A stretch of 64,000 nucleotides of DNA, taken from Lachnospiraceae bacterium (lineage in GTDB: Bacteria > Bacillota > Clostridia > Lachnospirales > Lachnospiraceae). The stretch spans positions 11,524 through 75,523 of the forward strand of contig JAAVBZ010000029.1 in assembly GCA_014803415.1 (NCBI GenBank). Direction: 5' to 3'. Below are positions 1 through 64,000 of this stretch, in pieces. The translations under genes and the position numbers were made by a program. How positions within the stretch are numbered: position 1 is the first letter of the stretch; each line of letters begins with the position of its first letter. The notes beneath the pieces are model-generated. The model ran no database searches. It saw nothing but the letters and a program-made list of their open reading frames with translations, and was not told the DNA's origin.

Positions 1-968
1 TAATATTTTTTGTTATTTCCATAACTTTCACAGGGTGCAGGAAACAGCAGGATATCACAGATTATTCGGAAATTGCAAACTGGGCCTATTGCGAAATAGA
101 AAAGGATCAAAAAACAGCAGATGTATTTTTTATCTGCCCGACGGTATATGGCGGTTCAGAAAATGAATATAACATGCGCCTGAATGACATGGAGACCAAA
201 GCAAATTTTCTGGGTGCGATCAATATGGAAAAAGGCATTTATGACCAAGACAGCCGTTTTTTTGCACCTTATTATCAGCAGGCAGGATTCCTGGTATACA
301 TGATGCCGGTTGAAGACAGAGAACCTTATCTGGAGCTTGCTTATTCGGATGTGAAAGCTGCTTTTGAATATTATATGGAGAATTATAATGAAGGAAGACC
401 TATTGTCATTGCAGGTTTTTCACAGGGAGCTGATTTAAGTATACGTCTGATGAAGGATTGCTTTCAGGATGAAGAAAAAAATGATCTGCTTGTGGCGTGC
501 TATGCCATTGGCTGGAGCATCACAGAAGAAGATTTGGAAAAATACCCTCATTTACGATTTGCAGCTGGGGAAAGCGATACCGGCGTGATCGTATCATTTA
601 ACAGCGAGGCTGAGAATATTGATGAATCCCTTATGATCCCGGCAGGAACAAAAACACTGGCGATAAATCCTTTAAATTGGAAATGCGATGAAACCATGGC
701 AGATAAAAGTTTAAATGAGGGTGCCTGCTTTACGGATTATGATGGAAATATAGTGACTGAAGTTCCGCACCTTACGGGTGCCTATATCGATTTAAAGCGA
801 GGCGCACTGAAAGTGACAGATGTTACGCCTGAAGAATATCCGGCAGGAGTGGATCTCTTTGAAGATGGCATCTATCACTTATATGACTACCAGTTTTTTT
901 ACAGAAATATCAAAAAAAATGTTAAAGCGAGAATAGAAGCGTATACCGAAAAATCCCCTGCCACATGA
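1..968 (+). CDS. Lipoprotein alpha/beta hydrolase, DUF3089-like, 5' truncated
   Basis: The reading frame is already open at the left edge (codons from base 3), so the start lies outside the window. The visible beginning encodes a hydrophobic stretch ending in F-T-G-C (Cys codon at 36-38), a plausible lipobox, so the enzyme is probably anchored outside the membrane. The body contains D-V-F-F-I-C-P-T near the start and the nucleophile elbow G-F-S-Q-G about 120 residues further on, as in the DUF3089 branch of alpha/beta hydrolases, whose substrates are unknown. The stop codon sits in the loop of an intrinsic terminator, so this is the last gene of its transcript. The hydrolase assignment is firm; the DUF3089 name is from memory of the family pattern. 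Confidence 0.7.
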   Translation, partial: IFFVISITFTGCRKQQDITDYSEIANWAYCEIEKDQKTADVFFICPTVYGGSENEYNMRLNDMETKANFLGAINMEKGIYDQDSRFFAPYYQQAGFLVYMMPVEDREPYLELAYSDVKAAFEYYMENYNEGRPIVIAGFSQGADLSIRLMKDCFQDEEKNDLLVACYAIGWSITEEDLEKYPHLRFAAGESDTGVIVSFNSEAENIDESLMIPAGTKTLAINPLNWKCDETMADKSLNEGACFTDYDGNIVTEVPHLTGAYIDLKRGALKVTDVTPEEYPAGVDLFEDGIYHLYDYQFFYRNIKKNVKARIEAYTEKSPAT

Positions 969-981
969 CAGGGGATTTTTT
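949..981 (+). terminator. Intrinsic terminator of the DUF3089-like gene
   Basis: AAAAATCCCCTG pairs with CAGGGGATTTTT around an 8-nt loop that contains the TGA stop. The run of T follows directly. The A-rich left arm makes it potentially active for the convergent hydrolase gene as well. Confidence 0.85.
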
Positions 982-1014
982 GAACATTTTCTTTCGGCTT
1001 TACAAGCCATCCAT

Positions 1015-2022
1015 TTATTTGAGGTATTCCCCAAAAAACTGTTCCAGTTTATCAAATGGGATTGCATCTTTTCCGCCTCCGTCATACAGGTCAGTATGGA
1101 CAGCATCCGGAATGATCAGCAATTCTTTGTTATTCGCATAAGGATTATCCTTTACCATAGCTGCATATGCATCACGGCTAAAATAGCAGGAATGTGCCTT
1201 TTCACCGTGGATGATTAGCACAGCATTACGGATTTCGCCTGCATATTGAAGGATGGGCATATTCATAAAAGACTGGCAGCCGATTATATTCCAGCCTCCA
1301 TTCGAATTTAGGGAACGAGGATGGTAGCCACGTTCTGTTTTATAATAATCATAATAATCTTTTACAAAGAATGGAGCATCTTCTGGAAGCGGATCGACTA
1401 CACCGCCGCCGAGAGCATAGGAACCATTTTTATAATCTGTTATTCTCTGTGCATTCAAAGCCTTGCGTTTCTCATAACGGGCTTCTTCACTGTCTTCAGC
1501 ATCGAAATAACCCTTTGCATTTACTCTTGTCATATCGTACATAGTGGATGCAACCGTGGCTTTGATGCGGGTATCAAGTGCAGCCGCGTTGATCGCCATG
1601 CCGCCCCAGCCGCAGATGCCGATGATACCGATTTTTTCCGGATCAACATTGTCCTGCAAGGAAAGGAAATCCACTGCAGACATAAAATCTTCGGTATTAA
1701 TGTCTGGGGATGCCATGTAACGGGGCTGTCCGCCGCTTTCTCCTGTAAAAGACGGATCAAAAGCTATTGTAAGAAACCCTCTTTCCGCCATTGTCTGTGC
1801 ATATAATCCGGCAGCCTGCTCCTTCACAGCGCCGAACGGGCCGCATACTGCTATCGCAGGAAGTTTTCCATCTGCATTCTTCGGAACATACATATCAGCA
1901 GCCAGCGTGATTCCATATTTATTATGGAATGTCACCTTACTATGGTTTACTTTGTCACTTTTGGGAAAAGTCTTATCCCATTCTGTTGTCAAAACTAATT
2001 TTTCTTCTATGAATTTGTCCAT
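1015..2022 (-). CDS. Alpha/beta hydrolase with Cys nucleophile (dienelactone hydrolase-like)
   Basis: A 335-residue cytosolic hydrolase. The nucleophile elbow reads G-I-C-G-W-G-G with Cys137 where most relatives carry Ser, as in dienelactone hydrolases. Asp is expected around 272-276 (HGEKAHS region) and the His is H309 in D-A-V-H-T-D. The frame extends upstream to 2115, but the start at 2022 has a strong site (AGGAGGTG, 6 nt before ATG) and gives the family's usual N-terminus. It is divergent from a LysR regulator, an arrangement that normally means the regulator controls the hydrolase. The physiological substrate is not predictable; relatives are annotated only as alpha/beta hydrolases (E. 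coli YcjY-like). Confidence 0.8.
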   Translation of the reverse strand: MDKFIEEKLVLTTEWDKTFPKSDKVNHSKVTFHNKYGITLAADMYVPKNADGKLPAIAVCGPFGAVKEQAAGLYAQTMAERGFLTIAFDPSFTGESGGQPRYMASPDINTEDFMSAVDFLSLQDNVDPEKIGIIGICGWGGMAINAAALDTRIKATVASTMYDMTRVNAKGYFDAEDSEEARYEKRKALNAQRITDYKNGSYALGGGVVDPLPEDAPFFVKDYYDYYKTERGYHPRSLNSNGGWNIIGCQSFMNMPILQYAGEIRNAVLIIHGEKAHSCYFSRDAYAAMVKDNPYANNKELLIIPDAVHTDLYDGGGKDAIPFDKLEQFFGEYLK

Positions 2023-2092
2023 CGTTTCACACCTCCTGACATTATTGTATTCATGTAATGCTGATATGTCTAATACATATAATTTATATCGC

Positions 2093-2113
2093 GATATTCT
2101 TGACAGGAATATC
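2093..2113. promoter_or_regulatory. LysR-type operator overlapping the lysR-like -35 box
   Basis: Perfect inverted repeat GATATTC-N7-GAATATC. It contains the T-N11-A core (ATTC-N7-GAAT) typical of LysR-family sites. It covers the TTGACA -35 box of the rightward promoter, which suggests autorepression together with control of the divergent hydrolase. Confidence 0.6.
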
Positions 2114-2129
2114 ATTGTCTCTGTATAAT
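2100..2129 (+). promoter_or_regulatory. Sigma-A promoter of the LysR regulator
   Basis: TTGACA (2100-2105), 18-nt spacer, TATAAT (2124-2129). Transcription would begin about 25 nt upstream of the ATG at 2162. Confidence 0.7.
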
Positions 2130-2161
2130 CGTATCATCTTTTATTGGAAGGGGGACTGCTT

Positions 2162-3043
2162 ATGGAAATACGGGTTTTACGCTATTTTTTGGAAATTGCA
2201 CGGGAAGGGAATATGACAAGGGCCGCCGAACGGCTGCATGTTACACAGCCTACTCTTTCCAAGCAGATGAAAGAGCTGGAGCAGGAACTGGGAAAAAAGC
2301 TGTTCCGGAGAGGCAGTACAAGCGTAAGTCTGACAGAGGAAGGAATGCTGCTCAGAAAAAGGGCAGAAGATCTTCTCGCCATGGCCGATAAAATTGAAAG
2401 TGAGTTCAGGTCATTGGATGAGATCACAGGGGGAGACATTTATATTGGCTGTGCCGAATCCTATCTTATCAAATATCTTGCTTTTGCAGTCCGCCGATTA
2501 AACGAAAAATATGCCAATATCCATTATCATATTACCAGCGGTGATACTGAGCAGGTTACAGAGAGCCTTGACCGCGGTCTATTAGATTTTGCATTTATTG
2601 TAGAACCGCCGGATTTGTCAAAATACAATTATATTGAAGTCCCTGAACAGGATACATGGGGAGTCCTCATGCGGAAGGACTGCCCTCTGGCTGAAAAATC
2701 CTTTATTGAGGTCAGCGATATTCTTTCATATCCTGTCTTTTGTTCAGAACAGTCAGCAAAAGTCGATCTTCCAAGATGGTGCGGGGAGCAGGCCGACCAG
2801 ATTAATATTATGGCTACTTTTAACCTGTCAGGCAATGCTGCTGTATTTGCAAGAGAGGGATTAGGCGTTGTACTTACTTTTGATAAACTGATTGAAGTAT
2901 CCGGGGAGGGTGACTTGTGTTTCAGACAGATAAGCCCTGCTCTTCATACAAAAATGTATGTGATCTGGAAAAAATACCAGGTCTTTACTCCGGTTGCCAA
3001 ATTTCTTTTATCAGAACTGAAAAATATGTTAAAAGAATTTTAG
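2162..3043 (+). CDS. LysR-family transcriptional regulator
   Basis: A 293-residue regulator. The N-terminal winged helix-turn-helix (residues about 1-60) shows the classic A-A-E-R-L-H-V-T-Q-P-T-L-S-K-Q pattern. The rest is the periplasmic-binding-like effector domain (about 90-290, starting G-D-I-Y-I-G-C-A-E-S). The ATG at 2162 is preceded by GGAAGGGGG at an 8-nt spacing; an in-frame TTG at 2144 lies upstream of that site and is not needed. It faces the Cys-nucleophile hydrolase across a 139-nt gap with a LysR-type operator, so that hydrolase is the likely target. The inducer is unknown. Confidence 0.9.
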   Translation: MEIRVLRYFLEIAREGNMTRAAERLHVTQPTLSKQMKELEQELGKKLFRRGSTSVSLTEEGMLLRKRAEDLLAMADKIESEFRSLDEITGGDIYIGCAESYLIKYLAFAVRRLNEKYANIHYHITSGDTEQVTESLDRGLLDFAFIVEPPDLSKYNYIEVPEQDTWGVLMRKDCPLAEKSFIEVSDILSYPVFCSEQSAKVDLPRWCGEQADQINIMATFNLSGNAAVFAREGLGVVLTFDKLIEVSGEGDLCFRQISPALHTKMYVIWKKYQVFTPVAKFLLSELKNMLKEF

Positions 3044-3107
3044 GGATTGCGCATTAAGCGTAGTCTCTTTTTATTTGCAGATACAATAGATCTCGGCAGC
3101 ATTCAGG

Positions 3108-3137
3108 TTGCTGACATAATTGGCCGCATGCTATACT
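3108..3137 (+). promoter_or_regulatory. Candidate promoter of the kinase/regulator locus
   Basis: TTGCTG (3108-3113), 18-nt spacer, TATACT (3132-3137), about 60 nt before the sensor kinase start. The -10 box is good and the -35 box weak. Confidence 0.4.
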
Positions 3138-3196
3138 GGATATAGTGACGGAATTATTGGTTCGACAAATATGAACATAGGAGACGGAACAAAATT

Positions 3197-4912
3197 ATGA
3201 AAAAGATAATCAGAACGATAAAGGCTCATTTAATTCTTCGCATTGCGTGTATGACAAGTATTACAATTATTGTTCCCGGTCTTATTGCGGTATTATTAAC
3301 ATATACCATCAATTTTCATACAGCACAGGAACAGATTATTGCAAGCAATACAGAAATTGTATCATTGGTTTCGCGAGAATTGGAAAATGTCATTTTGGAA
3401 ATTGTTAATCCTGCGTTATCAATTTATTCTTATGATAGTATTGTAACCTGTTTAAGAAATCCAGATCCTTACACCTGGAGGGAATATTCGGAACTTCAGA
3501 ATTTTTTGGAAGAAAAGCTAACGCAGTCAATGAGTATTTGTGGTATTGCAATTGTAGGAGCAAATGGAAATTATGTGAAACGTTATAATGATGGAAATGA
3601 TATTGACAGCAGCCGAATGAATCAGTTTGAAAGCTTTGAAGAAGGGTTTCAGATAATTTATGACGATAAAGGTGCGTTCTTATTTGGGGTATATCGGAAA
3701 ACTCTGTATGATTATCCGGCAGATAATATACTGGCAAACTGTTATGTGTATTTTTATGATAGCGGTTTTGAAAAAGTAGCAGGCAATTTAGACCGGGAAG
3801 AGCAGAAGTGTCCAATATGGATCTTAGATAAGGAGAAAGAGATACTTTTTGAACAGGGATTGACGGATATAGTACCTGCGGTAAAAAGTGATGAGATTTT
3901 CTGTGAAGGTATAATGGACGGGAAAAGGGGTTATTATTTTTCTGTTCCGGTCAAGATTAGCGGTGAAGGGGTGTCTCTGCACAAATTTGTATTTCGGGAT
4001 ATTGTGGTACGAACTGCTTTGAGTACAGTTATTCCTGTTCTGATCATACAGATAGTTTTATTTATCTTTGCAATTATTTTTCTGTATGCCCTTTCAAAGT
4101 ATATCATATTTCCTATACAGAATATTGCTAAAAACCTGGGGAAGATTGAGGAAGGGATTTACAAATATCAGGCAGTAAGCCGTTCTTTGGATGAAATAGG
4201 ACAGTTGGACAGAGAATATGAAAAAATGGTATCTACTGTAAATAACTTAATAAATAATGAAATGAAGAGCAAAATCGAGATGGCGGAAGCAAGATTTCGA
4301 ATGCTTCAAGCGCAGATTAATCCTCATTTTTTAAATAATATTCTTCAGGTAATAGGAACGCAGGCCTTATGCCAGGGGGCTGATGATGTGAATGAAATGC
4401 TGTTTTGCTTGTCTACGGTATGCCGTTATAACATGAATCTGGAGCAGAATGAGGTAGAACTACAGGATGAGATAGAACATATTGCAAATTATCTGGATTT
4501 AGTGAAAATCAGATATGGAGAACTGATTGAGTATCAGCTTTCATGTGAAGAGATCTGTAAGAAACAGAGAATGCCTAAAATGATATTGCAGCCGCTTGTG
4601 GAAAACAGTATTAAATATGGAAAAGTAAAACAGAGATGTTCTGTGCAGATTACGATCCGGAGTATGAAGCAGGATAATAATGTGATTATTATGGTGGAAG
4701 ATAATGGTTTGGGTATGACCCGAGAAAGAATGGCTGATCTGCAGTATGCATATGAGCAGAATCAATTTTCATTAGCAGAAGGAAGCAGTATAGGATTATT
4801 AAATGTATTACAGAGAATGAAGATGTATTACGGCGATGCTTTCAAATGGGAAATTGCATGTGAAAGTGGCTGCAAAATAATATTAAGAATGCCGGATAAA
4901 CGGGCTGAGTAA
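3197..4912 (+). CDS. YesM-type sensor histidine kinase
   Basis: A 571-residue membrane kinase. A first membrane helix lies at about residues 12-35, followed by an extracellular sensing domain (about 36-270), a second helix (about 272-300), a HAMP-like linker, and a LytS/YesM-type catalytic core. The phospho-acceptor is H377 in Q-I-N-P-H-F-L-N-N. The ATPase domain has the N-box Q-P-L-V-E-N-S-I-K-Y-G and the G-box E-D-N-G-L-G-M. Family members sense extracellular sugars and control nearby ABC importers through a YesN-type regulator. Here that partner follows after 20 nt, and a sugar-binding lipoprotein and permeases come next, so the kinase most likely senses the same oligosaccharide. Confidence 0.92.
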   Translation: MKKIIRTIKAHLILRIACMTSITIIVPGLIAVLLTYTINFHTAQEQIIASNTEIVSLVSRELENVILEIVNPALSIYSYDSIVTCLRNPDPYTWREYSELQNFLEEKLTQSMSICGIAIVGANGNYVKRYNDGNDIDSSRMNQFESFEEGFQIIYDDKGAFLFGVYRKTLYDYPADNILANCYVYFYDSGFEKVAGNLDREEQKCPIWILDKEKEILFEQGLTDIVPAVKSDEIFCEGIMDGKRGYYFSVPVKISGEGVSLHKFVFRDIVVRTALSTVIPVLIIQIVLFIFAIIFLYALSKYIIFPIQNIAKNLGKIEEGIYKYQAVSRSLDEIGQLDREYEKMVSTVNNLINNEMKSKIEMAEARFRMLQAQINPHFLNNILQVIGTQALCQGADDVNEMLFCLSTVCRYNMNLEQNEVELQDEIEHIANYLDLVKIRYGELIEYQLSCEEICKKQRMPKMILQPLVENSIKYGKVKQRCSVQITIRSMKQDNNVIIMVEDNGLGMTRERMADLQYAYEQNQFSLAEGSSIGLLNVLQRMKMYYGDAFKWEIACESGCKIILRMPDKRAE

Positions 4913-4932
4913 AAATACGAGGAGGCAGGAAG

Positions 4933-6492
4933 ATGAAGGTTTTGATTGTAGATGATGAAATACATGTATTTAAATCAATTCAGATTTTAGTGAATCTTGA
5001 TAATTATGGCATTACAGAAATGTTTTACGCCCAGAATGGGGTACGGGCACTGGAAATACTGTGGGCTGAAAATCCGGAAATCATTATTACAGATATGCAG
5101 ATGCCGGAAATGAATGGAGTTGAATTTATTCAAAAGGTTAGAGAAGAAGGTTTTGATTCGCAGATCATAGCAATCAGCGGACATGATGATTTTGAATATG
5201 TGAGGGCAGTGGTAGTTGCATCTGGCGTCGATTATATTTTAAAGCCCGTTAGTCGAAAAGGGATCAATACTGCGCTGCAAAAAGCAACAGATATGATCAA
5301 ACAGAAAAATGAATTGGGTAAAACCGCCGAAGAAGTGGAACAGGAACGGAGAAACCAGTTATGTGCCAGACTGGGGCTTTGGTTTAATGGAACGGAAGAA
5401 GGAAGCGAGCAGTTAAACAATGAAATGGAAAAACTGTTTTTGGAGGAAAAATCATATACAGCGATCGCAATTTTATTGAAGAACACAGAGGAAATATTGC
5501 AGGATGTCTTTAATAATGATCAGAATGTCTACAATCGGAAATTGAGTAGTCTTATTGCAGATATTTATGGAAGTGATGAGTGTTATGTTTTTCCGGTTGA
5601 AACATATCTTAAATTTCTGGTTGTGGAAGAAAAGGAAACAGCCATATATTCTGAACAGTCAAAAATATGGGAAAATCGGGTTTCTAAAAGGATCAAGGAG
5701 CAGTTATTGGATGAATGCCTGATTTCCCGGTTGCCGCTGCCAAAAACGTTTGCTGATTACCCTAAAATATTTGACAGGCTAAAGAGCAATTTGCAGAGAA
5801 GAATATTAATATGGAAGGATGGAAAAACTGCTGTTGCGGACAGTAATGCAACGATAGATAAAGTATCGTTTTATGAAGGTAAAATTAACGGGATGGGTTA
5901 CCTGCTGAAAACTGCTGTGAAAAATAAAGATCTGGCTGCAGTTGATCATATTCTTTCTGAGTTTTGTGAAGAAATGGAAAAGAAAAATGTGTATTCTCTT
6001 TATGAACTACAGATTTATACCTCAGAGATCAATCTGATTCTTAAAAAGATCCTGGCAGAAAGCTTTGACATCGATACCTTTCGTCTGCCTACGGTTTCAG
6101 CTTGGATTTATGATTTGAAAATCTGGGAGGATAAGGTAAAAAACGCCTTCTATGAAATGACTGCGTGCAGATTTGAAAAAGTGTTAAATATTGCTTCTGT
6201 TCGAGAATATGTCAATGAAAACTATACAAAAGAGATCAGCTTAACTTTCTTATCAATGGAATTTTGTCAATCTTTGCAGTATATGTCAAAAATATATAAA
6301 AAGAAATATGGAGAGACAATAGGAGAAACTATTAAAAGAAAGCGAATAGAAAAGGCGGAAGAGTATCTGCTGCATAGCAATTTAAATATTGGTGAAATTG
6401 CACATTTAGTAGGATATGAGGATGCAAATTATTTTGGAAAGGTATTTAGAAGTGTAAAAGGAGTTAATCCACAGTCTATGAGAAAAGGTTAA
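4933..6492 (+). CDS. YesN-type response regulator with AraC output domain
   Basis: A 519-residue regulator. The receiver domain (residues about 1-125) has the acidic pair D7/D8, the phosphorylation site D54 in I-T-D-M-Q-M-P-E-M-N-G, and the conserved Lys in I-L-K-P-V-S. A long middle region (about 130-410) has no recognisable motif. The C-terminal 100 residues form a double helix-turn-helix of AraC type, ending N-Y-F-G-K-V-F-R-S-V-K-G. A GAGGAGG site lies 8 nt before the ATG. It pairs with the kinase just upstream and presumably activates the downstream importer and enzyme genes. Confidence 0.92.
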   Translation: MKVLIVDDEIHVFKSIQILVNLDNYGITEMFYAQNGVRALEILWAENPEIIITDMQMPEMNGVEFIQKVREEGFDSQIIAISGHDDFEYVRAVVVASGVDYILKPVSRKGINTALQKATDMIKQKNELGKTAEEVEQERRNQLCARLGLWFNGTEEGSEQLNNEMEKLFLEEKSYTAIAILLKNTEEILQDVFNNDQNVYNRKLSSLIADIYGSDECYVFPVETYLKFLVVEEKETAIYSEQSKIWENRVSKRIKEQLLDECLISRLPLPKTFADYPKIFDRLKSNLQRRILIWKDGKTAVADSNATIDKVSFYEGKINGMGYLLKTAVKNKDLAAVDHILSEFCEEMEKKNVYSLYELQIYTSEINLILKKILAESFDIDTFRLPTVSAWIYDLKIWEDKVKNAFYEMTACRFEKVLNIASVREYVNENYTKEISLTFLSMEFCQSLQYMSKIYKKKYGETIGETIKRKRIEKAEEYLLHSNLNIGEIAHLVGYEDANYFGKVFRSVKGVNPQSMRKG

Positions 6493-6593
6493 AATCCTCC
6501 TTATTTTAGTTAATTTTCTCCGTAGGATCGCAAAATCTGATGTGATATTCTTTCAGTATCAAGTAAATCAAGTTAAAGAAAGGCGGAACTGAA

Positions 6594-7901
6594 ATGAAAA
6601 AAAGAGTATTAGCAGCTATATTGGCAATATCAATGATGGCTTGCAGTATGTTGGGAGGCTGCGGAGCAAAAGAAGAAAAAAATGAAGCAAAGACTGCTGA
6701 AGAAGCAGCTGCAGGTACAAAGGCAGGCTCAGATACAGAAGGAGCGCCTGATTTTTCAGGAGTAACATTGTCCCTGTATTATGGTACGCAGTTATATGAA
6801 GATATGATGAATAATCTGACTGCAGATTTTAAAGAACAGACGGGAGCAGATATTGTCTATAGAATTGCAGATGGAAGCGCATCATTAAAAACAATGTGGG
6901 CAGCCGGAGAAGCACCGGATATAATCAGCATAAATGGTTATGCAGATTTGTTGTCATGGAAGGAACATTTATATGATTTGTCTGACGAATCATGGATAGA
7001 GGACTGTTCCCCTTCTGCATTAGCATCTGTAAGTATTGATGATGTCGTATATGCAATGCCATCAGTGCTTGGTACATCAGGAATTTTGTACAATAAAACC
7101 ATGTTTGCTGATGCAGGAATTGAGAAAGTCCCGGAAACATTGACCGAACTTGAAGAGGCATGTAAAAAATTACAGGAAAAAGGATACCAGCCATTTGGTG
7201 ATACTTATCAGTTATGGGGCTTTAATATGCATCTTTTAAGTATTTTGTTCGCATATGAAGAAGATAATGCAGAGGTGATTGAAGCAGGGCTTGCAGACGG
7301 AAGTAAAACATATGCGGATTTTACCAATATTGATAATTGGTTTCGACTGATCGATCTTTCAAAGGAATATGGATTTGGAGAGGATGGCGTAGCATATAGC
7401 ATTAATGAACAGATGGCGGACTTTGCAAGTGGAAAATTTGCGATGGTCCGTCAGGGAACATGGATTGGGGAAACAATCGCTGCCACAAGCGACATTGATT
7501 TTGGGATGTTTGCAATTCCATGTACAGATAATGCAGCAGATACTAAGGTGATGCCTACATATGCAGATTTACTGGCAGTAAATAAGGATTCAGAGAATCT
7601 TGAATGTGCATTATACTTTTTGGACTGGCTTGAAGCTAATGCGCAGAATTATCTGGTAGATCAAATGGGGCTGATGGCAAGTTTTAGCGGTATGGACATT
7701 TCAGGTCTGAATGCGGCATATCAGGATGCATATAAATATCTGGAAGAAGGAAAAGCATTTTCACGCTTTGGACTTGAAAACTGGCCTGCCGGGTATATTG
7801 AGAGTCAGAGTCCTTACATTCAGGCCTATGTGGCAGGTGAAAGTGATAAAGAAACAACAATTAAGGATTTGACGGAACTATACCGCTCAATGTCTGAGTA
7901 A
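6594..7901 (+). CDS. Sugar ABC importer, substrate-binding lipoprotein
   Basis: A 435-residue family-1 extracellular solute-binding protein. The signal peptide ends in the lipobox L-G-G-C (Cys23), so the mature protein is lipid-anchored. An Ala/Glu-rich linker (about 24-50) precedes the binding fold, which begins V-T-L-S-L-Y-Y-G. It is the first structural gene after the two-component pair and is followed after 32 nt by two permease genes. Binding proteins of this family carry oligosaccharides; the ligand here is likely the substrate of the GH65 enzyme and esterases encoded downstream. Confidence 0.9.
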   Translation: MKKRVLAAILAISMMACSMLGGCGAKEEKNEAKTAEEAAAGTKAGSDTEGAPDFSGVTLSLYYGTQLYEDMMNNLTADFKEQTGADIVYRIADGSASLKTMWAAGEAPDIISINGYADLLSWKEHLYDLSDESWIEDCSPSALASVSIDDVVYAMPSVLGTSGILYNKTMFADAGIEKVPETLTELEEACKKLQEKGYQPFGDTYQLWGFNMHLLSILFAYEEDNAEVIEAGLADGSKTYADFTNIDNWFRLIDLSKEYGFGEDGVAYSINEQMADFASGKFAMVRQGTWIGETIAATSDIDFGMFAIPCTDNAADTKVMPTYADLLAVNKDSENLECALYFLDWLEANAQNYLVDQMGLMASFSGMDISGLNAAYQDAYKYLEEGKAFSRFGLENWPAGYIESQSPYIQAYVAGESDKETTIKDLTELYRSMSE

Positions 7902-7933
7902 ATAGCGAATCCAATATGGTTAGGAGAGATCAT

Positions 7934-8803
7934 ATGAATAAAATAGTGAAAGAAAGGGTTACATATGTTCTGTTTGTAAGCGGCGCATTAATATTCTTCT
8001 TAGTTTTTATAATATATCCAATGCTGATGGGCTTTTGCTATTCATTTACAGATTTTGATGGTATTAAAACAGATATTTCTTTTGTGGGATTAAAAAATTA
8101 TCTGGCGGTATTCAGTAATAAAGCATTTAAAGATTCTATTGGATTTACTGTAAAATATGCCATTGTCACGTTGCTGGCCAGCAACGTGACAGGTTTTCTG
8201 CTTGCTATGATAGTAAATAGCGGATTAAAAACAAAATCCTTTTTAAGAACAGTATTTTTTCTGCCCAATGTAATAAGTTTGGTAACAGTTGGCTTTTTGT
8301 GGAATTTCATTGCATCAAAATTGATTCCCCAAATAGGAGAACTTCTGGGAATTGAGTTTTTGCAGAGAAATCTGTTGGCAAAAGGAGAAAGTGCGTTTGG
8401 ACTGATTTGCCTTGTGGCAGTGTGGCAGGGAGTAGGGTACATTATGTTGATTTATTTGGCAGGTCTGCAGAAAGTACCGGCCGATATGCTGGAAGCATCT
8501 GCCATAGACGGAGCAAACAGATGGCAGCGTATCTGGTACATTATTCTGCCATCTATCCGCTCATCTGCCGGTATCTGTATTTTCCTGACGCTTGTAAACG
8601 GGCTTAAAGTGTACGACCTTCCTTATGCGTTAACAGCAGGAGGACCTTATGGAGCTACGCAATCGATTGCCTATAATATATATATGGAAGCATTTACCAG
8701 AGGTAATTATCCGTTAGCAACTGCAGAGTCATTTATATTTTGTATCGTAGTAGGAATTGTAGCAGTAATGCAGATGCGCCTTGTAAATGGGAAGGAAAGT
8801 TAA
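7934..8803 (+). CDS. Sugar ABC importer permease, MalF type
   Basis: A 289-residue membrane protein with about six helices. It carries the EAA loop E-A-S-A-I-D-G-A-N-R-W-Q-R that contacts the ATPase. An in-frame ATG at 7916 contains the ribosome binding site AGGAGA itself, so the start at 7934 (6 nt after it) is preferred. It lies between the binding protein and the second permease. A 28-bp perfect palindrome (8164-8191) lies inside the coding sequence near the second membrane helix. No ATPase gene is present in the operon. Confidence 0.9.
   Translation: MNKIVKERVTYVLFVSGALIFFLVFIIYPMLMGFCYSFTDFDGIKTDISFVGLKNYLAVFSNKAFKDSIGFTVKYAIVTLLASNVTGFLLAMIVNSGLKTKSFLRTVFFLPNVISLVTVGFLWNFIASKLIPQIGELLGIEFLQRNLLAKGESAFGLICLVAVWQGVGYIMLIYLAGLQKVPADMLEASAIDGANRWQRIWYIILPSIRSSAGICIFLTLVNGLKVYDLPYALTAGGPYGATQSIAYNIYMEAFTRGNYPLATAESFIFCIVVGIVAVMQMRLVNGKES
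8164..8191. repeat. 28-bp perfect palindrome inside a permease gene
   Basis: The half-site TGTCACGTTGCTGG is followed immediately by its exact reverse complement with no loop. It encodes part of I-V-T-L-L-A-S-N-V-T-G in the permease, so the reading frame is intact. As RNA it would form a very stable hairpin; as DNA it is a cruciform or protein-binding candidate. Confidence 0.95.
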
Positions 8804-8804
8804 T

Positions 8805-9638
8805 ATGGAAAAAAAATATACGTGGAAAACAGCGGTATGCGATGTAGTAATGGTTTTGCTTGCACTTCTCTTTCTTTATCCGATCATACTGATAGCAATG
8901 AATTCAGTTAAGGAAGGAAGTTCAATTGTAAGCACACTCACATCATTGCCAAAGGAATTACATATTCAAAATTATATTGAAGCATACACAAAACTGGATT
9001 ATGGAAAGGCTTTGTTCCGGTCTGTATTGATTGCTGGGTTTACTGTTGTTGGTGTTGTATTTTTCAGTTCGATGGCTGCGTATAAACTCGTAAGGTGCGC
9101 CTCATGGAAAAGCAGCAAAATCATTATGGCGCTTTTGCTTTCCTCTGCAGTTATTCCAATTCAGGTGTTGATGATACCATTGGTTATTACAGCCAGACAG
9201 TTATCTTTAATTAATACGCTGCATGGAATGATGATGATATATATTGGGGGAAGCATGGCCATGGCCATCTTTTTATACATAGGTTTTGTAGGAAGTATTC
9301 CGTTAGAGCTTGAAGAAGCAGGAATTGTTGACGGGGCAGGGCCATTTAGGATCTTTTTTAGTATTGTTTTTCCGCTGCTAAAGCCAATGACGGCAACAGT
9401 TACTATCATGGTTGGAATGGGTACATTTAATGATTTTATGATGCAGAAACTTATTCTATTAAAAAATGACCTGGGAACTCTTCAGGTTGCAATGCAAAAG
9501 TTTTATGACGCTTATCAGACAGATTGGGCAGGAGTAATGGCGGGGCTGGTATTGTCAATGCTGCCGATGATTGTTTTCTTCCTGTTTTTCCAAAAGCAGA
9601 TTATGAGCGGAATGTTAAGCGGTGCTGTGAAAGGATGA
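8805..9638 (+). CDS. Sugar ABC importer permease, MalG type
   Basis: A 277-residue inner-membrane protein with six helices and the EAA loop E-E-A-G-I-V-D-G-A-G-P-F-R. The C-terminus S-G-A-V-K-G is typical of MalG/LacG-type permeases. The ATG at 8805 follows the upstream TAA by one base, with GGAAGG in the end of the previous gene as ribosome binding site. An in-frame GTG/ATG upstream at 8787 would overlap the previous gene and is less likely. It forms the membrane channel with the preceding permease. Confidence 0.9.
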   Translation: MEKKYTWKTAVCDVVMVLLALLFLYPIILIAMNSVKEGSSIVSTLTSLPKELHIQNYIEAYTKLDYGKALFRSVLIAGFTVVGVVFFSSMAAYKLVRCASWKSSKIIMALLLSSAVIPIQVLMIPLVITARQLSLINTLHGMMMIYIGGSMAMAIFLYIGFVGSIPLELEEAGIVDGAGPFRIFFSIVFPLLKPMTATVTIMVGMGTFNDFMMQKLILLKNDLGTLQVAMQKFYDAYQTDWAGVMAGLVLSMLPMIVFFLFFQKQIMSGMLSGAVKG

Positions 9639-9641
9639 TAT

Positions 9642-10493
9642 ATGAAGTGGAACGATTATGTCGTTGAACATATTGATGTTGGAACATGGCTGATCAAGGA
9701 TCAGATAGGATCATATCTCTACTTATTGGAGGGACGGGAAAAATGTCTGTTGTTTGATACCGGACTGGGAATTCTGCCTGTCCGGCCGGTCATAGAAAGA
9801 ATCTGCAGCAAACCGGTCGTTGTTATTAATTCTCACAGTCATGGCGATCATGTGGGATGTAATTATGAATTTGACAATATATATATTCATTATGCGGATT
9901 ATGAGAGTCTGGTTGGAGAACCATACGTGCCGGACAGCCGCACAATGGCTCTCGAAGTGGCAGAAACGGCTTTGGGCAGAAAATTGACAGAGATGGAAAA
10001 ACAAGGATTTATGAATGAAGAGGAACGACAGAAAAAGCAAACAGTTAACAAGTTGCAGGGAAAAGAAATATTTGAACTGGGAAACCGCCAGGTGGAAGTA
10101 ATACCTTGTCCGGGGCATACGAAGGGGAGTATTATGCTGCTTGATAAAAGTCACCGGTTGTTGTTTACGGCGGATTCCTGCTGCTCAACATATGGGGTTC
10201 TATTGATGTATCCGGGGGCTACGTCTGTTGAAGAGTACTACGATGCTCTGCAGAAAATCTGGAAAAGAAGAGATGATTATGACCGACTGTACCCCGGTCA
10301 TCATATTTATCCGTTGGAAATGAAATATCTTGAAGATTTTATTTCGTGCTGCCGCAATGTTATTGAGGGGCAGGCAGAGTACATAGTAAATGAAGAATAC
10401 CAGGGCTGTATTTTTGTAACATATCAAAATGCCAAACTGGCTCTTCCGGAAAGCTGTATAGAGAAATACCAATTACAAAGGGGGACGGTTTAA
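9642..10493 (+). CDS. Metallo-beta-lactamase-fold hydrolase
   Basis: A 283-residue cytosolic protein with the complete metal-binding set of the superfamily: H65-S-H67-G-D69-H70, H159 in C-P-G-H-T-K-G, D178 in F-T-A-D-S, and H220 in Y-P-G-H-H. It should therefore bind two metals and hydrolyse an ester, thioester, lactone or phosphodiester bond. It starts 3 nt after the permease stop and is followed by three esterases without gaps, which suggests it acts on an ester or lactone released from the imported compound. The exact substrate is not predictable. Confidence 0.88.
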   Translation: MKWNDYVVEHIDVGTWLIKDQIGSYLYLLEGREKCLLFDTGLGILPVRPVIERICSKPVVVINSHSHGDHVGCNYEFDNIYIHYADYESLVGEPYVPDSRTMALEVAETALGRKLTEMEKQGFMNEEERQKKQTVNKLQGKEIFELGNRQVEVIPCPGHTKGSIMLLDKSHRLLFTADSCCSTYGVLLMYPGATSVEEYYDALQKIWKRRDDYDRLYPGHHIYPLEMKYLEDFISCCRNVIEGQAEYIVNEEYQGCIFVTYQNAKLALPESCIEKYQLQRGTV

Positions 10494-11390
10494 ATGCAAT
10501 TAGATCGATTAAATCCGGAGTGGATTGATACTTCGGCAGTAATATTGCAGTGTAAGACAGATTTTATCACACGCAAATATGAAAATATATCTTATGGAGA
10601 GGAAAAATTACAGGAATTAGATATTTATCTTCCGGAGGAAGAGAAGGAAAGCTATCCGGTCATATTTAATATCCATGGCGGCGGATTTCGTTATTGCGAT
10701 AAGCACGACTTTCATTTGTATCCTTCCCTCTACGGCTTACAGAGAGGATATGCGGTCGTTGCAGTAAATTATCGGCTTGCACCGAAAGCACGTTATCTTG
10801 AGCAGTTAAGCGATATTTATTTGGCTTTACAGTGGTTAGGAAAAAATTATAAAGAGTATCATTTAGATATCAGGCGTGTGTTTTTGTGGGGCACCAGCGC
10901 AGGAGGAAATTTAGCGTTAATGGCTGGGTGCTGCGCAAACCCTGGTAATGTAAAAGCTGAATATAATGTTTCTATTTTAGGTATTGCAGCGTTTTGCCCG
11001 GTAGTTGATTTGTTGAAATTACATGGATATGGGAGCATTGGGGAAAAAGAGAATATTAAAAAAATGATTAATTCAATGAAAAAAGATGCCTTTGGAACCA
11101 GAAAGCGAAAGACATGCAGGATGAGCAATGTGCAAAACTATATGGCATATAAAATGAAGCCGTTGTTTTTAATGTATGGCGGAAGAGATTCTCTGATTCC
11201 AGCATCAGAAATGCAAAAATTTTATAAGCGGGCTCAAAAGCAATTGCCCCAGGGGCATTGCGAAAAATTGTGTATGGAAGAAGCGGAGCATGCCGGAGCA
11301 GATGTGGATTATTTTCTGGAGAGTAATTTAGAGCCTGTGTTTCAGTTTTTTGAAAGAATGCAGAAGGAGCATAAGGATAATGGAAAATAA
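10494..11390 (+). CDS. HSL-type alpha/beta hydrolase (carbohydrate or acyl esterase)
   Basis: A 298-residue esterase of the hormone-sensitive-lipase group. The oxyanion-hole motif H-G-G-G is at residues 61-64 and the nucleophile S135 is in G-T-S-A-G-G. The Asp is in G-G-R-D-S-L-I-P and the His in E-A-E-H-A-G. There is no signal peptide, so it is cytosolic. The ATG abuts the stop of the preceding gene and a GGGGGA site lies 8 nt upstream, indicating translational coupling. It probably removes acyl groups from the imported substrate. Confidence 0.88.
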   Translation: MQLDRLNPEWIDTSAVILQCKTDFITRKYENISYGEEKLQELDIYLPEEEKESYPVIFNIHGGGFRYCDKHDFHLYPSLYGLQRGYAVVAVNYRLAPKARYLEQLSDIYLALQWLGKNYKEYHLDIRRVFLWGTSAGGNLALMAGCCANPGNVKAEYNVSILGIAAFCPVVDLLKLHGYGSIGEKENIKKMINSMKKDAFGTRKRKTCRMSNVQNYMAYKMKPLFLMYGGRDSLIPASEMQKFYKRAQKQLPQGHCEKLCMEEAEHAGADVDYFLESNLEPVFQFFERMQKEHKDNGK

Positions 11391-12510
11391 AGATAATGCT
11401 GTATATACGGAGCAGGCGATTGCCTATGACAAAATTATGCCGGCCAGTTATTTCAAAGAGTTTGGGGACAATCCGGAGCATATGGAACGTATTCCCTATG
11501 GCGCTGAATTTTTAGAAAAAGGGTATGTACGATATACTGTTTTTGCACCGGAAGCTAAGGAGGTGCTAATCTGCAAGAGAGATGAAATATATCCGCTCCA
11601 TAAAAACGAAAAAGGCATGTGGACAGCAGAACTTTTTTTAGGGTATGGTTATCAGCATATTAATATTATGATCGACGGAAATGAAGTGATCTATCCGCTT
11701 TTACCGATCGGATACGGATTTTCGCGTCCTATTAATTATATTGATGTACCGGAGCAAGAGAATGTTTTTTTTGAAATCTGTCAGGTACCTCATGGCAGTG
11801 TGTGCAGTGAATGGGTATACTCATCGAATACAGGCAAATATGAGCATGTAAATGTGTATCTTCCACCAGATTATTATCAAAGCAAGGAAGCTTATCCGGT
11901 ACTTTATCTGCAGCATGGACATGGAGAGAATGAAAATTGCTGGATATATCAGGGGAAGGTGAACTTCATTTTTGATAATTTGATTGCGCAGGGAAAAGCG
12001 GTTCCGGCTATCATTGTAATGTGTAATGGAATGATACAGACGGAAGGAGAAGATGGCCGTTTCATTGATGAGACGATGCTAGAAAGAATGCTGATCGAGG
12101 ACATTATTCCTTATATTGATGGAAAATATCGAACGAAAGCGGTTAAAGAATATCGGGCAATGGCTGGTTTGTCTATGGGAAGTATGCAGACTTCTATGAT
12201 CACCATGAAGCATCAGGATCAATTTGCATATGCAGGACTGTTTTCCGGATTTATGCAGGATCTGATGAGAAATAACAACAGTCATCTTTGTGAAGAATAT
12301 TTATCAACTTACAATGAAAACATGAAGTTATTTTTCCGCGCTATGGGAAAGGATGATGAATTCATAGGCACATTTTTGGAAGATGATGAAATATGTAAAA
12401 GGAATCAGATTCAATGTGTCCGCAGACTTTATGAGGGAGAGCATGAATGGAATGTATGGCGCCATTGTATTTATGATTTCCTGCAGATGTTATTTTTACA
12501 GGAGGGATAG
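11380..12510 (+). CDS. CE1-type esterase with N-terminal CBM48-like domain
   Basis: A 376-residue protein that overlaps the previous gene by 11 nt. Residues about 45-125 (from Y-V-R-Y-T-V-F-A-P-E-A) look like an early-set/CBM48-like domain. The catalytic domain follows, with Y-L-Q-H-G-H-G-E and the nucleophile elbow A-G-L-S-M-G-S, ending with H-E-W-N-V-W-R as the His region. This architecture is that of feruloyl or acetyl-xylan esterases (XynZ-like, PF00756). It has no signal peptide, so it acts on an imported ester. An in-frame start at 11350 is possible, but the ATG at 11380 has an AAGGA-type site close by. Confidence 0.85.
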   Translation: MENKDNAVYTEQAIAYDKIMPASYFKEFGDNPEHMERIPYGAEFLEKGYVRYTVFAPEAKEVLICKRDEIYPLHKNEKGMWTAELFLGYGYQHINIMIDGNEVIYPLLPIGYGFSRPINYIDVPEQENVFFEICQVPHGSVCSEWVYSSNTGKYEHVNVYLPPDYYQSKEAYPVLYLQHGHGENENCWIYQGKVNFIFDNLIAQGKAVPAIIVMCNGMIQTEGEDGRFIDETMLERMLIEDIIPYIDGKYRTKAVKEYRAMAGLSMGSMQTSMITMKHQDQFAYAGLFSGFMQDLMRNNNSHLCEEYLSTYNENMKLFFRAMGKDDEFIGTFLEDDEICKRNQIQCVRRLYEGEHEWNVWRHCIYDFLQMLFLQEG

Positions 12511-12512
12511 TT

Positions 12513-13313
12513 ATGGCATTGGCAGAAGTGTCTTTCTTTTCACAGGCACTGCGGCATAATGTGAAGATTCAAGCGTACATACCAACTGACCGGAATATGT
12601 TTTTACAGCAGGAATCGTCATATTCTTGTGATAAAGCGAAAACTTTGTATTTATTACATGGCATTGGCGGAGATTGTAACGATTATATTACTTATTCTAA
12701 TATCATCTGGCTGGCTTTAAATTATAATCTAGCGATAATCTTCCCCTCAGGAGATGTTTCATTCTATTTAGAAGATGAAGAAAAAGAGATGGATTACAGC
12801 AGGTTTATCGGCTCAGAATTAGTGTCGTTTACCAGAGCGATGTTTCCGTTATCCCAAAGGAAAGAGGATACCTTTATCGGCGGTTTATCTATGGGAGGAT
12901 ACGGGGCGGTTATTAATGGACTCAGATTTTCGGATGTGTTTTCAAAAATTATCAGTATGTCAGGAGCTTTTTTGACATTTGATATTGCAGATACAGGGAG
13001 CTATCCGGATGACCCGCTATTTTCAACGCGGTATAGGCATAGCCTATTTGGATCCCCGAATGAATTGAGAAATTCTAAAAAAGAGCCGCGTCATTGTATA
13101 GAGATGTTAGGCAGTGAGGGGAAGGCGATACCACAGCTGTATTTGACATGTGGCAAAGATGATTTTTTGATAAAAGAAAACAGGATATTTCATGAGTATC
13201 TTTTATCATCAGATATAAAACATACTTATATTGAAAATGAAGGAATGCATAATTGGGATTATTGGAACAGGCAGCTTGAGCCAGCCATAAAATGGCTCCT
13301 TTCTGATGTGTAA
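12513..13313 (+). CDS. Putative esterase, PF00756 family
   Basis: A 266-residue single-domain esterase related to S-formylglutathione hydrolase and small CE1 enzymes. It shows Y-L-L-H-G-I-G-G-D as oxyanion region, the nucleophile elbow G-G-L-S-M-G-G-Y-G, and a C-terminal H-N-W-D-Y-W that supplies the His. No export signal is visible. It lies 2 nt after the previous esterase, the third alpha/beta hydrolase in a row, with GGAGGG overlapping the end of that gene. Three different esterases side by side suggest a substrate with several acyl groups or positions. Confidence 0.87.
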   Translation: MALAEVSFFSQALRHNVKIQAYIPTDRNMFLQQESSYSCDKAKTLYLLHGIGGDCNDYITYSNIIWLALNYNLAIIFPSGDVSFYLEDEEKEMDYSRFIGSELVSFTRAMFPLSQRKEDTFIGGLSMGGYGAVINGLRFSDVFSKIISMSGAFLTFDIADTGSYPDDPLFSTRYRHSLFGSPNELRNSKKEPRHCIEMLGSEGKAIPQLYLTCGKDDFLIKENRIFHEYLLSSDIKHTYIENEGMHNWDYWNRQLEPAIKWLLSDV

Positions 13314-13355
13314 ATAATCTTTGAAGGTGCATAGAATAAGGGAATAGGTAAAAAT

Positions 13356-15644
13356 ATGGATCAATTTATTTATCAGAAAGAAGATTTTTCTTTAGATCAG
13401 AAGGAGTTGATATTAGAAGAAACTATCTTTCATAATGCAAATGGTTATCTTGGTGTAAGAGCGAATTTTGAGGAAGGTTATCCTGATACATATAAAACAA
13501 TCCGAGGTACTTATATAAATGGCGTTTATGATTTTACGCCTATGAATCAGGCAGAAAAACTGCATGGACTGATTGAAGAAAAACAGACTATATTGAATGT
13601 TGCAGATACACAGGAAATTCTCCTCTATATAGAAGGGCAGCGGTTTAGTATGTTTGAAGGAACGGTGCTTGGTAGTAACCGTATCCTGGACATGAAAAAA
13701 GGAATCACGATCCGTAACATTATATGGGAAAGTGATAAAGGCCATCGGATAGAAATTAAAATTACCAGAATGGCATCTTTCGTATTCCAGCATTTGTTTT
13801 TGATAAATTATGAGATGAGACCGTTAAATTTCGATGGTGAGATAGAAATCGTTTCTGCTCATAAAGGTAAAGTGTCGAACTTTTTTGACCCTTCTGATCC
13901 GCGTGTTGCCGGAGAGACTTTTGAATATTTACACTTATCTGACGTAAAGGTGGAAGACGATATTTCCATTATGACGGCAGAGACATCTAAAAGTGGTATT
14001 CAGATATGTTCTCTGGTAAAAAATCAGTTGGAAAGTACTGTGGGAAGATTTGTCCAAAAGGAAACGGAAGTTACTCAGACATTTACCGTAAGAGCGCAAA
14101 AAGGAAAAAAAATTTCATTTTATAAATATACTGTACTTGGTGATTCCATCCGGAGTGCAGATGTGCAAAAAGAAATGAAGCAATACCTAAAGGATGTAGT
14201 AAGTAGACCTGTTTTTGAGCTTTATGAGCGGCAAGAGGTGTATCTTAAAGATTTCTGGAATAATTCCGCACTGGAAGTTGAAGGAGATGAAGACTTGCAA
14301 AAGGCTGTTTATTACAATCAATATCAACTCCTTTCATCGGTTTCAAAAGACGCCTATGGAAATATTGCGGCAAAGGGACTCAGCGGAGAAGGATACGAGG
14401 GACATTATTTTTGGGATACAGAGATGTATTTGCAGCCCTTTTTTGTTCTGAATGAACGGGAGATATCAAAAAATCTGATTCGATTTCGCTATAGAACTTT
14501 AGAATTTGCCAAAGATAACGCAAGAGAACTGGGACATAGCCAGGGGGCGCTATATCCATGGCGAACAATTATGGGCAAAGAATGTTCCGGTTATTTCCCT
14601 TCGGGAACCGCTGCATACCACATTAATGGTGATGTTGCCTATAGCGTGGTGGCTTATTATCTTGCAACAAAAGATCTGGAATTTATGAAGGAATGTGGAG
14701 CAGAAATTTTGCTGGAAACAGCCAGACTTTGGATGGATGCAGGAAATTATTATCAGGGGAAATTTCATATTAATGAAGTTACCGGACCGGATGAGTATAC
14801 CTGTATGGTAAATAATAATTATTATACAAATCTTCTGGCCCAGTATAATTTGCGCTGGGCGGCCAAAATGGTGAGAATACTGAGCACGGCGGAAACTGGT
14901 GAACAGTGGTGTGCAAAAATGCATATCACAGAGGAGGAATGCAGATCATTTGAGGAGGCAGCCGACAATATGATGCTGCCCTATGATGAAGAAACCGGGA
15001 TTAATCCACAGGATGATTCTTTTATGCAGAAGAAGCGGTGGGATTTAGAAAAGACGCCGTCAGAAATGTTTCCATTATTGATGAATTGCCATCCGCTGAA
15101 TTTATATCGTTATCAAATATGTAAGCAGGCAGATACCGTGATGGCTCATTTCATTTTGGAAGATGCTCAGGATATTGATACGATCCGGAGGTCGTATGAC
15201 TATTACGAAAAAATTACAACACATGATTCTTCTCTGTCAACTTGTATATTCAGTATTATGGCAGCGAGACTTGGAATGACGCAAAAGGCGTATGACTATT
15301 TTGGAGAATCGGCAAAACTGGATTTGTTTAATACACACAAAAATACAAAAGATGGGATTCATACTGCTAATATGGGTGGTACCTACATGGCAATTGTGTA
15401 TGGATTTGGTGGGTTTCGGTTAAAAGAGGAAGGAATTTCTTTCAGGCCGGTTATGCCTAAGGCCTGGAATGGTTATTCTTTTAAAATTTTGTTTGAAGAC
15501 AGCAAAATTCTTGTCCGGGTAGATAAAAAACAGTGTGAGTTCATTTTGGAAAATGGAAGCGGGAAGGAAATATCTGTTTATGATGAAAAATATTTCCTCG
15601 TACGGAATTTAGCAGTATCATTAAAAGAGAACAATGCAGAATGA
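13356..15644 (+). CDS. GH65 family glycoside phosphorylase/hydrolase
   Basis: A 762-residue cytosolic enzyme. An N-terminal beta-sandwich (residues about 1-270) leads into an (alpha/alpha)6 barrel. Family landmarks are F-W-D-T-E-M-Y and H-I-N-E-V-T-G-P-D-E-Y with E480 as the general acid. H-T-A-N-M-G-G matches the phosphate-binding segment of GH65 phosphorylases. Members cleave maltose, kojibiose, nigerose, trehalose or glucosyl-rhamnose, releasing beta-glucose 1-phosphate; specificity cannot be read from the sequence. No beta-phosphoglucomutase gene accompanies it. It is the last gene of the kinase-importer-esterase locus. Confidence 0.9.
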   Translation: MDQFIYQKEDFSLDQKELILEETIFHNANGYLGVRANFEEGYPDTYKTIRGTYINGVYDFTPMNQAEKLHGLIEEKQTILNVADTQEILLYIEGQRFSMFEGTVLGSNRILDMKKGITIRNIIWESDKGHRIEIKITRMASFVFQHLFLINYEMRPLNFDGEIEIVSAHKGKVSNFFDPSDPRVAGETFEYLHLSDVKVEDDISIMTAETSKSGIQICSLVKNQLESTVGRFVQKETEVTQTFTVRAQKGKKISFYKYTVLGDSIRSADVQKEMKQYLKDVVSRPVFELYERQEVYLKDFWNNSALEVEGDEDLQKAVYYNQYQLLSSVSKDAYGNIAAKGLSGEGYEGHYFWDTEMYLQPFFVLNEREISKNLIRFRYRTLEFAKDNARELGHSQGALYPWRTIMGKECSGYFPSGTAAYHINGDVAYSVVAYYLATKDLEFMKECGAEILLETARLWMDAGNYYQGKFHINEVTGPDEYTCMVNNNYYTNLLAQYNLRWAAKMVRILSTAETGEQWCAKMHITEEECRSFEEAADNMMLPYDEETGINPQDDSFMQKKRWDLEKTPSEMFPLLMNCHPLNLYRYQICKQADTVMAHFILEDAQDIDTIRRSYDYYEKITTHDSSLSTCIFSIMAARLGMTQKAYDYFGESAKLDLFNTHKNTKDGIHTANMGGTYMAIVYGFGGFRLKEEGISFRPVMPKAWNGYSFKILFEDSKILVRVDKKQCEFILENGSGKEISVYDEKYFLVRNLAVSLKENNAE

Positions 15645-15872
15645 AATATACGGCGGTATTCAGGTTTAATAATGAGGAAAAAACAGGGACTGGTGATGAA
15701 AAGAACGTTTTATTTCCATCCTTTTCCGTGTAAGTAAGTTTTATCTCTTTTCCATTTCCAATCAAGTTAAAATAGTACCCAAAACTTGTCACGATCTTTT
15801 CCCATTCATAGAAGCAGTCACCTGGTTCGTTGCTCGCGGGAATAAAAAAATCTTGACTTTCAGAAAAATTTT
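15640..15872 (-). pseudogene. Possible gene remnant, no recognised family
   Basis: The reverse strand between the GH65 stop and the next promoter is open and has protein-like composition (for example Y-E-W-E-K-I-V-T-S-F-G-Y-Y and G-K-E-I-K-L-T-Y-T-E-K-D-G). There is no plausible start codon with a ribosome binding site, and the frame runs into the end of the GH65 gene. It could be the tail of a decayed gene or a chance open frame. Nothing else is recognisable between the GH65 stop and the promoter at 15853. Confidence 0.25.
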
Positions 15873-15880
15873 GTGATATT
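15853..15880 (+). promoter_or_regulatory. Candidate promoter upstream of the DUF2798 leader
   Basis: TTGACT (15853-15858), 16-nt spacer, GATATT (15875-15880). The -10 region TGTGATATTCTTTC also occurs at 6541-6554 before the sugar-binding lipoprotein gene, so the two may share promoter character. Confidence 0.5.
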
Positions 15881-15905
15881 CTTTCTGAGGTAAAGCAAAA
15901 TGATG

Positions 15906-15999
15906 ACACATGTTGTGCTATGCACGTAAATCTGCTCACGGAACATTTGCAGATGGATGTGCTTATTGGCACAACAGGTGTATTTTTTTGCGCAAAAAA
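15906..15999 (+). promoter_or_regulatory. Structured leader RNA with terminator-like stem before DUF2798 gene
   Basis: An outer stem pairs ACACATGTTGTGC (15906-15918) with GCACAACAGGTGT (15969-15981), 12 of 13 positions, followed by A and seven T. Inside are GCAC/GTGC (15922-15925 with 15959-15962) and ATCTGC/GCAGAT (15930-15935 with 15949-15954). The T-run also sits in a second palindrome, TTTTTTGCGCAAAAAA (15984-15999), directly before the GGAGG site of the DUF2798 gene. This looks like a multi-stem leader ending in an intrinsic terminator. It matches no riboswitch class I recognise, and no T-box sequence is present. Confidence 0.55.
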
Positions 16000-16012
16000 G
16001 GAGGAAAAAGAA

Positions 16013-16558
16013 ATGCCACAAAATCAATTTCAAAGAGTAGTATTTGCGTTTATCACAGTAGTGATCACTGTACATGCCTATGTTTTTTACAGTTTATATG
16101 TAATAAACGGAAATGTACTGATGCAGATCAACGGAACAAACAGTGTCATTGAGGCACTGAATAAGCAGGGCGGAGTGAATATGCTGGGTACATATTTGCC
16201 GATATGGGCTTGCATACTGATTGAATTCTGCCTGGCGTTTGCACTTGAGAACATTATGGGAAGTCCCTTGTCATTTAAGCTGGCATGCAAGGTATTTGAC
16301 CCGTCCCAAAATCATCCGATGATGTTTGAGACAGCTATCATTTGCGCAACTGTGGGGCTTATGTGCCCGGCCATGAGTTTTATAGCGGCATGGCTGTATT
16401 ATCCGTATTATGCAGGCTTTAATATTTTTACACTGCTTGCTAACTGGCTGAAGCTGGTATGCCTGAATTTTCCGTTTGCATATTTTACACAGCTGTTCTT
16501 TATCCAGCCTGCTGTTCGCACGATCTTTAAAGCATTGTTCCGCAATCAACCGTCTTAA
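16013..16558 (+). CDS. DUF2798-like membrane protein
   Basis: A 181-residue protein with about four membrane helices (roughly 8-28, 58-78, 103-125, 130-160). The N-terminal pattern M-P-Q-N-Q-F-Q-R-V-V-F-A-F-I-T-V is that of DUF2798 proteins, whose function is unknown. The frame opens upstream at 15920, but the ATG at 16013 follows AGGAGG by 8 nt. It is apparently monocistronic and sits behind a structured leader with a terminator-like stem, so its expression may be controlled by attenuation. It has no evident link to neighbouring glycan genes. Confidence 0.75.
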   Translation: MPQNQFQRVVFAFITVVITVHAYVFYSLYVINGNVLMQINGTNSVIEALNKQGGVNMLGTYLPIWACILIEFCLAFALENIMGSPLSFKLACKVFDPSQNHPMMFETAIICATVGLMCPAMSFIAAWLYYPYYAGFNIFTLLANWLKLVCLNFPFAYFTQLFFIQPAVRTIFKALFRNQPS

Positions 16559-16618
16559 AGTAAAAAATTACTATGATGATTTCATAAGATAATATATATG
16601 ATTAATGACCGGAAAACC

Positions 16619-16647
16619 TTTCAATAAGTGATAAGTTTTGCTATAAT
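16619..16647 (+). promoter_or_regulatory. Promoter of the secreted GH3 gene
   Basis: TTTCAA (16619-16624), 17-nt spacer, TATAAT (16642-16647), 26 nt before the GH3 ATG. Confidence 0.5.
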
Positions 16648-16672
16648 ACTGTTAAGGGATGGTGATTAATTT

Positions 16673-19222
16673 ATGAAGAAAAATTTTAAGATCGGACTTG
16701 CGGCAGTGATCGTACTTGCCGTCATTGTAGGTGCATTTGCACTTGTCAATAAGAATTATTCTACGAATACGCCGGAAGAAATTGCTGCGAATGTACAGGT
16801 AGAAACAGAGCAGCCGGAGGATTCTCAGGAAGAGAAGGCAGAGGAAGCGGAAGAAGTCGAAGAACCGGCGGAACCTGCCGAATTACCGGAGGCTGACAAG
16901 AGTGTGTACATGGACGCCACTCAGGATACTGAGGTGAGAATTGACGCTCTGATGGCACAGATGACATTAGAAGAAAAAGTGGCGCAGATGGTGCAGCCGG
17001 AGCAGGCAGCAATCTCACTTACGGATATTGCGAAATATAACGTTGGTTCCATACTCAGCGGCGGCGGTTCTGCGCCCCGCGGCGGTAATACAGTAATTCA
17101 TTGGCAGAATAATGTGGACAATATGAAATATGCATCTATTACGCAGACGCGGCTTGGCATTCCCCTGCTTTATGGCGTAGATGCCGTACATGGACATAAT
17201 AATGTAGCGAATGCAACCATGTTCCCGCATAATATCGGGCTGGGAGCTGCGGATGATGAGGAACTGATGGAGCGCATCGGCGAAGTGACTGCCAGAGAGG
17301 TAAGGGCCACTGGGATCCAGTGGACTTTTGCGCCTACACTGGGAAATGCCCGAAATGAACTCTGGGGAAGAACTTATGAGTGCTATGGCGAAGATGTGGA
17401 TATTGTTACAAGGCTGGGAGCCGCTTATGTGAGAGGACTTCAAGGGGAGGCCGGTACAGATGCATTTTTGGATGTTGACCATATTCTTGCCACCGCAAAG
17501 CATTACATAGGAGAAGGATATACAGTTGGCGGACAGAATCAGGGAGATGTGGTGATGGATGAGGCAGAATTTGATCAGCTGCTCCATGATACCCTGTTAG
17601 ACCCTTACAAAGCTGCTCTGGATGAAGGGGCGCTTACCGTCATGGTATCTTACAGTAGTGTTAATGGTATGAAATGTCATGAGAATGATTACCTCATTAA
17701 CGAAGTATTAAAAGGAGAACTTAGGTTTACAGGCCTGGTAGTCAGTGATTATAACGGCGTACAGCAGGTAAGCGGATCGAACTATAAGGAGAAGGTTGAA
17801 AATGGCGTCAATGCAGGCATTGATCTGTTTATGGAACCAAACGACTGGCAAAAATTTATGGATACGCTTGTGGAGCTGGTAAATGAGGGAAAAGTATCGG
17901 AGGACAGAGTGGACGATGCTGTCAGAAGGATCCTGCGCGTGAAGTTTGAAGCAGGGCTTTTTGAGGAGACGGTGGGTGCAAAATATGAAGCAGAGCTGAT
18001 CGGAGCGTTTGGCGGCGAGGAGAACCGGGCAGTTGCAAGAGAAGCGGTACGTAAATCTCTCGTACTCCTTAAAAATGACAATGTAGGCGGCAAAACAGCC
18101 ATGGAGGCTCTTGGCAGTTCCGCAAATATACTGGTGGCAGGCAAAAAAGCAGATAATATTGGCGTGCAGTGCGGCGGATGGACGATCTCATGGCAGGGAA
18201 GCAGAGGCGATATTACCGAAGGAACCACACTTTTAGCGGCATTGCAGAATGCAGCGGACGGGAAAAATATCATCTATAGTGAAGACGGCCAAGTGTCCGC
18301 AGATATCGATGCGGTTATCGTGGCAGTAGGTGAGGATCCTTATGCAGAGATGCAGGGTGACAGAAGTTTCTCCAACCTGACCATCACCAACGATGACAAA
18401 AATATGCTCAGTGACCTGAAGGCATCCCTTGCAGCGGCGGGCAAAGAGGATATCCCCGTCATTGCCGTTTTATTTACCGGACGCCCGGTTACGATCGCAG
18501 ACTATGTTGAGGATTTTGACGCCATTGTGGCGGCATGGCTTCCGGGCACAGAGGGAGACGGTATGGCAGATGTGCTGCTGGGAGATTATGATTTTACCGG
18601 AACCCTCACTTATACATGGCCGTGGTATGCATCGGATATCGAGACCAAGTTTGATAAAGACAGTGAAGAGCTGATCCTCTTTAAAAAAGGAACCGGACTT
18701 ACCAAATCCGGTGCGAGCCTGAAACCGGAGGGAACTACGATCATCAATACCAAACCTGAAAAATCAGAGGAAGAGCTTGCTTTTATACAGGAAGGCATCA
18801 TTGATCTGAGCTCAACAGGATATGTATTGGAGGCGGAGAATTATACAGAAAATTCTTATCTGGTAGAGCGGGGCAACGCCAATAATGTTTCCTATGTAGA
18901 TGGCTGGTCCGGTGAGTGGGCAAATGCAAAATGGAATATACTGATACCCGAAACAGGTAAATATAAGCTGCATTTCTATATTGCGGCTGCAAAGGATTCC
19001 AAGACAGTGTCTATCTATTATGCACCGGGGGCTATTACGGATGACGGCGCGGCAAACAGGACAGTGGTTCCCATGACTCAGACGGCCGACCTTTTGGATT
19101 ATCAGGATTTTACCTTAGATGTATCCCTGGAGAAAGGCGGATATGAATTTAAATTTATGAATAGTACGGCAGATGGAGCGGATTTCAGGCTGGATCGTAT
19201 TGAATTTGAATATATGGATTGA
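16673..19222 (+). CDS. Secreted or membrane-anchored GH3 beta-glycosidase with CBM6-like domain
   Basis: An 849-residue enzyme. An N-terminal hydrophobic segment (residues about 7-25, no lipobox) is a signal peptide or anchor. A Glu/Pro/Ala-rich acidic linker (about 38-75) follows. The GH3 barrel runs from M-T-L-E-E-K-V-A-Q-M to about 430, with nucleophile D359 in V-V-S-D-Y-N-G, and the second GH3 domain to about 650. The C-terminal 130 residues, starting Y-V-L-E-A-E-N-Y, resemble a CBM6-type sugar-binding domain. Family members release beta-linked glucose or xylose from oligosaccharides. A DUF1349 gene follows after 30 nt and is probably cotranscribed. Confidence 0.9.
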   Translation: MKKNFKIGLAAVIVLAVIVGAFALVNKNYSTNTPEEIAANVQVETEQPEDSQEEKAEEAEEVEEPAEPAELPEADKSVYMDATQDTEVRIDALMAQMTLEEKVAQMVQPEQAAISLTDIAKYNVGSILSGGGSAPRGGNTVIHWQNNVDNMKYASITQTRLGIPLLYGVDAVHGHNNVANATMFPHNIGLGAADDEELMERIGEVTAREVRATGIQWTFAPTLGNARNELWGRTYECYGEDVDIVTRLGAAYVRGLQGEAGTDAFLDVDHILATAKHYIGEGYTVGGQNQGDVVMDEAEFDQLLHDTLLDPYKAALDEGALTVMVSYSSVNGMKCHENDYLINEVLKGELRFTGLVVSDYNGVQQVSGSNYKEKVENGVNAGIDLFMEPNDWQKFMDTLVELVNEGKVSEDRVDDAVRRILRVKFEAGLFEETVGAKYEAELIGAFGGEENRAVAREAVRKSLVLLKNDNVGGKTAMEALGSSANILVAGKKADNIGVQCGGWTISWQGSRGDITEGTTLLAALQNAADGKNIIYSEDGQVSADIDAVIVAVGEDPYAEMQGDRSFSNLTITNDDKNMLSDLKASLAAAGKEDIPVIAVLFTGRPVTIADYVEDFDAIVAAWLPGTEGDGMADVLLGDYDFTGTLTYTWPWYASDIETKFDKDSEELILFKKGTGLTKSGASLKPEGTTIINTKPEKSEEELAFIQEGIIDLSSTGYVLEAENYTENSYLVERGNANNVSYVDGWSGEWANAKWNILIPETGKYKLHFYIAAAKDSKTVSIYYAPGAITDDGAANRTVVPMTQTADLLDYQDFTLDVSLEKGGYEFKFMNSTADGADFRLDRIEFEYMD

Positions 19223-19252
19223 TCATCAGGATAGCAATGGAGGTGTAATCGC

Positions 19253-19861
19253 ATGAAGATTACTAAAAACAGCTGGTCTTGGTTAAGGCAGCCAAAGGAC
19301 TTTATGATCAGTGAGGATAAGATAGAGATCATTACCGATCCTCACACCGATCTATGGCAGAGAACGTACTATCATTTCAGAAATGATAACGCGCCGGTTC
19401 TTCAGATGAAGACATCAGAGAAATATTTCTCATTTATTGTAAAAACAGAATTTGAAAGCAAGCATCGTTTTGACCAGTGCGGTGTTGTTATGTATCTGGA
19501 TAGTGAGAACTGGCTGAAGGGTTCCATAGAATATGAAAATGAAGAATTTCAGCATCTTGGAAGTGTTGCAACCAATATGGGGTATTCCGACTGGGCAACA
19601 ACATCTATTTCGGCAGATGTCAAATCCATGTGGTACCGTTTCAGCAGGCGGGAGGATGATTATTGTATCGAATGCTCTGAAGATGGTATCCATTATTCTC
19701 AGATGAGAGTCTGCCACATGTGGAAGGCAGATAATGAGATTCAGTTCGGCATTTATGCATGCAGCCCGGAGGATTCTTCTTTTAAGGCAACCTTTACACA
19801 TATGGAAGTGACCGAGTGCAAATGGCTTGCTCATGATGGTCAGGCACCGGATGAAGAATAA
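19253..19861 (+). CDS. DUF1349 protein, concanavalin-like fold
   Basis: A 202-residue soluble protein with no signal peptide. The N-terminal pattern W-S-W-L-R-Q-P-K-D-F and the C-terminal I-Q-F-G-I-Y-A-C-S-P match the DUF1349 family, which has a concanavalin/laminin-G-like beta-sandwich. Its role is unknown; the yeast-derived family name (regulation of enolase) is not informative here. A GGAGGTG site precedes the ATG. The position directly behind a GH3 gene suggests carbohydrate binding or an accessory role in the same pathway. Confidence 0.8.
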   Translation: MKITKNSWSWLRQPKDFMISEDKIEIITDPHTDLWQRTYYHFRNDNAPVLQMKTSEKYFSFIVKTEFESKHRFDQCGVVMYLDSENWLKGSIEYENEEFQHLGSVATNMGYSDWATTSISADVKSMWYRFSRREDDYCIECSEDGIHYSQMRVCHMWKADNEIQFGIYACSPEDSSFKATFTHMEVTECKWLAHDGQAPDEE

Positions 19862-19904
19862 TATGGATCAGGGAAAGTAAGAAGCACCGTTTTTGCCAAT
19901 TATT

Positions 19905-19923
19905 CGTTGTAAATCTTACAACG
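19905..19923. promoter_or_regulatory. Perfect palindromic operator upstream of XRE gene
   Basis: CGTTGTAA-ATC-TTACAACG, 8-bp arms with a 3-nt spacer, ends 8 nt before the -35 box of the promoter at 19932. The position suits an activator or repressor site. Confidence 0.5.
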
Positions 19924-19931
19924 GAGGCTTG

Positions 19932-19961
19932 TTGGACTGTGCCGTTTTGGCAGGTTATACT
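19932..19961 (+). promoter_or_regulatory. Promoter of the XRE regulator
   Basis: TTGGAC (19932-19937), 18-nt spacer, TATACT (19956-19961), about 40 nt before the gene's ATG. Confidence 0.5.
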
Positions 19962-20009
19962 ATAGATAACTTGATAATAACCTTTACAGGCAAGAACGGA
20001 GGAATGCTT

Positions 20010-21008
20010 ATGAAACTGACAATTGGAGAAAAGATTGCTTTGCTCAGGAAGGAAAAGAACATCACGCAAACGGAACTGGCAGAGTATCTCTTTCTTGCGC
20101 CGCAGACCGTGTCACGATGGGAGGTGGGATGCGGTGCTCCGGAGATCACGCTGCTGCCGAAGATCGCTGCATTTTTCGGCGTGAGCATTGATGAGCTTTT
20201 CGGCTTGACTTCTCTGGAGCGCACGGAAGATTTGGTGGCAAAATACTCGGTATTGCGAGACGACCATTCTTTTCAGGAGGCGATGGAGTACATTGATTCA
20301 CAGATCCAGACCATCGACGCTGTACTGAAAAACGGCGCGGGAGATTCCGCCGAGTTGGAGAGGGATCGCGATCAGCTGGAAGCAGAAAAGACGCATATGT
20401 GGATCCAGCAGGGCCGGGAAGCCTTTCAGCGGGCGTTTGCGATGGCGGACTGCTTTGTGCAAAGAACGGAGAAAAACCCAGAGAATCCGTGGTATCTGCC
20501 TATGAGATTGCAGCTGGATCAGCTATGTAGCAACATCGGCAAGGACCGAGAGACTTTGAGTGCGCGCAAAAAGGATTTTATGGAGCATCCAGACGAGATC
20601 TCTTTGCTGCGATATCTCTCTATGCTGGACAATCGGCAGGAATATGAGGCGATTCTGTCTATCGGGAAGGAGGAAGGTCCGGTCAGAGAAATTCTATTCC
20701 CGCCCTCCGAGAAAAATCTGTCCATCTGGTGGCAGCTCATTCATGCGGCCGCCGAGATGAGTAATACAGATTTCATTGAGCAGCATCTGCCGCTGGTCCT
20801 TCAGGTGTGCGGCAAAAAGGATGAGTTCGATTTCCTCATGTGCCTGCTGAACGTATACAGGGACGAACAGCTGGCGGCGATCAAAGGGCGGCTGCGTTTT
20901 TTGCTGCCGGAAGTATCTCTTAACCAATATTTTGAGGAGAAAGTCAAAGAGAGGATTGAAGAAACAGTTCAAATAGAAAACTTGACAAAGAAAGAGATAA
21001 CATGCTAA
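20010..21008 (+). CDS. XRE-family regulator with long C-terminal domain
   Basis: A 332-residue protein. Residues about 3-60 form a Cro/CI-type helix-turn-helix (I-T-Q-T-E-L-A-E-Y-L, P-Q-T-V-S-R-W-E-V-G). The remaining 270 residues are mostly helical and charged without a recognised domain. Of two nearby ATGs, the one at 20010 has GGAGGA at a proper spacing; the ATG at 20004 is too close to it. The coding region is visibly richer in G+C than its neighbours, hinting at a different origin. The promoter of the following ABC-2 operon leader overlaps its 3' end, so the transporter is a possible target. Confidence 0.85.
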   Translation: MKLTIGEKIALLRKEKNITQTELAEYLFLAPQTVSRWEVGCGAPEITLLPKIAAFFGVSIDELFGLTSLERTEDLVAKYSVLRDDHSFQEAMEYIDSQIQTIDAVLKNGAGDSAELERDRDQLEAEKTHMWIQQGREAFQRAFAMADCFVQRTEKNPENPWYLPMRLQLDQLCSNIGKDRETLSARKKDFMEHPDEISLLRYLSMLDNRQEYEAILSIGKEEGPVREILFPPSEKNLSIWWQLIHAAAEMSNTDFIEQHLPLVLQVCGKKDEFDFLMCLLNVYRDEQLAAIKGRLRFLLPEVSLNQYFEEKVKERIEETVQIENLTKKEITC

Positions 21009-21011
21009 AAT
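20982..21011 (+). promoter_or_regulatory. Promoter for the uORF/ABC-2 transporter leader
   Basis: TTGACA (20982-20987), 18-nt spacer, TAAAAT (21006-21011), overlapping the end of the XRE gene. It is about 30 nt upstream of a 12-codon ORF. Confidence 0.6.
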
Positions 21012-21041
21012 TTGAAAAGTTAATTTTCAGGAGGATTTTGC

Positions 21042-21080
21042 ATGTTAAGTGTTATTGTAATGGAGAAAATTGCAAAATAA
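21042..21080 (+). CDS. 12-residue upstream ORF (candidate leader peptide)
   Basis: The ORF reads M-L-S-V-I-V-M-E-K-I-A-K and stops at TAA. It has an excellent ribosome binding site (CAGGAGG, 7 nt before the ATG) and sits directly behind a strong promoter and ahead of two terminator-like hairpins that precede an ABC-2 transporter operon. This is the layout of translation-dependent attenuation, as known for antibiotic-resistance genes. The peptide is not one I recognise. The 342-nt gap before the transporter holds only this ORF and the hairpins. Confidence 0.5.
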   Translation: MLSVIVMEKIAK

Positions 21081-21200
21081 ATATTGCAAGGGTGATTCTG
21101 GTTTTTACACTAGGAGTCTGCCCATTTGTTGACGGTTTAAGCTGTCAGCGTTTTCGCCTTACAATTGCTTAATATTATGGTATATACTATAGGAAATGAT

Positions 21201-21233
21201 AAAAGCATGGCTGTATGGTCATGCTTTTTTTAT
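21201..21233 (+). terminator. Terminator/attenuator upstream of ABC-2 operon
   Basis: AAAAGCATG pairs with CATGCTTTT around a 10-nt loop and is followed by a T-run. It lies between the 12-codon ORF and the ATPase gene, so the transporter must be read through it or start downstream of it. Confidence 0.75.
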
Positions 21234-21255
21234 ATAGGAAATTTTTCCAAAGAGC

Positions 21256-21300
21256 GGAAGAAGCGAAGGTTCTTCCCAAGATAATCGCGAAGCGATTTTC
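21256..21300 (+). promoter_or_regulatory. Tandem hairpins in the ABC-2 leader
   Basis: GGAAGAA (21256-21262) pairs with TTCTTCC (21270-21276), and AATCGC (21283-21288) with GCGATT (21292-21297), the latter followed by TTC. Together with the terminator just upstream they give the leader three consecutive stems. Confidence 0.4.
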
Positions 21301-21351
21301 TTGTGCGATCGTAAGGCATTGATCAATTTAATAAGAAAGGAATTTCAGACA

Positions 21352-22347
21352 ATGAATGATACGATCATTAGAACCAATAACTTAGTCAAAAAATATCGCA
21401 GATATAAGAAAAAGGAGGGGATCAGAGGCAGCATAGCCAGCCTGTGGAAACGTGAATATGAAGAAAAAACGGCTGTAGATCAAATTAATTTATCGGTAGA
21501 GAGAGGTGAATTTATAGGGCTGATCGGTCCGAATGGCGCCGGAAAGACCACACTGATCAAGATGCTGACGGGTATTATCGCACCTACGGAGGGAAGTATT
21601 GATATACTGGGATATTATCCGAATGATCTGAAGAATGAATTTAAAAAGCAATATGCCGTCGTGATGGGACAAAAAAGCCAGTTGTTTTTTGAACTTACAG
21701 TCAATGATACTCTGCGTCTGTTTAAAGAAATATATGAAATTTCGGAGGAGGATTTTCAGAAAAATAAGAATTATTTAGTGGAGCTTTTCGGAGTCAGAGA
21801 GCTGATGGACGTTCAGGTGCGAACCTTGTCCTTAGGCGAAAGAATGAAGATGGAGCTTATCGCCTCGCTGCTTCACAATCCGAAGATACTGTTTTTGGAT
21901 GAACCAACAATAGGGTTAGATGCAGTGGCGTCCAAACAGACCCGAAGATTCTTAAAAGAGATCAATGAAAAAAAGGGCACTACCATTATTCTGACATCAC
22001 ATTATATGGAAGATATCAAAACATTGTGCCAAAGAACGGTTGTTATTAATCATGGCATTAAAATCTATGATGGATCAACGGATGAACTGTTTGACAGATA
22101 TCAGAAAAACAAAAAGGTTATCGTAACATTTGAGGTCCCGGCAGAAAATATTGAGATTAAAACACAAAATGTCATCTTAATTGAAAACACTCCTTATAAG
22201 AAGGTTTATGAAGTATCAAAACAGTTTTCAAAAAATCTGCTGGCAGAGCTTATGGAATATGAACCAAAGGATATTGTAGCTGAAGAGGAAGAAATCGGAG
22301 TAATCGTGGAAAGGATTTATCAGGACGGAGGTGAATGTCGTGGGTAA
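21352..22347 (+). CDS. ABC-2 transporter ATPase
   Basis: A 331-residue ATPase. Walker A is G-P-N-G-A-G-K-T-T, the signature L-S-L-G-E-R-M, Walker B I-L-F-L-D-E-P-T-I-G-L-D, and the switch His is in T-S-H-Y-M-E-D. The L-S-L-G-E-R variant signature is usual in the group with PF06182 permeases. A TTG at 21301 is in frame, but the ATG at 21352 has an AGAAAGGA site. Two permease genes overlap downstream. The complex is an exporter of unknown cargo and has a paralogous operon in opposite orientation near 56 kb. Confidence 0.92.
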   Translation: MNDTIIRTNNLVKKYRRYKKKEGIRGSIASLWKREYEEKTAVDQINLSVERGEFIGLIGPNGAGKTTLIKMLTGIIAPTEGSIDILGYYPNDLKNEFKKQYAVVMGQKSQLFFELTVNDTLRLFKEIYEISEEDFQKNKNYLVELFGVRELMDVQVRTLSLGERMKMELIASLLHNPKILFLDEPTIGLDAVASKQTRRFLKEINEKKGTTIILTSHYMEDIKTLCQRTVVINHGIKIYDGSTDELFDRYQKNKKVIVTFEVPAENIEIKTQNVILIENTPYKKVYEVSKQFSKNLLAELMEYEPKDIVAEEEEIGVIVERIYQDGGECRG

Positions 22348-23134
22348 GTACCTGGAGGTTTCCAAAATATATATGAAGACGCAGCTGGTATGGAGAGCTG
22401 ATGTTATATTCAATATGATTTTCACCATAACGAAAATACTTTTTGCATATCTCCTATGGGGCATGGTCTTTCAAAACAAAGAGATGGTCGGGCAATTTAC
22501 ATTCCATGGTATGCTGTCCTATTACATTATCGGTTCCTTTTTATCGCAGTTAGAGATGTCTGAGGGAATCAGCAGCGAGATTCATGAAAGAATAAGAAAT
22601 GGGACATTTTCAAAGTACATGGTAATACCGGTAGGAATAGAAAAGTATTTTATGGCAATGGAGCTTGGTATTGTATTGTTCTATATCATATTTGACTTTA
22701 TGGCAGCAGTTATATGGATATTTGTATTTCATATTCAGTTTGTGTTTGCTGCGGATGTATTACTCACTATATGCGCTGTGATCATGACCATACTCGGCAT
22801 GATATTTATGGTGCAGCTAAATTATTTTCTGGGGCTGCTTACATTGAAGTATCAGGGAATAGGCACGTTTTTGATGATTAAAAACAATCTTGCTGCATTG
22901 GTCACGGGAAGTATTATCCCCCTTGCATTATTTCCTGAAATGGTTGTAAGGATCATGCGGTTATTGCCTTTTTACTATGTAACCTATCTTCCGGCTATGT
23001 TACTCACCGGGATGTGTAAGGATGAGGCAATTGTGGGGATTGTTGTAATTGTCTGCTGGTGTTTGGCAATGCAGGTTTTCATCAATGTTGTCTGGAAAAA
23101 ATATCTTAGAAAGTATGACGGGGTGGGAATATGA
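22340..23134 (+). CDS. ABC-2 transporter permease (PF06182-like), first subunit
   Basis: A 264-residue membrane protein with about six helices; the N-terminus Y-L-E-V-S-K-I-Y-M-K-T-Q and following amphipathic start are typical of ABC2_membrane_6. GTG at 22340 is preferred because GGAGG ends 8 nt upstream; an in-frame GTG at 22331 overlaps that site. It overlaps the ATPase gene by 8 nt and the next permease by 4 nt (ATGA), so the three proteins are translationally coupled. Confidence 0.85.
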   Translation: MGKYLEVSKIYMKTQLVWRADVIFNMIFTITKILFAYLLWGMVFQNKEMVGQFTFHGMLSYYIIGSFLSQLEMSEGISSEIHERIRNGTFSKYMVIPVGIEKYFMAMELGIVLFYIIFDFMAAVIWIFVFHIQFVFAADVLLTICAVIMTILGMIFMVQLNYFLGLLTLKYQGIGTFLMIKNNLAALVTGSIIPLALFPEMVVRIMRLLPFYYVTYLPAMLLTGMCKDEAIVGIVVIVCWCLAMQVFINVVWKKYLRKYDGVGI

Positions 23135-23934
23135 CAAATCGTATAAAAAAGAATATGCATGTGCTCAGAGAATTATTTTACTTGAGGGTTCATGGATTAA
23201 TGGTATTTAGATTTGATTTTTTTGCGCCTTTTTTTGTAGATGGAAGTTTGTTCATGATCCAATTGATGGCCTTTCATGCAATATATTCCAATGTGGACGC
23301 CATCGGAAGCTGGGGAAAGGGAGAAATGATTTTATATATTGGCACCTTTTCTCTGATAAATGCCCTTTGTATGACAATTTATTTCTTTGGTGTAAACAGC
23401 ATACCATATAAGGTCAGGTCCGGTGAATTAGATTTATATTTATCAAAACCGATAAGTCCTTTATTCCTTCTGACATTTGAAAATATCAGTCCGGGTTCCA
23501 TACCGCTGATTATGATGAGCATTTGTATTATAGCTTATGGCGTCCATATGTTGAAAATGAAGCTGACGATTGTAATGATAGCCGGTTACTTGTTCTGGCT
23601 TATTATCATGACCATTTTATATTATGAAATGGAAGTGATAATTCGTTCCGTTTCACTATATATCGTATCCATGGCCCGCATGGAGCAGATCGAGGAAGCG
23701 AGTATTGATCTGTGCATGAAGCTGCCCGGAATTGCTTTTTACGGAGTGTATAAGATAATTTTCTATCTTATTCTGCCGTATGGGATCATGGCGACACTGC
23801 CGGTGCAAAGTATGATAGGTGAAATGAATCTGCAGACAGCAGTTTACGGAATCTGCATCGCCTCATTGTTTTCTGTGATCACTGCCGCTTATTGGAAACA
23901 GGGCTTAAAGCATTATAATAGTGCAAGTTCGTAA
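23131..23934 (+). CDS. ABC-2 transporter permease (PF06182-like), second subunit
   Basis: A 267-residue membrane protein with about six helices. The segment G-E-L-D-L-Y-L-S-K-P-I-S-P-L is the conserved cytoplasmic loop of this permease family. Its ATG overlaps the stop of the previous permease (ATGA). It completes an ATPase plus two-permease exporter. No cargo gene is adjacent downstream, and the next gene has its own promoter. Confidence 0.85.
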   Translation: MTNRIKKNMHVLRELFYLRVHGLMVFRFDFFAPFFVDGSLFMIQLMAFHAIYSNVDAIGSWGKGEMILYIGTFSLINALCMTIYFFGVNSIPYKVRSGELDLYLSKPISPLFLLTFENISPGSIPLIMMSICIIAYGVHMLKMKLTIVMIAGYLFWLIIMTILYYEMEVIIRSVSLYIVSMARMEQIEEASIDLCMKLPGIAFYGVYKIIFYLILPYGIMATLPVQSMIGEMNLQTAVYGICIASLFSVITAAYWKQGLKHYNSASS

Positions 23935-23963
23935 AGGAAGTTCACCATATTCCATTTATTTTG

Positions 23964-23972
23964 TGTTATAAT
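23964..23972 (+). promoter_or_regulatory. Extended -10 promoter of the GH53 lipoprotein gene
   Basis: TGT-TATAAT (TATAAT at 23967-23972) is an extended -10 element 34 nt before the ATG. No good -35 box is visible, which suggests activator dependence. Confidence 0.45.
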
Positions 23973-24006
23973 GTTTTATGTGATTTTAATTTGGGAGGAT
24001 CAGCTT

Positions 24007-25992
24007 ATGAAACGTATCTATAAAAAATTACTGGTGTTATGTATCAGTATCGGGCTTTGTGCCATGGCACTTTCAGGATGCGGACAGGATTCTGAGAGTG
24101 AGGCAGCTACCTTTCCGATGCCGGATGGTCCGGAGGAATCTACCATATATGTAGAGCCGGTAGCTGACATTTCTGATGATTTCATTCGGGGTATGGATGC
24201 GTCATCCGTACTCGTAGAGGAAAACAGCGGCGTTACATACTATAATTATGAGGGTGAAAAGCAGGATGTCTTTATGACATTGGCGCAGTCAGGAGTAAAT
24301 TATATCCGTATCCGTGTCTGGAATGATCCTTATGACGAAAACGGCAATGGATACGGCGGCGGCAATAATGATGTTGAGACTGCTATCGCGCTGGGAAAGC
24401 GTGCGACGCAGTATGGAATGAAAGTATGTATTGATTTTCATTATTCTGATTTCTGGGCAGATCCGAAAAGGCAGCATGCGCCTAAGGCTTGGGAAGGTAT
24501 GAAAGCCGATGAAAAATGCGATGCGCTTTATGAGTTTACAAAAGAGAGTCTTACGGAAATTCTGGACGCCGGCGTAGATGTGGGGATGGTGCAGATCGGG
24601 AATGAAATTAACAACGGTATGGCAGGAGAGGTATTTCTTCCTACGATCACAGATATGTTGAGATCAGGAAGCCGTGCGGTTCGGGAGATATCCCCAAAAT
24701 ATGGAAAAGATATCAAAATAGTTGTTCATTATACCAATATTGAAGATAACGGCTCCATTGACGGTCTTGTCTCCAATCTGGCACATGCAGACCTGGATTA
24801 TGATATGATCGGTCTATCTTATTATCCTTTCTGGGATGGCTCAAACGAGAATATGCAGAAAGTTGCCAGGCATATTAAAGAAGCATACGGAAAAGAGGTT
24901 ATCATTGCGGAAACGTCTTATTGTTATACTTCAGAGGACGGCGACGGAAATGCAAATAGTCTTGCCGGAACGGATGATCTGGTGGATGGTTATGCCGCAT
25001 CCGTACAAGGACAGGCGTCTATGATCCGTGACATCTGTGCAGCAGCAAACGAAGTCGGCGTAGCCGGCGTGTTTTACTGGGAGGGAACGTGGATTCCGGT
25101 TGGAAAAGCGACTGACGACAATTCCCCGATATGGGAAAAATACGGAAGCGGCTGGGCAAGCAGCTATGCATCTGACTACGACCCGGATGACGCCGGATTA
25201 TATTACGGCGGCTGCTCCTGGGACAATCAGGCAATGTTTGACTTTGACGGCCATCCGCTTGCATCCCTAAATGTATTCAAGTATTTGAAATATGGAGCAA
25301 CCGCACCTCTTGCCGTAGATTCTGTTCCGGATATTTACGTCTCCTTAAGTGTGGGCAGTGACATTGTACTTCCCCAAATGGCGGATGTGATATACAATGA
25401 CCGCTCCGCTAATAAGCAGAGCGCCGTCACATGGGATGAAGCACAGCTGTCAGCGATTGATACAAGTAAGGGCGGCAGCTATGAGATTACAGGCTATCTT
25501 GAGGACGATATCACCGTTACCTGCTATCTCACTATAGATATGGTAAATTATGCAGTCAATCCGAGCTTTGAGGAAACCAATCTTTCCATGTGGAATGTGG
25601 CCTATGAAGGGAGCAGCAATCCCACTGATTTTCAGGTAAAATCGGATGACGCCCATACCGGTGATGTTGCATTCCATTTCTGGTCGGAATCTGATATGGA
25701 TTTCTCCATTGAGCAGGAACTGATCGATTTGGAGCCCGGAACCTATCAGCTTTCTGTTTATGCGCAGGGTGGCGATATGTCTGAAGATTCCGTATTGGAG
25801 TTATATGCAATAGTGGATGGAGAAGAATTGAGCAGTCCCTTTATGCTGACAACGTGGGCGGACTGGAAGAATCCCGTCATTCCAAAGATTACGGTAACTG
25901 ACGGAACCCTTACCATCGGCGTCCGCATGAAGTGCAATGCCGGCAGCTGGGGAACAGTAGATGATTTTGCCCTCAATAAGATTTCTGATTAA
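24007..25992 (+). CDS. GH53 endo-beta-1,4-galactanase lipoprotein with C-terminal galactan-binding region
   Basis: A 661-residue surface enzyme. The signal peptide ends in L-S-G-C (Cys25). The GH53 barrel spans about 45-420, with acid/base E200 in Q-I-G-N-E-I-N-N-G and nucleophile E302 in I-I-A-E-T-S-Y. A short bacterial Ig-like segment (about 430-505) precedes a beta-sandwich from N-P-S-F-E-E-T-N that resembles CBM61. It cuts beta-1,4-galactan of pectin side chains outside the cell. GGGAGG lies 8 nt before the ATG. It is convergent with, and overlaps by 4 nt, the GH42 gene that would degrade its products. Confidence 0.92.
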   Translation: MKRIYKKLLVLCISIGLCAMALSGCGQDSESEAATFPMPDGPEESTIYVEPVADISDDFIRGMDASSVLVEENSGVTYYNYEGEKQDVFMTLAQSGVNYIRIRVWNDPYDENGNGYGGGNNDVETAIALGKRATQYGMKVCIDFHYSDFWADPKRQHAPKAWEGMKADEKCDALYEFTKESLTEILDAGVDVGMVQIGNEINNGMAGEVFLPTITDMLRSGSRAVREISPKYGKDIKIVVHYTNIEDNGSIDGLVSNLAHADLDYDMIGLSYYPFWDGSNENMQKVARHIKEAYGKEVIIAETSYCYTSEDGDGNANSLAGTDDLVDGYAASVQGQASMIRDICAAANEVGVAGVFYWEGTWIPVGKATDDNSPIWEKYGSGWASSYASDYDPDDAGLYYGGCSWDNQAMFDFDGHPLASLNVFKYLKYGATAPLAVDSVPDIYVSLSVGSDIVLPQMADVIYNDRSANKQSAVTWDEAQLSAIDTSKGGSYEITGYLEDDITVTCYLTIDMVNYAVNPSFEETNLSMWNVAYEGSSNPTDFQVKSDDAHTGDVAFHFWSESDMDFSIEQELIDLEPGTYQLSVYAQGGDMSEDSVLELYAIVDGEELSSPFMLTTWADWKNPVIPKITVTDGTLTIGVRMKCNAGSWGTVDDFALNKISD

Positions 25993-28016
25993 AGCTTAGG
26001 GGGAAGACATAAGATACAAAAGTCCCAACCCTTAAGCGTTATGGTATCCCCCTTCGTGATGCCTGCATCCTGCATAAGCAGGACGCCGTCACGGCCGTGG
26101 TAAATGATGTTTTGTGCATCATCGGAATAATTAAAGTAATAGATGACTTCCTCTCCCAGATCATTGAAGCCCTGCTTGATAATGACAGGGTACTGCTCGG
26201 AGGGAAGTTCAATATGGGCTTCTCTGCATAAAAAGCAAAGAAGCTCTTTTAATACGGACACATCGAAATAGCAGCCTGCATAGGTTGCTGTTCCTTTTTG
26301 ATAATGATTGTGCGTAATTGCCGCATAATTGCCCCAGTGAGGGTGATGATAGGAAGCAAGAACATCTGCAGTGGATGGTTTTAACAGTTCCATCCAGTAC
26401 TGGACGCTGCCGGAAACTTTTTTCTTTGAGCCGGGGAGCGCAATATCTTTTAATGATACATTCACTGCGTCGGTAAACTGATCGTAAGTCATGCCGAACA
26501 CTTCCGTCAGGCCATGAGGCTGGTCATCTGCATAGATTTTTAACATGGAATCGGAGACTGCCGTTTTAAAAGTAGAAAGCAGATGTCCGCCCTGTTCTAC
26601 ATAGCTGCGAAGTGCGGCGATCAACGTATCGGGAGCACTATAAAGAGCAGGTGTTATTAAAACGGAATACTGGGAAAATAGTTCGGCGTCCCTATCACAC
26701 AGAATGTCACATTCGATATTTAACTGATAAAGCGCGTCATAGAGCCATCTGACAATATCATTATATGCTAAGTTCTCATGAACCGGAAACCACTTAAGCC
26801 CGGTGAGGGATTCATTGGTAAGGAGCAGGGCGACAGAAGCTTTTTTGCGCAGATTTTTCAGGCGGCTTCCATACTTTTCAAAATCAGCGCCGATCTGGCA
26901 AGCCTCCAGATACGTTGCATTTTCTTTCAGATTATGACTTAAAATGCCTTTCCAGTAGGATTCGATGGCATTGTGGATGGAGTGCCAGTGCCAGTACATA
27001 ACGGAGTTTGCGCCGTTTGCAAGGTGGCTGAATGCCTGCATGCGAAGCTGGGCAGGATAGGGGAGCCATCCGTGATTGCCCTGGGCCTGGGTTTCCAGGA
27101 TAAGATAGTTGTCCTTTTTGATGGAACGCGCAACTGCGCCTCCGAAGGAGATTTCTGTTCCGGTTAGATCCTGTGCGGAAGGGTGATAAATGTCACATCC
27201 CGTCACACTTAACGAGCGCGCTGCTTCCCACTGGTTCACTTCGGGCTGCAGTCCAAAAGAAAAGCCGCGCCAGTCAAAGTCAAAATTCTGAGTGATAAAC
27301 TGATCCGGGCGGATATATTCCTTTACAATACCGCTCTGCCAGGCAAGGAAATCCGTTACCAGCTTTCTTTGAAATTTCTGATATTCTGCGCCAAGGCTTG
27401 CGTTTATCGTACCGCGGACATCAGGAAAGTCCTCCCATGCATTAATGCGGTTGCTCCAGTAATCCAGCCCAAACTCGTGGTTGAGGGCATCTAAATCGTC
27501 ATGAAAAATGTCTTTCAAGCAGGCAATAAACTTATCTTGCGCGTAGGAACTGCAAGTATCATAGGATTTGGTTTCATTATCTAACTGAAAACCGATGATA
27601 TGGTCGTAAGGTGAAACTTCTTCCATCAGTCTGCGGATGATGATCTCGGCATGTTTCAGATACATGGGATGGGCAATATCCATGTTCTGTCTGGGACCGT
27701 AATGTCCCGCTCCGGCATGGGTTTCGGTAATGATATCCGGATATTTGGCAGCCAGCCATGTTGGAATCGCATAAGTAGGCGTGCCGACGATCACTTGAAT
27801 GCCGTGCGCTTTAGAAGCACGCAGCATACGATGCAGATGGGTGAAATCAAATACCCCCTCTTTTGGTTCCCATGTACTCCAAGTTGATTCCGCGATCCGG
27901 ATAACATTGATATGCGCTTTTTTCATCATTTCCATATCTGTTTCAATTCTGTCATATGGCAGATATTCATCATAATATGCTGCTCCAAATAATAGTTTAT
28001 CTGTTTTCATTCTCAT
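25989..28016 (-). CDS. GH42 beta-galactosidase
   Basis: A 675-residue cytosolic enzyme. The catalytic barrel has acid/base E148 in Q-L-D-N-E-T-K and nucleophile E308 in L-I-L-E-T-Q. The trimerisation domain and the short C-terminal beta domain follow, giving full family length. It releases galactose from beta-1,4-galacto-oligosaccharides. The ATG at 28016 follows AGAAAGG by 6 nt. It is divergent from a LacI regulator, with that regulator's operator in the shared intergenic region, so both should be repressed together and induced by galactan products. Confidence 0.93.
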   Translation of the reverse strand: MRMKTDKLLFGAAYYDEYLPYDRIETDMEMMKKAHINVIRIAESTWSTWEPKEGVFDFTHLHRMLRASKAHGIQVIVGTPTYAIPTWLAAKYPDIITETHAGAGHYGPRQNMDIAHPMYLKHAEIIIRRLMEEVSPYDHIIGFQLDNETKSYDTCSSYAQDKFIACLKDIFHDDLDALNHEFGLDYWSNRINAWEDFPDVRGTINASLGAEYQKFQRKLVTDFLAWQSGIVKEYIRPDQFITQNFDFDWRGFSFGLQPEVNQWEAARSLSVTGCDIYHPSAQDLTGTEISFGGAVARSIKKDNYLILETQAQGNHGWLPYPAQLRMQAFSHLANGANSVMYWHWHSIHNAIESYWKGILSHNLKENATYLEACQIGADFEKYGSRLKNLRKKASVALLLTNESLTGLKWFPVHENLAYNDIVRWLYDALYQLNIECDILCDRDAELFSQYSVLITPALYSAPDTLIAALRSYVEQGGHLLSTFKTAVSDSMLKIYADDQPHGLTEVFGMTYDQFTDAVNVSLKDIALPGSKKKVSGSVQYWMELLKPSTADVLASYHHPHWGNYAAITHNHYQKGTATYAGCYFDVSVLKELLCFLCREAHIELPSEQYPVIIKQGFNDLGEEVIYYFNYSDDAQNIIYHGRDGVLLMQDAGITKGDTITLKGWDFCILCLPPKL

Positions 28017-28088
28017 TCCATACCTTTCTTTTTTTCTATAAGAGCCGCGCCTGCTTACGATTGACAGTTTACGGCGTGTCTGCTACGC

Positions 28089-28109
28089 TATAATAAGAAC
28101 AACCGTTTG
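28089..28109. promoter_or_regulatory. -10 box and LacI operator CAACCGTTTG
   Basis: TATAAT at 28089-28094 is the -10 box of the LacI gene. The operator CAACCGTTTG (28100-28109) follows, at the expected transcription start. It fits the LacI-family palindrome CAAnCGnTTG with central CG, and the flanking ACAACCG and TTGCGC are shared with the site at 29251. Its place between the divergent GH42 and LacI genes suits control of both. Confidence 0.7.
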
Positions 28110-28167
28110 CGCTGTTCCGTTTAAATTTTACCATGGAAAAAAAGAAAGGTAAAGAGGTGTTGGAAGG

Positions 28168-29145
28168 TTGGCAGAGGATAGAAATTTAACAATTGCAGAT
28201 ATTGCCGAAGAACTCGGTGTGTCAAAAACCACCATATCACGCGCCATTTCCGGCAAAGGACGTATCAGTGACAAGACGCGGGAGCGGGTGCTGCAATATA
28301 TTGAGGCGCATCATTATACGCCGAATGTGATTGCAAGGGGACTGGCGCAGTCCAGAACTTATAATATCGGTTTGGTGATCCCCGGCGATTACAATATCGT
28401 GGAACTTCCTTTTTTTCAGAATTGTATGCTGGGTATCAGTAATGTAGCGTCTTCCATGGGTTATGACGTATTAATATCCATTGTTACTGCAGAAGATATT
28501 ACAAGCCTTAAGCGTATCATTGTGAATCATAAAGTAGACGGCGTCATTTTAACGCGAACGCTGATCAAGGACGCTCCGGCAGCTTATCTGAAAGGAACAG
28601 GGATTCCGTTTGTTACCATTGGCAGCTTGCCCGACCCTGCTATTGTACAGATTGACAATGCCCACAAAAGAGCCTGCAAGGAGATGACGCTGCGTCTGTT
28701 TTTGCAGGGGATAAAGAACATTGCTCTGATCGGCGGCAGCAAGGATTATGTGGTGACGGGAAATCGTCTGCAGGGCTTTTTAGATGCTTACAAAGAAAGC
28801 GGACAAGAGCCGGATGAAGAGCATATTTATCTTGATGTGGAAAATGCCCAAAAAGTAGAGCATATTGTAGAAAAACTGCTTGCGGAAAAGGTGGAATGTA
28901 TCATCACGATGGATGACTATTTGTGCGCGCAGGCTCTTCGCAGTCTGCAAAAACATAAGATAGAAGTACCAAAACAGATGAAAGTTGTTTCTTATCATGA
29001 CGGTTCTTATCTGGAGGAAGGTATTCCCACAATTCATTTTGATATAGAAGAACTGGGAGAGATGACATGCAGGACGCTCCTTAAAATGATAGAGGGAGAA
29101 GACGTGCGATCATGTATATTGCCGGGATATCAAATAATCATGTGA
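28168..29145 (+). CDS. LacI-family repressor of the galactan locus
   Basis: A 325-residue repressor. The helix-turn-helix is at residues 8-30 (I-A-D-I-A-E-E-L-G-V-S-K-T-T-I-S-R), followed by the hinge and a ribose-binding-like effector domain (about 65-325). TTG at 28168 is the only start candidate in frame before the helix-turn-helix; AGAGGTG lies 8 nt upstream. It sits between the GH42 gene and the 613-residue-protein operon, and a matching operator precedes each. The inducer is probably galactose or a galacto-oligosaccharide. Confidence 0.9.
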   Translation: MAEDRNLTIADIAEELGVSKTTISRAISGKGRISDKTRERVLQYIEAHHYTPNVIARGLAQSRTYNIGLVIPGDYNIVELPFFQNCMLGISNVASSMGYDVLISIVTAEDITSLKRIIVNHKVDGVILTRTLIKDAPAAYLKGTGIPFVTIGSLPDPAIVQIDNAHKRACKEMTLRLFLQGIKNIALIGGSKDYVVTGNRLQGFLDAYKESGQEPDEEHIYLDVENAQKVEHIVEKLLAEKVECIITMDDYLCAQALRSLQKHKIEVPKQMKVVSYHDGSYLEEGIPTIHFDIEELGEMTCRTLLKMIEGEDVRSCILPGYQIIM

Positions 29146-29211
29146 AGCAGGCATATTTATCTTTGTGCAAATTATATAGTTTATTAAAATGGAAATAGGC
29201 AATTATATGCA

Positions 29212-29260
29212 TTGACAATAAATGGATAGTTTGCTATTCTAACGCTTGGACAACCGATTG
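29212..29260 (+). promoter_or_regulatory. Promoter and LacI operator CAACCGATTG
   Basis: TTGACA (29212-29217), 17-nt spacer, TATTCT (29235-29240). The operator CAACCGATTG (29251-29260) covers the expected start of transcription and lies in a longer palindrome, ACCGAT-N5-ATCGGT. It shares ACAACCG-N-TTGCGC with the site at 28100, so the same LacI repressor should control both. Confidence 0.8.
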
Positions 29261-29340
29261 CGCATCGGTAAAAATGAAGGTTTTGCCGAAAAGGCGCAAA
29301 ATGGGGCGAAATGAAAAAAGTGAAAGGTAAGGTAGGCAAC

Positions 29341-31182
29341 ATGGATAATAAGTTTATTGTAAACATCATCCATCGTCCGGAGATGGTTCCTGAATATGCG
29401 GAGAAGGTGACCGGACACGGTAAAGAAGAAGATATCGGCAGAGAAGCGCTGCTGACAGAATCGTTGGACATTTTTAAGACACAGCAGTCTATTGCACACA
29501 AGAATGGGCTTAAGACAACCATTCAGATGACGTATGCTTCTTTATTTAATGATGAAGCAGTTGAGCTTGCAAAAGCAGACCATGAGAAATACGGAGATGA
29601 AATAGCATTGTCTTTATTAGGACTGCCTTGTAAGGAATTTCGTGAAAAATATAAGACGAAAGATTTTTGTATCTGGATGTTTTCCATGGAAGACAAGAAA
29701 TCTATCGTAGATGATGTATTCGGAAAATTTCATGATCGTTTCGGCTTTTATCCGGAATCTACAGGCTCTTATTATATGGATGCGGATCTTGTAAATTACA
29801 TCAAAGAGAAATATCCGATGGTAAAATGTGCGGTTGCAACCTGCTGGGAAGAGGGACCGAAAGCTTATCATACCTGCAACAATTCCTGGTACACATTTAT
29901 GGATGGAGGTCCATGGGCACCTTGGATTCCCAGTAAACAAAATGTACATGCACCGGCGGCAAATGAGGCAGAAGACAGCGGTATCGTTGCAATTCCGCAC
30001 TTGTCCCGAGACCTGCTTGCATGTTATGACGGAAACGGCTCCAATTTTGGAACCCATCCGCAGAATGTGCTGCGCGGTATGATCTATGATTCCAAAACAT
30101 GGGATTTCCCGTATCTGTATAATTTGATCGACCAGTATCGTGATCTGGCAAAATATAACAATGGCTATGCTTACAATATGATGTTCGTAGGACCCGGCTG
30201 GATGAACAAAATGGGACGTTGGGAAGCGCCTTATGAGCTGCTTTTAAAGTCTTATGAGGACGGCATGGCATATTACGGTCAACTGAAAAAAGAGGGTCAG
30301 CTGGACGATATGACGATGGCGGAATTTGCTGATTATTATCGAAAGAAGAAAACATTGACTGAGCCGGAATGCGCTCTTTGGAGAGATATTTTATACGGTT
30401 CGGACAAGCAGCTTTTCTGGTACTGCGACCCGTATATGAGAGTCTGTGCAAATATGGATCAGGGCGGCGCCATCGTGGACTTAAGACCTTATGCAGCGAA
30501 ACTTGAGTGGCCGGTAGGTATTGGTACGAAGCACGTAACGGATGCTTCTTATCCCTTCTTGATTCAGGAGAAATACAGAGCAGGATACTTCACACACTAT
30601 GCCGGAGAAGGTACGGTAAGAAGTGCAAAACTGACTTATAAAGGGGAAGAAGTGGATCTGTGCCTGTGCAGAACGAAAGCGCATTTTTCCAAAGAGGGTA
30701 AGACAAGAATCCTGACATTAGACCCTGTTACGATCGAGTTTTATGATCTGACTGTAGAATTACAGACAAAGATGTACTTTGAAGAGGGCAGCTCTAATAT
30801 TAAGATCGAAAGAAATATTCTTAAGATGAGCGATCCTTCCGCAGAAGTGGAATTGAATGAATATATGGTGGCATGCTATGGTACAACAGAATATTCCGAA
30901 GATATGAGCAATATTCTGTTAACCTGCACAAACGGCTTTGATAAAAAAGAAATCAAATATGAGTACAAATGCCGTGAAGAGCAGATGGAGAGTGCTGCAG
31001 AAGTTATCGCTGTCATTCCGGAAATTGAGACAAGAGTCTCCTTAAGCTGTAAGAAGAAAGAAGCCATCGGCTACATCAAAGAGGGTTATGCGTTTTCACC
31101 CATGTTTACATTAGGCTATACGACCAAGTTAAAAGATAAGGAGGTATTTGCGACATGGCTCAATCTGGCAAAGGCAAATTAA
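29341..31182 (+). CDS. Unrecognised 613-residue protein, possible carbohydrate-active enzyme
   Basis: I do not recognise a named family. The N-terminal 350 residues alternate beta-strand- and helix-like segments and are rich in Trp, Tyr, His and acidic residues (W-E-E-G-P-K-A-Y-H, M-D-G-G-P-W-A-P-W, F-G-T-H-P-Q). Their order is reminiscent of deacetylase/GH57-like barrels. The C-terminal 250 residues look like a beta-sandwich, as in many glycosidases. There is no signal peptide, so it is cytosolic. The ATG at 29341 is preceded by AAGGTAGG; 29311 is an alternative start. It is the first gene behind a LacI-controlled promoter, followed by a zinc-ribbon protein and a cytosolic GH53, which strongly links it to galactan use. 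Confidence 0.75.
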   Translation: MDNKFIVNIIHRPEMVPEYAEKVTGHGKEEDIGREALLTESLDIFKTQQSIAHKNGLKTTIQMTYASLFNDEAVELAKADHEKYGDEIALSLLGLPCKEFREKYKTKDFCIWMFSMEDKKSIVDDVFGKFHDRFGFYPESTGSYYMDADLVNYIKEKYPMVKCAVATCWEEGPKAYHTCNNSWYTFMDGGPWAPWIPSKQNVHAPAANEAEDSGIVAIPHLSRDLLACYDGNGSNFGTHPQNVLRGMIYDSKTWDFPYLYNLIDQYRDLAKYNNGYAYNMMFVGPGWMNKMGRWEAPYELLLKSYEDGMAYYGQLKKEGQLDDMTMAEFADYYRKKKTLTEPECALWRDILYGSDKQLFWYCDPYMRVCANMDQGGAIVDLRPYAAKLEWPVGIGTKHVTDASYPFLIQEKYRAGYFTHYAGEGTVRSAKLTYKGEEVDLCLCRTKAHFSKEGKTRILTLDPVTIEFYDLTVELQTKMYFEEGSSNIKIERNILKMSDPSAEVELNEYMVACYGTTEYSEDMSNILLTCTNGFDKKEIKYEYKCREEQMESAAEVIAVIPEIETRVSLSCKKKEAIGYIKEGYAFSPMFTLGYTTKLKDKEVFATWLNLAKAN

Positions 31183-31373
31183 ATTACAGGTGTCCTTCCT
31201 GTTTTATGAGAGACTTGGATATTGATATGTTCTATGATAAAGAAAAAGATGAATATCATTGCATCCGCTGTCAGTATGTAGGAACGGAAAAGGATATTTT
31301 AGAGAAAAACGAAATGGTACGTTTCCGCTATAGAGATGCGATGAAGCGGTTTACGAAGTTTGATTTCGATTAA
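31155..31373 (+). CDS. Mini zinc-ribbon protein, 72 residues
   Basis: Two Cys pairs, C13-P-S-C16 and C36-I-R-C39, 19 residues apart, form a probable zinc ribbon. The tail is Arg/Lys/Phe-rich. The gene overlaps the end of the 613-residue-protein gene by 28 nt in another frame, with TAAGGAGG before its ATG, and is followed after 11 nt by a GH53 gene. Overlap plus a strong site indicate genuine, coupled translation. Function unknown: a nucleic-acid- or protein-binding accessory is conceivable. A second zinc-ribbon gene occupies a similar place in the alpha-galactoside operon. Confidence 0.75.
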   Translation: MAQSGKGKLNYRCPSCFMRDLDIDMFYDKEKDEYHCIRCQYVGTEKDILEKNEMVRFRYRDAMKRFTKFDFD

Positions 31374-31384
31374 AGAGGTGACAG

Positions 31385-32491
31385 ATGAAGTTTCTGAAAG
31401 GTGTGGATATTTCTACCTTAAAAGAGGTAGAGGATCTGGGTGGAAAGTTCTATGATGAAGGAGTGGAGAAAGATGCGCTTACTATTTTGCAGAGCTATGG
31501 CGTGAACGCAGTGCGTCTCCGTTTATGGAACGACCCCTATACAGAGGACAAAAGTCCCTATGGAGCGGGTACAAATGATTTACCCACCACTATTGAGCTG
31601 ACGAAAAGAGCCCTGGAAAAAGGCATGGAAGTGCTTTTGGATTTTCATTACAGTGATTTCTGGGCTGACCCCGGAAAGCAGAGAGTGCCTAAGGCGTGGC
31701 GGGGTATGAATCTGGAACAGTTAGAGGAAGCGGTTTATCGCTATACGAAAGAAACGCTTGAGGAAATGAAAAGGCAGAATGCCTTTCCCACATTGGTTCA
31801 GGTAGGAAATGAAGTGACAAACGGTATTCTCTGGCCTTACGGTCAGGCACCGGATTTTGATAATCTTATCCGCCTCCTTAATGCAGGGATTAATGGCGTC
31901 AGGGCGGTCAGTAAGGACATGCGGATCATGATTCACCTGGATAACGGTGGAAATAACGCTCTGTACCGGGAATGGTTCGACCGTTTTATGGAAAAAGGCG
32001 AGGATTTCCAGATCATCGGGCTCTCTTACTATCCGTTCTGGAATGGAACATTGGATGATCTGAGCAATAATATGAATGATATTGCGGTTCGTTACGGGAA
32101 AGAATTGATGATCGCCGAAGTATCTATGGGCTTTACAATGGAGGACTATGCCGCTTATGAGAAACTTTTGCCGCATGAGCGGAAAGGAATGGCAACAAAA
32201 GGCGAATTGACAGAGAAAATAGAGTATCCGATGACAAAAGAGGGACAGAAAGCTTTTCTGGAGGCTGTGTTTACACGTTTAAAACAGGTTCCGAATGGTA
32301 AAGCAAAAGGATATTTCTATTGGGAAGCTGCATGGATTCCGGTAGCCGGAAGCGGCTGGGCGTCCGACGCAGCAATTGCCTATATGAATGAAAAGGGACC
32401 GGGCGGCAATGAGTGGGCAAATCAGGCGTTATTTGATTATGACGGTAATGCGCTGCCGGCGCTGCAGGCAGTCAGGGATTTCACTTTTTAA
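31385..32491 (+). CDS. Cytosolic GH53 beta-1,4-galactanase
   Basis: A 368-residue single-domain GH53 without signal peptide. Catalytic residues are E143 in Q-V-G-N-E-V-T-N-G and E245 in I-A-E-V-S-M. It is clearly related to the exported GH53 at 24007 (shared F-H-Y-S-D-F-W-A-D-P and G-L-S-Y-Y-P-F-W). An internal galactanase would shorten imported galacto-oligosaccharides for the GH42 enzyme. The ATG follows AGAGGTG by 6 nt. Its 3' end overlaps the convergent LacI gene by 11 nt. Confidence 0.92.
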   Translation: MKFLKGVDISTLKEVEDLGGKFYDEGVEKDALTILQSYGVNAVRLRLWNDPYTEDKSPYGAGTNDLPTTIELTKRALEKGMEVLLDFHYSDFWADPGKQRVPKAWRGMNLEQLEEAVYRYTKETLEEMKRQNAFPTLVQVGNEVTNGILWPYGQAPDFDNLIRLLNAGINGVRAVSKDMRIMIHLDNGGNNALYREWFDRFMEKGEDFQIIGLSYYPFWNGTLDDLSNNMNDIAVRYGKELMIAEVSMGFTMEDYAAYEKLLPHERKGMATKGELTEKIEYPMTKEGQKAFLEAVFTRLKQVPNGKAKGYFYWEAAWIPVAGSGWASDAAIAYMNEKGPGGNEWANQALFDYDGNALPALQAVRDFTF

Positions 32492-33476
32492 CGGGAGCCG
32501 TTGAATTTCTGATAATAAGCTGCGGACGCAGCAGATTTTTGCAGACGGAAACGTGATTGATCAGAGAATTCAGCGTATAAAAACCGCATTTACCCAGCTC
32601 GATCCGATCTTGCCTGATGGTGGTAAGAGGCGGATTGAGTTTTGCGGACAGCGGAATATCATCAAATCCAATGACGCTTACATCTTCCGGTACTTTGACG
32701 CCCAGCAGACGGCATTCTTCGATAACGCCGGAAGCGAGTAAGTCGTTGGCGCATACAATGGCGGTTGCACCAAGGGAGAGTAAATTGGCAACATGATCTT
32801 TGGCAGCGGCGGCTACGAAATAACCGTAAGGCATCATCTGCTCACTGACCTCAAGACCGTGGAGCGTCATACTGTCAATAAAGGACTGGCGGCGCTGCTC
32901 GGTTATCATGGAATGTTCTGAGCCGTTGAGCAGAGCGATCTTCCTATGCCCGAGACGTATCAGATGTTCAATGCCGTCATCAATGCCCTCAAAGCTGTCA
33001 GTTCCAATATAGCAGACACTCGGATTCTTGCGGATATAGTTATCAAAAAGCGTGGTGGGTATGGAAGTGTTGTGTAATTGAGCCATCCAGGGGTCTTTCA
33101 GGGCGAAACCTACCAAAAAAGCGCCTATATAGCCATTTTTCAGCATGTAGGTATCATATCGTTCACTTGCCTGAAATTCAGGGGTGACGGGCAGTACGGT
33201 AACGCCGCAGCGTGCCGGATAGGCAGCCTGACGGAAACCCAGAATAATATCGTAGCCGAATTGTTCCGGAGTTTTATATTCCATATTTTCAATAAAAATA
33301 CAGAGCTTCTGATTATCCTTTGTGCGCATCTGCTTAGGCCTATATCCTATTTCTACGGCGGTTTCAAGTATCGTTTGGCGGAGCTGCTCACTGATATCAT
33401 TGGCGCCGTTCAGACCTTTTGAGACAGTTCCTGTTGAAATACCCAGTTTGTCCGCAATATCCCTAATGGTAGCCAT
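32481..33476 (-). CDS. LacI-family repressor, probably of the malto-oligosaccharide operon
   Basis: A 331-residue repressor with the N-terminal helix-turn-helix I-R-D-I-A-D-K-L-G-I-S-T-G-T-V-S-K and a typical effector domain with G-F-D-D-I-P-L-S near the end. AAGGGAAG precedes the ATG. It is divergent from the MalEFG-type importer, its likely target, across 262 nt that contain a promoter, a palindrome and a cre-like site. It differs clearly from the galactan-locus LacI protein. The effector is unknown. Confidence 0.9.
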   Translation of the reverse strand: MATIRDIADKLGISTGTVSKGLNGANDISEQLRQTILETAVEIGYRPKQMRTKDNQKLCIFIENMEYKTPEQFGYDIILGFRQAAYPARCGVTVLPVTPEFQASERYDTYMLKNGYIGAFLVGFALKDPWMAQLHNTSIPTTLFDNYIRKNPSVCYIGTDSFEGIDDGIEHLIRLGHRKIALLNGSEHSMITEQRRQSFIDSMTLHGLEVSEQMMPYGYFVAAAAKDHVANLLSLGATAIVCANDLLASGVIEECRLLGVKVPEDVSVIGFDDIPLSAKLNPPLTTIRQDRIELGKCGFYTLNSLINHVSVCKNLLRPQLIIRNSTAPVKK

Positions 33477-33533
33477 ATGTTCTTCCCTTATTTTTTAGTC
33501 ATATTTATGAAGTCATATTATTATATAAAAAAA

Positions 33534-33547
33534 TGTAAGGGTTTTCA
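33534..33547. promoter_or_regulatory. cre-like site (CcpA)
   Basis: TGTAAGGGTTTTCA matches the consensus TGWAANCGNTNWCA except for one central position. It lies between the divergent LacI and importer genes, a sensible place for catabolite control. With one mismatch it may be fortuitous. Confidence 0.3.
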
Positions 33548-33633
33548 AGAAATTATAATTGGCATATTTAACAAAAATTACCAGAGAAAATAGGCATTAA
33601 TAACAAAAAAAAGTGTTAAAAATGAAAGTGAGG

Positions 33634-33662
33634 TTGACAAATTTTCAAGAAAGTGATACAGT
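33634..33662 (+). promoter_or_regulatory. Promoter of the MalEFG-type importer
   Basis: TTGACA (33634-33639), 17-nt spacer, TACAGT (33657-33662), about 70 nt before the start codon. Confidence 0.7.
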
Positions 33663-33676
33663 AACTATGTACGAAA

Positions 33677-33697
33677 TTTTACGAAATAATTGTAAAA
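33677..33697. promoter_or_regulatory. Candidate operator in the importer leader
   Basis: TTTTAC-N9-GTAAAA inverted repeat just downstream of the promoter, embedded in direct repeats (ACGAAAT twice, TGTAAAA twice). It is a plausible site for the divergent LacI regulator, although it lacks the usual central CG of LacI operators. Confidence 0.35.
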
Positions 33698-33738
33698 CTT
33701 TGTAAAAAATTAAGAAATGAAAGAGAGAGGAAAAAGTT

Positions 33739-35088
33739 ATGAAGAAAAGAGTATTAGCATTGTTACTTACAGCAACAATGGTTGCTTCCTGTCTTGTTGG
33801 ATGCGGTGGAAAATCTTCCAACGATGCAGCAGGCAGCGACAGCAGTGCAGCAACAGACAGCAGCGCAGCTACAGATGACAGCAGCGCAGCTACAGACGAC
33901 AGTGCAGCAGCAGATGACAGCAGCGCTGAGGCTATTGATTACGGCTCAGGCAACATCACAATCTGGGTAGCTGACAATGTTGTTGATTTTACAAAGACCA
34001 CAGCTGAAGAATTTTTAGCAGCAAATCCTGATTTTTCAGGTTATACAGTAAGTGTTGAACCTGTAGGTGAAGGCGATGCAGCTGGTAACATGATCACTGA
34101 CGTTGCAGGCGGCGCAGATATTTACGGTTTCGCACAGGATCAGATCACACGTCTTGTTTCTGCAGGCGCATTAGCTCCTGTTGTTGGCGATAACGCAGCA
34201 TTCGTAACCGAGCAGAACGATGCAGGTGCAGCAAGCGCAGCAGTAGTTGGCGATGTAACTTATGCATATCCTATGACATCTGATAACGGTTACTTCTTAT
34301 ATTATGATAGCTCCGTGATCACCGATCCTACTTCTTTGGAGCAGATCCTTGCTGACTGTGAAGCAGCAGGTAAGAATTTCTACTTTGAGATCAACTCCGG
34401 ATGGTATCAGCCGGCATTCTTCTTTGCTACAGGATGTACATTAACATATGATACAGATGATAACGGTAACTTCACAAACTGCAACATCGATTATGTATCC
34501 GATAAGGGTCTTGTTGCATTAAAAGAGATCATTGAAGTTGCTTCTTCACCTGCATTCCAGAATGGTTCTTCCGTAGATAACGGAACAAATATCGCAGCTA
34601 TCGTTGACGGTACATGGGATTCAGATCCTGCTAAGGCAGCATTCGGTGACAACTATGCTTGCGCTAAGTTACCTTCCTTCGAAGGTTCTGACGGTCAGAC
34701 ATATCAGCTCAGCGGTTTCGGCGGATTCAAATTATTAGGTATCAAACCTCAGGAAGAAGCTGGAAAATTAGCAGTATGCCATGCACTTGCTCAGCATCTG
34801 ACAAGCACAGAAGTACAGCTTGCTCGTTATCAGGCAGCTGGTTGGGGTCCTTCCAACGTAGCAGCTCAGCAGGATTCTGCTGTTCAGGCTGACGAAGCAT
34901 TAGCTGCTTTAGCATCTCAGCTTGCTTACACAATTCCTCAGGGAAATTATCCTGGAGATTACTGGAATCTTGCAACAGCTCTTGGTGATGATGTGAGAAC
35001 AGGTACTCTGAACGCATCTACAAGCGATGATGACTTAACAGCAGCCCTTCAGGCATTCCAGGATACTTGCATTTCTTATGCACAGTAA
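33739..35088 (+). CDS. MalE-type sugar-binding lipoprotein
   Basis: A 449-residue binding protein. The signal peptide ends in L-V-G-C (Cys22). A low-complexity Asp/Ser/Ala/Thr linker with repeated D-S-S-A-A-T (about 34-65) tethers the binding fold, which starts G-N-I-T-I-W-V-A-D. It resembles maltose/maltodextrin-binding proteins. Codon use is highly uniform (many GCA, GAC, GGT codons), as in abundantly expressed genes. It heads an operon with two permeases and a GH13 lipoprotein. Malto-oligosaccharides are the likely ligand; galacto-oligosaccharides are possible because of the galactan locus next door. Confidence 0.9.
   Translation: MKKRVLALLLTATMVASCLVGCGGKSSNDAAGSDSSAATDSSAATDDSSAATDDSAAADDSSAEAIDYGSGNITIWVADNVVDFTKTTAEEFLAANPDFSGYTVSVEPVGEGDAAGNMITDVAGGADIYGFAQDQITRLVSAGALAPVVGDNAAFVTEQNDAGAASAAVVGDVTYAYPMTSDNGYFLYYDSSVITDPTSLEQILADCEAAGKNFYFEINSGWYQPAFFFATGCTLTYDTDDNGNFTNCNIDYVSDKGLVALKEIIEVASSPAFQNGSSVDNGTNIAAIVDGTWDSDPAKAAFGDNYACAKLPSFEGSDGQTYQLSGFGGFKLLGIKPQEEAGKLAVCHALAQHLTSTEVQLARYQAAGWGPSNVAAQQDSAVQADEALAALASQLAYTIPQGNYPGDYWNLATALGDDVRTGTLNASTSDDDLTAALQAFQDTCISYAQ
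33838..33927 (+). repeat. Short in-frame repeats encoding the lipoprotein linker
   Basis: Units close to ACAGATGACAGCAGCGCAGC recur about four times and encode D-S-S-A-A-T-type repeats. They form the flexible tether between the lipid anchor and the binding domain. Repeat number may vary by slippage. Confidence 0.85.
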
Positions 35089-35135
35089 GATGTGAAGAAA
35101 TATTCTTCATAGATTAGTAAGATCTGAATAATAAC

Positions 35136-35159
35136 CGGCAGAGAATTTTTTCTCTGCCG
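35136..35159 (+). terminator. Intercistronic hairpin after the binding-protein gene
   Basis: CGGCAGAGA pairs with TCTCTGCCG around a 6-nt loop of A and T. Without a proper T-run it is more likely an attenuating or mRNA-stabilising stem, which would raise binding protein over permease levels. Confidence 0.6.
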
Positions 35160-35214
35160 TGTATTATAATAATAAACAGCATTCAGAAATACACAGTTGG
35201 GAGGGATCTTCAAG

Positions 35215-36579
35215 ATGGGAAAATTTTTCAGAGGAGTCGGAGATGATTTAAAAGAAATCGGTCTGACGTTTAAAGAGGGGGATTGGAAAACCAAAGTCTC
35301 CTTTCTGATCATGGGTTTCGGGCCTCTTTTACGCAAACAGTTCCTGCGTGGAATAGCGCTTCTGGCGATAGAAGCAGCGTTTATTTATTACATGGTCAGT
35401 TTTGGCTGGGGTTATCTGAAAGATATAGGTACCCTGGGAACTGTCGCAAGAGTTATGAATAATGATGGAACTTACACTTATAATGATAACAGTTTCTTTA
35501 TCCTGATGTATAGTATTTTGACTATTATGATCATAGTAGCATTTATTGCTATGTGGCGGATCAATGTCAGGGTAAACCGAAATGAGGAGAAGCTGATCGT
35601 AGCCGGCAAGCCGCTTGCTACAGTAAAACAGGATTTATATTCCCTGTTAGATTCTCATTTCGACAAGACATTATTAACATTACCCGTTTTAGGCGTTTTT
35701 ATATTTACTGTACTGCCGATTCTTTTCATGATCTGCGTAGCGTTTACGGATTATGATGCGAACCATCAGCCTCCCACCAATCTGTTTTCATGGGTAGGAT
35801 TAGAGAACTTTAAGAATCTGGTTTCCTTTGGTACATCGGGATTTGGATCTACATTTTTAATCGTACTGGGTTGGACATTGATATGGGCATTTTTTGCAAC
35901 ATTCCTGACATACTTCTGTGGTATGGGAGTTGCAATTCTGATAAATAAAAAGGGAATTAAATTCAAAAAGCTCTGGAGAACCATTCTGGTTATGACGATC
36001 GCTGTTCCCCAGTTTGTATCCCTTTTGTATGTGTATAAGATGTTTGCAAACGACGGTCTTATCAACACATATCTGATGAAATGGGGTTGGATCAGTTCAG
36101 CAATTCCGTTCTGGACCAATGCAACTCTGGCTAAAATTACGATTATCGTAGTAAACCTTTGGATCGGTATTCCTTATACGATGCTGATCATGACAGGTCT
36201 TTTGATGAATATTCCGGAAGACTTATATGAAAGTGCAAGAATTGACGGAGCAAATGGTTTCCAGATGTTTAAGAGCATCACACTTCCTTATATGTTCTTC
36301 GTAACGGGACCGTTCCTGTTGACACAGTTTACAGGAAACCTGAATAACTTTAACGTAATCTATCTGTTGACGCAAGGTGGACCGCAGTCTATGGCGCTTT
36401 CCAACAAAGCAGGTTATACGGATCTGCTGGTTACCTGGCTGTATAAGATGACAGTAAATGATACGAACTACCGTATGGCTGCTGTTATCGGTATTATGGT
36501 ATTCATTGTTACGGCAGTAATCTCACTGGTTGTATACGGTATGCTGCCATCCGTAAGAGATGAGGAGGGATTCCAATAA
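35215..36579 (+). CDS. MalF-type permease with long N-terminal extension
   Basis: A 454-residue membrane protein, longer than the usual 290-300. The first 160 residues contain two extra helices and a cytosolic segment; the transport core starts around F-D-K-T-L-L-T-L-P-V-L-G. The EAA loop reads E-S-A-R-I-D-G-A-N-G-F-Q. MalF proteins of maltose and galacto-oligosaccharide systems often have such extensions. ATG at 35215 is preferred because GGGAGGG lies 8 nt upstream; an in-frame TTG at 35197 precedes that site. The next permease overlaps by 1 nt (TAATG). Confidence 0.9.
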   Translation: MGKFFRGVGDDLKEIGLTFKEGDWKTKVSFLIMGFGPLLRKQFLRGIALLAIEAAFIYYMVSFGWGYLKDIGTLGTVARVMNNDGTYTYNDNSFFILMYSILTIMIIVAFIAMWRINVRVNRNEEKLIVAGKPLATVKQDLYSLLDSHFDKTLLTLPVLGVFIFTVLPILFMICVAFTDYDANHQPPTNLFSWVGLENFKNLVSFGTSGFGSTFLIVLGWTLIWAFFATFLTYFCGMGVAILINKKGIKFKKLWRTILVMTIAVPQFVSLLYVYKMFANDGLINTYLMKWGWISSAIPFWTNATLAKITIIVVNLWIGIPYTMLIMTGLLMNIPEDLYESARIDGANGFQMFKSITLPYMFFVTGPFLLTQFTGNLNNFNVIYLLTQGGPQSMALSNKAGYTDLLVTWLYKMTVNDTNYRMAAVIGIMVFIVTAVISLVVYGMLPSVRDEEGFQ

Positions 36580-37442
36580 TGAGTGGTTCTATGAAAACAA
36601 AAAGAGCGATAAGTACTGCAATTACTTATGCAGTATTGATTATTCTTAGTATTATTTGGCTGTTCCCGTTCGTGTGTCTGTTCTTACAGAGTCTCCGTTC
36701 TTATACAGAGGGAGGCGGCGGTATGGTAGATTATCTGCTGCCGAAGCAGTTCTCGCTGGATTCTTATGTGTGGCTGTTCAGTGAAGAATCAAAGTTCGTG
36801 CGCTGGTATGGGAACACTATAACGATTGCTATATTTGTAGCATTATTGCAGACGATCGTTGTATTATGCGTAAGCTATGCGTTGTCCCGTATGCGTTTTA
36901 AAGGACGTACTTTCCTGATGAGATTTTGGCTGGTGCTGGGTATGTTCCCGGGATTCCTTACCATGATCTGTCTTTATTTCCTGTTAAAGCAGTTTGGCAT
37001 GACACAGGCTGGAGCGATTCCGGGCTTGATCTTGATTTCCGTAGCAAGTTCCGGTATGGGTTATTATGTAACGAAAGGTTATTTCGATACGATCCCGAAA
37101 GCCCTTGATGAGGCGGCAAGAATCGACGGTGCTTCCAGGGCAAGAGTATTCTTTACCATGATCATTCCGATGTCGAAGCCGATCATCATTTACGCAGCGT
37201 TGGTTGCTTTCATGGCTCCATGGTGTGATTATGTATTTGCTTCTTACGTTGCTTTCGGTTATTCCGACAGCTACAACGTAGCGGTAGCGCTGCAGAGATG
37301 GGTATGGACCAACGATTTCCAGGGCTTCTTTACAAGGTTCTGTGCGGGCGGTATTCTGGTAGCCGTACCGGTTACGATCCTCTTCATGTGCTTGCAGAAG
37401 TACTATGTAGAAGGTGTTACAGGCGGTGCTGTAAAGGGCTAA
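36579..37442 (+). CDS. MalG-type permease
   Basis: A 287-residue membrane protein with six helices, the EAA loop E-A-A-R-I-D-G-A-S-R-A-R and the C-terminal G-G-A-V-K-G. Its start overlaps the stop of the MalF-type gene by one base, so the two are translationally coupled. It completes the importer channel. No ATPase gene follows: a terminator and then a GH13 lipoprotein gene come next. Confidence 0.92.
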   Translation: MSGSMKTKRAISTAITYAVLIILSIIWLFPFVCLFLQSLRSYTEGGGGMVDYLLPKQFSLDSYVWLFSEESKFVRWYGNTITIAIFVALLQTIVVLCVSYALSRMRFKGRTFLMRFWLVLGMFPGFLTMICLYFLLKQFGMTQAGAIPGLILISVASSGMGYYVTKGYFDTIPKALDEAARIDGASRARVFFTMIIPMSKPIIIYAALVAFMAPWCDYVFASYVAFGYSDSYNVAVALQRWVWTNDFQGFFTRFCAGGILVAVPVTILFMCLQKYYVEGVTGGAVKG

Positions 37443-37480
37443 GGTTTTGTAGTAAGAAGTTGAATTGTTATAGTAAAAAG

Positions 37481-37513
37481 ATGCAGACTGCTTTTATGCG
37501 GTCTGCATTTTTT
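37481..37513 (+). terminator. Terminator between importer genes and GH13 gene
   Basis: ATGCAGAC pairs with GTCTGCAT around a 12-nt loop, followed by a T-run. Only 17 nt separate it from the GH13 start, with no promoter visible between, so the GH13 gene is probably expressed by partial read-through. Confidence 0.8.
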
Positions 37514-37530
37514 GAAAGAGAGGTATTGGA

Positions 37531-39171
37531 ATGAGAAAAAATAACAGATGTCACCGGACGATAGCGATACTTCTGGCACTCTGCATGCTGCTTTTGACAG
37601 CATGTGGAGGAAAAGGCAAAGGTGGAGATACAGCCGATGAGATTCCGTTAAATGTAATAGATGATAATTACCGCACTTATTATGAAGTATTTGTCTATTC
37701 CTTTTATGACAGTGATGGAGACGGTATCGGCGACTTGCAGGGGTTGATCTCTAAATTGGATTATATTAATGACGGGGATGATACTACAGATACGGATCTG
37801 GGCTGTAATGGTATCTGGCTGATGCCGATAAACCCGTCTCCTACATATCATAAGTATGATGTTGTGGACTATTATGATATTGATCCCGTTTACGGCACAC
37901 TGGATGATTTTAAAGAACTGCTGGCCGTTTGTGATGAAAGAGGGATCAAGGTGATCATGGATCTGGTGTTGAATCATTCTTCTTCACAGAATCCCTGGTT
38001 TTTGCAGGCATGTGATTATCTGAAAAGTTTAGGGGATGAAGAACCCGATGCAAAGGAATGTCCTTATTTTGAGTATTACAATTTCTCGAAAGAGCCGCAG
38101 TCAGGCTATAGCCCGGTAGCGGGAACAGACTGGTACTATGAGGCGCAGTTTTGGAGTGAGATGCCGGACTTAAATCTGGGCTGCGAAGCACTTAGAAACG
38201 AAATAGAGGATATTACAAAATACTGGCTGGATATGGGTGTGGGTGGTTTCCGTCTGGATGCGGTGAAAGAGTACTATTCAGGAGATACACAAAAGAATGT
38301 TGATTTCCTGCGGTGGTATACTGATGTTGTCAAGTCGCAGAAAGAAGATGCTTATCTTGTAGGAGAGGCATGGCTTAATATCAATGAATATGCTAAGTAT
38401 TACGAGAGCGGAATGGACAGTCTTTTTAATTTTGCATTTGCCGGTGCGGAAGGTGTGATCGCTAAAGCCTTAAACAGTCCGTCTTCCGAAAAATACGGCA
38501 CTGTCAATCAATCATTACAGAGTACATTCGGACAGTATAATGAGGAGTATATTGACGCACCTTTTTATACCAATCATGATATGGCCAGAAGCGCAGGCTA
38601 TTATGTGGGAGAAAACTCCGAAAATAAAACAAAGCTTGCCGGCGCCATGAACATCTTTATGAGCGGCTCCGCTTTTATTTATTACGGAGAGGAACTGGGC
38701 ATGAAAGGTTCCGGTAAGGATGAAAATAAGCGTGCGCCGATGTATTGGAGTAAGAATGCCGACAGTGAGGGTATGTGTGACGGACCTGCGGATATGGACG
38801 ATTTCGAGATGAAATACGATAGCCTGGAGGAACAGGAAAAAGACGATAGCTCTATTTATCAGTTTTATAAAAATGCTGTTAAGATCCGTAACCAGAATCC
38901 GGAGATCGCAAGGGGCAGCGTAAAGTATTTGATGGATATTTCCGATAAGAATTTCTGCGTTTTGAAGAAAACATGGAATGACTCTGAAATCATATTGATC
39001 TTCCATACAGGAGCAGAGACGGAGACGATTGATGTAAGCAGTCTTACCGTAAACGGAGAAACACTTTCTGAAAAGAGTATCCGCGGGCTATTGGAAAGCG
39101 GCGAGGAACACGTTGCCATGAACGACACGCAAGTGACAATGCCGGGATATTCGGTGGTGGTATTTAAATAG
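37531..39171 (+). CDS. GH13 alpha-amylase-family lipoprotein
   Basis: A 546-residue surface enzyme. The signal peptide ends in L-T-A-C (Cys25). All GH13 landmarks are present: region I D-L-V-L-N-H-S, region II G-F-R-L-D243-A with the nucleophile, region III V-G-E279-A with the acid/base, and region IV T-N-H-D350. The opening F-Y-D-S-D-G-D-G-I-G-D-L-Q-G is common in oligosaccharide-active subfamilies and includes a calcium-type loop. It should cleave alpha-1,4- or alpha-1,6-glucans at the surface and feed the importer encoded just upstream. Exact specificity is open. Confidence 0.9.
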   Translation: MRKNNRCHRTIAILLALCMLLLTACGGKGKGGDTADEIPLNVIDDNYRTYYEVFVYSFYDSDGDGIGDLQGLISKLDYINDGDDTTDTDLGCNGIWLMPINPSPTYHKYDVVDYYDIDPVYGTLDDFKELLAVCDERGIKVIMDLVLNHSSSQNPWFLQACDYLKSLGDEEPDAKECPYFEYYNFSKEPQSGYSPVAGTDWYYEAQFWSEMPDLNLGCEALRNEIEDITKYWLDMGVGGFRLDAVKEYYSGDTQKNVDFLRWYTDVVKSQKEDAYLVGEAWLNINEYAKYYESGMDSLFNFAFAGAEGVIAKALNSPSSEKYGTVNQSLQSTFGQYNEEYIDAPFYTNHDMARSAGYYVGENSENKTKLAGAMNIFMSGSAFIYYGEELGMKGSGKDENKRAPMYWSKNADSEGMCDGPADMDDFEMKYDSLEEQEKDDSSIYQFYKNAVKIRNQNPEIARGSVKYLMDISDKNFCVLKKTWNDSEIILIFHTGAETETIDVSSLTVNGETLSEKSIRGLLESGEEHVAMNDTQVTMPGYSVVVFK

Positions 39172-39191
39172 GCAGGAAAGAGTTAAACCAA

Positions 39192-40556
39192 CTATCTTGT
39201 CAGATCCTTTACCCATTTATACTTCCGAAACCGGATCATTACCCAGGGGATTTTGCCTACTTCATCCAGGCAGGTGCAGGCATATACAGCCAGAGGTGAC
39301 CAGTGCAGAACAAACGCACCGATGAGTGCCAGCGGGATGGCGATGAACCACATGCAGATGATCAGACTGTACAGATCGAACAGAGTGTCTCCGCCGCCAT
39401 CCAGCACGCCGTTTATCGTAACGGTGTTAAAACATCGTCCGATCATGTAGATGGACATGATCACCATCATTCCTATGAGATATTCCCGTGCCTGATCTGT
39501 CAGAATGACCATGTTTAAGACCAGCGGCGTTATCGCCAGTACGATCGCTGTGGAAATAAATCCGATGACAAAAGAAATATTCTTAAGCTTGATCCCATAA
39601 GCTTTGCCTAAGGAAAGGCGGCCTGCCCCAAGTTCGTTTCCAACTATGATTCCGGCAGCGCTGCCTATTCCGTTGCACATACAGCAGATCAGATCTCTGG
39701 TAACTGCTGATATAGAGTTTGCTGCAGCGGCGTCACTTCCCATATGTCCCACGATAGCCGTGTAGGATGTAAATCCTACGCCCCATAACAGGGAACCGCC
39801 CATTAGAGGCAGACATTGCCTTATAAAATCAGATTTCAGCAGTTTGGGCAGATGCAGGAATCTGCTGAATACCGGACGGATATAGTCTGGTTTCGATGAT
39901 ACGGCTATGCATAGAGCCAGTTCGACAATGCGGGAAATAGTAGTGGCCAGTGCCGCTCCTTTTGCCTGCATCGCCGGCATCCCCAGTAAACCAAAAATAA
40001 ATACAGCATTTAAGCCTATGTTCAGGAGCACCGCACAGGAACTGATCAGTGCACCGGGCTTTATATGATCCGATATTTTCATCATAGTCAGATAGCATTG
40101 GGAGATGCCTGTAAGCAGATAGGACCAGCCTGCTATGCGCAGATAGGAACTGCCGATGGCGATAAGAGGGGCATCGTGTGTAAAGATATGCATGAGCAGT
40201 TCCGGCATCAGTTCGCATGCCAGAAAGAATAGGATGGACATGATCCCGCAGAAACGGAGCATCATATTAAAAATATCTTCCAGAGTATGTCTGTCCCCTT
40301 TTCCCCAGTACTGAGCCCCAAGAATAGCGCCTGCGCCCGTGGCAGCTGAAAGGAACATATTCTGGACAAACTGGATCTGGGTTGCCAGAGAAACAGCAGT
40401 CATCTCATCCTGAGCGATCTTTCCCAGCATCAGCGCATCGCCGGCAGCCACCGACGCCAGCATCAGACTCTGCAGAGCGATCGGAAGAGCAAGTCTTGTC
40501 AAATTTCTGTAAAATTCTTTTTTGTTGATCAGTGTTTCCTGTTTCTGTGATTTCAT
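39192..40556 (-). CDS. MATE-family efflux transporter
   Basis: A 454-residue membrane protein with about twelve helices in two homologous halves. The N-terminal half opens L-T-R-L-A-L-P-I-A-L-Q-S-L, and A-G-D-A-L-M-L-G and G-A-Q-Y-W-G-K-G-D are typical of the NorM/DinF-like branch. Cation-coupled export of drugs or metabolites is the family role. It lies 42 nt behind an AraC regulator in the same direction, with GAGG before its ATG, so it may be cotranscribed with that regulator. It is convergent with the GH13 gene (20-nt gap). Confidence 0.9.
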   Translation of the reverse strand: MKSQKQETLINKKEFYRNLTRLALPIALQSLMLASVAAGDALMLGKIAQDEMTAVSLATQIQFVQNMFLSAATGAGAILGAQYWGKGDRHTLEDIFNMMLRFCGIMSILFFLACELMPELLMHIFTHDAPLIAIGSSYLRIAGWSYLLTGISQCYLTMMKISDHIKPGALISSCAVLLNIGLNAVFIFGLLGMPAMQAKGAALATTISRIVELALCIAVSSKPDYIRPVFSRFLHLPKLLKSDFIRQCLPLMGGSLLWGVGFTSYTAIVGHMGSDAAAANSISAVTRDLICCMCNGIGSAAGIIVGNELGAGRLSLGKAYGIKLKNISFVIGFISTAIVLAITPLVLNMVILTDQAREYLIGMMVIMSIYMIGRCFNTVTINGVLDGGGDTLFDLYSLIICMWFIAIPLALIGAFVLHWSPLAVYACTCLDEVGKIPWVMIRFRKYKWVKDLTR

Positions 40557-40598
40557 AATATAGTCCTCATGTAGTAAATAGATAGTTTAAAAATATAT

Positions 40599-41477
40599 TC
40601 AGATCCTTTTTGGGGTTTCATAAACCACACGTACGAAATCGTACTGAGTGGACTGTTTTCTGAATTTGTCAGGAGTAATTCCTTTTGAAGCCTTAAATAC
40701 TTTCCCAAAATAATTATTATTAGAGTAACCGACCATGCGGGCAATGTCCTGAATCGTGTGATCTGAGTTCGTGGTCAGCAAGCGGCAGGCCTGGGAAATG
40801 CGGAGTTCTTTTAGGTATTTCCCAGGCGTGATGCCGTATTTTTTATGAAATTCTTTACACATATAATATTTTGAAATTCCGGCGTGTTCTGCCACTAAAT
40901 CCAGATTCAGATCTTCCATATAATAGTTTTGGTCAATGTAGGCTTTGACATGGTCTATTTTTGATATTTCATCTTCAGAGCAAGTGAGGGCGTATACAGT
41001 AAAATCCATCCATAAGTTGTAAGCGGCTTTCGTATTCTCGAAAAAAGTCTTGATCTCATTTCTGACTGCCCTTTCATAAATTGACATCATCTGGTCTGCC
41101 AGACCTGATTCTTTGGTAAGATGTACGACCGGGCCTTTAACCCGGTAAATTTTCCGTATTAATGGAAGACATTCTTTGGAAAATTCCAGATAAAGGATTT
41201 CCCAATAGGAAGAATGGGGAGGCAGATAATAATGGTTTTCACCGGGAATATCAATGATAAAAGCATCACCGGGAAGGATGGAATAGAGGATCCCATCCAC
41301 TTCAAGGGCGCCTTCTCCTTCAATACAGTACTGAATCAGACATAGACTTTGATTCCGATTTCTACTGTTCCAAGAGTAATCATGAGAATCAATATAGTGG
41401 TGTCCCAGGCCTACTAACGCCAAAAGAGGCAGATCAGAAGAAAAAGAAAAGCCTATGGAATGGTTGGATTGTTTCAT
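40599..41477 (-). CDS. AraC-family regulator of the alpha-galactoside operon
   Basis: A 292-residue regulator. An N-terminal cupin-like sugar-sensing domain (about 25-140, with G-E-G-A-L-E-V-D-G and L-P-G-D-A-F-I-I-D) precedes a C-terminal AraC double helix-turn-helix (about 190-285, ending N-Y-F-G-K-V-F-K-A-S-K-G-I). This matches MsmR/RafR-type activators of alpha-galactoside operons. It is divergent from the GH27 gene, and paired TTACCAT repeats lie in the shared intergenic region next to that gene's promoter. Activation by raffinose, melibiose or galactose is likely. Confidence 0.9.
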   Translation of the reverse strand: MKQSNHSIGFSFSSDLPLLALVGLGHHYIDSHDYSWNSRNRNQSLCLIQYCIEGEGALEVDGILYSILPGDAFIIDIPGENHYYLPPHSSYWEILYLEFSKECLPLIRKIYRVKGPVVHLTKESGLADQMMSIYERAVRNEIKTFFENTKAAYNLWMDFTVYALTCSEDEISKIDHVKAYIDQNYYMEDLNLDLVAEHAGISKYYMCKEFHKKYGITPGKYLKELRISQACRLLTTNSDHTIQDIARMVGYSNNNYFGKVFKASKGITPDKFRKQSTQYDFVRVVYETPKRI

Positions 41478-41551
41478 GTGCAGCGCCTTTCATAAGAGTT
41501 TTTTGATCCATTTTTTCTATTCTATCATAAATAGCATGGAAGGGCAATAAT

Positions 41552-41601
41552 TTACCATCCAATACACGTTCTTACCATTTAAAGCTATAGAAATATATAA
41601 T
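41552..41601 (+). promoter_or_regulatory. AraC-type direct repeats and promoter of the GH27 operon
   Basis: TTACCAT occurs at 41552-41558 and again at 41572-41578, 20 bp apart, about two helical turns. TATAAT is at 41596-41601. The second repeat occupies the -35 position, where no consensus -35 box exists, as expected for a promoter needing an AraC-type activator. Confidence 0.5.
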
Positions 41602-41681
41602 AAAATCAATAATAGAAGAGAGGAAAAATAAAGAATATAAGCAAGAAATTACTTTTATAATATGAAAAAGGGGGTATGGAA

Positions 41682-42827
41682 ATGATGAGAAAAGCAATGT
41701 GCGCAGTTCCTCCTATGGGTTGGAATTCATGGAATACGTTTACGGAGAACATTAATGAAAATGTAGTGAAAGAAACTGTAGATGCCATGAAAGAACAGGG
41801 CTTTCTGGAAGCCGGATATGAATATGTGGTAATTGATGATTGCTGGAGCCTGAAAGAGCGTGATTCAGAAGGTAAGCTGGCAGCAGACCCTGAGAAATTT
41901 CCAAGTGGGATGAAAGCGCTGGCAGATTATGTGCATGCAAAAGGATTCAAATTCGGCATGTACAGCTGCTGCGGAACCAGAACCTGTGCAGATTATCCGG
42001 GAAGTTTTGAACATGAATTTGAAGATGCAAAACAGTTTGCGCAGTGGGGCGTTGATTATTTAAAATATGATAATTGCTTTAAACCCCAAAATCAGGATGG
42101 GAGAACACTGTACCGCAGAATGGGCATGGCGCTTGCAAATTCCGGCAGAGATATCGTATTTTCCGCATGCCAGTGGGGGACAGACTCCGTACATGAGTGG
42201 ATTCGTTCGTCTGGCGCTCATTTATTCCGTTCTACTGAGGACATTAACGATTCCTGGAATTCCATCAGGGATATTGCCTTATCCCAGATAGATAAGCAGG
42301 CTTTTTCGGGAGCCTATTGCCATAATGACATGGATATGCTGGTAGTCGGTATGCACGGAAAGGGTGGAAATGAATATATTTCTGCCGGAGGATGCACCGA
42401 TGAGGAATACCAGACGCATTTTTCACTTTGGGCAATGATGAATTCACCGCTGATGATCGGCTGTGATGTCAGAAATCTCAGTGAAGAGACCAAAAAGATC
42501 CTGTTGAATCAGGATATCATTGCGATCAATCAGGATATAGAGTGCAGGTCCGCGTTCCGGTTAAACTGCGTATCAAATAGCCCGGACGTATTTACATTAG
42601 TGAAATTTTTATCTGATGGAGATATAGCAATTGCCATGTTTAATATGGGAGATATCCCGGCTATGGTTACGGTAGACTTTTGGGATATGGGACTTACTGT
42701 CAGTTCAGGAAAGAATCTCAAGTTTTATGATTGTGTAGAACATAAGGATATAGGCTTAAAGAAGGAAAGATACTCGGAGACAGTAGCTGCGCATGGCTCT
42801 AAAATTTACAGGTGTAAGGTGGTATAA
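41682..42827 (+). CDS. GH27 alpha-galactosidase
   Basis: A 381-residue cytosolic enzyme. It opens with the family hallmark P-P-M-G-W-N-S-W-N. The nucleophile is D130 in Y-L-K-Y-D-N-C and the acid/base D187 in R-S-T-E-D-I. A small C-terminal beta domain follows. It removes alpha-1,6-galactose from raffinose-type sugars or galactomannan fragments. ATG at 41682 (or 41685) has AAGGGGG at a good spacing; the ATG at 41676 is too close to it. It is the first gene of the alpha-galactoside operon. Confidence 0.93.
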   Translation: MMRKAMCAVPPMGWNSWNTFTENINENVVKETVDAMKEQGFLEAGYEYVVIDDCWSLKERDSEGKLAADPEKFPSGMKALADYVHAKGFKFGMYSCCGTRTCADYPGSFEHEFEDAKQFAQWGVDYLKYDNCFKPQNQDGRTLYRRMGMALANSGRDIVFSACQWGTDSVHEWIRSSGAHLFRSTEDINDSWNSIRDIALSQIDKQAFSGAYCHNDMDMLVVGMHGKGGNEYISAGGCTDEEYQTHFSLWAMMNSPLMIGCDVRNLSEETKKILLNQDIIAINQDIECRSAFRLNCVSNSPDVFTLVKFLSDGDIAIAMFNMGDIPAMVTVDFWDMGLTVSSGKNLKFYDCVEHKDIGLKKERYSETVAAHGSKIYRCKVV

Positions 42828-42830
42828 GAA

Positions 42831-43040
42831 GTGACGGATCATTTATGTAAAAGCTGTGGGTCAAAATTGGCATCAGATGAAATTGCCTTACATATGAAGC
42901 TGTTTAGCAGGGCTGCAAAGGAATTCATGTGTCTTGATTGTCAGGCGGCTTATTTAAAAGTGAAACGCAGTCAGTTGGAAGAGGTAATAGAAAGGTATCA
43001 TAAAAGCGGTACATGTGTTCTTTTTGCAAAGTATGAATGA
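42831..43040 (+). CDS. Mini zinc-ribbon protein, 69 residues
   Basis: The Cys pairs C6-K-S-C9 and C34-L-D-C37, 24 residues apart, form a probable zinc ribbon. The C-terminal half is helical and charged and carries a further Cys62. GTG start with an AAGGTGG site overlapping the end of the GH27 gene, 3 nt after its stop. It lies between two alpha-galactosidase genes. It is not a close copy of the 72-residue zinc-ribbon protein at 31155 (different Cys spacing and tail), but occupies an analogous place. Function unknown. Confidence 0.7.
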   Translation: MTDHLCKSCGSKLASDEIALHMKLFSRAAKEFMCLDCQAAYLKVKRSQLEEVIERYHKSGTCVLFAKYE

Positions 43041-43064
43041 TCAAATGTGAATGGAGAATCAGGT

Positions 43065-45101
43065 ATGACAGAAAAGAAAAATATAAGATGTCAGATTTAT
43101 TGCCAAAAAGGGAAAAAAATAGATGCAGAGGTTTCTTTAGATACAGGTATCTATGAAAAAGACGGTATTCGCCTTGAAGTGAAGGATAAGGTGATAGATG
43201 GATGCCGATTTGGAGAGATCCGGCTGGGCATGAAAAATGAATCCTGCCGGGAAAACTGCAATTTAAGAATGGAAAAACCGATCAGAGTATATATTCCCAT
43301 GGAAGAATGTCCGGAGAAGATCACGGCTATGTATCTTTTTAACGAATGGTGGACCAGACCCGCATTTGTCAGTGGATTTCAGGATATTCCTGATTTCACG
43401 CAAGTTGCTTTTTTCAAATATAAAGACCGGTTTGCCTGTTTCGTTCCAATGGTTGGCCAGGAGTTCAAAACATATATGGTAAGCGGAACAGAGACAGAGA
43501 TCAGTCTGGAAATGACAGCTTATCTGGGCGGGCAGAAAGAGATTGCGGAGCCTTTATATTTACTGGCGGAAGGCTCGTCACTTACTGAAGCAGTGCATAA
43601 AGCTTTTGTATGGTTAGCTGATCATAAGGGAATCAGGCTTAAGGAAAAGCGCAGAGTTCCGGAAATGTTCTCCTATCTGGGATGGTGCAGCTGGGATGCA
43701 TTTTACAGAGAGGTTTCAGAAGAAAAAATCCGTCAGAAGGCAGAGGAACTGAAGGAAAAGAATGTTCCGGTAAAATGGATGATCATTGATGACGGTTGGA
43801 TGTCCGTACAGGATGAACTGCTTTGTGATTTTGCGCCGGATAAAGAGAAATTCCCCAATGGATTTAAGGATATGATAAAAGATATTAAAGCGAAAGGGGA
43901 TATCAGATGGTTTGGAGTCTGGCATGCGCTTGGAGGCTACTGGGGCGGTATTTTGAAGGGAAGCAGTCTGGATCATAAAGAACAGCCATATCTTTACAGA
44001 ACAGTCAATGGAAAACTGATTCCAAGTCCCCAGACCGGAGAGAGGTTTTACAGAGACTGGTACAGTGAACTAAGACAGGAAGAGATTGATTTCGTGAAGG
44101 TAGATGGGCAGAGTGCAGTTCCTTATTATTTTGAAAACAGTCTGCCGGTCGCTGAAGCTGCAAGGGGCATGAATGAGGCCCTGGAAAGCGGTGCTTCTTA
44201 CATGGATGGCGCTATTATCAACTGTATGGGAATGGCAATGGAGAGCATTCTGGCAAGACCGACTTCTGCGGTTTCAAGAAACAGTGATGACTTCGTGCCG
44301 AACAGGGAAAACGGATTTGCAGAGCATCTGTTACAGAATGCATATAATGCGGTATATCATAATGAACTGTATTGCTGCGACTGGGATATGTTTTGGACGA
44401 AGCATGAAGACAGTATAAAGCATAGTCTGCTGCGGGCGATCAGCGGAGGACCGGTATATTTCAGCGATAAGATCGGAGATACAGAGCCTGAAGTACTGAA
44501 ACCATTGATGTATAGAGACGGCAGGATCCTGATGATGGAGCGTGCGGCAAAGCCTACAGAGGATTGTATCTTTTCCAATCCTGCAGAAAGCGGAGTTTTG
44601 AAACTGCATAATGTGGCAGCCTGGGGACAAAACGGCAAAGGCGGAGGAATTGCGGTATATAACCTGACCGGGCAGAAACAGATATATAGTTTCAAACCTG
44701 TGGATATACCGGATATAGAGATTTCTGATGAGTATTGGGTTTATGACTATTTTAACAAAAAAGTTTTTCACCTGGACCGGAATGAAAGTTATGAAGGAAT
44801 TTTGGAAGAAGACGGATTTACATGGTTCGTGATACTTCCCAAGAGAAAAACAGGATCCTGCCTGGGACTTCTGCATAAATACGCAGGATTTACGGCAGTT
44901 GAAAGCATTCAGGAAAATGACGATTCGTTATCTGCGGTTATCAGGGAATCCGGAGAATTAGGCTGGATATCTGACAGAAAGCCGGAGAAGGTAATGGCCG
45001 GCGCTTTCGATATTACGGAAAAGGTACAGAAGGAAGGTTATTTGTATTCTGTACAGCTTATGGAGAGTTCTTCTAAGACAGTGCTCACCGTTATATGGTA
45101 A
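43065..45101 (+). CDS. GH36-related Sip1/raffinose-synthase-like alpha-galactosidase
   Basis: A 678-residue cytosolic protein. An N-terminal beta-sandwich (about 1-195) leads into a barrel with W-C-S-W-D-A-F-Y, M-I-I-D-D-G-W and nucleophile D347 in F-V-K-V-D-G-Q. S-R-N-S-D-D-F probably holds the acid/base. This combination marks the seed-imbibition-protein/raffinose-synthase branch of GH36, whose members hydrolyse or transfer alpha-galactosyl groups. ATG at 43065 follows GGAGA by 7 nt; the GTG at 43047 lies before that site. It complements the GH27 and the classical GH36 in the same operon. Confidence 0.87.
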   Translation: MTEKKNIRCQIYCQKGKKIDAEVSLDTGIYEKDGIRLEVKDKVIDGCRFGEIRLGMKNESCRENCNLRMEKPIRVYIPMEECPEKITAMYLFNEWWTRPAFVSGFQDIPDFTQVAFFKYKDRFACFVPMVGQEFKTYMVSGTETEISLEMTAYLGGQKEIAEPLYLLAEGSSLTEAVHKAFVWLADHKGIRLKEKRRVPEMFSYLGWCSWDAFYREVSEEKIRQKAEELKEKNVPVKWMIIDDGWMSVQDELLCDFAPDKEKFPNGFKDMIKDIKAKGDIRWFGVWHALGGYWGGILKGSSLDHKEQPYLYRTVNGKLIPSPQTGERFYRDWYSELRQEEIDFVKVDGQSAVPYYFENSLPVAEAARGMNEALESGASYMDGAIINCMGMAMESILARPTSAVSRNSDDFVPNRENGFAEHLLQNAYNAVYHNELYCCDWDMFWTKHEDSIKHSLLRAISGGPVYFSDKIGDTEPEVLKPLMYRDGRILMMERAAKPTEDCIFSNPAESGVLKLHNVAAWGQNGKGGGIAVYNLTGQKQIYSFKPVDIPDIEISDEYWVYDYFNKKVFHLDRNESYEGILEEDGFTWFVILPKRKTGSCLGLLHKYAGFTAVESIQENDDSLSAVIRESGELGWISDRKPEKVMAGAFDITEKVQKEGYLYSVQLMESSSKTVLTVIW

Positions 45102-45181
45102 AAAAGGGAAGAATTCCCTGAATCAGGATTCAATTGAGGAATCAAATTTAAATAAAGGAAAACAAATAGGAGGAAATGGAG

Positions 45182-46825
45182 ATGTGGGACAAGAAAGTAA
45201 TAGCTCTGGCACTTGCCGTTGTTTTGTTATTCTGTCTTCCGGGATTTGTGGGCAGAGGAGCAGGAGCAGTTAACAGTGGCGGAGGAGGCAGCGCAAAGGA
45301 AGCGGTTCCGGTTCCGGAAGGATTGTGGGATCCTTATGAGCAGGAGCTTATTCTGACAACTGTTATGGAGGAAAACTCAGGAACGAGTTTCCAGAATGGA
45401 GATACTTATGATGATAATCCATGGTACCGGGCATTTAAGGACAGATTCAACATTAATCTTACAAATATGTGGATAAGTAATGACTATGGCACCAAATTAA
45501 ATCTGGCGATTGCTGACAGAGATCTGCCTGATTTCTGCTATGTAAATGCTTCGCAGCTTGCATCGCTGGAGAAATCCGGATTGATCATGGATCTGACTGA
45601 TCTTTTTGATACTTATGCGTCAGATACTTTAAAAAGCTACTTTGAGATAGAAAGTGATACCTACGAGACGGGCTGCCTTGGAGGACGATTATACGGCATT
45701 CCACAGCTTAGTTACGGCAATATAGATAAGTTCAATTATGTGTGGATCAGAAAGGACTGGAAGGATGAACTCGGACTGGCAGATCCGCAGACTATGGATG
45801 ATGTGCTTGCCATTGCGCAGGCATTTAAGGAGAATTTTGGCGGATATGCCATGGGAGAAATGCAAGGCCTGGATAACATGAACCGTCTGGCAGTTGCGTT
45901 TGGTGCACATCCGGGTATCTGGGTTGAAATGGAGGACGGTACACTGGGATACGGCACCGTTCAGCCGGAGATGAAAGAGGTAATTGAAACTTATGCAAAG
46001 TGGTATGCGGAAGGGATCATTAATCCCGAGTTTATGACCACCAATCAGGACAAGATGTTTCAGGATGCGATCAATGGCGATGTCGGCGTAATTCCTTTCG
46101 CACAGTGGTTTGGCTACAATCCGGGACCGCAGATTGTAGAAAATCTTGGACCGGAAGCAATTTTTGAGCCTTATCCAATCCCTTCAGCCAATGGTGCAGA
46201 GGTAAAAGGAAGTGTGGGATTTGGAAATATCGGTTACATTGTGATAAGCAATAACTGTAAGAACCCGGAAGGTGTGTTTAAGCTGATCAACTTCTGGTGT
46301 TATATGATGGATGATGCGGCAGGAAATGAAGATTTGGATTTTATCAGTTCTCTCTATGACAATAACTATCCGAACTGTGTTCGTTGTTTGACGGTAATCA
46401 ATCCTATGACTGACTATAACCAGTATACAAAAGTAACGGATGCATTGGCAAAAGGACTAGATGTGGATGTGACAGAGCTGGGAAAAGATGCATCGAAATA
46501 TAACAGTTGTGTTGCATGGTTGACCGAGCAGGATCCCGACGGTGTGGGTGACTGGCTCCAGCAGGGAAATGACAAATCTGCTTATGGAATTGCAAAAGAA
46601 TATCTGGACAGCGGGATTTATCTGAAGGATGCCAAATGGGGACAGGATACCGCCACACTGCAAAGTGTTGGCTCTACTTTAAATGATATTCTATTGGAAG
46701 GTTTTACTCAGATCATTATCGGCGAAAAGGATATCGACTATTTTGATACACTGGTAGAGCAGTGGTGGAAGGCAGGCGGAGAAATGGCAACAGCCGAGAT
46801 GAACGAAACATACGGAAATAATTAA
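45182..46825 (+). CDS. LplA/YtcQ-type oligosaccharide-binding protein
   Basis: A 547-residue extracellular binding protein of the large type that pairs with LplB/YtcP permeases. A signal sequence covers about residues 5-25. Unlike most relatives it has no clear lipobox: the only Cys (L-F-C-L-P) is inside the hydrophobic core, and G-A-G-A-V-N suggests ordinary signal-peptidase cleavage or a retained anchor. The binding fold starts L-I-L-T-T-V-M-E-E-N-S-G. ATG at 45182 lies 8 nt after AGGAGG; the ATG at 45176 is too close. Permease genes follow. Confidence 0.87.
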   Translation: MWDKKVIALALAVVLLFCLPGFVGRGAGAVNSGGGGSAKEAVPVPEGLWDPYEQELILTTVMEENSGTSFQNGDTYDDNPWYRAFKDRFNINLTNMWISNDYGTKLNLAIADRDLPDFCYVNASQLASLEKSGLIMDLTDLFDTYASDTLKSYFEIESDTYETGCLGGRLYGIPQLSYGNIDKFNYVWIRKDWKDELGLADPQTMDDVLAIAQAFKENFGGYAMGEMQGLDNMNRLAVAFGAHPGIWVEMEDGTLGYGTVQPEMKEVIETYAKWYAEGIINPEFMTTNQDKMFQDAINGDVGVIPFAQWFGYNPGPQIVENLGPEAIFEPYPIPSANGAEVKGSVGFGNIGYIVISNNCKNPEGVFKLINFWCYMMDDAAGNEDLDFISSLYDNNYPNCVRCLTVINPMTDYNQYTKVTDALAKGLDVDVTELGKDASKYNSCVAWLTEQDPDGVGDWLQQGNDKSAYGIAKEYLDSGIYLKDAKWGQDTATLQSVGSTLNDILLEGFTQIIIGEKDIDYFDTLVEQWWKAGGEMATAEMNETYGNN

Positions 46826-46842
46826 TTGAGGGAGGGAGAAAA

Positions 46843-47754
46843 ATGCCAAGTAAGAATAAGCTAAATAAGACGAAACTTAGAAATCAGGCACAATACCACT
46901 TGATGTTGCTGCCCGGGGTCATCCTGACTTTTATCTTCTGCTATATCCCCTTATATGGATTGATCATAGCATTTGAGGATTATAATCCCGGATTGGGATT
47001 TGCGTCCCCATGGGTAGGTTTAGAGAATTTTAGATTCTTGTTTAACCAGCCGAACTTTTTAAGAACTATCTGGAATACTTTATACATAGCGGTATTTAAG
47101 CTGCTTTTGGGAATTATCGTTCCTGTCACCTTTGCGGTATTGCTCAATGAGATGATCTCCAATAAGGTAAAGAGAGTTTATCAGACACTGATCTATGTTC
47201 CGAACTTTCTGTCATGGGTTATTCTGGCAGGTGTTATGATGGACTTATTAGGCTCGGATGGTGCTATCAATATCCTGCTTGGGAAACTGGGAATTGAGGC
47301 AATTCCATTTCTTGGAAACGCCAAGGTTTTCCCATGGACTATGATCATCAGTGATGTCTGGAAGGGCTTCGGATACGGTACTATTGTATATCTGGCAGCC
47401 CTCACAGGAATTGATCCGGGGCTTTATGAGTCGGCAACACTGGATGGGGCGACCCGCTGGCAGAGGATACGTTACATCACCGTTCCGTTATTAAAGCCCA
47501 CCATCGTGTTGATGCTGGTACTGGCTCTGGGTGGCGTGCTTAATGCAGGTTTTGATCAGGTATACAATCTGTATTCGCCGGTAGTTTATTCAACAGGTGA
47601 TATTATTGATACCTATGTGTACCGTCTTGGTATTCAGCAGGCGCAGTATTCCATTGGTGCAGCCGTAGGTCTGTTTAAGTCGCTGGTATCCTGTATTCTG
47701 GTATGTGTTTCCTATTACATGGCGGATAAGCTTGCCGGATATAAAATATTCTAG
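46843..47754 (+). CDS. LplB/YtcP-type sugar permease, first subunit
   Basis: A 303-residue membrane protein. The N-terminus Y-H-L-M-L-L-P-G-V-I-L-T-F-I-F and the EAA loop E-S-A-T-L-D-G-A-T-R-W-Q are characteristic of the LplB branch. GGGAGGG lies 6 nt before the ATG. It forms the channel of the alpha-galactoside importer with the next gene. Confidence 0.92.
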   Translation: MPSKNKLNKTKLRNQAQYHLMLLPGVILTFIFCYIPLYGLIIAFEDYNPGLGFASPWVGLENFRFLFNQPNFLRTIWNTLYIAVFKLLLGIIVPVTFAVLLNEMISNKVKRVYQTLIYVPNFLSWVILAGVMMDLLGSDGAINILLGKLGIEAIPFLGNAKVFPWTMIISDVWKGFGYGTIVYLAALTGIDPGLYESATLDGATRWQRIRYITVPLLKPTIVLMLVLALGGVLNAGFDQVYNLYSPVVYSTGDIIDTYVYRLGIQQAQYSIGAAVGLFKSLVSCILVCVSYYMADKLAGYKIF

Positions 47755-47766
47755 GAGGGACGAAAG

Positions 47767-48651
47767 ATGGAAAAGAAAAAATACGGAGTTTTTGATGTAG
47801 TATTGCTTATCGTTTTGGGAATTGCATGTGTGACATGTGTCCTTCCGTTTATCAACCTTCTCGCGGTTTCTTTCAGCGGCAGTACGGCAGTGGCAGCAGG
47901 AAAGGTAGGATTTATACCGGTTGATTTTACCTTGGCATCGTATAAATATATTTTAGAGGACGGCAGTTTCTTCCGTGCATTGGCCGTTTCTGTTGAAAGA
48001 ACAGTAAAGGGAACGATCTTAAATCTGGTTTTGATGGTATTGACGGCATATCCTTTATCGAGGCCCAAAGGAGTGCTGGCAGGCAGAAAATTTTATGTGG
48101 TGTTTTTCGTGATCACCATGCTCATAAGCGGCGGCATGATCCCTTCTTATCTGCTGGTATCCGGATTAGGATTAAAAGATACCATATGGGCGCTGATCTT
48201 ACCCGGAGCCCTTCCGGTATCCAATATGGTCATCCTAATGAACTTTATCCGTGAATTGCCGGAGGAACTTGAGGAAGCTGCCTCCCTGGATGGAGCATCA
48301 CCTTTCCAGACACTGACTCTGATCATTACGCCCCTGTTAAAACCGGCGCTTGCTACAGTTGGACTGTTCTGTATGGTGGGTCACTGGAATGAGTGGTTTA
48401 ATGGTATGGTGTATATGAGTAACCCTTCAAACTATCCTTTGCAGACTTATTTGCAGTCTCTGCTTGTAAATTTTGAAAGTATGTTACGGGGAGATTCTAC
48501 ATATGACATCAAAGCATTGCTGTCCATGATGAATGTCAGGACAGGGCGTGCAGCGCAGTTGTTTCTGGGAGCGCTGCCCATTATGCTGGTATATCCGTTC
48601 CTTCAGAAATATTTCACCAAAGGACTTGTTCTTGGCAGTGTAAAGGGCTAA
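47767..48651 (+). CDS. LplC/YtcP-type sugar permease, second subunit
   Basis: A 294-residue membrane protein with about six helices and the EAA loop E-A-A-S-L-D-G-A-S-P-F-Q. The C-terminus L-V-L-G-S-V-K-G is the family signature. AGGAGGG overlaps the end of the previous gene. The importer lacks an ATPase gene, like the two others in this window. Confidence 0.92.
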   Translation: MEKKKYGVFDVVLLIVLGIACVTCVLPFINLLAVSFSGSTAVAAGKVGFIPVDFTLASYKYILEDGSFFRALAVSVERTVKGTILNLVLMVLTAYPLSRPKGVLAGRKFYVVFFVITMLISGGMIPSYLLVSGLGLKDTIWALILPGALPVSNMVILMNFIRELPEELEEAASLDGASPFQTLTLIITPLLKPALATVGLFCMVGHWNEWFNGMVYMSNPSNYPLQTYLQSLLVNFESMLRGDSTYDIKALLSMMNVRTGRAAQLFLGALPIMLVYPFLQKYFTKGLVLGSVKG

Positions 48652-48677
48652 AATGAAGTGCATGGAGGAGAATGATC

Positions 48678-50954
48678 ATGTCGATTGTAATAGATGAAAA
48701 GAAGAGACTTTTTACCTTGCACACAAAAAATACAACCTATCAGATGAAAGCGGACAGTCTGGGAACTCTGCTTCATGTATATTACGGGAAAAGGACGGAT
48801 GACAGTGATAAGTCTTACGCCATTTGCATGAGGGGCAGAGGGTTTTCGGGTAATCCTTATGAGATGGGAAGGGATCATAAAGAGTATTCTTTGGATGTTC
48901 TTCCGCAGGAGTACAGTTGTTATGGAACGGGAGATTACCGTATCAGCGCATTAAAAGTACAAAATGGCGATGGCAGCATGGCAGCAGCGCTTCGGTTTAA
49001 GGAGTACTATGTAAGCAAAGGTAAATATGCAATACCAAACTTGCCGGCAGTGTATGCGAAGGAAAGCGAAGCAGATACTTTGGAAGTTATTTTGGAAGAT
49101 CCGTCATCAAAGGTAGAAGTTCATCTTCTATATGGAATTCTGGAAGAAAATGATATCATCACCCGTGCCGTGAAGATTATCAATCGGGGAAAAGACAGAA
49201 TTGTATTACAGAAAGCCGCCAGTATGAATCTGGACTGGATCAATGGCGATTATGAATGGACGACTTTTTATGGCGGTCATGTGACGGAAAGAAATGTGCA
49301 GAAAAGTGAACTTGATCATGGCATTCATTCCATAGGCAGTGTGCGCGGCACTTCCAGCCATCATTACAATCCGTTTGTCATTGTCAGTGATAAGAATACA
49401 GACGAAGAAAAGGGCGGGTGCTATGGATTTTCATTCCTTTACAGCGGAGAGTTTCTGATGGAGGCTGAAAAGGATCAGGTAGATCAGACCAGACTGATCT
49501 GCGGCATTCATCCGGATAATTTTGCATGGAATCTGCAGCCGGGGGAAGAATTCGATACACCGGAAGTCATGATGACTTACAGTGGGGAAGGGTTTGGCAT
49601 ACTTAGCAGGAACCTACATAAGACAATAAGGAAAAACATCTGCCGCGGGGAATGGAAAGAGAAACGCCGTCCTGTACTTATTAACAATTGGGAAGCTACC
49701 TATTTTAACTTTACAGGGGAGCAGTTAGTGGCAATAGCAAAGAACGCTGCAGAATTAGGAGTTGAGCTTTTTGTGCTTGATGACGGCTGGTTTGGAAAGC
49801 GGGATGATGATAATTCGGGGCTTGGTGACTGGTTCCCGAATGAAAAGAAGCTTGGCTGTACCTTGAAAGAGCTGGCGGAGAAAATCGTGGAGTGCGGAAT
49901 GCGGTTTGGACTTTGGTTTGAGCCGGAGTGCATTTCTGAGGACAGTGATCTGTACCGGGAGCATCCTGACTGGGCAGTAGCAATACCGGGAAGAACGCCT
50001 AATCTGAGCAGGAACCAATTGATACTTGATTTTTCAAGAGAGGATGTGCAGGATTATATTATCGGACGGCTGTCTGACATTTTTGCAGAAACGCCGATCA
50101 GCTACATAAAGTGGGATTTTAACAGGAGCATTTGTGATAAATACAGTATGGCGCTTGATGGGCTAAGTCAGGGAGAATTTGCCCACCGGTATGTGCTGGG
50201 ACTCTATCGTGTGTTAGAAGCTCTGACTGGAAAGTTTCCTCATATTTTGTTTGAAGGATGCAGCGGCGGAGGCGGACGGTTTGATGCAGGTATGCTTTAC
50301 TATACTCCTCAGATATGGTGCAGTGATAATACGGACGCCATAGCAAGACTTAAGATTCAGTATGGAACTTCCTTTGGTTATCCGGTATCCACCATGGGAT
50401 CCCATGTTTCGGCGGTTCCTAATCACCAGACCAGACGGACAACGCCTTTTTCAACCAGAGGCTGTGCAGCTATGGCGGGAACCTTTGGCTATGAGCTGGA
50501 TGTTACTAAATTGTCCGAAGAAGAGAAAGCAAAGGTACGGCAGCAGATCGACAGGTTCAAAGAGTATTATGACTTAATTCAGTATGGCGAGTACTATCGG
50601 CTGCAGGCTCCTTCGGATAAGCAATGTACCATATGGGAGATGGCTGATCCGGAAGGAGGAGAAGCATTGGTAAGCGCAGTATATCACCATGTGGAGGCTA
50701 ACGCGGCACCTGTCATTGTCAAAGTACAGGGACTGAAGGCGGAAGCATATTATCAGCTGCATCTGAATATGGAAGATATAGCAGATCTGCCTGAGCATGC
50801 AAGGGAATGGTTTACAGGACAGTTGCCTTATGGATACAAAGACGGAGAAAAGATCACAGGAGCAGCATTACAGCAGTGCGGACTGGTGATTCCCGATGCG
50901 TTACAGGAGTTCCAGGCTTGGCAGATACATATTGCTTTATGTAACGAGGAATAG
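48678..50954 (+). CDS. GH36 alpha-galactosidase (classical bacterial type)
   Basis: A 758-residue cytosolic enzyme of full family length. The N-terminal beta-sandwich (about 1-320) is followed by the barrel with V-L-D-D-G-W-F-G, nucleophile D480 in Y-I-K-W-D-F-N-R and acid/base D550 in C-S-D-N-T-D-A. F-E-G-C-S-G-G-G-G-R-F-D supplies substrate-binding residues. ATG at 48678 has GGAGGAG at 7 nt; 48672 is too close. It degrades raffinose, stachyose or melibiose brought in by the upstream importer and ends the operon. Confidence 0.95.
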   Translation: MSIVIDEKKRLFTLHTKNTTYQMKADSLGTLLHVYYGKRTDDSDKSYAICMRGRGFSGNPYEMGRDHKEYSLDVLPQEYSCYGTGDYRISALKVQNGDGSMAAALRFKEYYVSKGKYAIPNLPAVYAKESEADTLEVILEDPSSKVEVHLLYGILEENDIITRAVKIINRGKDRIVLQKAASMNLDWINGDYEWTTFYGGHVTERNVQKSELDHGIHSIGSVRGTSSHHYNPFVIVSDKNTDEEKGGCYGFSFLYSGEFLMEAEKDQVDQTRLICGIHPDNFAWNLQPGEEFDTPEVMMTYSGEGFGILSRNLHKTIRKNICRGEWKEKRRPVLINNWEATYFNFTGEQLVAIAKNAAELGVELFVLDDGWFGKRDDDNSGLGDWFPNEKKLGCTLKELAEKIVECGMRFGLWFEPECISEDSDLYREHPDWAVAIPGRTPNLSRNQLILDFSREDVQDYIIGRLSDIFAETPISYIKWDFNRSICDKYSMALDGLSQGEFAHRYVLGLYRVLEALTGKFPHILFEGCSGGGGRFDAGMLYYTPQIWCSDNTDAIARLKIQYGTSFGYPVSTMGSHVSAVPNHQTRRTTPFSTRGCAAMAGTFGYELDVTKLSEEEKAKVRQQIDRFKEYYDLIQYGEYYRLQAPSDKQCTIWEMADPEGGEALVSAVYHHVEANAAPVIVKVQGLKAEAYYQLHLNMEDIADLPEHAREWFTGQLPYGYKDGEKITGAALQQCGLVIPDALQEFQAWQIHIALCNEE

Positions 50955-50974
50955 AAATATAAAACGAAGAAAAT

Positions 50975-51012
50975 ACCCGGAAGGTACTGATGTGCCTTCC
51001 GGGTAAAATTTT
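50975..51012. terminator. Bidirectional terminator between GH36 and XRE genes
   Basis: ACCCGGAAGG pairs with CCTTCCGGGT around a 10-nt loop, with AAAATTTT to its right and AAAAT to its left. It serves the alpha-galactoside operon and the convergent XRE gene. Confidence 0.8.
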
Positions 51013-51025
51013 GCAAAAATCATTC

Positions 51026-51355
51026 TTAATTCTTATCTTGAAGTTCAACAAGCTTTTTGATCTGGTCAAGGGCATAGTCTTGAAAATCCGGACGTAACGA
51101 TTTGAAGATTTGAAATGCTTCATCAAATTTACTGACTTCATTCGGGTCACCATTGAACATTTCGCCTTCACCAGTTTCTAACCAGTGCTGATTCACATTA
51201 TAAAGCTCACATATATGACGTAACAGCAGCTCTTTGGGCAAAACGCGATTATATTCAATATTACTTATTACATCACGGCTTACACCTAGTTTTTCACCGA
51301 ATTCTCGTTGAGATAATTTTAGTGCCTCTCGTATTGCTTTTACTCGGTTAGACAG
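51026..51355 (-). CDS. Phage-like XRE/CI-type repressor, 109 residues
   Basis: The helix-turn-helix occupies residues about 13-35 (L-S-Q-R-E-F-G-E-K-L-G-V-S-R-D-V-I-S-N-I) and is followed by L-Y-N-V-N-Q-H-W-L-E-T-G-E-G, common in phage-type regulators. No ATG or GTG fits: GAGGAGGTG is followed after 6 nt by CTG at 51355, giving the normal start (S-N-R-V-K-A-I-R), so a CTG start is the best reading; an upstream start at 51481 would put the promoter inside the gene. The divergent promoters overlap GTGTTGAC operators, suggesting repression of itself and of the 59-residue protein gene. Confidence 0.8.
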   Translation of the reverse strand: MSNRVKAIREALKLSQREFGEKLGVSRDVISNIEYNRVLPKELLLRHICELYNVNQHWLETGEGEMFNGDPNEVSKFDEAFQIFKSLRPDFQDYALDQIKKLVELQDKN

Positions 51356-51386
51356 TGAGAACACCTCCTCTGATATGAATAAATAT

Positions 51387-51415
51387 ATGATACAACACAA
51401 AAATAAAACAGTCAA
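51387..51415 (-). promoter_or_regulatory. Promoter of the phage-like repressor
   Basis: On the reverse strand: TTGACT (51415-51410), 17-nt spacer, TATCAT (51392-51387). The -35 box lies inside the operator half-site GTGTTGAC. Confidence 0.6.
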
Positions 51416-51450
51416 CACATATTTACACCATTTATAGTGTTGACAACACT
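51411..51450. promoter_or_regulatory. Operator pair between divergent repressor and small-protein genes
   Basis: GTCAACAC at 51411-51418 is the inverse of GTGTTGAC at 51437-51444. The latter is part of a 15-bp perfect palindrome, AGTGTTG-A-CAACACT (51436-51450). Each copy covers the -35 box of one divergent promoter, the layout of a phage-type repressor switch. Confidence 0.7.
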
Positions 51451-51468
51451 GTAAATATATGTTAGATT
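51440..51468 (+). promoter_or_regulatory. Promoter of the 59-residue protein and surface-protein genes
   Basis: TTGACA (51440-51445), 17-nt spacer, TAGATT (51463-51468), 37 nt before the ATG at 51506. Confidence 0.65.
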
Positions 51469-51505
51469 GTGTGTATAACACATAAATAGAAGGTGAGGTG
51501 AGCGT

Positions 51506-51685
51506 ATGACACAGACAAAAGAAAGTGTACAGCGTATAGCTGAATTTAATGCTCTTTTTATGAATTTAAATGAGAAAGGGCAAGAAGCAGCATTGACCGT
51601 TTTAAGGTCACTTGACTTTGCTCAGTCTGTTATGTATTTGCAAAAAACAGAGAGCCAGCGTAACCCGACAAAACAACTAGTATAA
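51506..51685 (+). CDS. 59-residue small protein divergent from XRE repressor
   Basis: A helical, soluble 59-residue protein (begins M-T-Q-T-K-E-S-V-Q-R; contains N-L-N-E-K-G-Q-E-A-A-L and R-S-L-D-F-A-Q-S-V). GGTGAGGTG precedes the ATG, and a consensus promoter under the repressor's operator lies upstream. I do not recognise a family; small proteins of this look occur beside phage-type repressors in Clostridia and may be antirepressors or partners. No terminator separates it from the large surface-protein gene 59 nt downstream, so the two are probably cotranscribed. Confidence 0.7.
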   Translation: MTQTKESVQRIAEFNALFMNLNEKGQEAALTVLRSLDFAQSVMYLQKTESQRNPTKQLV

Positions 51686-51722
51686 TTATGTGTGGAAAAT
51701 AAGGCCAATATGCAGAGGAACA

Positions 51723-51736
51723 CCTTTTAGAAAAGG
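51723..51736 (+). promoter_or_regulatory. Small hairpin at the ribosome binding site of the surface-protein gene
   Basis: CCTTTT-AG-AAAAGG directly adjoins and partly includes the AAGGGGGAAAG ribosome binding site 8 nt before the ATG. It could limit translation initiation of this very large protein. Confidence 0.3.
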
Positions 51737-51744
51737 GGGAAAGT

Positions 51745-54700
51745 ATGAAAAAGAATTTTTTAAAGTATTTATTGCAAAGAACAGCTGCACTTATGCTGGC
51801 GGCGATTATTGCGGCAACCGCTGTTGCATCAGGCGCCTTTACGGTAACAGCGTCGGACGAAGAAGATGCAGCAGAATGGGATGATGAAGTATCATCAATT
51901 GATTCGGATGATGAAGAACCGACTGAAAACATTCCGGCCGATGATCCGGTTGAAAGCGGTGATCAGGAAGAAGAGGCGGAAGTAACTGCAGATAGGGTGA
52001 AAGAGCAGTTAGATAACGCAGAGAGTGCTGCAACCGAAGCTATAAAATCCATACCTTTTGGAGATGTGAATGCCAAAGAGTGGGAAAATAAATCGGCGGT
52101 GGATAATACGGAAGATTCTGTCCGGAAGGCTGAACAGATCATTGAGAAGGCAGAAGCGGAGATTGACAGGCAGAAAGAAGATGTTACAGCAGAGGATGAT
52201 GAAGAAGGACTGCTGAATAAGAAAACTGAAGATGGAAAATTGGTACAGGGGACGACAGAAAAAAATACAGAGGAAGCCAATAAGAAGATTGACTCGGCGG
52301 AGAAAACTCTGGATACCGCCCAGAATGAATTTGATGCAGCATTAAGAGATGCACAGTCTAAAATTGAAGCGGGTTTCAGCAACAGTGACGATGCAAAAGC
52401 AGTGCTGGAGAATCTGACCCAGGCACAGCAGGATGCGCAGGCTGAGTTTGATAAGGCGCAGACAGATATGGCTGATGCGAAAGATAATCTGGATAAGGCG
52501 CAGGAAGCATATGAGGAAGCAAAGAAGATCTCAGATGAAGCTGCTGCGGAGGCAGAAAAAGCCCTTGAAGATGCAAAGGCTGAAATGGAAAAGGCTGTGG
52601 AAGCGGCCAGGACAGCAAATGAGCGTGTGCAGAAGGTACAGGATATTCTTACGGCTTCTTCCAATTATTTGGAATCATGGAAAGACAATGTGGACAGTGC
52701 ATTGGATGACATAGAAAAAAGATTAGATGAGAGCAGGGAAGAACTGAATGACGCTATTGAAAATCTGGATAAAGAAAGTGAAGAATTAAAGGAAGCAGCG
52801 GAGGATTTTCAAAAGAAGTTTGATGAGTTTACTGAGACAGCAAAGGACTTTACGGATTCCATCAAAGATGCAGCAGATGCACAGAAGGAGCTGGATAGGC
52901 TCTATGCGAAGTATCAAGAGCTGAAAGAAGCAAAAGATACAGCCCAGGAAGCGTATGACAACTTAGGCGGCGAAGCCGAAAAGAGTGTGCTGAAGGAACA
53001 GCTTAGTGCTTTGGAAGCATCACTTGAAGAAGCCAAGGCGGCGTTAGAGGAAGCCGAGAAGGCAAAAGATGCTTATGGAATAATTGATGAGGCAGGATAT
53101 GTGCAGAGCCTGCAGGATCAAAAAGATATTCTTTCCAGCGAGGAAAGATCAGATGACGAGAAAGCCGCAGCAGCAAAAGAGCTGGCTGAGCTGGTGATCA
53201 AAAATGAACTCGCGGGAAAAGCGGAAAACTGTACGGTCATCTGGGTCGATCAAGATGGAACCGGCTCAGATGGAGAAAGTTACGGGAAGCCGGCAGAGGG
53301 CCTTAATGGTTATTATGTAGTTCTGGAAGAGCAGGAAGACGGTGCAAAAAAAGTTGTTAAGCGATATGGTTATTCGGTAAATACCGGAGAAAACGGAAAC
53401 AGCGGTACTGTTGATATCCGTGAGATGAAAGGACAAGATACAACTGACTTTATTGAGATTGATGGAAAGCAGTATCAGATCAATGTCAAAGATGATAACA
53501 GTATGACTATTACAGTAGGTGATCAGGAAATTTCTGTTTATCAGGATGGAAATAATTACTTTACTAAGGAAGAAGTCGTGCATAGCGATGAGAATGTCAG
53601 ACCTGTGCGTGTAGACATGGGGCTGCGTAAAAATCAGGAAGTTGTTTGGGATAATGATGGAGAAGGTACTATAACAATTTTGAATATTCATTATTCTGTG
53701 TATATGAAGGAGGATGGAAATTGGTATTGCTACGGCGGGATCAAAGGGTTTGAGCATGAATATAAATTAGATATAAATGAATGGGAAACAAAAGATGTAA
53801 TCACTATCGATGGTGAGACCTATGATCTCCAGGAAGATTCAGACGGCTTATATATCTATACGGATGACAACACTAAGTTACGCATCTTTAAGGATGAAGA
53901 TAGTTATACTTGTGAAAATCCTGTAAAATCGATACCCGGCGGAGATGAAAACACGATCTATGGCTATGCAGAAGACAGTGATCTGTATTCTTCTGATACT
54001 TATTATCAGAAATATCAGGAGTATAGTGCCAGGGAGAAAGAACATAGCGACCGCTTAAGTGAATATAAGGCAGCCGATGAGGAATATCAAAAATTGAAGG
54101 AAAAATATGATGCACTGGCAGAAGCACAGGAGGAGTTAGAGGAGGGTGAACTAAATACGCTGGCAAACCTTCCCAGAAATGTTGGAGATGTGGTTGGCAA
54201 TATATCAATGGATGATGTTAAGGACATAACAGAATTACTGGAGAAGATTGACAGCGGCGATTTCAAGATAAAAGATATGATCAATTCAGCAGATACGATA
54301 GCGGCTTTTTTGCCCGGCGTAGATATTCAGGAATTTATCGTAAACTTAACGGAATATCCTACTTTTGATATTTTTAATCGAAAAAAATGGAGCGAGGCAA
54401 AGCATGAATACGCTGTAGCATGGATAAATGCTTTGAAGGCAAAGATAGAAGTTGTAAAAAAAGGCAAAGATCTGGTTGATGCAACCAATGCGGCGATCAC
54501 ATCCGGTATAGATTTTATTAAAGCAGGTGCCGATGTGGATGACGCATTATTGGATTCCATGATCACAGGTCTTGAGACAGGTATTCTGGCGGGCGCAGCA
54601 GGCAGTCTGGTATTTGCGCACGATGTGCTGGATGCAGCGAACAGGCTGGCAGAGCAGTTGGAACATAAAGTCAGCGAACTGCAGAAGGAAACTCAGAGGG

Positions 54701-55557
54701 CATATGACGAAGCCATTAAAGCGCAGGATCTGTTGCTGAAGTTAAAATTGAAGAATCCGAAAGAGGATGAATTAAAAGCCGCCGAAGAAGAACTTAATAA
54801 AGCGTGGGCACGGTATCATATGCTTGAAGGAAAACTACAGAATGCGGAAGCTTCTCTGAAAGATGCACAGGCATACAAGAAAGCAGCAGAAGATGAGTAC
54901 AAGAGGCTGGAAACAACTGGAGAAACAGGCGGAGCAGGCAGCGCTACAACATCAGAAGCAGTGGACGGCACTATGCCTGAGACAGACGGCGTAGTCACAG
55001 CAGGCGAGACTGCTGCTGCGGTAGTACCTGCAGCAATATTTATGAGTGCGGGTGACTTTGCAACAAATGCGGCGCCTATTTTAGCAGTAACAGCTGCTAA
55101 TGTACCGGAAGATGTTGCAGAGGTTATTGAGGACGCGGAAGAGCCTCTTTCAGCGGACGCCGGACTGGTGGAAGTGGGGAACGAGGAAGTACCATTGGCG
55201 AATACTGAGCTGGTGGAAGTAGAAGATGAGGAAGTGCCTCTTGCATCCGGAGAAAATTGGGCACTGCTGAATCTCTTACTAATGATGATTACTGTGATAG
55301 CAGGAGGCATTATGGTAATCGGGGCTGTGCACAGTAGAAAAGAAGAGTACGGAAATAATAGTCATAATAATTTGAAGCTGTTCGGTATTATACCTGCAGT
55401 GGTATCAGTAGTAGTATTCTTCCTGACGGAGAATATTGGAAGCAGGATGGTATTTGTTAATAAGATGACACTGATCATGCTTTGCATTACGGTATTCCAG
55501 GCAGTGGTTATGGTATTGTCTTACAGAAAAAAAGCTCTGATAAATAATGCTGAATAG
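51745..55557 (+). CDS. Large coiled-coil surface protein with three C-terminal membrane helices
   Basis: A 1270-residue exported protein. The signal peptide covers about 1-37; a highly acidic segment (38-75) follows. Long Ala/Glu/Lys/Asp-rich coiled coils span about 75-490. A beta-rich central part (about 495-745) holds two related units (about 566-611 and 682-727, each with a D-F/V-I-x-I-D-G pattern). Coiled coils and a helical domain follow (about 755-1055, with a Gly/Ala-rich hydrophobic patch near 945). A Thr/Ala/Glu-rich stretch contains E-E-V-P-L-A twice (near 1148 and 1163). N-W-A-L-L-N-L begins the first of three membrane helices (about 1168-1260). It probably spans or coats the cell wall. 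Function unknown; adhesion or structure is possible. Confidence 0.85.
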   Translation: MKKNFLKYLLQRTAALMLAAIIAATAVASGAFTVTASDEEDAAEWDDEVSSIDSDDEEPTENIPADDPVESGDQEEEAEVTADRVKEQLDNAESAATEAIKSIPFGDVNAKEWENKSAVDNTEDSVRKAEQIIEKAEAEIDRQKEDVTAEDDEEGLLNKKTEDGKLVQGTTEKNTEEANKKIDSAEKTLDTAQNEFDAALRDAQSKIEAGFSNSDDAKAVLENLTQAQQDAQAEFDKAQTDMADAKDNLDKAQEAYEEAKKISDEAAAEAEKALEDAKAEMEKAVEAARTANERVQKVQDILTASSNYLESWKDNVDSALDDIEKRLDESREELNDAIENLDKESEELKEAAEDFQKKFDEFTETAKDFTDSIKDAADAQKELDRLYAKYQELKEAKDTAQEAYDNLGGEAEKSVLKEQLSALEASLEEAKAALEEAEKAKDAYGIIDEAGYVQSLQDQKDILSSEERSDDEKAAAAKELAELVIKNELAGKAENCTVIWVDQDGTGSDGESYGKPAEGLNGYYVVLEEQEDGAKKVVKRYGYSVNTGENGNSGTVDIREMKGQDTTDFIEIDGKQYQINVKDDNSMTITVGDQEISVYQDGNNYFTKEEVVHSDENVRPVRVDMGLRKNQEVVWDNDGEGTITILNIHYSVYMKEDGNWYCYGGIKGFEHEYKLDINEWETKDVITIDGETYDLQEDSDGLYIYTDDNTKLRIFKDEDSYTCENPVKSIPGGDENTIYGYAEDSDLYSSDTYYQKYQEYSAREKEHSDRLSEYKAADEEYQKLKEKYDALAEAQEELEEGELNTLANLPRNVGDVVGNISMDDVKDITELLEKIDSGDFKIKDMINSADTIAAFLPGVDIQEFIVNLTEYPTFDIFNRKKWSEAKHEYAVAWINALKAKIEVVKKGKDLVDATNAAITSGIDFIKAGADVDDALLDSMITGLETGILAGAAGSLVFAHDVLDAANRLAEQLEHKVSELQKETQRAYDEAIKAQDLLLKLKLKNPKEDELKAAEEELNKAWARYHMLEGKLQNAEASLKDAQAYKKAAEDEYKRLETTGETGGAGSATTSEAVDGTMPETDGVVTAGETAAAVVPAAIFMSAGDFATNAAPILAVTAANVPEDVAEVIEDAEEPLSADAGLVEVGNEEVPLANTELVEVEDEEVPLASGENWALLNLLLMMITVIAGGIMVIGAVHSRKEEYGNNSHNNLKLFGIIPAVVSVVVFFLTENIGSRMVFVNKMTLIMLCITVFQAVVMVLSYRKKALINNAE

Positions 55558-55587
55558 TAATAAATAATACATTAGATAATAAATGGG

Positions 55588-55629
55588 AACCAGACAGGAA
55601 AAGAACGATACCTGTCTGGTTTCTTTTTT
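55588..55629. terminator. Terminator of the surface-protein gene
   Basis: AACCAGACAGG pairs with CCTGTCTGGTT around a 12-nt loop and is followed by TCTTTTTT. On the other strand it could also end the leftward ABC-2 operon. Confidence 0.85.
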
Positions 55630-55659
55630 ACTCCCTTTTCGGAAAAGTGTTCCCACGAA

Positions 55660-55731
55660 CTACTCTACAATCTTGAATTTACTGATTAAAAATCCTGCTG
55701 CACCCGTCACTGATCCGCCAGTGTTTCCCAT
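55660..55731 (-). CDS. 23-residue microprotein coupled to ABC-2 ATPase gene
   Basis: The ORF reads M-G-N-T-G-G-S-V-T-G-A-A-G-F-L-I-S-K-F-K plus I-V-E. Its ATG overlaps the stop of the ATPase gene (TAATG), and GGAGGG lies 3 nt upstream, inside the ATPase gene's last codons. The sequence has a Gly/Ser/Ala-rich first half and an amphipathic Lys/Phe/Ile second half, like small secreted or membrane-active peptides. It may be the exported cargo, a small transporter subunit, or chance. No family is recognised. Confidence 0.45.
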   Translation of the reverse strand: MGNTGGSVTGAAGFLISKFKIVE

Positions 55732-56720
55732 TAGCCCTCCGTATATATATGTCTGATAATTTTTTCCATCGGAAGCTCTTTAATGGAGATATCGGTAAAC
55801 CCATATCTGCTGCTCAGTTCGGAAATACATGCTGTAATTGGCGTAATATCTACATCTACTTCCATTCTTAAGGTGGATGTGTCATGGGTTTCCAGTAGTT
55901 TTGTCCCCTTCATGTTTAGCTGTTCCGCATCAGTTATCGGCTGATTCAGAGATATCTCTACTATCTTCTTATTTCCGAGATTTTTTCTCAGATTATCCAG
56001 AGAATCATCAAATACCTTTTTGCCGTTGTTAATGATAATAACATTGTTGACAAGCTCCTCCACATCCTCGAGGTCGTGGGTCGTGAGGATAAAGGTAGTT
56101 CCCTTTTTGTTCATTTCCTTAATAAATTTCCAGACGTTCCTCTTTGAGATGACATCAAGTCCTATGGTGGGTTCATCCAGAAAGACAATTTGGGGATTAT
56201 GAAGCATCGCCATAATGAATTCACACTTCATACGCTCTCCCAGAGACAATACTCGCGTCGGACGATTAATCTTGTCTCCCAATTCTAACAATTCCGTTAA
56301 CTCCTTCAGCCTCTCATTATATTCCGCATCGGAGATATCATAAATTGCCTTATTGAGTCTGAAACTGTCAACCGGCGGTATATCGAAAATCAACTGGCTT
56401 TTCTGACCGAATACCGCACCCATTTTTTTTACATACTGCACACGCTCTCTATTCGGGTCATAATCCATAACACGAACGTCACCGCTGCTGGGATATAAGG
56501 TTCCCGCAAGCATCTTAATGGTTGTGGACTTTCCTGCGCCGTTCGGTCCTAAAATTCCTACAATATCCCCTTCCTCTATCTCAAAACTCACCTGATCCAC
56601 TGCGGTAACATATACTTTTTTTCTTTTAAAAAAGCTTTTCAGGCTCTCCTTGAAATCACTTCCCCGCTTATAGGTAACATACTGTTTGGTTAAATCATGT
56701 ACCGTAATTATTTTTCCCAT
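55731..56720 (-). CDS. ABC-2 transporter ATPase
   Basis: A 329-residue ATPase with Walker A G-P-N-G-A-G-K-S-T, signature L-S-L-G-E-R-M, Walker B I-V-F-L-D-E-P-T-I-G-L-D and switch His in T-T-H-D-L-E-D. The ATG at 56720 is one base after the permease stop, with GGTGG as site; in-frame TTG and GTG starts upstream overlap the permease end. It is a paralogue of the ATPase at 21352 and belongs to an ATPase plus two-permease exporter read leftward. The cargo is unknown. Confidence 0.92.
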   Translation of the reverse strand: MGKIITVHDLTKQYVTYKRGSDFKESLKSFFKRKKVYVTAVDQVSFEIEEGDIVGILGPNGAGKSTTIKMLAGTLYPSSGDVRVMDYDPNRERVQYVKKMGAVFGQKSQLIFDIPPVDSFRLNKAIYDISDAEYNERLKELTELLELGDKINRPTRVLSLGERMKCEFIMAMLHNPQIVFLDEPTIGLDVISKRNVWKFIKEMNKKGTTFILTTHDLEDVEELVNNVIIINNGKKVFDDSLDNLRKNLGNKKIVEISLNQPITDAEQLNMKGTKLLETHDTSTLRMEVDVDITPITACISELSSRYGFTDISIKELPMEKIIRHIYTEG

Positions 56721-56721
56721 A

Positions 56722-57504
56722 TCAGCCACCAACCCCCTCGTATAATCTAACCATATACTGATAAATTCCTATGCCGAACAATAGAAATAAAATGCAGGGT
56801 ATTATTGTAAGATACATCCACGGTTCCAGTCTGCCTAAGAGCGCCGCTGCCGGAAAAAAACCTACCATCGCCACCGGCATGATAAAAGAGGTAATGGCAA
56901 TAATCTGTTTCGGGAAAATACTTTGCGGATAATTTCCCAGATTGGCCACACTTTCATACATCTCCGGTATCCTTGAATTCTGCACCCATTTAAAGGAAGT
57001 TGCTGCCATAAGAAGCATTACCCCAAGCATAACCGAGATCCCGAATATGAACAACAGCACACAGGACAACACGCGGACAAATGTCACGGAACCTATGTGA
57101 GCCGCCGATATCCCAAAGATCACCGCTCCTCCGAGTACTATTCCAAAATCCGATATATTAAAATTCGTCGCAAGCAGATAGAATAAACAATTTACCGGCT
57201 TTATCAGAACAATCTCAAGTGTTCCTTCCGCCACATAATTCATGGTGCTCCACACAATTCCCGAAAACATCATTCCCGCCACACCGTTAGATACAGAAAA
57301 TAGGGATTGTATTAATAATACTTCATACATTGTCCAGCCCTCATAACAGGCGCCCGAATGATAAATCAAAAGTGTGATCAGTGGAAATACAATGTTACTT
57401 AACAATGTAACGACCACACCCAGTATGAAATTAGCCCTATATGTGGCTGTCTGTGCAATACTGTTTCTGATTGTCTCTTTGTATATTCTCAAATACCTGA
57501 TCAT
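56722..57504 (-). CDS. ABC-2 transporter permease (PF06182-like)
   Basis: A 260-residue membrane protein with about six helices. The opening R-Y-L-R-I-Y-K-E-T-I-R-N-S and T-Y-R-A-N-F-I-L-G are hallmarks of ABC2_membrane_6 permeases. GAGGAG precedes the ATG. It is the middle gene of the operon, 9 nt after the other permease and 1 nt before the ATPase. Confidence 0.87.
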   Translation of the reverse strand: MIRYLRIYKETIRNSIAQTATYRANFILGVVVTLLSNIVFPLITLLIYHSGACYEGWTMYEVLLIQSLFSVSNGVAGMMFSGIVWSTMNYVAEGTLEIVLIKPVNCLFYLLATNFNISDFGIVLGGAVIFGISAAHIGSVTFVRVLSCVLLFIFGISVMLGVMLLMAATSFKWVQNSRIPEMYESVANLGNYPQSIFPKQIIAITSFIMPVAMVGFFPAAALLGRLEPWMYLTIIPCILFLLFGIGIYQYMVRLYEGVGG

Positions 57505-57513
57505 CCTGACTCC

Positions 57514-58332
57514 TCAACCACCGACGGAACTGAATCTTATAATTGCCCGTCTATAAATTACTTCACTGATGAAAAACATGACTGCTACAGCAACCGCCTG
57601 AAAACCGACGATTTGTGGAATTTCCATTGTGACGCCGCCCAATGAATAAGAGCCTGTAAACACCATTGCCGGAACATATGAAATATATTGAAACGGCAGA
57701 AAGAATAATATCTTCTGCAGAGATTCCGGGAAAAATACCAACGGAACTATCGAACCGGACAGAAGGGAGGATATCACATTAAATACCCTTTTTATGCCGG
57801 AGGCCTGTACCAGCCAGAATGCCGTCATCCCAATGCAGTAATTCACATAGAAATTCATTAAGAAAGCAAGGCCCACGGACAGAATTGTCCAGCCGATCCT
57901 ATTCGGTATCATATTCACTTTAAATATCAATTGAAAAATGAGAAAACAGGGAAGGAATTCAAACAAGAATCCCAATACCCTGTGACCGATCTTCTGTGAT
58001 AAGGCAAAAAATCTGTGATGTATGGGGCGCAGATTAAAGGTAATAAACTTCCCTGTGCGTATCAACATCTGCAAATTCCAATCTGCAAAATCCATTGTCA
58101 GATATCCGATTAGGGTAATCGCTCCAAAATAGGTGAGCATCTGGGATAATTCCATGCCATACAGCTCTGTCTGGGAGCCACTGTAAACGGATTTCCATAT
58201 GAAATACTGAACAATAAAATAGACCGGTCCCACAAAAATAGAAACCATAGAGTGGGTGCGATACGCACTCCACTCCTTATATGTAGCGGAAGCTACCGCC
58301 TTCGCCACGGTGAAATTATGTCTTACATTCAT
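57514..58332 (-). CDS. ABC-2 transporter permease (PF06182-like), first gene of operon
   Basis: A 272-residue membrane protein with about six helices; K-E-W-S-A-Y-R-T-H-S and F-V-G-P-V-Y-F-I-V-Q-Y match the PF06182 group. The ribosome binding site is poor (AGAAGG touching the ATG), so translation may be weak or the true start may lie at another codon nearby. It heads the leftward exporter operon, 49 nt after the serine hydrolase gene, with which it may be cotranscribed. Confidence 0.82.
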   Translation of the reverse strand: MNVRHNFTVAKAVASATYKEWSAYRTHSMVSIFVGPVYFIVQYFIWKSVYSGSQTELYGMELSQMLTYFGAITLIGYLTMDFADWNLQMLIRTGKFITFNLRPIHHRFFALSQKIGHRVLGFLFEFLPCFLIFQLIFKVNMIPNRIGWTILSVGLAFLMNFYVNYCIGMTAFWLVQASGIKRVFNVISSLLSGSIVPLVFFPESLQKILFFLPFQYISYVPAMVFTGSYSLGGVTMEIPQIVGFQAVAVAVMFFISEVIYRRAIIRFSSVGG

Positions 58333-58381
58333 CCTTCTTTTTACTTTCCGGCTAAGCCTTTCAACTTATGAAGACTGTTCC

Positions 58382-59560
58382 TTATTCAATGCCCGACCAT
58401 ATGATAGAGGCAACATTCCGCAGTGCATGTGGATACCATATGTCGTAATTTTGAAACTGAGCGCTCCATACCGCTACAAAATTTTCCTCAGGATCTATCA
58501 TAAGACAACTTGGCCCATAGCCTTCGTGATTGACTAATCCCGGTGTAATGAGCTGAGATTTATCCCGCCATGTATAAATATCAATGCCTACGCCGTATGC
58601 CTTATATGTTCCGCCCGCATCCCACGCAAAATTTCTGAGTGTTGGCTCCGTTGTATTTCGGAACATTGCCTCCAATGCCTTTCTGCCGATAATTCTTTTT
58701 CCATTGTGAATTCCATTGTTAATGAGCATATTTCCGAATTTGATGAGATCTTCACAGGTGGAGAAAATTCCTCCTCCGGTTCTCGGAAGTATGCTCCGTG
58801 CCTTATCCCTTTCACTTTGTGCGTTATTTTTGATTGCCTCAAATCTCTCTTTTATCCACGCTTCCCTGATATAAGTGTTATCGGCATCCACTCTTTCCAT
58901 ATAGAATGTGCTGTTTGTCATCTCACAGGGTTCCATGATATTTTTCTCGATATAATCGTGACAAAATACACCGCTGACACGTGTAATAATTTCACCCAAT
59001 AGCATAAAACCGGCGGTACAGTAACACCACTCTTCTCCAGGGTCTCGACGCATGCCGCATTTTAAGATGGCTTCAATCCATTCTTTCCCGACATCCTCTT
59101 TTACAAATTCACCCCATCCTACATAGTGATCATTATGTAAGACCCCGCCGTCCGGAATCAGTCCGGAAGTATGGTTCAGCAGATGCAGCACCTTAATCTT
59201 ATTGAATGGCTCTGCTTTAAACTCAGGAATAAAATCTCCGACAAACTGATCCAGCGTCATCATTCCGTCCTCTACTAATTTCAGGATGGCAACCGCCGTA
59301 AATATTTTTGTGATGGAAGCAATAGCAAAAACGGAGTCCGGTCTTAATTTTTTACCGCCCCTGTCCGAATAGTCCAAATCTCCCATTGCGTTGTTGGCAA
59401 ACATCTTACCGTTTCTGGAAAGTGCGTATCCGGCACACAATATTTCTTCCTTTCTCAGCATTTTTCGAAAATGCTCGTCTAAGACCGCCAGCCGCTCTTC
59501 CTGATAACAGGCTTCTTTTGCGGTAAAGGGTACCTTACCTTTTAATGTCTCTAAATTCAT
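58382..59560 (-). CDS. Class C beta-lactamase-type serine hydrolase
   Basis: A 392-residue protein. The catalytic S82-I-T-K85 pair lies in F-A-I-A-S-I-T-K, with the Tyr motif probably in W-C-Y-C-T-A-G-F. Such enzymes include esterases, D-aminopeptidases and peptidoglycan-modifying proteins rather than true beta-lactamases. No signal peptide is visible, so it is predicted cytosolic. The ATG at 59560 follows AAGGGAG by 6 nt; the frame extends upstream without a better start. It precedes the ABC-2 operon in the same direction. Confidence 0.85.
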   Translation of the reverse strand: MNLETLKGKVPFTAKEACYQEERLAVLDEHFRKMLRKEEILCAGYALSRNGKMFANNAMGDLDYSDRGGKKLRPDSVFAIASITKIFTAVAILKLVEDGMMTLDQFVGDFIPEFKAEPFNKIKVLHLLNHTSGLIPDGGVLHNDHYVGWGEFVKEDVGKEWIEAILKCGMRRDPGEEWCYCTAGFMLLGEIITRVSGVFCHDYIEKNIMEPCEMTNSTFYMERVDADNTYIREAWIKERFEAIKNNAQSERDKARSILPRTGGGIFSTCEDLIKFGNMLINNGIHNGKRIIGRKALEAMFRNTTEPTLRNFAWDAGGTYKAYGVGIDIYTWRDKSQLITPGLVNHEGYGPSCLMIDPEENFVAVWSAQFQNYDIWYPHALRNVASIIWSGIE

Positions 59561-59617
59561 ATTTGCTCCCTTCTGTTCTTCTAGTGTGCTGACCAGAAAA
59601 TTCATCCTGCGCAATTC

Positions 59618-59626
59618 ATTATATCA
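59618..59626 (-). promoter_or_regulatory. Extended -10 promoter of the serine hydrolase gene
   Basis: On the reverse strand TGA-TATAAT (-10 box at 59623-59618) about 58 nt before the ATG. No clear -35 box is seen. Confidence 0.45.
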
Positions 59627-59702
59627 AAGCTCCCCTATATGGGAAAGATAAAAATACCGCAGATAAGAAAAAAATGAAAAAAAGTAAAATTATGATAAAG
59701 GC

Positions 59703-59731
59703 TTGCCGTTTTTTATGTTAATATATAAGTA
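59703..59731 (+). promoter_or_regulatory. Candidate promoter of the permuted GH3 gene
   Basis: TTGCCG (59703-59708) followed by TATAAG at a 15-nt spacing or TAAGTA at 17 nt, 43-50 nt before the GH3 start. Both boxes are imperfect. Confidence 0.3.
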
Positions 59732-59773
59732 CAGGAAAATAGCAAAAAATTCAGAAAAGGGAAAGGTGAGGTT

Positions 59774-62302
59774 ATGATAAGAATAACAGAGGAAGCAATA
59801 CAGTCTTTTGAAAAGGAACATACCTTGGCGGTCAGGAAGGCGGCACCGGAGTGTACGCTGTTTTTGAAAAAGGATGGGACACTGCCTTTATCAGGACCCT
59901 GTCAGGTAGCGTTATACGGAAGCGGTGCAAGAAAGACTATAAAAGGCGGCACCGGGTCAGGTGATGTGAATGTGCGTCATTTTGTAAGCGTAGAAGAGGG
60001 CCTTGCAAATGCAGGATTTGAGATCACATCCGGGAAATGGCTGGATGATTATGATGCGCTGCTTGTCAGCAAACGTGCAGAATTTGTTGAACGGGTGAAA
60101 CAGGAAGCAAAAGAACTTGGATTGAATCCCATGATGTATGGAATGGGTAAAGCCATGCCGGAGCCGGAATATGAGTTTGCATTAGATGCTGAGGGGGAGA
60201 TGGCGGTATATGTGCTTGCCAGAATCTCAGGGGAAGGTGCTGACCGTTCTGTGGAGGCGGGAGATATCAAGCTGTCTCAGACAGAGATCAGGGATATCCT
60301 GGCCCTCAACGCAAGATTTGAAAAATTTGTCCTGGTACTCAATGTCGGCGGTATGGTGGATCTGGAACCTGTGAGATCCGTGAAGAATATTTTGCTGCTT
60401 GGGCAGCTGGGAACGCCTATAGGAGATGTGCTTGCGGACCTCCTGCTTGGAAAGAGCTATCCTTCCGGAAAACTTACCATGACTTGGGCGCCCATTGAAA
60501 AGTATGCCTCTACAAAGGGATTTGGCGATATGGATGATACGCCTTACACAGAGGGCATTTATGTAGGCTACCGTTATTTTGATACGGTTCATGAAAAGCC
60601 GGACTATCCCTTTGGTTTCGGGCTGTCTTATACAGAGTTTGAGATAGCAGTAAAAGATACTGTTGCGGATGAAGAGAAGATCACCTTAACTGCAGAAGTC
60701 AAAAATACCGGAGCATTTGCGGGAAAAGAGGTGGTACAGGCATATTATTCCGCACCTGCAGGAAAGCTGGATAAGCCTTACCAGGAACTTGCGGCTTTTG
60801 CAAAGACAAAGGAACTTAAGCCGGGAGAGAGTGAGACAGTGACACTTGAATTTGATACCGTGGATATGGCATCCTATGATACAGATTTGGCATCCTACGT
60901 TCTGGAAGCGGGTGCATATGTGATCCGTGTCGGAAATTCCTCTGAAAATACGGTTCCCTGCTGCAAGGTGTTGTTAGATGAAACGATAGCGGTAAAAAAG
61001 GTAAAAAATATCTGCCCGGGATGTGACTTAAAAGATTTTGTTCCTGCAGACAGAGCGGGTATGGATACAGAAGACTTGGGCCTACCGGTTCTTCCGATTT
61101 CTGCGAAAAACATCAGACAGGAATTTGTGGTCTATGACGGGGAGGCAGAAGAAATTTTCGGCACTACCTGCACTTGGGATGAGGTAAAAAGCGGCGAAAA
61201 AACGCTGGATGAATTTGTAGGTTCTTTAAGTGAGAAGCAGCTTGCTTACCTCAGTATCGGTCTGTTTGAGGACAATGCAGGGCTGGGTTCTATCGTGGGC
61301 GCTGCTGCAATGACCGTAGCAGGTGCGGCCGGCGAGACCAGTCAGAGGTTAAAGGATCTGGGGGTGCCTACTCTTGTAATGGCGGATGGTCCTGCGGGTC
61401 TGCGGCTTTGTACGAAATATAAGGTAGTGGACGGAAAAGTAAAGGGTATGGACGTACCCATTGCAGGTTTTATGGAATTTATGGAGCCGGAACAATTGCA
61501 GCAGATAGCTGATATGACGCCGAAGCCAAGTGAGGAAGAGCTGGCCGCACCCATGAACTATACTTATTGTATTGCAATTCCGATAGGAACGGCCCTGGCC
61601 CAGTCTTTCAATGAAGAAGTCTGCAGGATGTGCGGCGATATAGTCGGCGATGAGATGGAAAGATTCGGAATTCATCTCTGGCTGGCACCTGCTATGAATA
61701 TACAGCGCTCCCCGCTCTGCGGCCGGAATTTTGAATATTATTCGGAAGATCCGCTGGTAAGCGGTCTAGTGGCAGCGGCAATTACAAAAGGGGTGCAGGC
61801 ACATAAAGGATGCGGCGTTACGATCAAGCATTTTGCCTTGAATAATCAGGAAACGAACCGTATGGCCTCCAACAGTATTGCCAGTGAGAGGGCAATACGA
61901 GAGATCTATCTGAAAGGATTTGAGATCTGTGTGAAGAAAGCGCAGCCTCATGCGCTAATGAGTTCCTATAATCTGGTGAATGGCGAACATGCCTGCAACA
62001 GTAAAGATATCCAAACCTATGTACTGAGGAATGAGTGGGGATATCAGGGAGTAGTAATGACCGACTGGTTTGCCGCAAGTTCCATGTCGACAATCGAAAA
62101 CCAGAGGGTGAATAAGCATCCGGCAGGCTCAGCTGCGGGCTGTATCCATGCCGGAAATGATATTGTTATGCCGGGTATGCAGTCAGATCTTGATGATATG
62201 ATGAATGCGCTATCTGGTAAAGAGCATAGATATCCGATCACAAAGGCTGAGTTACAGGTAACGGCCAAGAGGGTACTGGAAACGATACAAAAGCTGGCAT
62301 AA
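59774..62302 (+). CDS. GH3 beta-glycosidase with inverted domain order
   Basis: An 842-residue cytosolic enzyme whose GH3 parts are swapped. The alpha/beta sandwich domain comes first (about 20-280, with G-T-G-S-G-D-V-N-V). A fibronectin-III-like domain follows (about 290-400, from G-F-G-L-S-Y-T). The catalytic barrel is C-terminal (about 530-842), with G-R-N-F-E-Y-Y-S-E-D-P, K-H-F and nucleophile D764 in V-M-T-D-W-F. Such permuted GH3 enzymes are known in rumen and gut Clostridia. No signal peptide is visible. An AAAGGTGAGG site precedes the ATG. It appears to be a single-gene transcript. Confidence 0.9.
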   Translation: MIRITEEAIQSFEKEHTLAVRKAAPECTLFLKKDGTLPLSGPCQVALYGSGARKTIKGGTGSGDVNVRHFVSVEEGLANAGFEITSGKWLDDYDALLVSKRAEFVERVKQEAKELGLNPMMYGMGKAMPEPEYEFALDAEGEMAVYVLARISGEGADRSVEAGDIKLSQTEIRDILALNARFEKFVLVLNVGGMVDLEPVRSVKNILLLGQLGTPIGDVLADLLLGKSYPSGKLTMTWAPIEKYASTKGFGDMDDTPYTEGIYVGYRYFDTVHEKPDYPFGFGLSYTEFEIAVKDTVADEEKITLTAEVKNTGAFAGKEVVQAYYSAPAGKLDKPYQELAAFAKTKELKPGESETVTLEFDTVDMASYDTDLASYVLEAGAYVIRVGNSSENTVPCCKVLLDETIAVKKVKNICPGCDLKDFVPADRAGMDTEDLGLPVLPISAKNIRQEFVVYDGEAEEIFGTTCTWDEVKSGEKTLDEFVGSLSEKQLAYLSIGLFEDNAGLGSIVGAAAMTVAGAAGETSQRLKDLGVPTLVMADGPAGLRLCTKYKVVDGKVKGMDVPIAGFMEFMEPEQLQQIADMTPKPSEEELAAPMNYTYCIAIPIGTALAQSFNEEVCRMCGDIVGDEMERFGIHLWLAPAMNIQRSPLCGRNFEYYSEDPLVSGLVAAAITKGVQAHKGCGVTIKHFALNNQETNRMASNSIASERAIREIYLKGFEICVKKAQPHALMSSYNLVNGEHACNSKDIQTYVLRNEWGYQGVVMTDWFAASSMSTIENQRVNKHPAGSAAGCIHAGNDIVMPGMQSDLDDMMNALSGKEHRYPITKAELQVTAKRVLETIQKLA

Positions 62303-62383
62303 AAAGTATGAATGGTCATATTGAATAGAGGAGAGTCGGCAGACTGTGATTTCTCACAAGTCCGCCGGCTCTTCATTCATGAC

Positions 62384-62412
62384 ATAGAATCCTCACGAAG
62401 AGTGGATTCTAT
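62384..62412. terminator. Hairpin between convergent GH3 and MerR genes
   Basis: ATAGAATCC pairs with GGATTCTAT around an 11-nt loop. It overlaps the MerR stop codon. A further imperfect stem rich in G-T pairs (about 62331-62372) lies just before it. Neither has a long T-run, so terminator function is likely but not certain. Confidence 0.55.
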
Positions 62413-63152
62413 TGTATACTGCAATACGCAGCAATAGCCCGGCTGACAAAGTCAGCGGTTCCATCTCCGCCTGCTTTGTCAATGTTGTTCTTGAAGCGTT
62501 CATCGCATGCATACATTTCACCTAATCCACTAAGGATTTCATTTGTACATACATAGTAGTTATCGGTAATAAATTTTTGTAATGCGGAGATTTTCTTTTG
62601 CACTTCATCGGCGTTAGGAGCTAAATGTTTTAATTCTCCTAATTCAGAAAACATTGCCATCAGTTCGCCGGAAATCTTGCTATAACTACCTTCATCTCGG
62701 GCAATAGCCTTTTGTTTGTACTCTTGATACGCTTTAGTATTGCCCCATTTTGCTTTGACTTCCGCCTCATACTTTTCAATTTCGCTCTTGTCGAAAACGT
62801 CAAAATTCATTGTTGTTACTCCTTTCTTCTGTATTTCACGGGTAAAGGCAATAAGTTCCCCCAGGCGTTTATATTGTAATTCTAACAACCTGATTTGCTG
62901 AGCAATTGCTTCTGACGGGTCAAAATCGGGGCTGTCAAGGATTACTTTGATTTCTTTTAAGGGAAACTGTAATTCACGAAACAATAAAATATTCTGCAAA
63001 CGGCTAAGCGCTGTATCGTCATACAATCGATAGCCTGCTTCGGTTACTTTCGTAGGTTTCAAAAGCCCGATCTCATCATAATAATGAAGTGTGCGGGCAG
63101 TGATACCGGTCAATATAGCAACTTCATGGACAGACATTGTTTTTTTAGTCAT
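62409..63152 (-). CDS. TipA-like MerR-family regulator
   Basis: A 247-residue regulator. The MerR DNA-binding domain (about 5-75) has T-A-R-T-L-H-Y-Y-D-E-I-G-L-L-K-P, followed by a coiled coil (about 80-110). The C-terminal TipAS-type domain (about 125-245) is the one that in TipA binds thiopeptide-like compounds. The ATG at 63152 follows GGAGGAG. Its own promoter has the 19-bp spacer typical of MerR-controlled promoters, so it probably activates itself. No adjacent efflux gene is visible within the window. Confidence 0.9.
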   Translation of the reverse strand: MTKKTMSVHEVAILTGITARTLHYYDEIGLLKPTKVTEAGYRLYDDTALSRLQNILLFRELQFPLKEIKVILDSPDFDPSEAIAQQIRLLELQYKRLGELIAFTREIQKKGVTTMNFDVFDKSEIEKYEAEVKAKWGNTKAYQEYKQKAIARDEGSYSKISGELMAMFSELGELKHLAPNADEVQKKISALQKFITDNYYVCTNEILSGLGEMYACDERFKNNIDKAGGDGTADFVSRAIAAYCSIQ

Positions 63153-63181
63153 TTCAAAACTCCTCCAACCCGTTTTCCTAT

Positions 63182-63212
63182 ATGATAAGCTATGACGTAA
63201 CGTGAAAGTCAA
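63182..63212 (-). promoter_or_regulatory. MerR-type promoter with 19-bp spacer
   Basis: On the reverse strand TTGACT (63212-63207), 19-nt spacer, TATCAT (63187-63182). The spacer contains CACGTTACGTCA, resembling TipA-type operators. The overlong spacer is the hallmark of MerR-activated promoters. Confidence 0.65.
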
Positions 63213-63239
63213 GAGGTGATGTCACTTCTTATAAGTTCC

Positions 63240-64000
63240 TTATTTATTTGTAGAAAGTAAGTTCTTAATATCCTCAAGAAATGAAGCTGCTTCGTCAGAT
63301 AGACTCCTCGAAAACAATAAGCCATAAGGGACGGAAAAATCCCACTCTACCGGCAAGGTTATAAGTGATGGGTGAATGTCTGCCCAGGCATCTAAAGTCA
63401 GCAAAAGAGAACCTGTTACTTCGCAGGTGTTGAATGTTTCAAGATCGTAAAAATAGTGTGATTCATCAAATATAATCTGTGGGTGTGTCATTTTCAGCTT
63501 TTCCCGATACTCATCTAACTGTATCGTATCACCACCTTTTACGGTAATCAGGTGTTCTCCATGCAGATCTTTGAGCGAGAGCTTTGTTTTGGAAGCAAGC
63601 CTATGATTTTTCGGAACTGCAACGCAGAGACGGTAGTATCCTAATTTATAGAAATCACTGATACTAAGCATTTGCTGTGAATTAAATGAACCAACCATGA
63701 AGTCAATTTTGCTCCCTAAAGACTGGACAACAGATAAAATCTGATCATGATAATCATCATATGGAATAATTTTGAACCGGTATTCAACAGAAGAGTGGCT
63801 CACTTTATTCCATAAGTCAAGCAGCACTTTACTTGGGTTTAAAAATGATGAACCTATGCGGATTGTTCTCATTGACCGTTGTTCAATTGCCCGGGCTTTT
63901 TGTACGGCATTTTCTGATTCTCCAATGATTTTCTTTGCAGTATCATAAATATATCTTCCCGCATCGGTCAGTTCTATTCCCTGATTTGTTCTTTTCAGCA
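63240..64000 (-). CDS. LysR-family regulator, 5' end beyond the window
   Basis: About 252 residues are visible. The frame is open through the right edge, and the first visible residues (K-R-T-N-Q-G-I-E-L-T-D-A-G) are the end of a LysR helix-turn-helix domain, so the internal Met at 63872 is not the start. The effector domain begins R-T-I-R-I-G-S-S-F. Only about the first 50 residues are missing. It is 27 nt from the MerR promoter; its target is outside the window. Confidence 0.88.
   Translation of the reverse strand, partial: LKRTNQGIELTDAGRYIYDTAKKIIGESENAVQKARAIEQRSMRTIRIGSSFLNPSKVLLDLWNKVSHSSVEYRFKIIPYDDYHDQILSVVQSLGSKIDFMVGSFNSQQMLSISDFYKLGYYRLCVAVPKNHRLASKTKLSLKDLHGEHLITVKGGDTIQLDEYREKLKMTHPQIIFDESHYFYDLETFNTCEVTGSLLLTLDAWADIHPSLITLPVEWDFSVPYGLLFSRSLSDEAASFLEDIKNLLSTNK

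Follow-up and report, generated by a model that had tools for sequence, protein, structure and literature searches.

Prebiotic fibres include galactan and galacto-oligosaccharides, and the Lachnospiraceae are important butyrate producers. In families GH57 and GH38 a barrel is joined to a mutarotase-like sandwich and the nucleophile stands after strand 4; to our knowledge, neither family has a small zinc-ribbon partner. Roseburia faecis M72/1, which carries a GH53-rich locus, is described as growing on type-1 arabinogalactan (PMC5320581), and the passages of that paper devoted to the Roseburia locus make no mention of a zinc ribbon or of a protein of the type that is the subject of this study, X613.

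We analysed a stretch of 64,000 nts (the window) from a Lachnospiraceae genome of 4.26 Mb (48 contigs, 97.4% complete, 9.0% contamination). The original prediction had placed an unrecognised protein of 613 residues, X613, at the head of a LacI-type galactan locus, and both the reading frame and its position were confirmed. By gene content, the surroundings correspond to a LacI-type ABC/GH53 galactan utilisation locus, with a LacI regulator, an operator-like site, an ABC transporter, GH53 and a beta-galactosidase (Table 1). The GH53 said to follow X613 was verified by Pfam, while its cytosolic location, also part of the claim, is read by eye from the N-terminus; by the same reading X613 is probably cytosolic too. 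Further downstream, an AraC-type regulator-like gene recognised by eye (40599–41477) is divergent from the alpha-galactosidase gene.

Table 1. Features of the X613 locus in the window, and distant cousins of X613 in other loci
Feature	Position	Strand	Remarks
GH53 with Ig-like domain	23971–25992	+	PF07745 E 1.1e-117, PF07532; secreted/lipoprotein by eye
GH42 beta-galactosidase	25989–28016	-	Divergent; PF02449 E 1.9e-66
Second operator-like site	28100–28113	+	2 mismatches; between GH42 and LacI gene
LacI-family regulator	28168–29145	+	Pfam LacI and Peripla_BP; likely regulator of X613
Sigma-70-type promoter	29212–29240	+	TTGACA-17-TATTCT, extended -10 (TG); scan score 10 of 12
LacI-type operator-like site	29251–29269	+	CAACCGATTGCGCATCGGT; just downstream of -10
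X613	29341–31182	+	613 aa, uncharacterised
Shine-Dalgarno motif of Znr	31138–31144	+	AAGGAGG, by sequence; inside the end of X613
Znr	31155–31373	+	72 aa, four-cysteine zinc-ribbon protein, CxxC...CxxC
GH53 (GH53c)	31385–32491	+	Endo-beta-1,4-galactanase-like; PF07745 E 7.2e-121; no obvious signal peptide
Second LacI-family regulator	32481–33476	-	Convergent with GH53; PF00356, PF13377
ABC solute-binding protein	33739–35088	+	PF13416 E 5.7e-19; lipoprotein by eye
Two ABC permeases	35197–36579, 36579–37442	+	PF00528
Alpha-amylase family protein (GH13)	37531–39171	+	E 3e-79; lipoprotein by eye; directly behind ABC transporter
Alpha-galactosidase	41676–42827	+	Melibiase_2 E 3e-71; adds to galactoside island
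Cousins of X613	L113 4457–5857, L114 5568–7985, L115 1758–3311, L116 4443–5978, L137 7568–9928

An in-frame ATG further upstream, at 29311, would lengthen X613 to 623 residues, as the ORF list has it; we prefer the start at 29341 because homology of the full-length relatives begins at residues 1–5. As had been stated, the protein belongs to no recognised family: up to an E of 1, searches gave neither a Pfam family, galactose mutarotase included, nor a match among PDB sequences, and the single NCBIfam line (12.7 bits, where the cut-off is 625; E 0.041) is attributable to chance. Lines to CTD kinase beta (PDB, X613 search, E 0.034) and, in one X613 relative, to GSHPx (E 0.18) were likewise treated as chance. 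None of the known families was matched confidently enough to speak for another function. Plasmid and phage collections contained no X613 match, none of 36 candidate stretches from viral contigs was related to it, and a literature search found no paper on it. The Trp/His/acid-rich motifs noticed earlier in the first half of the protein are present and invariant in the alignments.

Among 84,980 species genomes, at least 577 relatives of X613 were found, and we kept the best 80 of these, which are 84–96% identical to X613; named records among the 80 are mostly Lachnospiraceae, with some MAGs labelled otherwise. In the window, the first 28 nt of Znr are at the same time the last of X613. This overlap is exactly 28 nt in all of the best 80 (of at least 577), and Znr was present in each of the 78 loci among them with enough downstream DNA. 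Similarly, an ATG start with a Shine-Dalgarno-like motif within 20 nt accompanied Znr in 80/80, and its four cysteines were seen in 78, the other two being cut by the locus end; the length is 70–72 residues in 77 of these loci and 64 in L042, where the frame ends at a stop. That X613 and Znr are fused by a frameshift was considered and rejected by eye, since Znr has its own Shine-Dalgarno-like motif and ATG in all 80. The original prediction thus named the zinc-ribbon gene correctly but missed its fixed, overlapping partnership with X613. The pairing extends beyond the close relatives: in L112 the X613 protein is 38% identical and Znr 33% (tblastn, residues 11–67, E 1e-6), and in L138, which comes from a different family within the same order, the values are 36% and 43% with an overlap of 25 nt by the ORF caller. 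Hence the two genes either have an old association or were passed together from one family to another.

Divergence was measured in 20 loci that we picked from the best 80 of at least 577. The median pN of X613 was 0.074 at a pS of 0.77 (13 of the 20 loci saturated) and that of Znr 0.071 at a pS of 0.69 (7 saturated), compared with 0.215 at 0.79 for GH53c (20 saturated) and 0.282 at 0.75 for the LacI gene (11 loci, 8 saturated). X613 and Znr therefore share the same slow rate, about one third of the non-synonymous divergence of GH53c, as would fit a complex. Because synonymous sites are near saturation in these 20 loci, the high identity of X613 is explained by constraint and not by recent transfer: X613 is under strong purifying selection. 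Conservation so far above that of an adjacent glycoside hydrolase is, in our judgement, unusual for a glycosidase. Along the protein, conservation was 0.94–0.97 over the first 450 residues, except 0.89 at 301–350, and 0.79–0.81 over residues 501–600. Twelve X613 cysteines are invariant in all of the best 80 (of at least 577), and only Cys168 and Cys512 remain so in a 17-row set that includes divergent relatives.

The best promoter of the galactan locus had been announced in front of X613. A promoter is indeed there, but it is not clearly the best one, as five other sites also score 10 and one at 33548 on the minus strand scores 11; the 41 sites found in the window are barely above the number in shuffled sequences (mean 32.1, sd 5.9). 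The same promoter layout, searched as a regular expression, was found in 48 of the 78 relatives whose upstream DNA spans at least 260 nt (best 80 of at least 577). A LacI operator had also been expected at the start site, where CAACCGATTGCGCA lies at 29251–29264 and the palindrome ACCGAT-N5-ATCGGT at 29253–29269. This palindrome occurs once in the window, as an exact match, and 82 of 100 shuffles contain at least one match with up to 2 mismatches; taken alone it is weak evidence for an operator. With up to 2 mismatches allowed, the pattern CAACCGRTTGCGCA occurs three times in the window (8656, 28100 and 29251), a number that 3 of 100 shuffles reach. Stronger support than these shuffle counts comes from conservation, which bears out the expectation: ACCGNTTGCGCA lies within 400 nt upstream of X613 in 51 of 78 relatives (best 80 of at least 577). 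Among the other 27, eight have the site 3.3–6.7 kb upstream, X613 coming after transporter genes in several of them, and 19 have no site anywhere in the upstream stretch examined. On the far side of the unit, the second LacI gene occurs at the equivalent position, in the same orientation, in 24 of the 66 relatives that have 3.5 kb or more downstream (best 80 of at least 577), so that two LacI regulators can bracket X613, Znr and GH53. A relative of the GH13 gene was seen downstream of X613 in 19 of the same 80 loci, 61 of which have at least 7 kb downstream.

We then compared the galactoside context among relatives. A GH53c-type gene lies within 3 kb of X613 in 69 of 73 testable loci, and either GH53 query matches 74 of the 80 loci (best 80 of at least 577); the misses are L020, L058 and L077, with short downstream flanks, and L042, L055 and L068, despite longer ones. 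The X613 profile matched 42 of 299 genomes from the same family, and 39 of these were counted as X613 proper, with one distant match (G228) and two genomes carrying cousins only (G201 and G249) set aside, and with G227 and G403 counted as carriers though their match is split in two. GH53 (E below 1e-10) was present in 35 of the 39 carriers versus 33 of the 260 others (Fisher p 2.5e-22, relatedness not corrected). Six genomes with GH53 matches only near 1e-4 were scored negative, and the X613 and GH53 samples were taken as the same 299 genomes because size, sampling and listed handles agree. An even sample of 199 genomes across the phylum contained X613 only in the window's own genome.

The four X613 carriers without GH53 have other genes of this kind within about 8 kb of X613: melibiase-like genes in L117 and L118, GH2 LacZ and GH20 in L126, and, in L130, GH42 with a gene called GH2-like on the basis of its N-terminus alone. 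The theme of these loci is thus galactosides and related oligosaccharides, not galactan alone. Action on galactan-derived oligosaccharides, as originally proposed, is consistent with the placement of X613 among galactoside genes, but the substrate was probably drawn too narrowly, 4 of 39 carriers being without GH53. In the more divergent loci, the X613 gene adjoins an alpha-L-fucosidase gene (L112) or stands beside a BNR-repeat protein with a GH2 gene nearby (L138). Close homologues of X613 away from glycan genes were not encountered in the loci examined. The melibiase-like proteins of L117 (10343–12103, 586 residues, adjoining X613-Znr) and L118 (16896–18704, 602 residues, about 7 kb downstream) show weak Melibiase and GH31 similarity and are possibly another divergent galactosidase group.

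Five distant cousins of X613 extend the comparison (Table 1). Four of them (L113–L116) are only 17–21% identical to X613 in a multiple alignment; by profile, X613 matched these four and L137 with 98.9% probability (E 1.3e-17, 322 columns, residues 41–389), and in the reverse search the cousin profile found X613 of the window at E 3.6e-13. On this profile-profile similarity, X613 and its cousins form one informal superfamily. Two of the five cousins carry CHB_HEX_C and Fn3_assoc domains, one of these two also F5/8 type C, and their N-terminal part is mostly without Pfam cover. No Znr-like zinc-ribbon gene was found beside the cousins; L116 adjoins large genes that resemble glycosidases by eye. 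Residues N8, E87, D147, C168 and D224 are common to X613, L112 and four cousins in a 6-row alignment at about 20% identity, and the fifth cousin, L137, carries the aligned E87, D147, C168 and D224 too. These last four, by their conservation in the cousins and their position after predicted strands, are candidate active-site residues.

Residues 109–201 of the cousin in L116 touch the DUF3863 profile (PF12979) with 13.2 bits and E 0.039, the highest score of any cousin but under the cut-off of 27 bits. X613 itself has no match to DUF3863, nor has any of 17 X613-type proteins scanned; the cousin profiles found no PDB chain of this family, and a DUF3863 search of 60 relatives returned nothing, the control genomes being equally silent. 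We take 3LM3 to be a solved DUF3863 structure, which the cousin sequences may resemble. No assignment to DUF3863 was made from a single weak cousin match with no PDB match, and the link with X613 is only suggestive.

Structure prediction and a fold search had been proposed as checks. Two AlphaFold2 runs of X613 gave pLDDT of 59.4 and 60.5 and pTM of 0.48 and 0.55; the 80-row alignment barely raised the former value to the latter, and residues of about 165–300 are mostly under 50 and unreliable. Pooled from these two low-confidence models, strands are predicted near 5–11, 58–63, 87–91, 140–144, 162–166, 215–218 and 321–323. The models suggest an N-terminal beta/alpha barrel, then a mutarotase-like sandwich from about residue 425. 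The beta-sandwich-like tail foreseen from the sequence appears in both models and is more confident than the barrel. With Foldseek, the sandwich matched mutarotases (about 4–10% identity), YidC and galactosidase domains. The GH57 4-alpha-glucanotransferase 1k1x gave a long match in both runs, with an rmsd of about 22 Å and hence not a real superposition, and GH38 7ufu appeared in one run. The models are poor, and all query TM-scores are 0.27 or less. Profile comparison of X613 with GH38 and NodB gave 3.2% or less against up to 4.1% for unrelated controls, and is uninformative because the GH38-NodB positive control failed too.

From these data we favour, tentatively, the reading that X613 and Znr are a cytosolic carbohydrate-active enzyme and its obligate zinc-ribbon partner, processing imported galactose-containing oligosaccharides. 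Such oligosaccharides would enter by the neighbouring ABC transporter, and sugar import would relieve the LacI repressor; the promoter would then drive X613, Znr by coupled translation, and GH53. Znr may bind X613 via its zinc ribbon, and catalysis would take place at the C-terminal strand ends of the N-terminal barrel, where D147, proposed from position only, follows predicted strand 4 as the nucleophiles of GH57 and GH38 do. The C-terminal sandwich might complete the pocket or an oligomer interface. It is possible, if rather doubtful, that X613 represents a new CAZyme family, a beta/alpha-barrel enzyme that works only with a separately translated zinc-ribbon subunit, possibly by Cys168 catalysis, at a galactoside step so far undescribed in gut Lachnospiraceae. 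Since GH42 and the two GH53 could by themselves degrade galactan, the locus has no obvious need of another hydrolase.

The main rival is a non-catalytic role, because a glycosidase would be expected to be less conserved and because GH53 and GH42 are already present at the locus. X613 and Znr would here be an assembly, sensing or regulatory complex, for example presenting sugar to LacI or acting as a chaperone of cytosolic galactosidases. A protein conserved far more than GH53c and LacI over most of its length fits many contacts, the twelve invariant cysteines point the same way, and a small zinc-ribbon partner suits regulation. We nevertheless consider this unlikely: glycosidase-associated domains are found in two of the five cousins, the conserved acidic residues and Cys seem to follow predicted barrel strands, at low confidence, and the neighbouring enzymes differ by locus, so that no fixed client is visible.

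Less easily reconciled with the data is a carbohydrate esterase or deacetylase with a NodB-like barrel, which would remove acyl groups from imported galacto-oligosaccharides. The cousin pattern G-L/P-x-T ... E-I/L-G and the predicted strand order are, as we take it, reminiscent of NodB-type barrels, but inspection by eye shows no clear DD or HxxxH metal motif and the profile alignment reached 3.2% at best versus 3.8% for an unrelated GH53 control, which makes this quite improbable. A galactose isomerase, mutarotase or epimerase acting through the C-terminal sandwich appears very improbable: galactose mutarotases are among the top Foldseek matches of this confident domain and galactose is the common theme of the loci, but the domain is the least conserved part of X613, and its fold, with YidC ranking equally high, is also non-catalytic in other proteins. 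Finally, that a neutral passenger gene has recently spread by horizontal transfer, to which the patchy presence in 39 of 299 genomes of the family could point, is hardly credible, as it is refuted as the cause of the high identity by the nearly saturated synonymous sites of the 20 measured loci (median pS 0.77) and the X613-Znr order is the same in 80/80 of the best relatives.

A pair more conserved than the adjacent galactanase, yet with neither a Pfam nor an NCBIfam model, implies that annotation at present lacks a constrained step of the pathway. With its fixed overlap and four shared candidate residues, X613-Znr lends itself to direct testing.

Compared with described systems, X613 probably shares its domain order with GH57 and GH38, and 1k1x and 7ufu are among its Foldseek matches; it differs from them in TM-scores of at most 0.27, the large rmsd and the lack of a profile match of X613 to GH38. 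With galactose mutarotase (aldose 1-epimerase) it shares the predicted fold of the C-terminal domain, which is only one domain of X613 and its least conserved region. To DUF3863 it is connected through the L116 cousin, which touches that profile, the cousins being related to X613 by profile. At the level of the locus, the type-1 arabinogalactan locus of R. faecis and R. hominis is, in the passages describing it, GH53-rich like the window (PMC5320581), and two of the kept relatives (L069 and L080, among the best 80 of at least 577) are named Roseburia hominis.
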